A DNA stretch of 34,469 nucleotides from Chitinophaga pinensis (GTDB lineage Bacteria > Bacteroidota > Bacteroidia > NS11-12g > UBA955), in the NCBI GenBank assembly GCA_945865625.1, contig CAMBFD010000013.1, positions 1 through 34,469 on the forward strand. Reading direction: 5' to 3'. Below the pieces are notes generated by a model. That model was not told where the DNA came from and did no database searches. It saw nothing but the letters and a program-made list of their open reading frames with translations. The position numbers and the translations under genes are program-made. Of the stretch, positions 1 to 34,469 are shown piece after piece. How positions within the stretch are numbered: the stretch's first letter is position 1; each line of letters starts with the position of its first letter.

Positions 1-325
1 CATTGGTTCGAGTGGCATCGCTCCCACGAACCCTGATACCCGTATACCCGATACCATTTCCTGCGTCGGAAGTAGTCATAACATTTGGAAGTTGTTGCAA
101 GAGAATTGGAATGTCTCTTCCAGTGTTGATGGCATTAATTTCATTTTCTGAAAGGGTATTCACATTGCTGCCATTCGTTTTAGTATGATTGACAATTACA
201 ATCACATTTTCAATGGTTTTTAGGGTATCTGTTTTTGAAATTAGCAATTTGGTTTGCTGAGCTGAAACTTTAGAACAGATTAGGCAAATACAAACAACAA
301 ATGGAATGATTTTTTTGAAATTCAT
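1..325 (-). CDS. TonB-dependent outer-membrane receptor, N-terminal part (probable thiamine receptor)
   Basis: The reading frame starts at the ATG at 325-323 and runs off the left edge; 108 codons are visible. It opens with a Sec signal peptide (MNFKKIIPFVVCICL..., cleavage near SAQQ at residues 21-24). A plug-domain signature follows at about residues 60-108: a segment like DIPILLQQLPNV, then a GYTGIRVRGSDATRTN stretch, which is typical of TonB-dependent receptor plugs. The barrel lies outside the window. Substrate cannot be read from the plug. The TPP riboswitch in the leader points to thiamine or a thiamine phosphate, as reported for riboswitch-controlled receptors in Bacteroidota. No carboxypeptidase-like regulatory domain precedes the plug. 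Confidence is high for the family, moderate for the substrate. Confidence 0.88.
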   Translation of the reverse strand, partial: MNFKKIIPFVVCICLICSKVSAQQTKLLISKTDTLKTIENVIVIVNHTKTNGSNVNTLSENEINAINTGRDIPILLQQLPNVMTTSDAGNGIGYTGIRVRGSDATRTN

Positions 326-374
326 GTCTCGGTTTTTAGGTTTTACATCCGAGACGCATCAAGTAAAACTTGAT
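326..374 (-). promoter_or_regulatory. Riboswitch expression platform with hairpin abutting the start codon
   Basis: Two inverted repeats follow the aptamer. The first has arms ATCAAGT (358-364) and ACTTGAT (368-374) with a 3-nt loop. The second has arms GTCTCGG (326-332) and CCGAGAC (349-355) with a 16-nt loop, and its last base touches the ATG at 325. Neither is followed by a run of T on the minus strand, so neither looks like an intrinsic terminator. Occlusion of the translation start is the more likely mode of control. That last step is inference. Confidence 0.6.
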
Positions 375-450
375 CATTTCCCTTCGCAGGCATTATCCTG
401 AGCAGGTTAACGGGTATAATCTCAGCGCTCAATTAGAGGCACCCCGAATG
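375..450 (-). promoter_or_regulatory. TPP riboswitch aptamer (THI element)
   Basis: Read on the minus strand, this stretch holds the conserved THI-box blocks in order: CGGGGTGCC, GCTGAGAT, ACCCGTTAACCTG, GGATAATGCCTGCG and AAGGGA. An outer helix can form between CATT at the 5' end (450-447) and AATG at the 3' end (378-375). It lies wholly within the leader of the receptor gene ending at 325, and a -7 element sits just upstream, so transcription should begin at the aptamer edge. Confidence 0.96.
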
Positions 451-456
451 TGAGTA

Positions 457-464
457 CAAATGTA
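457..464 (-). promoter_or_regulatory. -7 promoter element TACATTTG for the riboswitch-receptor transcript
   Basis: This is an exact match to the Bacteroidota -7 consensus TAnnTTTG on the minus strand. The expected transcription start is near 450, the 5' edge of the TPP aptamer. A -33 TTG lies about 22 nt upstream, which is slightly long spacing. Confidence 0.7.
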
Positions 465-606
465 TCAAAATTTATACTCAAATCTGCAATTCTTTTTTGA
501 GTTGTTTTTTGAATGAAAGGTTTTCGATAACGCTGTATTCATTTTTACTGTGATGATAAAATGAAGCCAATCCATATTGTGTGGTTGATTTATGATTTGA
601 GTTCTT

Positions 607-614
607 TATTTTTG
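607..614 (+). promoter_or_regulatory. -7 promoter element TATTTTTG for the aminopeptidase gene
   Basis: An exact TAnnTTTG match with a possible -33 TTG at 585-587. The predicted start of transcription, near 619-621, lies only a few bases before the ATG at 623. The mRNA is therefore either nearly leaderless or is translated from the second ATG at 641. The remainder of 465-606 holds no gene I can support. Confidence 0.65.
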
Positions 615-622
615 TTTTCACG

Positions 623-2785
623 ATGTTTCTAAAGTCAATGTCCCTCAGAAAATATATTCTTTTATTTAGCATTTTTGGCCTTTTTCAAGTTGCTTCTGCG
701 CATGGCATTCCGAAATTGGGTGAGAAAATTGTTCGCAACCATAGTTTTTCAAATTATAAAGTGGTGAATCCCTACAAGTTGGATTTAGAATTGGATATTG
801 ATATGCAAAACCAAATGATTTACGGTTCGGTAACCTATCATTTAAAATGGAATTTTCGAGATAAAGGGAATCAAAAGAATGCTCCGAAAGTTGCTCAAAA
901 AGGAATGTTAAGCGCAATGAATGATCCTCAAGATATGGCAATATTTGATACGAAAGGACTTGTGATTGAGAAAATTGAAGGACAAAATGGTTTGGCAGAT
1001 TGGAAATTAACGCGTTCTGATAAAATTTTAGGCACTGCGTTAGAAGTGAATTTGCCTCAACATGATTCTGTGATTGTCATACACTATAGAACGTATTCAA
1101 AGCAGGAATTTGAAAAAGTGGATGAATCTTTTATTTCTGCAATTCAGTGGTTGAGCCCTGAGCAAACTTTCGATAAAAAACAGCCATTTATGTTTAGTCA
1201 ATCGCAGGCAATTTTGGCCCGTACTTGGTTGCCTTGTATGGACGCCCCTGCTGTAAAATTTACATACAATGCAAAAGTGAATTTCCCTTCAAATTTAAAT
1301 GCAGTGATGAGTGCACAGCGGTATGAAGGAATTGCTGATTTTTTGAAAGAATATCCAAATAAAACAGGTGAGTTTAAAAATTTCGGGAAACATTTATCTC
1401 GTTTTTCTGTTTTTAAAACACTCTATTTTCATCAGAGCTTGCCTATAACTTCTTATTTAATGGCCATTGCAGTTGGAGATTTTAATTTTAAGAAATTGGG
1501 AAAGCAATGTGGTGTTTATGCGGAACCTGGTTTGCTAGAAAAGGCTGCATGGGAATTTGCCGATTTGCCTAAAATGATCGATAGTGCTTCGGCACTTTAT
1601 GGAAAATATGCTTGGAAAGAATACAATGTTTTAGTGCTTCCTACAAGTTTTCCTTTTGGAGGGATGGAAAATCCTGTGGTGACATTTGCCACTCCGACAA
1701 TCATCACAGGCGATCGTAGTTTGGTGAGTTTGCTCGCCCATGAATTGGCACATAGTTGGAGTGGAAATTTGGTAACCAATGAAACTTGGGATGATTTTTG
1801 GCTCAATGAAGGGTTTACAGTGTATTTCGAAAGTAGAATCATGGAGAAACTCTATGGTAAAGATTATGCAGATATGCTCACAGTTTTGGGCCTTGGAGAA
1901 TTGCGTAAAACCATGAAAGACCTGATGGAAAATGCCCCAGCAGATACGCGTTTAAAACTTGATCTTAAGGGTAGGAACCCCGATGATGGTTTAACCGACA
2001 TTGCCTATGAAAAAGGTCGTTTTTTCTTGCTTTGGTGCGAACAGCAAATGGGAAGGAAAATGTGGGATAAATTCTTGAATCAGTATTTCAAAAAACATGC
2101 TTTTTCGACATCAAATACGGAAGTTTTTATAAAGGAACTTTTAGATTTTTATGCATCAAATTATAGCAGTGGTTGGATGGTGACTGATAATTTTTCAAAA
2201 AAGGTAAAGGAATGGATTTATGATATAGGCTTCCAAGAACCCAAAGTAAAAAGTACCTATTTACTGGCTGCTGAAGGATTGGCTAAACATTTAAACAGTT
2301 TGAATCAGCAAAATATGTCATTTGCCAAAGAGTCGGGATTGTCGCTTAATCCTGAAACTAAATTTTGGACAACCCATCATTATTTGCATTTTCTGCGAAA
2401 TTTAGACAGTTTAAGTTTTGCAAATATGCGTTATTTGGATTCTGTGTTTCATTTTTCACTGATAATGAATAGTGAAATCGCATTCGATTGGTGTATGCTG
2501 AGTATTAAGTCTGCCTATTTACCGGCTTATGGATTCATAGATCAATTTCTAAACCGTGTGGGTCGTAGAAAATTTGTGTATCCTATTTATGAAAAATTGA
2601 TACAAGTCAGTCAATTAAAAGCAAAAGCATTGAAGAACATAAACAACCAGGATTCATTCACTTTGGAGCAATTGCCAGAATTTAAGTTGGCGCTTGATGC
2701 TTATGAAAAAGCGAATTCGGGGTATCATAGTGTTACGCGCACATCAATTGATGAACTATTTCATTTTGACGAATGGAAAAAGTAG
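623..2785 (+). CDS. M1 family metallo-aminopeptidase, exported
   Basis: Zinc aminopeptidase that removes N-terminal residues from peptides, probably in the periplasm or at the cell surface. A signal peptide covers roughly residues 1-26 (ends VASA, then HGIP). The M1 signatures are all visible: the GGMEN exopeptidase motif at 346-350, HELAH at 373-377 and the third zinc ligand Glu396 in LNEGF, giving HEXXH-X18-E. After the catalytic domain the chain continues into a helical region like the leukotriene A4 hydrolase-type C-domain. At 720 aa it is a normal length for the LTA4H-like branch. A second ATG at 641 (MSLRKY...) gives an equally good signal peptide and a leader of normal length, so the true start may be there. 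Its last 13 bases overlap the next gene, which suggests a two-gene operon. Confidence 0.93.
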   Translation: MFLKSMSLRKYILLFSIFGLFQVASAHGIPKLGEKIVRNHSFSNYKVVNPYKLDLELDIDMQNQMIYGSVTYHLKWNFRDKGNQKNAPKVAQKGMLSAMNDPQDMAIFDTKGLVIEKIEGQNGLADWKLTRSDKILGTALEVNLPQHDSVIVIHYRTYSKQEFEKVDESFISAIQWLSPEQTFDKKQPFMFSQSQAILARTWLPCMDAPAVKFTYNAKVNFPSNLNAVMSAQRYEGIADFLKEYPNKTGEFKNFGKHLSRFSVFKTLYFHQSLPITSYLMAIAVGDFNFKKLGKQCGVYAEPGLLEKAAWEFADLPKMIDSASALYGKYAWKEYNVLVLPTSFPFGGMENPVVTFATPTIITGDRSLVSLLAHELAHSWSGNLVTNETWDDFWLNEGFTVYFESRIMEKLYGKDYADMLTVLGLGELRKTMKDLMENAPADTRLKLDLKGRNPDDGLTDIAYEKGRFFLLWCEQQMGRKMWDKFLNQYFKKHAFSTSNTEVFIKELLDFYASNYSSGWMVTDNFSKKVKEWIYDIGFQEPKVKSTYLLAAEGLAKHLNSLNQQNMSFAKESGLSLNPETKFWTTHHYLHFLRNLDSLSFANMRYLDSVFHFSLIMNSEIAFDWCMLSIKSAYLPAYGFIDQFLNRVGRRKFVYPIYEKLIQVSQLKAKALKNINNQDSFTLEQLPEFKLALDAYEKANSGYHSVTRTSIDELFHFDEWKK

Positions 2786-3696
2786 AATTTACTCATTTTG
2801 ATCTGTCGTTAGATCGAAAGATTCATTTTGAACATGCCAAATTACAGTCCTTAAGTTTTAAGGATTTTGGAGATAAGGAAGTGTTCATTCAGCGCGATGA
2901 TTTAATTCACCCAATAATTTCTGGAAATAAGTGGAGAAAACTCGAGGGTTGGGTGAGGTATGCGCGTGAAAATGGGTTTCATACCTTGGTCACATTTGGC
3001 GGTGCGTTCAGCAATCATTTGGTAGCAACTGCCGCTGCTGGGTATCAACTTGGTTTTAAAACCATTGGATTGCTTCGGGCCGATGAACACATTGAAAATC
3101 ATTATTTGAACATTGCCAAATCTTACGGAATGCAAGTGGTTGGGGTTTCCCGTGAACAATATCGTGAGAAGACGGAATTGTTCAATGAATATTCTTCTTT
3201 TGAGGGACATTTGGTGATTCCTGAGGGTGGGCAAGGGGAACTTGCTTTTGAAGGTTTCGAATCTTTGATTGCTTCCTTTGATCAACCCATAGATGTTATT
3301 GTTCATGCGAGCGCCACGGCAACCACGGCGGTTGGATTGGCCTTAGCCATTCAAGAATTAAACTTAAACATTCGGATTAAAGCCATTTTAGTCTTGAAAA
3401 ATTTACAATCCCAAATTGATTATGCTCGAGCGTATGGAGTAGAAGATATGATTGATTTTGTGGATGGATTTCACTTTGGTGGTTATGCCAAGGTGACACC
3501 AGATTTACTCAGATTTAATGACCATTTTTCAGACGATACGCAAATCTTGATAGATCCTGTTTATACGGCAAAGGCTTTGTGGGCTTTGCGTGAAATGATT
3601 CATTGCAATGAAATTGATGGAAAAATTGCTTTTTTACATACCGGTGGCATGTTGGGTCGTTTTTCTGATAAATTTCAGAATATACAGAAGCGTTAA
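2773..3696 (+). CDS. PLP-dependent D-cysteine desulfhydrase / ACC deaminase family enzyme
   Basis: Fold-type II PLP enzyme of 307 aa, the usual size for this family. The chain begins with a substrate-entry segment (RDDLIHP at 41-47). The Schiff-base lysine is Lys53 in SGNKWRKL, and the PLP-binding SNH triad is at 80-82 after TFGGAF. A glycine-rich phosphate-binding stretch follows the middle of the chain, and HTGG is near the C-terminus. Members convert D-cysteine to pyruvate, H2S and ammonia, or 1-aminocyclopropane-1-carboxylate to 2-oxobutyrate; sequence alone does not decide between them. No signal peptide is visible, so it should be cytoplasmic. It starts inside the 3' end of the aminopeptidase gene (13-bp overlap), so co-translation is likely. 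It ends 1 bp from the stop of the convergent DUF1573 gene, with no terminator visible. Confidence 0.88.
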   Translation: MEKVEFTHFDLSLDRKIHFEHAKLQSLSFKDFGDKEVFIQRDDLIHPIISGNKWRKLEGWVRYARENGFHTLVTFGGAFSNHLVATAAAGYQLGFKTIGLLRADEHIENHYLNIAKSYGMQVVGVSREQYREKTELFNEYSSFEGHLVIPEGGQGELAFEGFESLIASFDQPIDVIVHASATATTAVGLALAIQELNLNIRIKAILVLKNLQSQIDYARAYGVEDMIDFVDGFHFGGYAKVTPDLLRFNDHFSDDTQILIDPVYTAKALWALREMIHCNEIDGKIAFLHTGGMLGRFSDKFQNIQKR

Positions 3697-3697
3697 A

Positions 3698-4153
3698 CTA
3701 TTTGCCGGCGGGAATCATAGGATCCACAGTGCCTGTAAGAATTAAATGTGTTTTTTGACCATTGGTAAAAAATACATCAACATGTTTTCGAAAATACCCA
3801 AAGGTGTTGGCAGTTTTGTAAGAAGCTGAAATCCAGCCGGTATCATTTGGTTTGATTTCATTTTTTGAATAGTCAGATGCGGTGCAGCTACAACCCACCT
3901 CGACACGGTCAATTTTTATAGTTTGCTGAGTTTGATTGACGAAGGTGTATTTTGTGTTTGCGGGTGGACCGCTGGGTACCATTTTGAAGTCGTGAATGTG
4001 CTCATTCCAAAGAATGGTATCAATTGTTGCCTTTTTTGCCTCAGGTTTAGCCATATTCGCTTGTGCATTGAATGCAGTCGCTGGACTTTTACACTGCATG
4101 AAGAAAAACGTCCCTCCGAATAAAAACATCAAATATGAAATTTTCGTTTTCAT
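3698..4153 (-). CDS. DUF1573 domain protein, possible lipoprotein
   Basis: 151 aa. The N-terminus is hydrophobic and ends in FFFMQC, so Cys21 could be lipidated, although MQC is a loose lipobox. The DUF1573 domain (an immunoglobulin-like beta-sandwich) spans about residues 45-145. It shows the family signatures: an HDF start motif at 54-56, the pair Cys88-Ser-Cys90 in EVGCSCTASDY, and a C-terminal ILTGTVDP strand. Function is unknown for the family. This is the last gene of a three-gene unit starting at 5405; it overlaps the preceding DUF1573 gene by ATGA, which suggests translational coupling. The Cys-x-Cys pair is kept, but the following TTP seen in the other two paralogues (5469-6340) is replaced. 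Confidence 0.85.
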   Translation of the reverse strand: MKTKISYLMFLFGGTFFFMQCKSPATAFNAQANMAKPEAKKATIDTILWNEHIHDFKMVPSGPPANTKYTFVNQTQQTIKIDRVEVGCSCTASDYSKNEIKPNDTGWISASYKTANTFGYFRKHVDVFFTNGQKTHLILTGTVDPMIPAGK

Positions 4154-4650
4154 TTTTTATCGGTTGTATTTTGAAGGATTTCGGTGTTGTGTACACGAAT
4201 TTGTTTTTTCTGATAGATGATTGGTTTTTGCCCTGCGCGCACAATATTGCGCACAATGGAGATGTTTCCTTCTATAAGTAGTTCCAAGCTTGTATCGTTA
4301 TAGTCAACAATACTTCTTTTAAAATACGGCCCCGGAGGGGTGTTTTGTGACATAAAGAAGAGGGTAATGGAATCGGTGCTATGAGGTTTGACACCTTTTT
4401 CAGGGAAAACAAAGTGTGTACATTGGCAATCTGGTGCCACTTGAGAGATGTAAACAGTATCTGAGGAGTTGTTTTCAAAGTAAAAGACTGCCTCAACAAT
4501 ATCACCGATATTGCAATTTTGAGTTATTTTATTAGATCCAATAACACGGAGTGCACCGCGATTATTGTTATTCAATTCACCTATAAGCTGGGCTTTGCTT
4601 TGAGTGGAAAGCAAACTGATTATCATAAAGATGAATGTTCTAAGACGCAT
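4150..4650 (-). CDS. Divergent DUF1573-like exported protein
   Basis: 166 aa with a signal peptide ending around SKA-Q at residues 18-21. The body resembles DUF1573: a strand with EAVFYFENNS, then VAPDCQCTHF with Cys75 and Cys77 in the family's Cys-x-Cys position, and a final LLIEGNISIV strand. It is the most divergent of the four paralogues, with an extra Cys46 and a longer C-terminal tail rich in Lys and Gln. It starts 2 bp after the SIMPL gene and overlaps the next gene by 4 bp, so it is the middle gene of a compact operon. No known function; assignment to DUF1573 rests on motif order and neighbourhood. Confidence 0.72.
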   Translation of the reverse strand: MRLRTFIFMIISLLSTQSKAQLIGELNNNNRGALRVIGSNKITQNCNIGDIVEAVFYFENNSSDTVYISQVAPDCQCTHFVFPEKGVKPHSTDSITLFFMSQNTPPGPYFKRSIVDYNDTSLELLIEGNISIVRNIVRAGQKPIIYQKKQIRVHNTEILQNTTDKK

Positions 4651-4652
4651 AG

Positions 4653-5405
4653 TTAGTTGATTCCAAATTCTAATTTCACAGTGATAGACGCTTTTTTGTT
4701 TCTATCTGTTGTATTGTAAACCCCGCCCCAAGAATATTCTTCACTGGTATTTTTCCCGGTGATTTGAAATACGCCCATGGTTGCATTTTTTAATGTACCC
4801 AAATGAGAATTGCCTTTTCCTGCAATGTTTTTTGCCCTTGTTGTTGCGTTTTCTGTTGCATTTGCAATGAGTTCAATTTTTAAGTCTTCTAATTTTGTAT
4901 AGTAGTAGCGTGGTTCGAAAGAATTGATGTCAACACCGCTTTCTAAGAGTTCAGTAATTTCTCTTGAAGTTTTTTCGATGATATTGAGGGATTTTGATTC
5001 GATTTCGAATTTTTGAGTTAATTCATACCCGGCAAATTGAGAATATTCGTTGTATTCTCCGTTTGCGCTGTAATGTTTTTCGGATTTAGTGAGTTCCTCA
5101 ACATTGATTGCGGTGAAAACAATTTCATTTTCTTTGATTCCTTTTGATAGCAAGTATTGCTTGATTTTATTCGCATCGGTTTTGAGAGCATCAAATGCTT
5201 CTTTGCGGTTCATGGAAGTTGTTTTAAATTTTGCACTCCATAGCACTAAGTCAGATGAAAATTCTTTTTCTGAAAGACCAGTGGTAGAAATGGTTTCTTC
5301 AGATACAAATTTGTATTTATAAGCACTTCCCAATATTGTTGCTGCAAGAATAATTGACAAGGCAATGAGAGATGTAGCAATGAGTGATAATTTTTTTTCT
5401 TCCAT
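4653..5405 (-). CDS. SIMPL domain (DUF541) protein with N-terminal membrane anchor
   Basis: 250 aa. A single hydrophobic segment at about residues 8-28 (SLIATSLIALSIILAATILG) anchors or exports the protein. The rest matches the SIMPL/DUF541 family: an early strand with VSEETISTTG, an amphipathic helix with DALKTDANKIKQYL, a GYELTQKFEIES strand, the RAKNIAGKGNSHLG helix-turn and a closing ASITVKLEF strand. Family members form oligomeric periplasmic shells or act in the cell envelope; no reaction is known. First gene of a three-gene unit with two DUF1573 proteins. A TATATTCG -7-like element lies 17 bp upstream, after a terminator that separates it from the preceding DUF1573 pair. Confidence 0.86.
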   Translation of the reverse strand: MEEKKLSLIATSLIALSIILAATILGSAYKYKFVSEETISTTGLSEKEFSSDLVLWSAKFKTTSMNRKEAFDALKTDANKIKQYLLSKGIKENEIVFTAINVEELTKSEKHYSANGEYNEYSQFAGYELTQKFEIESKSLNIIEKTSREITELLESGVDINSFEPRYYYTKLEDLKIELIANATENATTRAKNIAGKGNSHLGTLKNATMGVFQITGKNTSEEYSWGGVYNTTDRNKKASITVKLEFGIN

Positions 5406-5422
5406 AAGTATTTATATTTATT

Positions 5423-5430
5423 CGAATATA
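5423..5430 (-). promoter_or_regulatory. -7-like element TATATTCG for the SIMPL-DUF1573 unit
   Basis: One mismatch from TAnnTTTG, 17 bp upstream of the ATG at 5405 on the minus strand. It lies immediately downstream of the terminator at 5432-5461, as expected for a new transcription unit. The same octamer precedes thyA at 17045. Confidence 0.45.
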
Positions 5431-5431
5431 A

Positions 5432-5461
5432 AAAAAGGGCCCTTAATTTGGCCCCTTTTAT
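5432..5461 (-). terminator. Intrinsic terminator after the DUF1573 pair
   Basis: On the minus strand: AAAAGGGGCC, a short loop AAATTAA, then GGCCCTTTT followed by more T. The GC stem has one bulged G. It lies 8 bp after the stop codon of the gene ending at 5469. Confidence 0.8.
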
Positions 5462-5468
5462 AAGATAA

Positions 5469-5912
5469 TTATTTTATAATAATGGGTGAAATTGGTTTTT
5501 CTGGTTCTTTTACAACATTTCCAGAGATCGTTAAAGTTACATCTCCACCATTTCCTTTTACGAAAATGTTTTTGTTAAAAGTTCCAGGACGTCCATTTGA
5601 ATTGTATTCAGCAGTGATAACCGCAGATTGACCTGGCGCAAGAGCTTCACGTGGCCATTTTGGTGTTGTGCAACCACAACTGGCTGTTACATTTGTTAAA
5701 ATCAGAGGATCTGTACCAATATTTGTAAATTTGAAATCGTAAGTTGCAATTTGACCTTCAATTACATTTCCAAAGCTATGTGTAGTGGTTTCGAATTTAA
5801 TAGCAGCATTACTTTTCACGTCGGTTTGCTCGGTTGAAGGTTTAATTTCAACTTGGGCACTTACGATTGAACTCATAGCCACAGATGCTAATAAAAATAC
5901 GATTTTTTTCAT
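5469..5912 (-). CDS. DUF1573 domain exported protein
   Basis: 147 aa: a signal peptide of about 19 residues (MKKIVFLLAS..., cleavage after VSA), then one DUF1573 domain at about 36-135. The markers are clear: HSFGNVIEG at 45-53, a YDFKFTNIG strand, ASCGCTTPKW with Cys79 and Cys81, a GRPGTFNK turn and a final LTISGNVV strand. Its C-terminal tail is short and rich in Pro and Lys. It is closely similar in layout to the gene just upstream (5918-6340), with 5 bp between them, so a tandem duplication in one operon is likely. Role unknown; the conserved Cys-Gly-Cys suggests redox or metal chemistry, but that is inference. Confidence 0.9.
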   Translation of the reverse strand: MKKIVFLLASVAMSSIVSAQVEIKPSTEQTDVKSNAAIKFETTTHSFGNVIEGQIATYDFKFTNIGTDPLILTNVTASCGCTTPKWPREALAPGQSAVITAEYNSNGRPGTFNKNIFVKGNGGDVTLTISGNVVKEPEKPISPIIIK

Positions 5913-5917
5913 ATTTG

Positions 5918-6340
5918 TTATTTTTTAAGTTCTGGTGTTTTTGGCATTTCAGGCTCAGTAGCAACTGTGCCGCTGATTGCTAAATCCGTGGTACTTCCAT
6001 TGTCGAAAGTTACTTTAACAGATTTAGAAAAATAACCTGGGCGGCCTTCAGTACCATAACTTGCTTTAACTTCACCTGATTCACCTGGCATAATTGGAGT
6101 TTTTGTCCAAGTTGGTGTTGTGCAACCGCAAGAAGGATGAGCGTCTGTGATTACAACTGGTGCGCTGGTGTTGTTTTTAAATTTGAATGTTACTTCAGCG
6201 GAAGGACCCATTTTAATAGAACCAAAATCATGAGATTTGTTTGTCCATTTGATAGGGTCTTCTGTTTGTACATCTTTTTGAGCATAAGTTGTTGTTACGA
6301 AAGCCAAGGATAGGGCTAATAAGGTTAACATCTTTTTCAT
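5918..6340 (-). CDS. DUF1573 domain exported protein
   Basis: 140 aa: a signal peptide of about 20 residues (ends TTYA-Q), then one DUF1573 domain. HDFGSIKMG is at 37-45, VTFKFKNNT follows, SCGCTTPTW carries Cys71 and Cys73, GRPGYFSK forms a turn, and a LAISGTVA strand closes the domain. The tail is EPEMPKTPELKK. It is the first gene of a two-gene unit with its near twin at 5469-5912. The -7 element TATTTTTG at 6391-6398 gives a leader of about 45 nt. The promoter overlaps the 3' arm of the infB terminator. Confidence 0.9.
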   Translation of the reverse strand: MKKMLTLLALSLAFVTTTYAQKDVQTEDPIKWTNKSHDFGSIKMGPSAEVTFKFKNNTSAPVVITDAHPSCGCTTPTWTKTPIMPGESGEVKASYGTEGRPGYFSKSVKVTFDNGSTTDLAISGTVATEPEMPKTPELKK

Positions 6341-6390
6341 ATCGTTCTATATTATATAATATTCTAATTTTGATTATTCAACTTTTGTGC

Positions 6391-6398
6391 CAAAAATA
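6391..6398 (-). promoter_or_regulatory. -7 promoter element TATTTTTG for the DUF1573 pair
   Basis: An exact TAnnTTTG match on the minus strand, 50 bp before the ATG at 6340. It lies within the distal arm of the long inverted repeat that follows infB. Confidence 0.6.
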
Positions 6399-6446
6399 GA
6401 AATATTGGAATTCTTTTTAACAGAGAATCGTCATATTTCTATTTTT
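6392..6446 (-). terminator. Long inverted repeat downstream of infB, probable terminator
   Basis: Perfect 14-bp arms AAAAATAGAAATAT (6392-6405) and ATATTTCTATTTTT (6433-6446) flank a 27-nt loop. The loop can form a further 5-bp helix (ATTCT 6410-6414 with AGAAT 6424-6428). The T-rich distal arm on the minus strand lies 15-70 bp after the infB stop codon. An 11-bp direct repeat TTTTTAACAGA (6414-6424 and 6442-6452) runs through the same stretch. The stem is AT-rich, so it may also serve as a 3' mRNA end stabiliser. Confidence 0.6.
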
Positions 6447-6461
6447 AACAGACAAAGGGAA

Positions 6462-9341
6462 TTATAATTTACGTTTTACTTCTTCTGTTTTATAAACTTC
6501 TAAATAATCTCCAACTTCAATATCGTTGAATTTTTCAATTTGTAATCCGCACTCATATCCACGTAAAACTTCTTTCACATCGTCTTTGAAACGTTTTAAA
6601 GATGATAATTCACCGTCGAACACAACCACGCCGTCTCTAATGATACGGATTTTACTTTTGCGTTCAATTTTACCATCGGTAACATAAGCGCCGGCGATAG
6701 TTCCAACTTTAGAAATTTTAAATACATCACGCACTTCAACTGTACCAATTACCTTTTCTATAACTTCAGGACTTAACATACCTTCCATTGCAGATTTAAT
6801 TTCTTCGATAGCTTGATAGATGATGGAATAAGTTCGGATATCAATTTCTTCGTTTTCAGCAATTTGACGTGCTTTTGCAGATGGACGAACTTGGAAACCA
6901 ACGATAATTGCATCGGAAGCCGAAGCCAATAATACATCACTTTCGGTGATTTGACCAACGCCGCTAAAGATTACATTGATTGCAATTTCGTCGGTGCTTA
7001 ATTTCATCAATGAGTCGGACAATGCTTCAACAGAACCATCCACGTCACCTTTAACAATTAACTTCAATTCTTTAAAGTTACCTACAGCCAAACGACGTCC
7101 AATTTCATCCAGAGTAATATGACGTTTTGTACGCATGCCTTGCTCACGAACCAATTGTTGGCGTTTATTTGCCAATGATTTAGCGTCGCTTTCTTCAGCG
7201 AATACGGTCCATGTGTCACCTGCAGTTGGAGGTTCAGAGAAACCTAGCAACTTTACTGGTGTAGAAGGCGGTGCTTTGTCGATTTTTGTGCCACGTTCGT
7301 TAAATAACGCACGAACTTTTGCATAATGAGGACCCGCAACTACGTGATCACCTACTTTTAAAGTACCGGTTTGTACGAGCATGCTACATACAATACCTCT
7401 ACCTTTTTCTTGAGTTGCTTCAATTACGGTACCTTTGGCCCTTCTTTTAGGGTTAGCGGTAAGTTCCATAAGCTCGGCTTCAAGAAGCACTTTTTCGAGA
7501 AGTTTGTCTACGTTAAGTCCTTTTTTAGCACTAATTTCTTGTGCTTGGAATTTTCCGCCCCAATCTTCTACGAGTATATTTAATTGTGCTAACTGTTCGC
7601 GAATACGTTCAGGGTTAGCACCTTCTTTATCCATTTTATTAAAAGCAAATACCATTGGTACGCCAGCTGCTTGAGCGTGAGCAATTGCTTCACGTGTTTG
7701 AGGCATCACACTATCATCGGCAGCAATCACAATAATTGCTAGGTCGGTTACTTTAGCACCTCTGGCACGCATGGCAGTAAATGCTTCGTGACCTGGAGTA
7801 TCTAAGAAAGTAATTTTTCTGCTATCTTGAAGCGTAACTTCATAAGCACCAATATGTTGTGTGATTCCACCGGCTTCACCCGCAATTACGTTTTCTTTAC
7901 GAATATAATCCAACAATGAAGTTTTACCGTGGTCAACGTGTCCCATTACAGTTACAATAGGTGCACGTGATTCGAAATCAGCTGGGTTTTCTTTTTCATC
8001 ATCAACTGCTTCAATTTGAGTTTCTGCATCAACAAATTCAATTTCAAAATTGAAATCATTTGCCACCAATTGAATGGTTTCAGCATCTAAACGTTGGTTG
8101 ATAGAAACCATTAATCCCAATGAAAAACATTTGGAGATAACTTGAGTTACAGGAACGTTCATCATTGAAGCCAATTCGTTGGCTGCCAAGAATTCAGTTA
8201 CTTGGAGGATTTTGCTATCGTCAATTTTTCTTTTTCTTTCAGCTTCCTGTTCACCTCTACGACGGTCTTTATCGACGGCTTTTTTCTTAAATTTATCACC
8301 GCGACTTCTACCAGCGTTCCCCATTTTACCCATTGTATTTTTCACATTGCTTTTAACTGCAGATTGTGAAACTTCCGTTTTAACAGGAGTTTTAGGTTTT
8401 AGGTATGTTGGTTTAAATTTATCTTCGGTTTTAATTGTTTCCTGAACTGCAACTTTTACAGTAGCTGGAGTATCTTTGCGTTTGCGTTTTTTACGTTCTT
8501 CTTTTACGTCTTTTTTGGCATCATTTGCTAAGCTAGAAACACCTTGCTTAGGCGTTTGAAGTTGAATTGTACGCAGCACTCGAGGACCAGAAAGGGTTTC
8601 TCTACGCGTTTCGATTTTTTCAATTTCAATTGGCTCAGCAGTTGGTTCTTGTTTCTGTAAAACAATAATTGATTCCTCATTTTTAACAGAAGCTTCAGCA
8701 GTAACTTCAACTTTAGGAGTTTCAACTCTAGGCTTTTCAACTTTGGGTTTTTCTAAAACTGGAGGAGTTGGAGGCGTTTGTTTTTCAACTTTAGGTTGTT
8801 CTCTTTGTTTTTCTTTAGGTTTGCCTTCTGGTTTCTTATTCTTTTTAGGTTGTTCTTGTAAATCAATTTTCCCTAAAATTTTCAACCCACCAATATTTTC
8901 ATCATTTGGAGCTGGAACTTCAATTTCTTGAGTTTTTACCCCAACAGGAGCAATTGTTTCTTTTTCAACCACAGGGGCTTCAACAATAACCGGTTTTTCA
9001 ACTTTAGGAGTTTCAATGACTACAGGAGGAGCAACTGGCTCAGGTGTTAGGGTAACCGTAGGCGCATCAGGTGCTGGCGTTTCATCAACGGCAGTTTTAT
9101 TTGCAACTTGAGCTGTTGTAACAGCGAGGTTTAAATTTTTTTGATTTTTAAGTTTGTTTGCCTCTTCTTTTGCTGCTTTATCAGCAGAAAATGCTTGTAG
9201 ACAAGCTTGATACATGTCCTCATTGATTTTGGTAGTAGGACGTGCTTCCACATCGAACCCCTTTTGTTTGAGGAACTCTGCTAATGCAGTGAAACTTCTA
9301 TTTAATTCGCCGGCAACTTTTGCTAAACGGTATTCCGCCAT
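6462..9341 (-). CDS. infB: Translation initiation factor IF-2
   Basis: GTPase that brings initiator tRNA to the 30S ribosome; 959 aa, normal for Bacteroidota IF-2. An N-terminal IF2_N-like domain (residues 1-50, [13 protein letters not shown]) precedes a long charged, Pro/Lys/Glu-rich linker at about 85-370 with many short KVEKP-like repeats. A second IF2_N domain covers about 376-440. The G domain carries GHVDHGKT at 467-474 (G1), DTPGH at 514-518 (G3) and NKMD at 568-571 (G4). Domains II, III and IV follow; the last ends at EEVKRKL. Third gene of rimP-nusA-infB, but 116 bp separate it from nusA. That gap holds a hairpin and an exact -7 element, so infB probably has a promoter of its own in addition to read-through. 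Confidence 0.98.
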
Positions 9342-9350
9342 ATTTTAATT

Positions 9351-9358
9351 CAAATTTA
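9351..9358 (-). promoter_or_regulatory. -7 promoter element TAAATTTG in front of infB
   Basis: An exact TAnnTTTG match on the minus strand, ending 9 bp before the infB ATG. The transcript would have a leader of only a few bases. Confidence 0.55.
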
Positions 9359-9406
9359 CTTTTAATATATTGTAAATCCCAAGTTTCTTTCTTTGTTTTT
9401 ATTTAA

Positions 9407-9452
9407 AATGATGCTCACAAACTGCCTTGGGGTACAGTTTGAAAGCATCATT
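9407..9452 (-). other. Long hairpin between nusA and infB
   Basis: The arms 9407-9424 and 9435-9452 pair over 16 positions, with one 2x2 internal loop (9416-9417 against 9442-9443) and a 10-nt loop. It starts 6 bp after the nusA stop codon. The stretch after it on the minus strand is TTTTAAATAAAAAC, a poor T run. It could therefore be a weak terminator, an RNase processing site or a protein-binding element. Function is not established. Confidence 0.7.
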
Positions 9453-9457
9453 GTGTT

Positions 9458-10714
9458 TTAATCTTCAAATTCTTGACGAAGAATATTTTGCACCGCAATA
9501 ATCGTTTCTTCTTCAAGTTCAGTTCTCTTCAATAAATCTTCAACAGAAGAGTTGATTACATCTTTCGCAGAATCTAATCCAATTCTCTTCAATTCGTCTA
9601 TAATCCAAGAATCAATTTCATCTAAGAATTCATCCAAATCAACGTCGTCTTCGCTGTTAACGGCATTGTTTACACGGTAAACTTCAATTTGATATCCTGT
9701 TAATTTACTTGCTAATTTTATGTTGTGACCACCGCGTCCAATTGCAAGAGAAACTTGATCGCTTTCTAAGAAAACGTTTGCAGTTTCACCAATGATATCC
9801 ATTCTAGTGATGTTTGCAGGTTGCAAAGACCTTTGAATGTATAAGGCGTTGTTTGTAGTGAAGTTAATAACGTCGATATTTTCGTTTCTCAATTCACGCA
9901 CAATCCCGTGAATACGAGCACCTTTAACACCAACGCAAGCTCCTACTGGGTCGATACGATCGTCGTAACTTTCAACTGCTACTTTAGCTCTTTCACCTGG
10001 TTCGCGAACAACTTTTTTGATGGTAATTAATCCATCTAAAATTTCAGGAACCTCAAGTTCAAACAATCTTTCTAAAAATTCCGGAGAAGTTCTAGAAAGG
10101 ATAATTTTTGGAGAACCTTTATCCATGTCAACTTCATGAATGACAGCACGAATGGTGTCACCTTTTTTATACATGTCGCGAGGAATCATGTGATCTTTTG
10201 GTAAAGAAAGTTCATTTCCTTCATCGTCTAAGATCATGATTTCACGTTTCCAAACATTGTATACTTCACCGGTTATGATTTCACCACGTTTGTCTTTGTA
10301 TTTACGGAAAAGTTCATCTTTTTCGAGTTCAATAATTCTGCTCATGAGGGCTTGACGTGCATTCAATACAGAACGTCTTCCAAAGTCATCAAGGAAAACT
10401 TGTTGAATACAATCTTCGCCAACAGCATAATCTGGTTCTAATTTTTGAGCTTCTAAAAGTGCAATGTGAAGACTTTGATCTTCAACTTCACCTTGTTCTA
10501 CAATCAAACGCAAATGATACATCTCAATATCACCAGTTTCGGTGTTAATGATAATATCGAAATTGGCGTCTTGACCATATTTCTTTTTCAAAATGTTTCT
10601 GAAAACATCTTCTAATACACGCATCATTGTTGCGCGATCAATGTTTTTGAAATCTTTAAATTCGGAGAAACTCTCCACCAGGTTAATACCGAGATCCTTG
10701 GCTTTGGTTTTCAT
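9458..10714 (-). CDS. nusA: Transcription termination/antitermination factor NusA
   Basis: RNA polymerase-binding factor controlling pausing, termination and antitermination. 418 aa, the compact form usual in Bacteroidota. The N-terminal RNAP-binding domain covers about residues 1-125. An S1 domain follows at about 140-200 (EIITGEVYNVWKREIM... DMYKKGDTIRAVI). KH domains cover about 205-350, with VGVKGARIHGIVRELRNE and the second GRGGHNIKLASKLTGY core. A helix-hairpin-helix-like tail ends the protein. It starts 1 bp after rimP, so the two are co-transcribed and probably coupled. In other bacteria NusA feeds back on its own operon, which makes the terminator-like hairpin in the rimP leader of interest. 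Confidence 0.97.
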   Translation of the reverse strand: MKTKAKDLGINLVESFSEFKDFKNIDRATMMRVLEDVFRNILKKKYGQDANFDIIINTETGDIEMYHLRLIVEQGEVEDQSLHIALLEAQKLEPDYAVGEDCIQQVFLDDFGRRSVLNARQALMSRIIELEKDELFRKYKDKRGEIITGEVYNVWKREIMILDDEGNELSLPKDHMIPRDMYKKGDTIRAVIHEVDMDKGSPKIILSRTSPEFLERLFELEVPEILDGLITIKKVVREPGERAKVAVESYDDRIDPVGACVGVKGARIHGIVRELRNENIDVINFTTNNALYIQRSLQPANITRMDIIGETANVFLESDQVSLAIGRGGHNIKLASKLTGYQIEVYRVNNAVNSEDDVDLDEFLDEIDSWIIDELKRIGLDSAKDVINSSVEDLLKRTELEEETIIAVQNILRQEFED

Positions 10715-10715
10715 T

Positions 10716-11180
10716 TTATTTAAAACTTATTATAATTGTTGCTTGTTTAATGGAACTGTAAGGTAAAATTAAAGCTTCGTAACTTAATTTTTTACCTTTT
10801 ACTTTAATTTCTTTCTGAAAATGAAACAATTGATCTACAATCGTTTCTAATTTGGCTTTGAATGTTTCGCCTTCAGTGGTTTCGATTTCAAAATTTCGAC
10901 CAACATGTTTTGTAAATTGACGAATGTCGGTGAGTGGATTGTCGGCACCAGGTGATGAAATTTCAAAAGTGAACGGGGTGTCGCCAAAATCACTCTCATC
11001 AATGATGGTTGAAATTTGGCGTGTAAAATCGGCTAAGGCTTTCATTGACAATACCTCAGCACTGTCAACATAGAATCGAAATAACCCAGTAGGGCTCACG
11101 GTATACTGCACTACAAACAAATCAAAATTATTTGCTTCGGCATCTACAATGGATCTCAATTTTTCACCTAGTTTTTTCAT
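10716..11180 (-). CDS. rimP: Ribosome maturation factor RimP
   Basis: Assists maturation of the 30S ribosomal subunit. From the ATG at 11180 the product is 154 aa, close to the family's usual length of about 150. It shows the N-domain motif FVVQYTVSPTGLFRFYVD and the interdomain segment FTFEISSPGADNPL, the RimP signature where most bacteria have VSSPGLDRPL. An SH3-like C-domain follows. The frame stays open to 11249, but the longer start would place coding sequence across a perfect terminator hairpin (11188-11219) and into the -7 element. MKKLGEKL at 11180 is therefore the better start. First gene of rimP-nusA-infB. Confidence 0.93.
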   Translation of the reverse strand: MKKLGEKLRSIVDAEANNFDLFVVQYTVSPTGLFRFYVDSAEVLSMKALADFTRQISTIIDESDFGDTPFTFEISSPGADNPLTDIRQFTKHVGRNFEIETTEGETFKAKLETIVDQLFHFQKEIKVKGKKLSYEALILPYSSIKQATIIISFK

Positions 11181-11187
11181 ATTCAAT

Positions 11188-11219
11188 AAAAAAGGGGACG
11201 GCTTTCGGCTTGTCCCCTC
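11188..11219 (-). terminator. Intrinsic terminator-like hairpin in the rimP leader (candidate attenuator)
   Basis: On the minus strand: GGGGAC (11217-11212), a 12-nt loop, GTCCCC (11199-11194), then six T (11193-11188). This is the textbook form of an intrinsic terminator. It lies between a good promoter (-7 at 11247-11254) and the rimP ATG at 11180, and its T run ends 7 bases before the ATG. It could also end transcripts arriving from the cyclophilin gene at 11284. Because it is downstream of the rimP promoter, it must also act on rimP-nusA-infB transcription. Confidence 0.78.
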
Positions 11220-11246
11220 CCAGTTAATCTTATTCGGAAAGTTCTG

Positions 11247-11254
11247 CAAATGTA
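11247..11254 (-). promoter_or_regulatory. rimP: -7 promoter element TACATTTG for rimP-nusA-infB
   Basis: An exact TAnnTTTG match on the minus strand, identical to the octamer in front of the TPP riboswitch. The expected start near 11240 gives a leader of about 60 nt that contains the terminator-like hairpin. Confidence 0.65.
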
Positions 11255-11283
11255 CTATAAATTTTCAAAATATCCTAATGGTG

Positions 11284-12177
11284 TCAATTTTTCTTGGGTA
11301 TAACCTTGGTGGAAATGATCTTAACATCGTTCACAGGCCTATCGTTTTTACCAGTTTCAATCCATTGAATTTTATCTACAATATGATGGCCAGAAATAAC
11401 TTTTCCAAAAACAGTGTAGTTGTTGTCTAAGAATGGTGTTCCACCCCAACTTGCATATATATTTCTTGTTTTTTGAGGGACATTATTATACGCGGCTTCA
11501 ATTTTGTCTTTTACCAAAGGTTTAATTTCTTTGATGACATTGTCGGCCGCCAATTGATTTCCCATTTCATAAGCCGTGTTTAAACGCATTTGAAATTCCA
11601 TGTTCTCCCTTTGTGATAAAAATTCTTTAATCACATTTTGTTCGAGCATTTCTTTGAATTTTTCAGAGCCTACAGGAGAACCTGTAACAATATAAAATTG
11701 GCTACCTGAACTCATTCTCATTGGATTGTGATCATCACTTTCTCTTGCTGCCGCCAAGGCACCTTTGTAATGGTAAATTGTATCGGAAATTTCAGCAGGT
11801 AGTTTATACTTAGGACCTCCATCTCCCAATTGTTGGTCAGGTTTTGCATTTTTAGAATTTGGATCTCCTGTTTGAACCATGAATTGCTTGATTACCCGGT
11901 GAAATAAGACTCCGTTGTAATATCCCTCAGAAGCCAATTTGTAAAAATTTTCACTGTGTTTAGGAGTCGCTGGGTTTAATCCAACCACAATTTTTCCATA
12001 ATTAGTATTGAATTCTACTGCATTCCAATTGCTTGGCAAAGAAGTGTCTGGAACAGTCATTGGAATATTTTCTTTTGCCAATTCTTGTTTCATGGTTTCA
12101 ACCTCATCTTTTGGCTTTGCCGATTCGCCGCAGGCAAAAAACAGGAGGGATGGAATGATGAGCGTTTTAATTTTCAT
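11284..12177 (-). CDS. Cyclophilin-type peptidyl-prolyl cis-trans isomerase, lipoprotein
   Basis: Catalyses proline isomerisation during folding of envelope proteins. From the ATG at 12177 it is 297 aa with a lipoprotein signal MKIKTLIIPSLLFFAC (Cys16). The cyclophilin core begins at VEFNTNYGKIVVGL, and FHRVIKQFMVQTGDP is the substrate-site motif. GSQFYIVTG and the late FGKVISGHHIVDKI follow. An insertion of about 75 residues rich in Glu, Lys and Asn (EKFKEMLEQ ... NNVPQKTRN) interrupts the fold before FLDNNYTVFG. The frame extends upstream to 12246, but that part lies inside the neighbouring gene and lacks a signal peptide. It overlaps the end of the upstream gene by 11 bp. Confidence 0.93.
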   Translation of the reverse strand: MKIKTLIIPSLLFFACGESAKPKDEVETMKQELAKENIPMTVPDTSLPSNWNAVEFNTNYGKIVVGLNPATPKHSENFYKLASEGYYNGVLFHRVIKQFMVQTGDPNSKNAKPDQQLGDGGPKYKLPAEISDTIYHYKGALAAARESDDHNPMRMSSGSQFYIVTGSPVGSEKFKEMLEQNVIKEFLSQRENMEFQMRLNTAYEMGNQLAADNVIKEIKPLVKDKIEAAYNNVPQKTRNIYASWGGTPFLDNNYTVFGKVISGHHIVDKIQWIETGKNDRPVNDVKIISTKVIPKKN

Positions 12178-12541
12178 AAAATTGTATGATTTCTTCTTGT
12201 TCAAAATATTCGATAATATGTTGACGTAATAAATTCTCTTGCTCAAACAAAGTTAAATTTGGAATGGGCAACGCACTTTCCCAAACTGGCCAACCATCTT
12301 GATTGAACCCAATTTGTTTATAGTATCCCGAGTAACTTAAAACTTTACAGTTTGCAATATGCATGAGAAGCGTTTTTTCTTCTTTTGTGAATTTGGTTTC
12401 AGGCAATTGACCCAATTCTCTGATGCCAACTAAAAAAAGAATTGCATTTAAATCAGGTTTTTTGTCAAAACGCTTTTCGAAAAAATCTATTATTTTCAAC
12501 CATTTCACTTTATTTTCGGCTTGTAGATTTTCTTGACTCAT
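12167..12541 (-). CDS. Conserved protein of unknown function
   Basis: 124 aa from the ATG at 12541 (MSQENLQ). I do not recognise a named domain. The protein looks cytoplasmic and is probably mostly helical: a helix with VKWLKIIDFFEKRF, a hydrophobic helix AILFLVGIRELG, a charged turn, then a segment with GYYKQIGFNQDGWPVWE and a Glu/Gln-rich C-terminus. The codon use resembles its neighbours. The last 11 bp overlap the cyclophilin lipoprotein gene, so the two are co-transcribed. A longer frame to 12571 exists, but it would cross the likely -7 element. Confidence 0.72.
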   Translation of the reverse strand: MSQENLQAENKVKWLKIIDFFEKRFDKKPDLNAILFLVGIRELGQLPETKFTKEEKTLLMHIANCKVLSYSGYYKQIGFNQDGWPVWESALPIPNLTLFEQENLLRQHIIEYFEQEEIIQFYEN

Positions 12542-12548
12542 AGATTTA

Positions 12549-12556
12549 CAAATATC
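12549..12556 (-). promoter_or_regulatory. Possible -7 element GATATTTG for the 12541 gene
   Basis: One mismatch from TAnnTTTG on the minus strand, 7 bp before the ATG at 12541. It is weak evidence on its own, but the spacing repeats that seen at other genes in the window. Confidence 0.35.
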
Positions 12557-12598
12557 GTATTTTTTTACCAATAATTCATGAAATCTGAGGGATATCTT

Positions 12599-12606
12599 TA
12601 ACTTTG
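12599..12606 (+). promoter_or_regulatory. -7 promoter element TAACTTTG for murQ
   Basis: An exact TAnnTTTG match. The predicted start near 12612 leaves a leader of about 16 nt before the GTG at 12629, which supports that start. Confidence 0.6.
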
Positions 12607-12628
12607 AAAATCTCTAATACCTAACGTT

Positions 12629-13432
12629 GTGTATACCGAATCGGAATCGAATTTTAAAAACCTAGACGAATTATCCATTGCCGAGTTGGTTGCCGGCATC
12701 AATCAAGAGGATCAATCTGTTGCAACTTCTGTAGAAAAAGCAATGCCTGAAATTACGGCGTTGGTTGAAGCATGTTATTCAAAAATGCAACACGGTGGTC
12801 GTTTATTCTATTTGGGTGCAGGAACTAGCGGTCGATTAGGTGTTGTTGATGCATCAGAATGTCCGCCAACCTATGGTGTTGCGTTTGATCGCGTGATTGG
12901 AATCATGGCAGGTGGCGATGGTGCAATTAGAAAGGCTGTTGAATTTGCTGAAGATGATGAAAATCAAGGAATAAAAGATTTATTGCAATTCAATGTGTCT
13001 CCAAAAGATTTTGTAGTTGGTATTACGGCATCAGGCAGAACGCCTTATGTGTTAAGTGCATTACAATCGTGTAAAGAAATGGGTATTTTAACCGGTGGAA
13101 TTGCATGTAACGACAATTCGTCCCTCAAAAATGTGGCTGATTTTACCGTTGAAGTGGTTACAGGTCCAGAATTTGTGACAGGAAGTACCAGAATGAAGGC
13201 TGGAACTGCAACCAAAATGGTGTTGAATATAATGACCACATCGGTGATGATTAAATTGGGACATGTTAAGGGCAACAAAATGGTTGATATGCAATTAACA
13301 AACTTGAAGTTAATTGATAGGGGTACAAAAATGGTGATGGAAGAAACTGGTCTAGACTATGAAACATCTAAAATGGTTTTGTTGAAAGAGGGCAGCGTTA
13401 GAAATGCAATTGAAAAAATTCAAGGCTGGTAA
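12629..13432 (+). CDS. murQ: N-acetylmuramic acid 6-phosphate etherase
   Basis: Splits the lactyl ether of MurNAc 6-phosphate to give GlcNAc 6-phosphate and D-lactate, in recycling of peptidoglycan sugars. 267 aa with a SIS fold. GRLFYLGAGTSGRLGVVDASECPPTYGV is the hallmark sugar-phosphate loop (in two parts: LGAGTSGRLG and DASECPPTYG). GITASGRTPYV and EVVTGPEFVTGSTRMKAGTA (as VVTGPE, TGSTRMKAGT) complete the active site. The start is a GTG: VYTESESN aligns with the usual ITEGSN beginning of MurQ. There is no in-frame ATG nearby. It stands alone, without a MurP transporter or AnmK beside it, and it ends 1 bp from the convergent DUF2452 gene. Confidence 0.96.
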   Translation: MYTESESNFKNLDELSIAELVAGINQEDQSVATSVEKAMPEITALVEACYSKMQHGGRLFYLGAGTSGRLGVVDASECPPTYGVAFDRVIGIMAGGDGAIRKAVEFAEDDENQGIKDLLQFNVSPKDFVVGITASGRTPYVLSALQSCKEMGILTGGIACNDNSSLKNVADFTVEVVTGPEFVTGSTRMKAGTATKMVLNIMTTSVMIKLGHVKGNKMVDMQLTNLKLIDRGTKMVMEETGLDYETSKMVLLKEGSVRNAIEKIQGW

Positions 13433-13433
13433 T

Positions 13434-13910
13434 TTACGCTAACACATCCCAAGTTCTGTCGGCCATCAATCTCACTGTGTGTAAATATGCTTGAAATGGC
13501 ATTTTTTTCCCCCATTCATAAGGCGCTACCATACTCAATTGTTGTGAACCATCTTCCTTTTGATATAAATGGTAAACTCCATTGATAATGGGTTCGAAAT
13601 TGATATCAGCTTTATAAATGGCGTGCGAAACAACTAATCTTTCTTCAATTTCTTTCGCTTGTTTCATTAACAACTCAGCTTGTTTTTTGAGCATTGAAAT
13701 TTGTTGTTCAGCTTGATGCTGCATGCTTTCATGCGCATTTGCTTTCAGTAAACGTTTATCAATTGGTTCTATTTTGGGAGAACTCACACTCAACGCATAG
13801 GGTGCATTGCTCAGTTCGCCCTGATAGATTGCATCTTTCAGGAATTTTGGTCTGTTATCGACAACAATATTGGTGTTTTCTTTTTCCAAGGTATTTAGAG
13901 TAACAAACAA
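13434..13910 (-). CDS. DUF2452 family protein
   Basis: 158 aa with no signal peptide. A long central helix, probably coiled-coil (MQHQAEQQISMLKKQAELL and MKQAKEIEERL), leads to a conserved C-terminal part: INGVYHLYQKEDGS, LSMVAPYEW and VRLMADRTWDVL. These are the motifs I associate with DUF2452, a family of unknown function. It begins 12 bp after asd, so it is the last gene of the unit starting at 15680. The first residues (MFVTLNTLEKEN) look unusual for the family, and the true start may be a little downstream. Confidence 0.8.
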   Translation of the reverse strand: MFVTLNTLEKENTNIVVDNRPKFLKDAIYQGELSNAPYALSVSSPKIEPIDKRLLKANAHESMQHQAEQQISMLKKQAELLMKQAKEIEERLVVSHAIYKADINFEPIINGVYHLYQKEDGSQQLSMVAPYEWGKKMPFQAYLHTVRLMADRTWDVLA

Positions 13911-13922
13911 AATTCTAAAAGG

Positions 13923-14915
13923 TTAGGCTAAAAAGCCTTTTTTTAGTAAATATTCTGCAATTTGAACAGCATTTGTGGCTGCACCTTTTCTTAAATTGTC
14001 GGAAACTACCCACATGTTTAAGGTGTTTGGAAATGAATCATCGATTCGTAAACGGCCAACAAAAACTTCATCTTTATCTTGCGAAGTTAATGGCATGGGG
14101 TAAAGTAATTTTTGTGGATCATCTTGAACAATAATTCCCTCAGAATGCAATAAAATATTTTTAATTTCTTTAAGATCAATTGTTTTTTCGAAGGATGCAT
14201 TGATGCTTTCACTATGTCCGCCCATCGTTGGTATTCGAACAGTGGTTGCAGTAATTCTCAAATTTGGAAGATTCATGATTTTCTTCGTTTCGAACATCAT
14301 TTTCAATTCTTCTTTGGTATATCCGCTTTCTGTAAATTCATCAATTTGAGGAATCACATTCATATCGATTTGATAAGCATAAACTTTGTCAACTTCATTT
14401 CCCGCGCGCTCATCAAACATTTGTTTTACCGCTTTTTGACCAGTACCCGTAACACTTTGGTAAGTACTTACAACAACCCGTTGAAGGGTATATTGTTGGT
14501 GTAAAGGATTTAGTGCGACCACCATTTGAATGGTGGAACAATTTGGGTTTGCAATGATAAAGTCTGTGTTTTTAATCACATCTGCATTGACTTCAGGCAC
14601 AACAAGAGGAATGTTTTTTTCCATTCTCCACGCGCTTGAGTTATCAATCACAAAGGTTTTATTTGCTGCAAATTTAGGGGCCCATTCAAGCGATGTTGAA
14701 CCCCCGGCACTAAAGATTGCAATTGCTGGTTTTAAATCTACAGCTTGTTGCATTCCTACAACTGGGTACGATTTACCTTTAAATGAAATAAGTTTGCCAA
14801 CGCTTTTTTCTGAGGCAACAGGAATTAGCTCCGAAACAGGGAAGTTTCTTTCTTCAAGAACTTGAAGCATTTTGGAACCAACCAGCCCGGTAGCTCCAAT
14901 TAAAGCAACTTTCAT
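13923..14915 (-). CDS. asd: Aspartate-semialdehyde dehydrogenase
   Basis: Reduces aspartyl phosphate to aspartate semialdehyde with NADPH, the branch point to lysine/diaminopimelate, threonine and methionine. 330 aa, the normal length. The Rossmann motif GATGLVGSKM is at 8-17. The catalytic Cys126 lies in NPNCST, and His234 in GGHSE is the base. SSAWRM and TGTGQKA (phosphate and substrate loops) are present. The start ATG overlaps the stop of the upstream lipoprotein gene by one base (TAATG), a sign of translational coupling. No aspartokinase lies nearby. Confidence 0.97.
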   Translation of the reverse strand: MKVALIGATGLVGSKMLQVLEERNFPVSELIPVASEKSVGKLISFKGKSYPVVGMQQAVDLKPAIAIFSAGGSTSLEWAPKFAANKTFVIDNSSAWRMEKNIPLVVPEVNADVIKNTDFIIANPNCSTIQMVVALNPLHQQYTLQRVVVSTYQSVTGTGQKAVKQMFDERAGNEVDKVYAYQIDMNVIPQIDEFTESGYTKEELKMMFETKKIMNLPNLRITATTVRIPTMGGHSESINASFEKTIDLKEIKNILLHSEGIIVQDDPQKLLYPMPLTSQDKDEVFVGRLRIDDSFPNTLNMWVVSDNLRKGAATNAVQIAEYLLKKGFLA

Positions 14916-15154
14916 TATTTAGAAGGGATTGTAACTGCTTCTCCGCCTTTAGAAGGAGTATATTTTTCAGGTTTAGAACTCACAGAGTCTTTCGAAGCAG
15001 TGTCAGTCATTAAACTCTCAAAATCATCTTCTTGTTTGACTTGGTCAACGCTGTCTTGAGATGTTTTTTCTTGCTCGGTGTAAGCAGATTCATTTCCACC
15101 ACAAGCGGCGAAGCCAAATGCGGTAATTACTGTTAAAAATAAAACTTTTTTCAT
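14915..15154 (-). CDS. Small lipoprotein of unknown function
   Basis: 79 aa. A lipoprotein signal (MKKVLFLTVITAFGFAAC, Cys18) is followed by about 60 residues that are almost all polar: Asp, Glu, Ser, Lys, Thr and Gln. No hydrophobic core is visible, so the mature part is probably disordered. It sits 4 bp after the TrpF-like gene and overlaps asd by one base. The coupling to asd may reflect position in the operon rather than a shared function. Confidence 0.8.
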   Translation of the reverse strand: MKKVLFLTVITAFGFAACGGNESAYTEQEKTSQDSVDQVKQEDDFESLMTDTASKDSVSSKPEKYTPSKGGEAVTIPSK

Positions 15155-15158
15155 GATT

Positions 15159-15680
15159 TTATAATATTTCTAAGGTTTCAAAAAATTCGTTAATCAAATC
15201 AAAATCTTTACGGCCCAATTCTTGTTCAACGTTGCAATTGATGCTAATTGCAGCTGGTTGAACATCTAAAGCCCATTTTGCAGATTCTTCATTTGGTTCA
15301 TTGATTTGGGTAATATGATTTTGCGCATCGGAAAAAAATGAGCTATGAGACCAAAGCGAATCGGCAGCTTTGGTATGTTTTACAATCCATTCAAGATTTT
15401 CTTGATGGAAGATTTCTTTGAGGGTATCATAATGCTTTTCATTGCATTCAATTCCATCAATAGAGAGAACATCGAACCAACTTTTCATTTTGAGTGGGTT
15501 TGGTTCGTCATAGATTTCTAGGATAATTTTAGGTCCACTGCACCAGCCAATAATTTCTTGTATTTTTTCTGGAGGGATGGCGTAGGGACCATCAATCGCG
15601 AAGCCCATCCATTCGGCCATAGCGGCTGAAGCGTATCTGGCATCGCTTAAATCTTGTATGTGATTGAATTTAATTTTCAT
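15159..15680 (-). CDS. TrpF-like (phosphoribosylanthranilate isomerase-related) protein without the catalytic Cys
   Basis: 173 aa, shorter than the roughly 200 of TrpF. The N-terminus KFNHIQDLSDARYASAAMA lines up with the TrpF start (KICG-hydrophobic-T-N-x-x-D-A-x-x-A), and MGFAIDGPYAIPPEKIQEI continues the match. The C-terminus (ALDVQPAAISINCNVEQE, then KDFDLINEFFETL) resembles the end of the TrpF barrel (V-x-P-x-x-V-D-V-x-S-G-V-E, then K-D-x-x-K). The active-site Cys of TrpF (KICG) is replaced (KFNH), and no clear general-acid Asp is visible in the shortened middle. No other trp genes are nearby. It therefore seems to be a non-canonical or catalytically dead family member. It follows the pdhC terminator by 5 bp. 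Confidence 0.62.
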   Translation of the reverse strand: MKIKFNHIQDLSDARYASAAMAEWMGFAIDGPYAIPPEKIQEIIGWCSGPKIILEIYDEPNPLKMKSWFDVLSIDGIECNEKHYDTLKEIFHQENLEWIVKHTKAADSLWSHSSFFSDAQNHITQINEPNEESAKWALDVQPAAISINCNVEQELGRKDFDLINEFFETLEIL

Positions 15681-15685
15681 GGCAT

Positions 15686-15713
15686 AAAAAAGGCCACCAG
15701 AGGCAGCCTTTTT
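15686..15713 (-). terminator. Intrinsic terminator after pdhC
   Basis: On the minus strand: AAAAAGGC (15713-15706), an 11-nt loop, then GCCTTTTTT (15694-15686). It begins 4 bp after the pdhC stop codon. The T run ends 5 bp before the ATG of the next gene at 15680, and I see no -7 element between them. The four downstream genes may therefore depend on read-through or on a promoter inside pdhC. Confidence 0.8.
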
Positions 15714-15716
15714 AAA

Positions 15717-16940
15717 TTATACTAATAATTTAACTGGCTCCTCGAGAAATTCTCTCACTGTTTTCAGGAAGTCGGCACCCATGGTGCCATCAACTACCCT
15801 GTGATCGCAGCTAAGGGTCACCTTCATTGTTTTAACAGGTTTTATTTCGCCATTGACAACACCAACGCTATCTTTCACAGTACCAACTGCTAAGATACAT
15901 GCGTCTGGTGGATTCACAATTGCTGTAAATTCATCAATTCCATACATGCCTAGGTTGCTAATGGTAAAAGTATTGCCAGCCCAGTCTTGAGGCTGTAATT
16001 TCTTTTCTTTAGCTTTTTTACCGTAAGCTTTAATTTCGGTGCTAATTTGACTTAATCCTTTTTGGTCGGCAAAGCGAACAACGGGAACAAGCAATCCATC
16101 TTCAACAGCCATTGCAACACCGATGTGCACATGGTGGTTGTATCTAATTTTGGTACCTAACCAACTACTATTGATATTTGTATGTTTTTTAAGTGCAACT
16201 GCGCAAGCTTTTACAACCAAATCATTGATTGAAATTTTCACCTCACTAATTTGATTCATTTGTTCGCGGGCTGCAACTGCTTTATCCATATTGATTTCTA
16301 CGGTTAAGTAGAAATGTGGAGCAGTGAATTTACTTTCGCACAATCGCGCAGCAATTGTTTTTCTCATTTGAGAAACATTAATTTCAGTGAAGCTTTCTTC
16401 TCCTAATGGAGCATTGCTAATTGCAACATTTGTAACTGCTGAAGTTGAACTTGCGTGATCAATATCTTTTTTTACGATTCTGCCATTTTCACCTGATCCA
16501 ACAACTGCATTTAAGTCGATACCTTTTTCAGCAGCGATTTTTTTCGCTAAAGGACTTGCCTTGAGGCGTTCATCATTTGAAGTTATGGTATTTAAGGCTG
16601 GAGCAATTGTTGAGGCTGGAGCATTTGCTACAGGGGCGTCAGTTGACGGAGCAGCAGCTTTTGCAGCTGAATTTCCAGCCAATAAAGCTTGAAAATCTTC
16701 TCCAGGAGTGCCAACAATAGCAACGGGTCCATCCACAGGAATGGCATTGCCTTCTTCAACTAGAAGTTGCAAAACAGTTCCTTTTGCATAAACTTCCATG
16801 TCCATTGTTGCCTTGTCGGTTTCTACTTCCGCAAGGATGTCTCCACTTTTAACAGTATCACCCACTTTAACGTTCCAGCGCACAATAACCCCTTCTGTCA
16901 TTGTATCGCTCATTTTGGGCAGTGTAATTAGTTCAGCCAT
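15717..16940 (-). CDS. pdhC: Dihydrolipoamide acetyltransferase, E2 of pyruvate dehydrogenase
   Basis: Transfers acetyl groups from lipoyl-lysine to CoA in the pyruvate dehydrogenase complex. 407 aa: one lipoyl domain (1-80, lipoylated Lys43 in ETDKATMD), an Ala/Pro-rich linker, a peripheral subunit-binding domain (RLKASPLAKKIAAEKGIDL ... GRIVKKDI) and the catalytic domain ending with DHRVVDGTMGADFL (HxxxDG). The similar 2-oxoglutarate or branched-chain E2 cannot be fully excluded, but AELITLPKMSDTMTEG is typical of the pyruvate enzyme. The start at 16940 is preferred: the upstream ATG at 16964 lies inside the -7 element. E1 and E3 genes are not in the window. Confidence 0.92.
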   Translation of the reverse strand: MAELITLPKMSDTMTEGVIVRWNVKVGDTVKSGDILAEVETDKATMDMEVYAKGTVLQLLVEEGNAIPVDGPVAIVGTPGEDFQALLAGNSAAKAAAPSTDAPVANAPASTIAPALNTITSNDERLKASPLAKKIAAEKGIDLNAVVGSGENGRIVKKDIDHASSTSAVTNVAISNAPLGEESFTEINVSQMRKTIAARLCESKFTAPHFYLTVEINMDKAVAAREQMNQISEVKISINDLVVKACAVALKKHTNINSSWLGTKIRYNHHVHIGVAMAVEDGLLVPVVRFADQKGLSQISTEIKAYGKKAKEKKLQPQDWAGNTFTISNLGMYGIDEFTAIVNPPDACILAVGTVKDSVGVVNGEIKPVKTMKVTLSCDHRVVDGTMGADFLKTVREFLEEPVKLLV

Positions 16941-16961
16941 AGTTTTTCGAAAATCGAATTG

Positions 16962-16969
16962 CAAAAATA
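16962..16969 (-). promoter_or_regulatory. -7 promoter element TATTTTTG for pdhC
   Basis: An exact TAnnTTTG match on the minus strand, 21 bp before the ATG at 16940. It fixes the pdhC start by excluding the ATG at 16964. Confidence 0.65.
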
Positions 16970-17006
16970 AGACATTTTTCGGGGAGATTTGTTTAATTTT
17001 TAGAAG

Positions 17007-17031
17007 AAACTTTCAGGGCGAAAACTTTCAG
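17007..17031 (+). repeat. 10-bp direct repeat AAACTTTCAG upstream of thyA
   Basis: Two exact copies, 17007-17016 and 17022-17031, 15 bp apart from start to start, in the 118-bp gap between pdhC and thyA. They lie upstream of the thyA -7-like element (17045), where a regulator could bind. No known operator matches that I can name. Confidence 0.5.
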
Positions 17032-17044
17032 TAAAATTTATGGT

Positions 17045-17052
17045 ATATTCGC
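17045..17052 (+). promoter_or_regulatory. -7-like element TATATTCG for thyA
   Basis: One mismatch from TAnnTTTG, 6 bp before the thyA ATG. The octamer is the same as that upstream of the SIMPL gene (5423-5430). Confidence 0.4.
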
Positions 17053-17058
17053 ATTTAA

Positions 17059-17859
17059 ATGATCAACAATCAATACGAACAATTTTTGAAGTATGTTCTA
17101 TCAAATGGAACCCGAAAAACAGATCGCACAGGCACAGGCACGATTAGCGTTTTCGGGGGTCAATTAAGGTTTAATTTGGCTGATGGATTTCCATTAATCA
17201 CTACAAAGAAAGTTCATCTAAAGAGTATTGCTTACGAACTATTGTGGTTTTTGAAAGGAGAAACAAATACAAAATATTTAAATGACCATGGTGTAAGTAT
17301 TTGGGATGAATGGGCTGATGAAAATGGAGAATTAGGACCAGTTTATGGCAAGCAATGGAGATCATGGGAAGCCAAAGATGGTAAAGTTATTGATCAAATT
17401 GCACAGGCTTTGGATTTAATTAAAAACAATCCCGATAGCAGAAGAATATTGGTCAATGCTTGGAATGTTGGAGAAATTGATCAAATGGCTTTGATGCCTT
17501 GCCATACCATGTTTCAATTTTATGTTGCCAATGGGAAATTAAGTTGTCAATTATATCAAAGAAGTGCCGATTTGTTTTTAGGTGTGCCATTTAATATAGC
17601 GAGCTTTGCACTCTTAACGATGATGATGGCTCAAGTTTGTGGATTAGGCCTTGGTGATTTTGTGCACACTTTTGGAGATGCTCATATTTATACAAATCAC
17701 TTAGAACAGGTAAATTTACAATTATCGCGCGATCCAAAAACATTCCCCATCATGCAATTAAACACAGATATTAAGAGCTTGTTTGATTTTGATTTTGCTG
17801 ATTTTGAATTGATAGGGTATGATCCACACCCAGCAATAAAAGCACCAGTGGCAATTTAA
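17059..17859 (+). CDS. thyA: Thymidylate synthase
   Basis: Makes dTMP from dUMP using methylene-tetrahydrofolate. 266 aa, the standard length. RTGTGT (23-28) opens the phosphate-binding site, ELLWFLKG (60-67) follows, and the nucleophile Cys148 lies in [21 protein letters not shown] and [10 protein letters not shown] hold the dUMP and folate contacts. No dihydrofolate reductase gene follows, although the two are often paired. The next gene downstream is a TonB receptor under its own promoter. A weak hairpin with five T after it (17929-17947) may end the transcript. Confidence 0.98.
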
Positions 17860-17928
17860 TTTTTGCAGTTTTTGCAAATCTTTTCTGTTTTATTTTGAGT
17901 TCACTGGACTCATTAAGTTAGTATTCAT

Positions 17929-17947
17929 TAGCGTTTTCGCTATTTTT
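17929..17947 (+). terminator. Weak terminator after thyA, overlapping the next promoter
   Basis: TAGCG, loop TTTT, CGCTA, then TTTTT. The stem is only 5 bp. Its last two bases and T run are also the first seven bases of the -7 element TATTTTTG at 17941-17948. The rest of the gap 17860-17928 holds no gene. Confidence 0.4.
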
Positions 17948-17948
17948 G
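17941..17948 (+). promoter_or_regulatory. -7 promoter element TATTTTTG for the TonB receptor-DUF4249 pair
   Basis: An exact TAnnTTTG match. With the ATG at 17966 it gives a leader of about 12 nt; the ATG at 17954 would be at or next to the transcription start. Confidence 0.6.
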
Positions 17949-17965
17949 CTTACATGATTCTTTTT

Positions 17966-20347
17966 ATGAAGTCTAAATTATTTTCAATTCTGCTTGCTTT
18001 TTCATTCATATCAATTGGATATGGGCAAAACAAAGTCAGTGTATCTGGTTATATAAGAGAACGCTCTAGTGGAGAAATGCTGGGTGGCGCAACAATTTTA
18101 ATTCAACCCGCAAATGCTGTTACTTATTCAAATTCGTATGGATTTTATTCTTTAACAATTCAAAGAAAACAAACGCAGAAAATTTTTGTGAATGTTCCAG
18201 GATTCTATCTTGATAGTTTAATTTGGAATGCAGAGCGTGATACATTTGTTTCTTTCGGTTTAACAATGATGCCTAGCAGTAATGATGTTGAGAAAATTGA
18301 TGAAGTAAATATTGTTTCTAAGAAATCTACTTTCGCTGATAAAGTGGAAATGAGTAAAATTGATATTCCGGTAAATCAAATTAAGGATATACCTGCACTT
18401 TTTGGTGAAAAAGATGTACTCAAAGTAATTCAGTTATTGCCCGGAGTTCAGAAGGGTGGAGAAGGTCAAAGTGGTATTTATGTCAGAGGCGGTGGACCAG
18501 ATCAAAATTTATTGATTCTCGATGAAGCCACCGTTTACAATGCTTCGCATTTGTTTGGTTTTTTCTCGGTCTTTAATGGCGATGCTTTGAGGTCGGTTGA
18601 GTTAACAAAAGGAGGATTTCCTGCAAGGTATGGCGGTCGTTTATCAAGTGTGATCGATCTCAATATGAAAGAAGGGAATAATCAAAAATATACAGGTGAA
18701 GTTGGTGTTGGACTTATTAGCTCACGATTTACATTCGAAGGCCCAATTAAAAAGGGTAAAAGTTCATTTATGATTTCAGGTCGCAGAACATATATTGATT
18801 TATTAATACAACCAATTATTTATGCTCAAACAGGAGGAAATGGGGGGTATTATTTTTATGATATGAATGCGAAATTCAATTATATATTGTCTGAAATAGA
18901 TAAACTTTACCTTAGTGGATATTTTGGAAGAGATAATTTTTATGCTTCTAATAAAACAGGAACTTCAACAAGTGATTTTGGTTTTGGTTGGGGGAATAGA
19001 ACGTTAACCGGTAGATGGAATCACCAATTTAACAATCAGTTGTTTTCAAATTTATCGGTTATTTATAGCCATTACGATTTGTCAATTGATGCAGTTGAAA
19101 CAAATGGATCAAATAAATTTAGCCTTGGCTATGTGAGTGATATCAATGATTACGGTCTGAAATATGATTTTGATTGGCGACCAAATCCGAATCATTTGGT
19201 TCGATATGGTTTTTCGGCAATCAATCACCAATTTAATCCCAGTGCAGTTGTGGTTGCAGCAGGCAATGAAGAATTACTCAACAAAACAGTAGACATCATC
19301 AGAACCAATGAAATTGGTGTATACATTGAAGATCAAATTAAATTTACCGATTGGAAGTTTTTACCTGGTTTGCGCTTGAGTCAGTATTCAGTTGATAAAA
19401 TGACAGTTTTAAATCCTGAACCACGTTTTTCAGCTTCATTTAATTGGTCGAAATCCTTTTCAATCAAAGGTTCGTATGCGATGATGAATCAGTACATTCA
19501 CTTATTGAGTAATTCGGGAATAGGCTTACCAACCGATTTATGGATTCCTGCAACTGAAAAGTTAAAGCCTATGAATAGTGAACAATATGCCTTTGGAGTT
19601 GCAAAAGATTTGAAAGGTGGTTATAGTGTGAGCTTCGAATATTATAATAAAAGAATGTTGAACATTGTTCAATACAAAGATGGTGCTTCATTTTTGTTAC
19701 AAGACAATTTTGATCCAAATATCCCTTCTGATTCAAAAAGTTGGGAATCACAAGTAACTTCTGGTCAGGGTCATTCTCAAGGTTGTGAATTATTCATTCA
19801 AAAACAAATTGGAAAATTAAGTGGCTGGATTGGTTATACATTAAGTTGGACAATTTTACAATTTGATGAATTAAATGGTGGGAAACCTTTTTACGCAAAA
19901 TATGACCGACGTCATGATGCTTCGGTGGTTGCAATTTATAAAATAGATAAAAACTTTAGCTTAGCTGCAACTTGGGTTTATGGCACTGGAAATGCAATTA
20001 CAATGCCGCAGGGTTCAGTCAATGCGTCAGCCCATCAACTGCAAAAGGTACCTTATTTGTGGGATCCCAATGTTGGAGGAATTAATAACAATTTAGATTA
20101 TGGAAGCCGTAATGATTTCCGGATGGAAGCATACCACCGTTTGGATTTGAGTTTTAAATTCATGAAAGAAAAGGAACGAGGAACTCAAACTTGGGAATTG
20201 AGTGTATACAACGCTTACTCAAGAGCAAATCCTTTTTTCTATTATGGTTCTTTAGATTATGTTGATGGCAAGAATGTGCGTACCTTGAAAAAAATAACCC
20301 TTTTCCCGATTATCCCTTCAATCAGTTGGTCGTTTAAATTTAAATAA
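17966..20347 (+). CDS. TonB-dependent receptor with carboxypeptidase-like N-domain
   Basis: Outer-membrane active transporter; 793 aa. A signal peptide (MKSKLFSILLAFSFISIGYGQ) leads into a carboxypeptidase-regulatory-like beta domain at about 25-110 (VSGYIRERSSGEMLGGATI ... NSYGFYSL). The plug domain is at about 130-240, with DIPALFGEKDVLKVIQLLPG, GIYVRGGGPDQNL and GGRLSSVIDLN. A beta-barrel follows and ends in an aromatic strand (PSISWSFKF). It lacks an obvious SusD partner; instead a DUF4249 lipoprotein follows after 1 bp. DUF4249 proteins pair with this receptor type in many Bacteroidota. Substrate unknown. The frame also opens at 17954, but the signal peptide and the promoter favour 17966. 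Confidence 0.92.
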   Translation: MKSKLFSILLAFSFISIGYGQNKVSVSGYIRERSSGEMLGGATILIQPANAVTYSNSYGFYSLTIQRKQTQKIFVNVPGFYLDSLIWNAERDTFVSFGLTMMPSSNDVEKIDEVNIVSKKSTFADKVEMSKIDIPVNQIKDIPALFGEKDVLKVIQLLPGVQKGGEGQSGIYVRGGGPDQNLLILDEATVYNASHLFGFFSVFNGDALRSVELTKGGFPARYGGRLSSVIDLNMKEGNNQKYTGEVGVGLISSRFTFEGPIKKGKSSFMISGRRTYIDLLIQPIIYAQTGGNGGYYFYDMNAKFNYILSEIDKLYLSGYFGRDNFYASNKTGTSTSDFGFGWGNRTLTGRWNHQFNNQLFSNLSVIYSHYDLSIDAVETNGSNKFSLGYVSDINDYGLKYDFDWRPNPNHLVRYGFSAINHQFNPSAVVVAAGNEELLNKTVDIIRTNEIGVYIEDQIKFTDWKFLPGLRLSQYSVDKMTVLNPEPRFSASFNWSKSFSIKGSYAMMNQYIHLLSNSGIGLPTDLWIPATEKLKPMNSEQYAFGVAKDLKGGYSVSFEYYNKRMLNIVQYKDGASFLLQDNFDPNIPSDSKSWESQVTSGQGHSQGCELFIQKQIGKLSGWIGYTLSWTILQFDELNGGKPFYAKYDRRHDASVVAIYKIDKNFSLAATWVYGTGNAITMPQGSVNASAHQLQKVPYLWDPNVGGINNNLDYGSRNDFRMEAYHRLDLSFKFMKEKERGTQTWELSVYNAYSRANPFFYYGSLDYVDGKNVRTLKKITLFPIIPSISWSFKFK

Positions 20348-20348
20348 G

Positions 20349-21263
20349 ATGAGAAATTTATTAAAAATATTGAGTTTAATCTATGTCCTAACAGTGGTTA
20401 CTGGATGTGAAACAGACACAGATGTAGAACCTCCAAAGTTTGTTAAAAAACCATCTATCAATTGTTTTCTATGTCCAGAAGATCAAAATATCTATGCCGA
20501 ATTATGTTATACAAGTCCATATTTTGGTGTCTTGCCAGATACAGATGACTATATTTTGGATGCGAATGTTAAATTGTTTGATTTGACAGAATCAGACTCA
20601 GCGGTTCTTTTTTTATCTAATTCATCAGGTGTTTATAAAACAACTCAAAATCAGATAAAAATAAAGGAAAATCATCAATATGAATTGGTTGTAGAAACGT
20701 CAGACGGAAAAGTTCACAAAGCCCAAAGCACTGTTCCGCCCAAATTAGATCTGAGTCAAGTTAAATTTACCTACATGAAAGTAGGCGCTCCTATTCTTGA
20801 TTCTAATGGTCGAGGTCCTGGTGGGCCAGGAGGCACATACGAAAAAAATCCTTTTACTGTTGAATTTTATTATAGAGGAGCGCTGAGTAAAGATTTCTTC
20901 ATTAATCCTCAGTTTGAAGCAGAAATGATCAATAAAAGCAATCAAATTATTCCAGTTGAAATGATGGGAAGGGGCAATGAAGATTTTTATCAAGGAACTG
21001 CGGAAAATGCAATTCGCGTATATTCAAATCGAGAATTTAATAGTGGTTTTGGAATCAATGGTCCGTTTGAAGTAAATGCAATTGGAGGAACATTATATTC
21101 AGTGGATTTGGCATATCGAAATTTTTATATTTCTCAAGGGAATGCAAATTATTCGGATAACATTTTTAATGAGCCCATGATGATGATTTCGAATTGGTCG
21201 AAAGATGCAATTGGATTTTTCGGATCTTACAATTTTGTAACGGGTGAAGTTTACAGGAAATAA
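20349..21263 (+). CDS. DUF4249 domain lipoprotein
   Basis: 304 aa. Lipoprotein signal MRNLLKILSLIYVLTVVTGC (Cys20). The body fits DUF4249: an early strand region (KPSINCFLCPEDQNIYAELCYT), then VKLFDLTESDSAVLFL and YELVVETSDGKVHKAQSTVP, typical of the first beta-sandwich. A Gly-rich loop (GRGPGGPGGTYEKN) is followed by an FEVNAIGGTLYSVDLAYRNFY segment. Probably sits on the outer membrane as the partner of the adjacent TonB receptor, perhaps for substrate capture. It follows the receptor by one base and ends 10 bp from the stop of a convergent gene, with no terminator visible. Confidence 0.85.
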   Translation: MRNLLKILSLIYVLTVVTGCETDTDVEPPKFVKKPSINCFLCPEDQNIYAELCYTSPYFGVLPDTDDYILDANVKLFDLTESDSAVLFLSNSSGVYKTTQNQIKIKENHQYELVVETSDGKVHKAQSTVPPKLDLSQVKFTYMKVGAPILDSNGRGPGGPGGTYEKNPFTVEFYYRGALSKDFFINPQFEAEMINKSNQIIPVEMMGRGNEDFYQGTAENAIRVYSNREFNSGFGINGPFEVNAIGGTLYSVDLAYRNFYISQGNANYSDNIFNEPMMMISNWSKDAIGFFGSYNFVTGEVYRK

Positions 21264-21273
21264 ACTTTGCAAA

Positions 21274-22362
21274 TTACATTAATCGTTGGTAAGCGCGCCA
21301 CCATCGGTCGGGCATTTCATCATTGCAAACCATTTCATAATCTCTATATGAACAACCAATAAAGAATGTTTTGCTTTCGTATGGATGAGGAATTTCCATC
21401 CACCAGCGGTTGCTTTTTCTGCTTTTATAAAACGTTATTTCGTGACCAGTGGCTTTAAGTTTGTTTCTAAAAATTAGAAAATCGGGATGGTTGGGTTCTG
21501 GATGGTCATAAAATCGAGATTTAACTCCTTCAATAAAATACCAAATCATCTGAGCCAGTAATTGATGAGAGTTAGGGTCTAAATTGGTTTCGTCTAATCC
21601 GTAGAAAAAAGCAGAACTTAATTTATTTGAAACCCCTGCATATCTTGCAATTCTCGCTGCTTCCTCGGCATATAATCCATTGGGTGATTGATTTGAAGTG
21701 CCAGGTGCATCTGATAGTCGCAATGCATTTAAATCAAACATCATGAGGTGAGAGCTTCTTAAAATAGGCTCAGTTTCTTCAATATAAGAACGAACTTCCC
21801 CCAATCTGTGATTTTCGAAATACATTTTTTCGAGTAAAGCAGATGTATTCTCTGTAATGTTATATGATTGGGTGGCAACAAAATCGATATTGAACAAATT
21901 AGAAGGTTTATCTACTAAAATTTGACGTAAAGGTGTGCCTTCTTCAAAATCAATTGAGGGAGTCACATTTACAATTTCAACAGCTTCTTTATGTTGGCGA
22001 TAAGCTTTATAGTGGCCAAATGTTGAATGGATATTTCCACCAATGATGAGTACAATGATGTTTGAATTTAGCAATTCGCCAATTGATTCGCTCATTGCAA
22101 ACTGACGTTGTTTTTCATCTGCCGTTTCAACTAAATTACCGAGGTCTGCAATTTCAATATCTCCAAATCTCCATGTAAGTTGATAAAAGTATTTTCTAAA
22201 CAAATTTGCTGATTCGCTTAGCCCAATGAGTGCAATTTGTGTTTTCTTAAGCTTTGGGAATGAGCTTGCGTTCACTTTCAATTTCCCTCCAATAAATTGA
22301 GTATTTCCTTTGTAGGGAGCCCAATAGGTTTCAGGAACAGGGGTAAAAAAATTGTTCATCAT
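21274..22362 (-). CDS. Arginase/formimidoylglutamase-fold protein with degenerate metal site
   Basis: 362 aa from the ATG at 22362 (a second ATG follows at 22359). The ureohydrolase pattern is recognisable: IGLSE and FGDIEIADLGN early on, IIGGNIHSTFG at 107-116 in place of GGDHS, and MFDLNALRLSDAPG at 208-221 in place of the S-x-D-x-D-x-x-D-P metal motif. The DAHxD motif is replaced by VTPSID at 133-138. Only part of the usual Mn ligands remains, so ordinary arginase or formimidoylglutamase activity is doubtful. A Trp-rich C-terminus (RWWMEIPHP, DRWWRAYQRLM) is unusual for active arginases. The frame extends to 22473, but the extra residues are basic and lack similarity, and a CGAATTTG -7-like element lies just upstream of 22362. 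Confidence 0.75.
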   Translation of the reverse strand: MMNNFFTPVPETYWAPYKGNTQFIGGKLKVNASSFPKLKKTQIALIGLSESANLFRKYFYQLTWRFGDIEIADLGNLVETADEKQRQFAMSESIGELLNSNIIVLIIGGNIHSTFGHYKAYRQHKEAVEIVNVTPSIDFEEGTPLRQILVDKPSNLFNIDFVATQSYNITENTSALLEKMYFENHRLGEVRSYIEETEPILRSSHLMMFDLNALRLSDAPGTSNQSPNGLYAEEAARIARYAGVSNKLSSAFFYGLDETNLDPNSHQLLAQMIWYFIEGVKSRFYDHPEPNHPDFLIFRNKLKATGHEITFYKSRKSNRWWMEIPHPYESKTFFIGCSYRDYEMVCNDEMPDRWWRAYQRLM

Positions 22363-22371
22363 TAGAAGTTG

Positions 22372-22379
22372 CAAATTCG
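22372..22379 (-). promoter_or_regulatory. Possible -7 element CGAATTTG for the arginase-fold gene
   Basis: Matches the TTTG half of TAnnTTTG but lacks TA. It ends 9 bp before the ATG at 22362, the same spacing as in front of infB. Weak evidence. Confidence 0.3.
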
Positions 22380-22523
22380 TGATGATTCTTCGATTAATTT
22401 TTTTGTTTAATGCACATGTCTTTTTTATTGGAAAAACATTGGCTTGTTGAACGAATTCCAGAGAAACGCTCAACCCAATTGATGTTTCTAACGATATGTT
22501 AACAAAACCTCAAAAAATGGATG

Positions 22524-22531
22524 TAATTTTG
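22524..22531 (+). promoter_or_regulatory. -7 promoter element TAATTTTG for the reductase gene
   Basis: An exact TAnnTTTG match, ending 8 bp before the ATG at 22540. The leader would be a few bases at most. Confidence 0.6.
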
Positions 22532-22539
22532 CAACAATA

Positions 22540-23616
22540 ATGAGTGAAGGTTTTTTTCCATTGGTTGTAAAAAAAGCAGTTAAAGAAACTGCAGATGCAA
22601 CTACTTTTTATTTCGATATCCCTGAGAATTTGAAGGATACGTTTGCTTATAAAGCTGGCCAATATTTAACTTTTGAAATTGAAATTGCAGGCGAAAAAGT
22701 GAGAAGATCTTATTCTTTGTGTACATTTCCTGAGATAGATTCAGACCCAGCTGTAACTGTTAAACTTGTAGAAAATGGTAAAATGAGTACCTTTTTCAAT
22801 GCTTCAGTGAAAGAAGGCGATACGCTTCAAGTGATGCCTCCTATGGGCAAATTTGTGGTGAATTCTGATCCCTCAAAAGCAAACAATTATGTTTTGTTTG
22901 GCGGCGGAAGCGGAATTACTCCTTTAATGGGTATTTCCAAGCAAGTTTTAAATACGGAACAAAATAGCAATGTTACTTTGGTATACGCCAATAGAAATCC
23001 TGATTCTGTTATTTTTAAGCAAGCTTTAGCCGATATGGAAAAAACCTATGGTTCAAAATTTAAAGTGATCCATTCATATGATTCTGCTCCATTTACATGG
23101 TTTGGATTGAAAGGAATGTTAACCACAGATAAAATTGAAAACATAGTGAAGCAAAAAATTGGTGGTTCATACGATCAATATAGTTATTTCACTTGTGGTC
23201 CTGGCCCAATGATGGAAGTTGTTAAAAGCAGCTTGGCTCAAATTGGTGTTCCAAATGATCAAATTTCAATAGAATGGTTTTCTGCTCCAACGAGTTCTGC
23301 GCCGACAGCCGAAAAGTCTCCTGCCGATGCGGCATTCTCTGGGAATGCAACCATCACCATGAAGGTTTATGGTAAATTACATACCATTCAATGCGATTCA
23401 AATACAACAATATTAAATGCTGCTATGAAACAAGGTATTGATCCTCCTTATAGCTGTACAGTTGGTGTTTGTACCACTTGTAGGGCTAAAGTTTCTAAAG
23501 GACAATTGCATATGTTAGAAAGAGAAGGGTTGAGCGACAAGGAAATTGAACAAGGTTACGTATTGACATGTCAATCATTACCTAGAAGTAACGAAATTGA
23601 ACTGAGTTACGAATAA
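22540..23616 (+). CDS. FAD/NAD(P)H reductase with C-terminal 2Fe-2S ferredoxin domain
   Basis: 358 aa, layout as in PaaE/PaaK-type reductases: an FAD-binding barrel (RRSYSLC at 55-61), an NAD(P)-binding domain (FGGGSGITPLMGI at 120-132, CGPGPMM at 219-225), a flexible Ser/Pro/Ala linker (about 247-268), and a plant-type ferredoxin domain. The four cluster ligands are Cys306, Cys311, Cys314 and Cys344 (C-X4-C-X2-C-X29-C). It moves electrons from NAD(P)H through FAD and the 2Fe-2S centre to a partner oxygenase or other acceptor. No phenylacetate or other oxygenase genes are adjacent, so the partner cannot be named and I give no gene symbol. Single-gene unit ending in a strong shared terminator. 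Confidence 0.92.
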   Translation: MSEGFFPLVVKKAVKETADATTFYFDIPENLKDTFAYKAGQYLTFEIEIAGEKVRRSYSLCTFPEIDSDPAVTVKLVENGKMSTFFNASVKEGDTLQVMPPMGKFVVNSDPSKANNYVLFGGGSGITPLMGISKQVLNTEQNSNVTLVYANRNPDSVIFKQALADMEKTYGSKFKVIHSYDSAPFTWFGLKGMLTTDKIENIVKQKIGGSYDQYSYFTCGPGPMMEVVKSSLAQIGVPNDQISIEWFSAPTSSAPTAEKSPADAAFSGNATITMKVYGKLHTIQCDSNTTILNAAMKQGIDPPYSCTVGVCTTCRAKVSKGQLHMLEREGLSDKEIEQGYVLTCQSLPRSNEIELSYE

Positions 23617-23633
23617 ATTTTAAATGTATAAAC

Positions 23634-23668
23634 AAAAAAACCCTTAAAGTTATCTTTAAGGGTTTTTT
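23634..23668. terminator. Bidirectional intrinsic terminator between convergent genes
   Basis: CCCTTAAAG (23641-23649), loop TTAT, CTTTAAGGG (23654-23662), with seven A before and six T after. The symmetric A and T runs let it stop transcripts of the reductase gene (plus) and the rluD-type gene (minus). Confidence 0.93.
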
Positions 23669-23670
23669 GT

Positions 23671-24726
23671 TTAATCTCTTTGTAACTCTCCAAGATTTGC
23701 TTTCACATAAACTCTCAGTTTATCGAGTACAGTCTGAAAATCTTGAGGGATTTCACTATTGAAAAATACATATTCCTTAGTTGTTGGGTGTATGAATCCT
23801 AATTCTTTGGCATGCAGTGCTTGACGCGACATGATGGTAAAACAATTTTGAATGAAATTTTTGAATTTTGGCAGCGATGTGCCTTTTCTAATTTCACAAC
23901 CTCCATACATTTCATCGGAAAGCAATGGATGTCCCATCGCCGAAAAATGAGCTCTTATTTGATGGGTTCTACCTGTTTCCAATACACATTCTACTAAGGT
24001 TAAAAAGTAGAATTTTTCAATAATTTTATAATGCGTGATGGCTTCTTTACCCATTTCTGGGTCGGTATAATGTTTCGATTTGCGGCGGTCGGCTGGATCT
24101 CTGTTCAAATACCCTCTAATGGTGCCTTTTTCTTCTTTAGGTTCACCCCAAACCAATGCGTAATATTTACGATCGATACTATGATCAAAAAATTGCTTAC
24201 CTAAAAAACTAAGTGCAAACTCATTCTTGCCAACTACAAGTAACCCTGTTGTGTCTTTGTCTATTCTATGAACGAGTCCTGGTCTATGGTTTTCATTTTG
24301 TTGGGGTAAATTTCCAAAATGATAAACCAAAGCATTTACAAGTGTTCCCGAATAGTTATTACAGCCGGGGTGCACCACCATTCCAGCCTCTTTATTGATA
24401 ATGAGAATATCACTATCTTCATAACAAACGTTTAAAGGAATGTTTTCAGGATAAACTTCAGTATCACGCGGTGGCTCTGACATCACCACACGAATATTGT
24501 CTAAACCTCTAACCTTGTAATTACTCTTTATAACTTTGTCGTTCACCAAAACGCTGCCAGCCTCAATCCCCGCTTGTATTTTCGAACGGCTTGCATTTGC
24601 AATTCGATGCATGAGCCATTTGTCGATACGCATAGGTTCTTGTCCTTTGTCAACATTAAATGCATAATGTTCAAACCAAGATTCTTCGTTTGGAATTTCT
24701 TCTTCGTCTAAAATTGGATTATTCAA
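23671..24726 (-). CDS. rluD: RluD/RluC-family 23S rRNA pseudouridine synthase
   Basis: Converts uridines to pseudouridine in 23S rRNA. 351 aa: an acidic N-terminal segment with EHYAFNVDKGQ, an S4 RNA-binding domain at about 31-90 (RIDKWLMHRIANASRSKIQ), and the catalytic domain with HRIDKDTTG at 153-161 (catalytic Asp156). RTHQIRAHF and HALHAKELGF-like segments follow (here RQALHAKELGF). The start codon is TTG at 24726; the next in-frame ATG is 31 codons downstream and would remove the N-terminal segment. The -7 element ends only 4 bp before this TTG. Whether it modifies the RluD or RluC positions cannot be told from the sequence. Confidence 0.9.
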   Translation of the reverse strand: MNNPILDEEEIPNEESWFEHYAFNVDKGQEPMRIDKWLMHRIANASRSKIQAGIEAGSVLVNDKVIKSNYKVRGLDNIRVVMSEPPRDTEVYPENIPLNVCYEDSDILIINKEAGMVVHPGCNNYSGTLVNALVYHFGNLPQQNENHRPGLVHRIDKDTTGLLVVGKNEFALSFLGKQFFDHSIDRKYYALVWGEPKEEKGTIRGYLNRDPADRRKSKHYTDPEMGKEAITHYKIIEKFYFLTLVECVLETGRTHQIRAHFSAMGHPLLSDEMYGGCEIRKGTSLPKFKNFIQNCFTIMSRQALHAKELGFIHPTTKEYVFFNSEIPQDFQTVLDKLRVYVKANLGELQRD

Positions 24727-24730
24727 GCGA

Positions 24731-24738
24731 CAAAATTA
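24731..24738 (-). promoter_or_regulatory. -7 promoter element TAATTTTG for the pseudouridine synthase gene
   Basis: An exact TAnnTTTG match on the minus strand, 4 bp before the TTG start codon. The transcript would begin at or very near the start codon. Confidence 0.55.
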
Positions 24739-24761
24739 CGCTATAAAGGTGAAATACAGAG

Positions 24762-25643
24762 TTATATTTCGAAAACTAGTTTGCCTAATTGTAGGCCGGC
24801 CCATCCAGCTTGGTTTACAATTACGGTTTTGCCTTTTGAATTTTGCACTTCGTTAGGTTTTTCAAGGAAAGTATGCGTATGTCCACCTAAAATTGCATCA
24901 ATTCCATATGTTTTCTTTGCAAGTTTTAAATCGTCGATTTTGTCATCTTGGTATTCGTAACCCAAATGTGAAAGCACAAATACAAGGTCGCATTTTTCTT
25001 TGATTCTTAAAAAATTCACTTCGTTTTGCACCGGTATCACTGGGTCATGATAAACTATTCCTCTGTACATGTCTTCGGTGAGTAAACCTTGTAAATGAAT
25101 GCTTGCACCAGTGACCCCAATTTTCAGGCCATTTTTTTCTATGATGATATGCTTTTTAACCAGGTTTTTTAGTGGTGTATTTTCGAAATCGTAATTGCAA
25201 TTCACAAGCGGAATAGAATTGGCTGACTTTAATTTGGCGAGGTGATCAATGCCTAAATCGAAATCGTGATTTCCTAATGTTCCCGCGTGATATCCCATTT
25301 TTTCCATCCATTGGAGTTCAGGTTTCCCCTCAAAAAAGTTAAAATAGGGCGTTCCTTGGAATACATCACCGCAATCGAAGAGCAGCACATTTTCTTCTTC
25401 TGAACGGATTTGCTGAATGAGCCCACCAAGTTGTAAAATTCCACCTTGATTAGGCCAGGTTGGATGTGTACTTGGAAATGCTTCGAAATGACTGTGAAAA
25501 TCATTGGTATGCAAAACGCAGATTCTTCTCGTTTTTTTATTTTCGAGGGACAATGGCTTTGCAAATACCTCAATGTATGGAAGAGTCAATGTCCCTCCAA
25601 GAAAAAGTAAGCTTCTTTTAATAAAACGCCTGCGGTTAGTCAT
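24762..25643 (-). CDS. Metallophosphatase: catalytic half of a split 5'-nucleotidase, Tat signal
   Basis: 293 aa. A twin-arginine-like signal (NRRRFIKRSLLFLGG) predicts export in folded form. The calcineurin-like phosphoesterase domain matches the N-terminal half of UshA-type 5'-nucleotidases. Metal-site motifs are HTNDFHSH (45-52), DCGDVFQGTPY (90-100), GNHDFD (124-129), VLSHLG and GGHTHTF. The chain stops after this domain, where a full-length enzyme would continue with the substrate-binding C-domain. That missing domain is encoded by the gene just upstream (25636-26430), which overlaps it by 8 bp. The order is the reverse of the usual fused protein, so a frameshift in a single gene cannot explain it. 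Probably removes phosphate from nucleotides or related esters outside the cytoplasm. Confidence 0.9.
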   Translation of the reverse strand: MTNRRRFIKRSLLFLGGTLTLPYIEVFAKPLSLENKKTRRICVLHTNDFHSHFEAFPSTHPTWPNQGGILQLGGLIQQIRSEEENVLLFDCGDVFQGTPYFNFFEGKPELQWMEKMGYHAGTLGNHDFDLGIDHLAKLKSANSIPLVNCNYDFENTPLKNLVKKHIIIEKNGLKIGVTGASIHLQGLLTEDMYRGIVYHDPVIPVQNEVNFLRIKEKCDLVFVLSHLGYEYQDDKIDDLKLAKKTYGIDAILGGHTHTFLEKPNEVQNSKGKTVIVNQAGWAGLQLGKLVFEI

Positions 25644-26430
25644 TGTAGATAATTCTAGGTGTTAAACGAGGGTTTATTTTTTTGTTTTCAATAAATTCTG
25701 ACTTAAATCCATCGTAAAAAATTGTCCGTAATTTTATATCTGTTCGGATAATTTGTTTGGGATATTTTAACATGTTAAAAAAATCACCTCCTTTTTGAAT
25801 GAAGTCATTTGCAACAATCCAATAGCTCCTTCGCGAGTCGAACGGTAAGCCAGCGATTGTAGCTTTTGTATAGGTGTTTCCTGTTACCTGCAATTCTAGA
25901 CCCGATATTGCGGCAATATTCTTGGTTGATAAATATGATAATAAAGAGTCCATTTGGCGACCACTGAGTTCGAGAATGACCATTTCATTTTCAAAAGGCA
26001 TAATTTCATACATCGATTTATTAGTCACATCACCTTTGGGAATACTTGAACGAATGCCGCCATGATTGATAAGTGCAAAATGGCACGGAAATCCCATGGT
26101 ATTGAAGGTATATAGGCTACCTTCTTTGAGCAAATAATCGCTGAGAATTCTGCCAAGGTTTGCATTTTTTTCAATTTGAATCCTTTGGTTGATCTTTCCT
26201 TGTCGAACTGTATTTAAGTTCGAATCGGTAAAAGCAAGTTTTACATTTAAAACTGAATTTAGAGAATCTGAAAACGGTTTTAAAAAATAAAAACTATTAG
26301 AATCAATAGAAATATTGTTGTTTTTTACGGCAATGTTTTGAGCAACAATGATTTTAGTGGGAGTTTTGCATGCGAAAAATAAACAAATACTCATCAAAAT
26401 AAAAAATAATATAGACCGGCTTGAATGCAT
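25636..26430 (-). CDS. 5'-nucleotidase C-terminal domain lipoprotein
   Basis: 264 aa. A lipoprotein signal (SILFFILMSICLFFAC, Cys21) is followed by an Asn/Ser-rich spacer and a 5_nucleotid_C domain. Its landmarks are NLGRILSDYLL, LINHGGIRSSIPKGDVT (the substrate-base loop), MPFENEMVILELSG and WIVANDFIQKGGDFF. This domain binds the nucleoside part of the substrate in UshA-like enzymes but has no catalytic metals of its own. The metallophosphatase gene that supplies them begins inside its last 8 bp. One half is lipidated through Sec and the other carries a Tat-type signal, so the two would meet in the periplasm or at the outer membrane. Confidence 0.9.
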   Translation of the reverse strand: MHSSRSILFFILMSICLFFACKTPTKIIVAQNIAVKNNNISIDSNSFYFLKPFSDSLNSVLNVKLAFTDSNLNTVRQGKINQRIQIEKNANLGRILSDYLLKEGSLYTFNTMGFPCHFALINHGGIRSSIPKGDVTNKSMYEIMPFENEMVILELSGRQMDSLLSYLSTKNIAAISGLELQVTGNTYTKATIAGLPFDSRRSYWIVANDFIQKGGDFFNMLKYPKQIIRTDIKLRTIFYDGFKSEFIENKKINPRLTPRIIYND

Positions 26431-26560
26431 GTTTCCCTAGTTAATCCTGCAAATTTCGATGAAAAAATCAAAGATATGTATGATGCGATTGTTAAAAAAT
26501 TAAAAAAATTGCAAATTTTAGGTGTTAATAAGGTTTAAATTTAGGATTTTTGCAAGAATT
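26431..26560. promoter_or_regulatory. Divergent promoter region between the 5'-nucleotidase pair and the nuclease operon
   Basis: 130 bp, very AT-rich. On the minus strand GAAATTTG (26457-26450) is a near match to TAnnTTTG, about 20 bp before the ATG at 26430. On the plus strand GATTTTTG (26545-26552) lies 8 bp before the ATG at 26561. Both differ from consensus only in the first base. The nonamer TGCAAATTT occurs twice (26448-26456 and 26510-26518) and could be a regulator site. No known operator is recognised. Confidence 0.5.
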
Positions 26561-27544
26561 ATGGCAAAAAGATTTTTATTAGGATTGTTGTCGTTGGTAA
26601 CTGTTGTTGCAGCGGAAGCACAAAATGTACCTGTTTGTACTGAATTGTTTATTTCTGAATATGTTGAAGGTTCTAGAAATAATAAAGCACTTGAAATTTA
26701 CAATCCTACTTCAGACACAGTAGATTTATCGAAATATAGAGTTACGCGTTGGCAGAATGGATCTGCATCTTGGACTTCTCAATATTCTGATGCACTTTCT
26801 GGAAAATTGGCTCCAAAGGATGTCGTTGTTTTAGTCATAGACAGAAGAGATACCACTCAAAAAGGCCAAGACACTCCGGTTGTAATGCCCCTACGTTTAA
26901 AGGCAGATTTATTTTTAAGCAAAGATTACAACACTTCCTTTTCAATGAGTTTTAATGGTGATGATGCAATGTCGTTAGACAAGTTGAATTCAGCCACTTC
27001 AAAATATGATTTGGTTGATATATTTGGTAAAATTGGTGAACGTCCAGTACCAGGATGGAGCGACAAATCGCCATACACTGGAACAGGAGTTTGGTATAGT
27101 GTTGATAAAACCCTCATTCGTAAACCACAAGTATTAACAGGTTTAGATACCATTTTAAAAGGTGTTTATGTGGCTGTGAATCCAAAGTTGTATTTTAATC
27201 CTACTGTAGAATGGAATTTGAATCCAAGAGACATGTTCGATTCATTGGGAGTACACAATTGCAATTGTAATTTATCGAATACAAAACACATTGAAAACAA
27301 CGTAAATGTGAGAATTTTCCCTAATCCGGCGACCAATCAATTGTTTATCAATACCTCTTTGGAATTAGCGACTTTGGAAATATTGAATTCAAATGGGCAA
27401 GTGGTTTCTGCAGATTGGTCAATCGCGAACAACAATCAAATGCAACTGATTTCAGTGAATTTAATCAACCTAATTGAAGGAATTTATACTGTGAATTTAA
27501 AGTCTGTAAACGGACAAACGATAAGTCGTAGATTTATCAAATAA
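26561..27544 (+). CDS. Secreted lamin-tail-domain protein with T9SS sorting domain
   Basis: 327 aa from the ATG at 26561. A signal peptide (MAKRFLLGLLSLVTVVAAEAQ) precedes a lamin tail domain at about 27-230. It opens with ELFISEYVEGS, then NNKALEIYNPT, VDLSKYRVTRW, a long strand region with FNGDDAMSL, DLVDIFG and a WNLNPRDMFDSLG end. This version of the domain is the one commonly found with secreted nucleases such as ExeM. A short Cys/Asn spacer (HNCNCNLSN) leads to a type A T9SS sorting domain at about 248-327 (VRIFPNPATNQ ... GIYTVNLKS ... SRRFIK). It should be exported across the outer membrane and attached to the surface or released. First gene of a three-gene operon; the TonB receptor follows after 2 bp. 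It has no nuclease domain itself. Confidence 0.87.
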   Translation: MAKRFLLGLLSLVTVVAAEAQNVPVCTELFISEYVEGSRNNKALEIYNPTSDTVDLSKYRVTRWQNGSASWTSQYSDALSGKLAPKDVVVLVIDRRDTTQKGQDTPVVMPLRLKADLFLSKDYNTSFSMSFNGDDAMSLDKLNSATSKYDLVDIFGKIGERPVPGWSDKSPYTGTGVWYSVDKTLIRKPQVLTGLDTILKGVYVAVNPKLYFNPTVEWNLNPRDMFDSLGVHNCNCNLSNTKHIENNVNVRIFPNPATNQLFINTSLELATLEILNSNGQVVSADWSIANNNQMQLISVNLINLIEGIYTVNLKSVNGQTISRRFIK

Positions 27545-27546
27545 AA

Positions 27547-30234
27547 ATGCTTAGAAGATTAATTTTTAGCCTTGTTTTTTTATTGGTTTCTGAGGGATTT
27601 TCCCAAACAACAATAAAAGGAAAGGTCATGGATGCTTTGAGTGGCGAATTGCTTGATCAAGTGTTAATTAAAACCCGTGGCAATATGGTAACTTCCGATA
27701 AAAATGGAAATTTTACCATGCAGGTGCCAATGGGTGAATACGTTTTGGTTGCTTCTTTAAATGGCTATGATAATGATTCAATTGCCATACAAGCAGATCG
27801 AAATTTAATTGTTGATTTGACTTTCAAACTTGAAAATCAAAATGCAGCAATGCAGGCAGTTCAAATTACTGCTTCTATGGCAAAGGATAGAAAAACGCCC
27901 GTTGCTTATAGCAATATCAACTCAAAAGACATTCAAGAAAGATTAGGTTCTTCAGATTTGCCAATGTTGTTAAATAGTACTCCAGGTGTTTATGCCACTC
28001 AACAAGGTGGTGGTGCCGGTGATGCTAGAATTACAATCAGGGGATTTAATCAGCGAAATATAGCTGTAATGATTGATGGTATTCCAGTGAATGACATGGA
28101 AAATGGCTGGGTTTATTGGAGCAATTGGTTTGGACTAGGGCCTGTTACTGCATTAACCCAAGTGCAAAGAGGTTTAGGTTCAAGCAGAATTGCAAATCCA
28201 GCAGTGGGTGGTACAATGAATATCATTACCAAGGGAATTACAAGTCAACAAAAATTATCAGCAAATGTTGAAATTGGTGATTCAAGGTACACTCAATTTG
28301 GATTTGATTTTGCAAGTGGTAAATTGAAAGGCGACTGGGGATTTTTACTCGCGTTTACAAAGCGTTCTAGCAATGGTTATGTAGACAACCTGTTCGACGA
28401 TATGTATTCATATTTTGCTAAAATTGAAAAACAGTGGGGGAGTAAACACAGTTTGTCTTTAACTGTTATGGGTGCACCGCAATCTCACGGGCAAAGGTCT
28501 TATAAGGCCAGATTGTCGCTATATGATCGTTCTATGGCCATGAAATTGGGTATGGATACTGTTTTAACCAATATGGCTGTGAATCAAGGGATTCGATACA
28601 ATCAACATTGGGGTCCTCTGAATGAAGCCAAAATTGATAACAACACTGGAGATACCATTTGGGGACAAAATAAAATTGTGAATGAACGGGTGAATATGTT
28701 TCACAAACCCCAAGTTTATTTGAAATACGATTATAAACCGAATAAAAAAGTTTTGAGTAGCACTGTTGCTTATATGTCTACCGGTAATGGTGGAGGAACA
28801 GCAAAAGAAAGAATCAATCAAGTGCCTTTTAATTATGGTACTATGGATTTTCAAACTGTTTGGTTTCAAAATAATGATTATGGATTTATTTCAGCTGTTG
28901 ATTATAAATATTCGCTAACTGAAAGAAAATCGGCAGGTATATTATACAGAAGTGTGAACAATCATACTTGGTATGGTTTATTGAATACCACTCAATATAA
29001 ATTTCATAAAGATTTTACCTTTTCTGGAGGTTTAGATTTAAGAAGTTATGTTGGACAACACTACAAAGAAGTTTATGATTTAATAGGTGGTGAATATTTT
29101 ATACCGGATGTGAGTGAGTTAAATCCAAATTACGGAAAATTACATCGTTACAAACAAGGTGATATATTCAATTATCATAACGATGGTTTGGTGAATTGGG
29201 CTGGAACTTTTGGTGAATTGGAATATAGTAGAGGTAGAACTTCAGCGTTTGTAAATGCTTCATATTCGAGTAGTTTTTATAAACGTAAAGATTATTTTAG
29301 ACCTGATTCAAATGGTAATCCTGGGGAAACTGATTGGATCAATAGGAATGGATATACGGTTAAAACAGGGATCAATTACAATGTAAATAAGAATTTTAAT
29401 GTTTTCACAAATATTGGATATTTGAATAGGCCAACGCGTTACAGCAATATTTTTGACAATAAAAACAGGGTCATTCAAGGTGCTGAAAACGAACTTGTTT
29501 ATGCATTTGAAGGTGGAGCTGCATTTAAATCCAAGAGAGTTTCAATTAATTTGAATGGGTATTATACAAATTGGGTGAATAGACCTGTTGATTTCCTTCC
29601 AAGTTTTCCGGATGTAGATGGAAATATGTTATACTTTAATATCAATGGACTTAGAGCCAGACACATGGGAATTGAATTGCAAAGTGTTTTTAAACCCGGA
29701 AATGGAATTACCATCGAATTTGGAATGGCTCTTGGTGATTGGATATGGAAATCGGGTTCAAATGCCATTGTAAGAGACGATGCTGGTGATTCAGTTGGTA
29801 TGGTTAAATTTAATGCCGATGGCGTTCATGTTGGCGATGCTGCCCAAGTTCAATACACTGGAATGATTCGTTGGGAACCTACCGAGTTTAAAGGTTCTTA
29901 CATTGCATTGCAATATGTAAGGTTTGAGAAGCAATTTGCAGATTTTCAACCAACCGCACTTACGGGTGCTTTTGCCGGAAAAGAATCATTTAAATTGCCA
30001 GATTATTGGTATATGAATTTAAATTTAGGTTACAAAATTACATTGTCAAATCAATTGAATTTGAATATTTATGGTATGATTAATAACATTACCAACAATA
30101 TTTATATCAGCGATGCTCAACATCGCTCACTTGGTGCAAATGATAATCCTGCCCCAATTTTTAATCCTAAGAATTTAGAAGTGTTCTTGTCTCAAGGATT
30201 ACGATACACAACCGGAATTCGTTTAACTTTTTAA
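27547..30234 (+). CDS. TonB-dependent receptor with carboxypeptidase-like N-domain, in a nuclease operon
   Basis: 895 aa. A signal peptide of about 20 residues (ends EGFSQ) precedes a carboxypeptidase-regulatory-like domain at about 22-95 (TIKGKVMDALSGELLDQVLI). The plug is at about 115-235, with DLPMLLNSTPGVYATQQGGG, RITIRGFNQRNIAVMIDG, VNDMENGWVYWS and NPAVGGTMNIITKG. A large aromatic-rich barrel follows and ends with a terminal strand GIRLTF. It lies between two T9SS-secreted proteins, 2 bp after the lamin-tail gene and 10 bp before endonuclease I. Import of products from nucleic-acid digestion is the natural guess for its role, but the sequence does not prove it. No SusD-like gene is present. 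Confidence 0.9.
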   Translation: MLRRLIFSLVFLLVSEGFSQTTIKGKVMDALSGELLDQVLIKTRGNMVTSDKNGNFTMQVPMGEYVLVASLNGYDNDSIAIQADRNLIVDLTFKLENQNAAMQAVQITASMAKDRKTPVAYSNINSKDIQERLGSSDLPMLLNSTPGVYATQQGGGAGDARITIRGFNQRNIAVMIDGIPVNDMENGWVYWSNWFGLGPVTALTQVQRGLGSSRIANPAVGGTMNIITKGITSQQKLSANVEIGDSRYTQFGFDFASGKLKGDWGFLLAFTKRSSNGYVDNLFDDMYSYFAKIEKQWGSKHSLSLTVMGAPQSHGQRSYKARLSLYDRSMAMKLGMDTVLTNMAVNQGIRYNQHWGPLNEAKIDNNTGDTIWGQNKIVNERVNMFHKPQVYLKYDYKPNKKVLSSTVAYMSTGNGGGTAKERINQVPFNYGTMDFQTVWFQNNDYGFISAVDYKYSLTERKSAGILYRSVNNHTWYGLLNTTQYKFHKDFTFSGGLDLRSYVGQHYKEVYDLIGGEYFIPDVSELNPNYGKLHRYKQGDIFNYHNDGLVNWAGTFGELEYSRGRTSAFVNASYSSSFYKRKDYFRPDSNGNPGETDWINRNGYTVKTGINYNVNKNFNVFTNIGYLNRPTRYSNIFDNKNRVIQGAENELVYAFEGGAAFKSKRVSINLNGYYTNWVNRPVDFLPSFPDVDGNMLYFNINGLRARHMGIELQSVFKPGNGITIEFGMALGDWIWKSGSNAIVRDDAGDSVGMVKFNADGVHVGDAAQVQYTGMIRWEPTEFKGSYIALQYVRFEKQFADFQPTALTGAFAGKESFKLPDYWYMNLNLGYKITLSNQLNLNIYGMINNITNNIYISDAQHRSLGANDNPAPIFNPKNLEVFLSQGLRYTTGIRLTF

Positions 30235-30244
30235 AAATAGAACA

Positions 30245-32449
30245 ATGAAAAAATATATCATCGCAATTTTAACCCTCGCTGTAAGTTTTGGGTTGAAAGC
30301 ACAAGGTACATTGCCAATGTATTTTGATTGTAATTCTAATGTAAATCCACCTACAGGTTGGACATTAAGTCAGGGCACTACAGGTAACTTTACTTATTCA
30401 ACGGCTGCGTTTGTAAAAAGTGCTCCAAATGCTTTGCGTTTTGATCTTACAGGAGAGTATGCTTTGGCCTATTGGTCTGGTAAAGCTGATACAATCACGT
30501 ATTGGATGAGTGGCACTGCTGCTACTGGTGTTACCACTTGGACAGGAAATGTAACTGTAGATGAAAGTGCCGACGGTTCATCTTGGAATACGGTTAAAGA
30601 CCACTTAAACGATTTAGGTGTATCAATAAAAATGTATACAATTCGAGTAAAACCATCTTCGAGATACATTCGTTTTTATTACAAGTCAAAAGCATCTGGC
30701 TTTAATCTGGCCATAGATGATGTAACCATTAACCCGGCTCCTGCTGGAGATGCACCTGAATTACAAGTTTCTTATAAAGGCAAAAAGATAATTCACAATG
30801 CAACAGTGAAAACTGGAAATGATACACTCATTCAATTGAAAGTTTTAAACAATAGCAAAGTTGCTGAACTAAACATCAGTGAAATCAAATTGACAGGCAC
30901 ACAAATTGCATCTTTCGAATTGGCAAATGCCGCTCAAGGAAAAATTTCTGCAGGTGACTCAACAAACATTCAGGTGAAATTAAAGGCTGTATCTCAAGGA
31001 ACCTATAATGTGAATGTAACAATAACTTCAAATGATACTTTGAATAATCCATTTACGTTAACATTGTCTACAATTAAAGGTCAATTTGCTTCTCAACCAG
31101 CTTCACAACCTACAGCATTGGATGTAACTCCTAAAGCGTGGAGAATGAATGGTAAATTCACGGTTGCGGCCGGCGCAGAATCATATTTGGTTGTTTGTTC
31201 AAAAGGTAGTTCTACTGATGTGCCTGTTGATGGCGCTGAATATCAGCGTGGTCAATATATTGGTAACTCTCGTGTGATTTATGTTGGTACCAACAATGCC
31301 AATATTGATTTTGATAACATCGTTGCCAACACAAATTATGTGGTACGTGTATTTAGTTTCAACGGATATGGAGCCTATACGAATTATTTAACTCCGTCTC
31401 CTTTGTCTCAAAATATTACGACACCAGGTTTATCTGCTGGTGCATATTACGGATCTTTAACATCAGCTGACACAATGTTGGTTGGCAAATTAAAAGCCAT
31501 TTTACGCCCACACCGTCAAGTCTATTATTCAAATTTTGCTTCATATATCATTAATAATTTTGAAGCACGTGATACTACCGAAGGCAAACAAATTTTGAGC
31601 TGCTTCTATTCTGGGTATCATTATAAGTACACGCCTCCATTTAAATTCGATACCATGTCTCGCGAACATTCTTATCCTTCAAGTTGGATGGGTGAGAGCA
31701 GTCAAGATAGTTTTAACTACAGCGATTTGCATATTTTGTTCCCCGTGAATCAAAATAAAGTAAATGTAGTGAGAAGTAACTATCCTTTGAATAACTTAAA
31801 ATCTGTGACTACAAGCTTCTATGGTGGTAAATTTGGTACAGATAGCGCAGGTGAATTTGCGTATGAACCACGTGATTTTGCAAAAGGAACTGCAGCCCGT
31901 GCCAATTTCTATGTTTGTGCTACTTATAACAGACCTGGTAAAGCATTCACAATTCCTACCGACAACCAATTCCTTGGTACGAATCAAGATCAAAACGTTT
32001 TAAAACGTTGGAACAAGAAATATCCTCCAACAAATTGGGAAATTGCTCGTATGGAATACATTTCGCAAAGCAGTGTTCAAAACAATAGAAATCCGTTCAT
32101 CGACAATCCTGATTGGGCTTGCTTTATCGATTTTAGCAACATGTCATACATTAAAGGTGGCGATTGTGGTGAACCAAAGCAATCATCTACTGTAAAAACT
32201 TCTAAAACTTTAAATGTAAATGTTTATCCTAACCCTTCAACTCACAATTTAAACATAGACATGTCGGCATTTAACGGCCAACAGGTAAATGTTTATGTTT
32301 TTGATTTCTATGAAAGAGCTGTATTCGAAACATCAACTTCAAGTAAATCATTAAATATAGATTCGAAAAATTGGGCAAACGGTAATTATTTATTATTAAT
32401 ACGCTCTAATAACGGGTTAACTGCTGTTCAAAATATTGTAAAACAATAG
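30245..32449 (+). CDS. Secreted endonuclease I family nuclease with T9SS sorting domain
   Basis: 734 aa in five parts. A signal peptide (ends GLKAQ, residue 20) comes first. A carbohydrate-binding-like beta-sandwich spans about 22-165. An ASH/choice-of-anchor-D-like domain (172-280) and an FN3-like domain (about 285-395) follow. The Endonuclease_1 domain (398-632) has REHSYP at 473-478 (catalytic His475), SDLHILFPVNQNKVNVVRSN in outline at 493-512, EPRDFAKGTAARANFY at 541-556 and NNRNPFIDNPDWAC at 613-626. The T9SS sorting domain is at about 655-734 (VNVYPNPSTHNL). Family members cut DNA and RNA with Mg2+. It is expected on the cell surface or outside the cell. Last gene of the operon; a strong terminator follows 20 bp later. 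Confidence 0.93.
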   Translation: MKKYIIAILTLAVSFGLKAQGTLPMYFDCNSNVNPPTGWTLSQGTTGNFTYSTAAFVKSAPNALRFDLTGEYALAYWSGKADTITYWMSGTAATGVTTWTGNVTVDESADGSSWNTVKDHLNDLGVSIKMYTIRVKPSSRYIRFYYKSKASGFNLAIDDVTINPAPAGDAPELQVSYKGKKIIHNATVKTGNDTLIQLKVLNNSKVAELNISEIKLTGTQIASFELANAAQGKISAGDSTNIQVKLKAVSQGTYNVNVTITSNDTLNNPFTLTLSTIKGQFASQPASQPTALDVTPKAWRMNGKFTVAAGAESYLVVCSKGSSTDVPVDGAEYQRGQYIGNSRVIYVGTNNANIDFDNIVANTNYVVRVFSFNGYGAYTNYLTPSPLSQNITTPGLSAGAYYGSLTSADTMLVGKLKAILRPHRQVYYSNFASYIINNFEARDTTEGKQILSCFYSGYHYKYTPPFKFDTMSREHSYPSSWMGESSQDSFNYSDLHILFPVNQNKVNVVRSNYPLNNLKSVTTSFYGGKFGTDSAGEFAYEPRDFAKGTAARANFYVCATYNRPGKAFTIPTDNQFLGTNQDQNVLKRWNKKYPPTNWEIARMEYISQSSVQNNRNPFIDNPDWACFIDFSNMSYIKGGDCGEPKQSSTVKTSKTLNVNVYPNPSTHNLNIDMSAFNGQQVNVYVFDFYERAVFETSTSSKSLNIDSKNWANGNYLLLIRSNNGLTAVQNIVKQ

Positions 32450-32469
32450 AATAAGATTTTTTCTCTTGA

Positions 32470-32500
32470 GGGATAATGGTACGCCATTATCCCTTTTTTT
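32470..32500 (+). terminator. Strong intrinsic terminator after endonuclease I
   Basis: GGGATAATGG (32470-32479), loop TACG, CCATTATCCC (32484-32493), then seven T. The 10-bp stem is perfect and the UACG loop belongs to the very stable UNCG class. Confidence 0.96.
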
Positions 32501-32570
32501 ATGCAAATCCAATTTCCAATACATTCATCGAATTGTGGGCTCTAATTCTCTTTAATTGATGTTTTAAGGT

Positions 32571-32578
32571 TACTTTTG
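32571..32578 (+). promoter_or_regulatory. -7 promoter element TACTTTTG for nadC
   Basis: An exact TAnnTTTG match. It overlaps the ATG at 32576, which rules that codon out as a start and supports the ATG at 32603. Confidence 0.6.
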
Positions 32579-32602
32579 AAGTTTATTTTTTATTCTCGTA
32601 AA

Positions 32603-33460
32603 ATGATTGACTTCAACTCGGATTTTCTTAAAAATCAAATTTCCCAATGGCTATTAGAAGATGTAGGAAGTGGCGACTATTCTTCCTTAGCATCCATTGA
32701 TAACACTGCAACGGCTGAATCTAAGTTGATTCTAAAGGATAACGGTGTAGTGGCTGGTTTAGAATTGGCAAAAGTTATCTTCAATTGCATCGATCCGTCA
32801 GTTCAATTAAACGTTTTGGCTTCAGATGGTGTCTATTATGAAAAAGGTACCATCTTGGCAACTGCAACTGGAAATGCTCAAGTCCTATTAAAGGGAGAAC
32901 GTTTGATGTTAAATCTGATGCAACGTTTGTCGGGTATTGCAACTCAAACGAAAGTGGCGGTAGATATTGTTGAAGGTACCGGTGTGAAGCTTTTAGATAC
33001 ACGTAAAACGACCCCAGGATTGCGACATTTGGAAAAATGGGCCGTAACCATGGGTGGTGGTTTTAATCACCGTATTGGCTTGTATGATATGATTATGCTG
33101 AAAGACAATCATATCGATTCTTCTGGGGGAATAACCACTGCTGTGAATAGAACAAAACAATACCTCAAAGAGAATAATCTAAATCTTAAAATAGAAGTTG
33201 AAACCAGAAATATGGATGAAGTGAACGAAGCTCTCGCGGTAGGCGTTGATAGAATAATGCTCGATAACTTTTATCCAGAACAATGTAAGTTTGCAGTTGA
33301 TGTTATTGGTAACCAGTGCGAAACAGAAGCTTCTGGGGGAATTACATTGGCAAATTTAAAAGAATATGCGCTTTCTGGCGTTACATATATTAGTTTGGGT
33401 TACTTTACGCACAGTGTAAAAGCCTTGGATATTAGTTTCAAAACAAAATTAAAAAAATAA
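32603..33460 (+). CDS. nadC: Nicotinate-nucleotide pyrophosphorylase (carboxylating)
   Basis: Makes nicotinate mononucleotide from quinolinate and PRPP in NAD synthesis. 285 aa, the usual size. The N-terminal sandwich has LEDVGSGDYSS (19-29 region) and GVVAGLELA. The barrel has GERLMLNLMQRLSGIAT, LDTRKTTPGLRHLEKWAV (the quinolinate site, in outline), GGGFNHRIGLYDMIMLKDNH and IEVETRN. LDNF and ASGGI follow, where the PRPP site closes. No nadA or nadB is in the window. It is followed after 1 bp by a thioredoxin-like gene and then an rRNA methyltransferase, forming a mixed operon. Confidence 0.97.
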   Translation: MIDFNSDFLKNQISQWLLEDVGSGDYSSLASIDNTATAESKLILKDNGVVAGLELAKVIFNCIDPSVQLNVLASDGVYYEKGTILATATGNAQVLLKGERLMLNLMQRLSGIATQTKVAVDIVEGTGVKLLDTRKTTPGLRHLEKWAVTMGGGFNHRIGLYDMIMLKDNHIDSSGGITTAVNRTKQYLKENNLNLKIEVETRNMDEVNEALAVGVDRIMLDNFYPEQCKFAVDVIGNQCETEASGGITLANLKEYALSGVTYISLGYFTHSVKALDISFKTKLKK

Positions 33461-33461
33461 A

Positions 33462-34022
33462 ATGTTAAAAATTAGAAATATAACTTTCATTGCGGCAATG
33501 GTGCTTCTTTGTAATGGATTAACAGCCCAAAAGGCAAAACGCAAAACTGTCCCTCAAAAGAAAAAAACAGAGGCTGCATTAGCTAAATCTGCAGAAAAAG
33601 TTAAAACCGTTAGCGAATCTAACAATGAATTTAAATGGTATGGTTTCGAAGAGGGTTATAAAAAAGCAATCAAAGACAATAAAATTCTTTTGGTTGATGC
33701 GTATACCGAATGGTGTGGTTGGTGTAAAGTAATGGATCGTGAAACTTACACCGATGCATCTGTTATTGAAACACTCAAGAAAGATTTTATATGTGTGAAA
33801 TTCAATCCTGAAATCGATAAAACGTATACTTTTGGTGATCGCAGTATGGATGGTAGAACCTTGTTATTATGGCTTGGTCATGGTGAATCTGGTGGATATC
33901 CTACAACTTATTTCGTGTTGAATCCATCAAAAAATGACAATAGATTTAACCAACCTGGTTATTTTCCACCGGCTGAATTTTTGAAATTGTTGGATAATGC
34001 AAAAGTGAATCGAGCAAAATAA
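33462..34022 (+). CDS. Exported thioredoxin-like protein
   Basis: 186 aa. A signal peptide (MLKIRNITFIAAMVLLCNGLTAQ) is followed by a Lys/Ala-rich spacer and a thioredoxin fold. The redox motif is WCGWC with Cys85 and Cys88. The preceding strand is NKILLVDAYTEW, and YPTTYFVL carries the cis-Pro loop. A segment between them (TYFGDRSMDGRTLLLWLGHGESG in outline) is longer than in plain thioredoxins. It probably works in the periplasm as a disulfide reductant or isomerase; the partner is unknown. The stop codon directly abuts the ATG of the next gene. Confidence 0.88.
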   Translation: MLKIRNITFIAAMVLLCNGLTAQKAKRKTVPQKKKTEAALAKSAEKVKTVSESNNEFKWYGFEEGYKKAIKDNKILLVDAYTEWCGWCKVMDRETYTDASVIETLKKDFICVKFNPEIDKTYTFGDRSMDGRTLLLWLGHGESGGYPTTYFVLNPSKNDNRFNQPGYFPPAEFLKLLDNAKVNRAK

Positions 34023-34469
34023 ATGAGACACAAATCAGCGAAATTTAAATTAATCGATAATCTTGAAATCACCGCAGCGGTTGCTGAGGGACATTGTATC
34101 GGGAGGGTTGATAACCAAGTGGTTTTCGTGAAATTTGCTGCCCCTGGCGATGTTGTAGATGTTCAAATTGTTGCGAAAAAGAAGAATTTCCAAGAAGGAA
34201 AGATTCTCAATTTTCACAAAAAATCAGAAAAACGCATTGAGCCTTTCTGCGAACATTTTACCGTTTGTGGAGGTTGCAAATGGCAGCATTTAAGTTATCA
34301 TGATCAGCTTGCGTTTAAACAACAACAAGTTATTGATAATCTAGAACGAATTGGTGGGGTTGAAGGGTTTCAGGTTTTACCAATTTTAGGGAGTGAGAAA
34401 ACAGTTGGTTACAGGAACAAACTTGATTTAACGTTCTCCGATAAAGCTTGGGTTACAACCTTCAACAAA
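34023..34469 (+). CDS. rlmD: 23S rRNA (uracil-5-)-methyltransferase, RlmD/RumA family, N-terminal part
   Basis: The frame begins at the ATG at 34023 and runs off the right edge; 149 codons are visible. An N-terminal TRAM domain (residues 8-65; VAEGHCIGRVDNQVVFVKFAAPGD in outline) is followed by the iron-sulfur motif CEHFTVCGGC (C-X5-C-X2-C), then KWQHLSYHDQ and the beginning of the central domain (GYRNKLDLTFSD). These are the marks of RumA-type SAM-dependent uracil methyltransferases. The SAM-binding domain and catalytic Cys lie outside the window. RlmC, RlmD or a tRNA-acting paralogue cannot be separated here. Co-transcribed with nadC and the thioredoxin-like gene. Confidence 0.87.
   Translation, partial: MRHKSAKFKLIDNLEITAAVAEGHCIGRVDNQVVFVKFAAPGDVVDVQIVAKKKNFQEGKILNFHKKSEKRIEPFCEHFTVCGGCKWQHLSYHDQLAFKQQQVIDNLERIGGVEGFQVLPILGSEKTVGYRNKLDLTFSDKAWVTTFNK

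Follow-up and report, generated by a model that had tools for sequence, protein, structure and literature searches.

What does a TonB-dependent receptor (TBDR) import when its gene stands between those of two secreted proteins, one with a lamin-tail domain (LTD) and one an endonuclease I, and back to back with a 5'-nucleotidase? This arrangement occurs in the window, the whole stretch of 34,469 nucleotides analysed here, which comes from a 2.2 Mb draft genome in 153 contigs. A preliminary description had proposed that its five genes form a surface system that binds, cuts and imports extracellular nucleic acid.

Gene layout and protein content

The five genes and their layout, as first described, were confirmed by ORF calls, Pfam matches and the layout of relatives; because the layout is conserved there, it does not reflect chance. 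Three genes lie on the plus strand. The LTD gene was called as an ORF at 26522-27544 with a GTG start at 26522, but the ATG at 26561 is the better start (26561..27544) and yields a signal peptide. The receptor gene follows after 2 bp (27547-30234), and the gene for endonuclease I with a T9SS tail after a further 10 bp (30245-32449). On the minus strand, the gene for the 5'-nucleotidase C-terminal domain (25636..26430, start at 26430) is transcribed first and is overlapped by 8 bp (ATGACTAA) by the gene for the metallophosphatase half (24762..25643). The 130 bp proposed to separate the two divergent operons were borne out, extending from the nucleotidase start at 26430 to the ATG at 26561, and no regulator site was identified in this interval (26431..26560). 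The nearest public relative found, an uncultured Bacteroidetes bacterium MAG (isolate ErkenSummer_bin-0977; L032), has a receptor with 97% identity.

The receptor combines a carboxypeptidase-regulatory domain (CarbopepD_reg_2, 1.9e-12) with the plug (3.5e-14; motif VNDMENGWVYWSNWFGL) and large beta-barrel that characterize TBDRs, and is the sole full-length member of its family in the genome. Its AlphaFold model (pLDDT 78) reached target-normalised TM values of 0.78-0.81 to PqqU, FecA and YncD. The best matches in sequence and structure searches were siderophore- and B12-type receptors, reflecting a generic TBDR fold, and neither model nor structure searches returned a substrate-specific match.

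Downstream, the endonuclease I protein (Endonuclease_1, 1.4e-24) has an accessory N-terminal region, a nuclease domain at approximately residues 469-622 and a terminal T9SS tail (Por_Secre_tail, 1.3e-12). It aligns to 1oup around N507, and E474, H475 and N507 belong to the set conserved in at least 95% of 24 aligned sequences. We take these residues to be the equivalents of the catalytic E79, H80 and N127 of Vibrio vulnificus Vvn, so that the catalytic E-H pair and metal-binding N of PF04231 are present. The enzyme thus shares its nuclease fold and catalytic residues with secreted or periplasmic endonuclease I of the Vvn type (1oup, 2pu3), whereas its long N-terminal region, its T9SS tail and a receptor in the operon set it apart.

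The LTD protein (LTD, 8.7e-12) ends in a T9SS type A sorting tail (Por_Secre_tail, 2.7e-12), and its N-terminal portion aligns with the LTD region of the exonuclease ExeM at 3.8e-15, far under the model cut-off. ExeM is a single chain that includes an EEP-type nuclease. The locus resembles such nucleases (NF033680) in combining an LTD with a secreted nuclease, but the two are here separate T9SS-sorted proteins with a receptor gene between them. At L052:11774-14863, a T9SS-sorted protein of 1030 aa joins endonuclease I to a weaker, sub-threshold LTD match. A protein of the same length was seen in L063. LTDs are also reported to be fused to secreted DNases in halophiles, for which DNA binding was proposed (PMC4486849). 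A structure search with the AlphaFold model of the LTD protein (pLDDT 88) gave weak Ig-like fold matches, with lamin A/C at rank 31, and no substrate clue. In structure comparison the model weakly resembled the DUF4876 protein BT_1938, and DUF4876-TBDR pairs are iron-regulated in Bacteroides and Porphyromonas (PMC10434189). Since LTD-like DUF4876 proteins accompany iron-regulated receptors, an LTD does not by itself imply nucleic acid.

The 5'-nucleotidase has both domains of the UshA type, Metallophos (1e-18) and 5_nucleotid_C (3e-21), and aligns to UshA; the difference is that two chains replace one, with the C-terminal half encoded first. The metallophosphatase half spans the N-terminal half of 5'-nucleotidases (best match 2z1a, 2.4e-30; UshA 1ush, 3e-19) and carries the metal-ligand motifs NDFHSH, GDVFQG, GNHD and GHTH, while its partner covers UshA model positions 336-533. 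The N-terminus of the former, MTNRRRFIKRS, reads as a Tat-like signal, and the latter is a probable nucleotide-binding lipoprotein with the lipobox LFFAC. Two different export routes are therefore predicted for halves that presumably pair. Elsewhere in the same genome, another ORF of 587 aa also has the C-terminal domain (G000:C18:4186-4620) and probably encodes a full-length 5'-nucleotidase.

Conservation of the receptor's neighbourhood

Relatives were gathered with the receptor protein alone as query, and the genes beside them consequently constitute independent evidence. Among the best 80 relatives, an LTD gene lay within 6 kb upstream in 69 of the 72 loci with upstream sequence, standing directly upstream in gene listings, and a nuclease lay within 6 kb in 64 of the 66 loci with downstream sequence. 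The two nuclease exceptions, L087 and L091, have a T9SS-sorted OB-like protein in the nuclease's place. At both (L087:6197-7087, L091:11871-12758) the OB-like gene is directly 3' of the receptor and there is no upstream LTD, possibly a third variant. An apparent LTD-TBDR fusion in L047 was rejected as a probable assembly frameshift, since the receptor part retains a signal-like segment of its own and the tail of the LTD protein seems broken.

A separate genome sample gave a similar picture. A search of 396 genomes from the class at 1e-60 recovered the receptor family in 129, mostly in one copy. Where a receptor was reported in pieces, its score was added up or estimated manually before the genome was classed as high- or low-scoring. 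Endonuclease I was present within 6 kb in 25 of the 38 genomes with a high-scoring receptor, spanning 18 family codes, where approximately 0.4% would be expected per gene; since these genomes are related, the binomial comparison does not amount to a p-value. The other 13 had a PLD nuclease beside the receptor (7 genomes) or neither nuclease (6 genomes). Hence, the core unit is LTD protein, TBDR and nuclease, conserved across Bacteroidota. We found no description of it in the open-access papers searched, although one may exist elsewhere.

The nuclease itself is exchanged. Of the best 80 relatives, 36 loci have endonuclease I within 6 kb of the receptor and 29 a PLD-fold nuclease, with both in one; in the examples compared with Pfam, the PLD-fold protein carries a DUF5689-like OB domain and a T9SS tail. 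On a FastTree phylogeny of 116 receptors, in which deep placements lie on long branches, parsimony required 9 switches between endonuclease I and PLD, or at least 6 when counting well-supported branches only. Two unrelated folds with like activity in one slot argue for nuclease activity as the trait under selection, and this is strong evidence that the purpose of the locus is to cut nucleic acid. Bacteroidota MAGs often encode secreted endonucleases (PMC11495043). The originally proposed association of receptor and nuclease is thus strongly supported by both co-conservation and repeated swaps.

The rest of the proposal held in part. Close homologues of the receptor in unrelated contexts, such as siderophore or glycan loci, had been named as what would refute it. 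The receptor's own clade gave no such refutation, but more distant family members (about 500-900 bits) are frequently solitary, often with no nuclease neighbour. As a separate observation, the distant members L180, L181, L182 and L184 adjoin endonuclease I or EEP nucleases, and L182 also a DUF5017 protein. Likewise, the five-gene unit exists in the window and its relatives but is not fixed, as the split nucleotidase was within 6 kb of the receptor in only 7 of the 38 genomes with a high-scoring receptor. Many Bacteroidota encode the C-terminal half on its own, usually at another place in the genome. Where linked, the pair is either divergent (the window's family: L033-L036, G073 and G066) or downstream and co-directional (another family: L060, L068, L082, L084, L085, L099, L107 and L110; G105, G346, G410 and G426). 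A full-length 5'-nucleotidase adjoins a distant family receptor in L184. The split 5'-nucleotidase is therefore a recurring yet optional partner, unlinked in most genomes.

Probable nutritional scavenging

A nucleic-acid role of the locus is well supported by these genomic results. With modest confidence, we consider the locus a nucleic-acid scavenging system, nutritional scavenging being its most likely reading. In such a system, endonuclease I exported by the T9SS would cut DNA or RNA outside the cell, at the surface. The LTD protein, exported likewise, would sit with the receptor and either bind the polymer or hold the nuclease at the mouth of the receptor. The TBDR would draw oligonucleotides (or nucleotides) across the outer membrane, and a periplasmic 5'-nucleotidase, composed of a Tat-exported metallophosphatase and a lipoprotein substrate-binding half, would remove phosphate, leaving nucleosides and phosphate able to cross the inner membrane. 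That DNA or RNA pieces are what the receptor carries, what the LTD protein does, the sequence of steps and the pairing of the nucleotidase halves are our inferences.

Linkage of the nucleotidase in two arrangements, and again near a DUF5689-type receptor (L166), counts for scavenging, as does the joining of LTD and nuclease in ExeM and L052. Counting against it, the locus has no enzyme turning oligonucleotides into the mononucleotides that a 5'-nucleotidase needs. The nucleotidase's lack of linkage in most genomes, the distant family members without a nuclease neighbour and the capacity of LTD-fold proteins to pair with receptors for other substrates also weigh against scavenging.

The locus is comparable to SusCD polysaccharide utilisation loci in placing a surface enzyme, a surface protein and a TonB receptor in one operon. 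It differs in that none of its proteins matched SusC or SusD among Pfam and protein-family models, and a nuclease replaces glycosidases. If the scavenging reading is true, Bacteroidota possess a widespread outer-membrane apparatus devoted to nucleic acids, much as polysaccharide utilisation loci are devoted to glycans, with consequences for how phosphorus and nitrogen in environmental DNA are cycled.

Transformation-type receptors and other explanations

In an alternative absent from the preliminary description, the receptor might instead be a DNA translocator, with TonB driving the passage of long double- or single-stranded DNA, either in natural transformation or as import before digestion. 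The LTD protein would then be a DNA receptor and the nuclease would trim ends. We judge this explanation unlikely, though it has a precedent in the duck pathogen Riemerella anatipestifer. There, the outer-membrane protein RA0C_RS04915, which has a carboxypeptidase-regulatory domain, adjoins the DUF5689/DUF5017 protein RA0C_RS04920, and markerless deletion showed each to be essential for natural transformation (PMC8459023). Transformation is also inhibited by mutation of tonBA or tonBB, the tonBB effect being ascribed to iron (PMC8383284). The window shares with this pair a carboxypeptidase-regulatory-domain receptor and an adjacent exported partner; it differs in that the partner is an LTD rather than a DUF5689/choice-of-anchor J protein and the receptor clade is distant.

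Receptor-DUF5689 pairs were found in the genome sample, including L164/L193 and L166, with representatives picked by architecture and likened to the Riemerella pair through architecture and gene order only, which weakens the parallel. The receptor profile gave DUF5689-type receptors about 148-260 bits and other TBDRs of the window genome at most 45. The reverse profile, of the DUF5689 type, gave the window receptor 220.9 bits and those other TBDRs at most 36. The plug motif of the window receptor recurs in L164 and L166. These reciprocal scores favour a translocator and suggest that DUF5689-type receptors are distant yet specific kin of the window receptor, although on the tree of 116 receptors they form a separate, distant group, which counts against it.

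Loci of the Riemerella-type architecture adjoin nucleases as well, again in favour of a translocator. L166:4140-12885 and L193:1289-7623 encode a receptor, a DUF5689 protein and a T9SS protein with an EEP nuclease adjacent or close, the one in L193 being assigned through likeness to the Pfam-matched EEP of L166. In both, the partner has DUF5689 followed by an apparent choice-of-anchor J region. A PLD nuclease is near the DUF5689-type receptor in L158, and L166 is also near a split 5'-nucleotidase. Simple motif searches found no recA, comEC or dprA beside DUF5689-type loci. ComEC is present in the window genome, in keeping with DNA uptake, but is so widespread that it proves little. Against a translocator, the same genome has no DUF5689 match, and one would expect a surface nuclease encoded next to the receptor to harm transforming DNA.

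Scavenging and translocation could be joined by a broader view, which we regard as rather doubtful: the receptors of LTD-TBDR-nuclease loci and DUF5689-associated receptors may constitute one superfamily of TonB-driven nucleic-acid importers, ranging from oligonucleotide scavenging to whole-DNA uptake. If true, these importers would be the outer-membrane DNA gate still missing from the picture of Bacteroidota. Since the receptor is specifically related to transformation-type receptors, the route by which DNA passes the outer membrane in this phylum can be tested directly with named genes.

It is quite improbable that the receptor imports some other cargo, such as a metal, cofactor or phosphate-rich compound, with the nuclease freeing that cargo from DNA or clearing extracellular DNA or biofilm matrix. 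The generic fold, with its siderophore- and B12-type best matches, the iron-responsive DUF4876-TBDR pairs (PMC10434189) and the many distant relatives without nucleases would fit such cargo, but not the near-invariant nuclease adjacency that the receptor's own clade maintained through at least 6 changes of nuclease fold. Least probable is that the genes are neighbours by descent, sharing a place or export route and no function: in L033-L036 the locus also has a pseudouridine synthase gene and nadC at its flanks, but neither is kept outside the window's relatives while LTD, TBDR and nuclease are kept across many families, and nuclease exchange largely refutes the idea. nadC lies near a receptor-family member in the window (32576-33460) and in a distant locus (L167:2590-3447, where nadC was assigned by its sequence).
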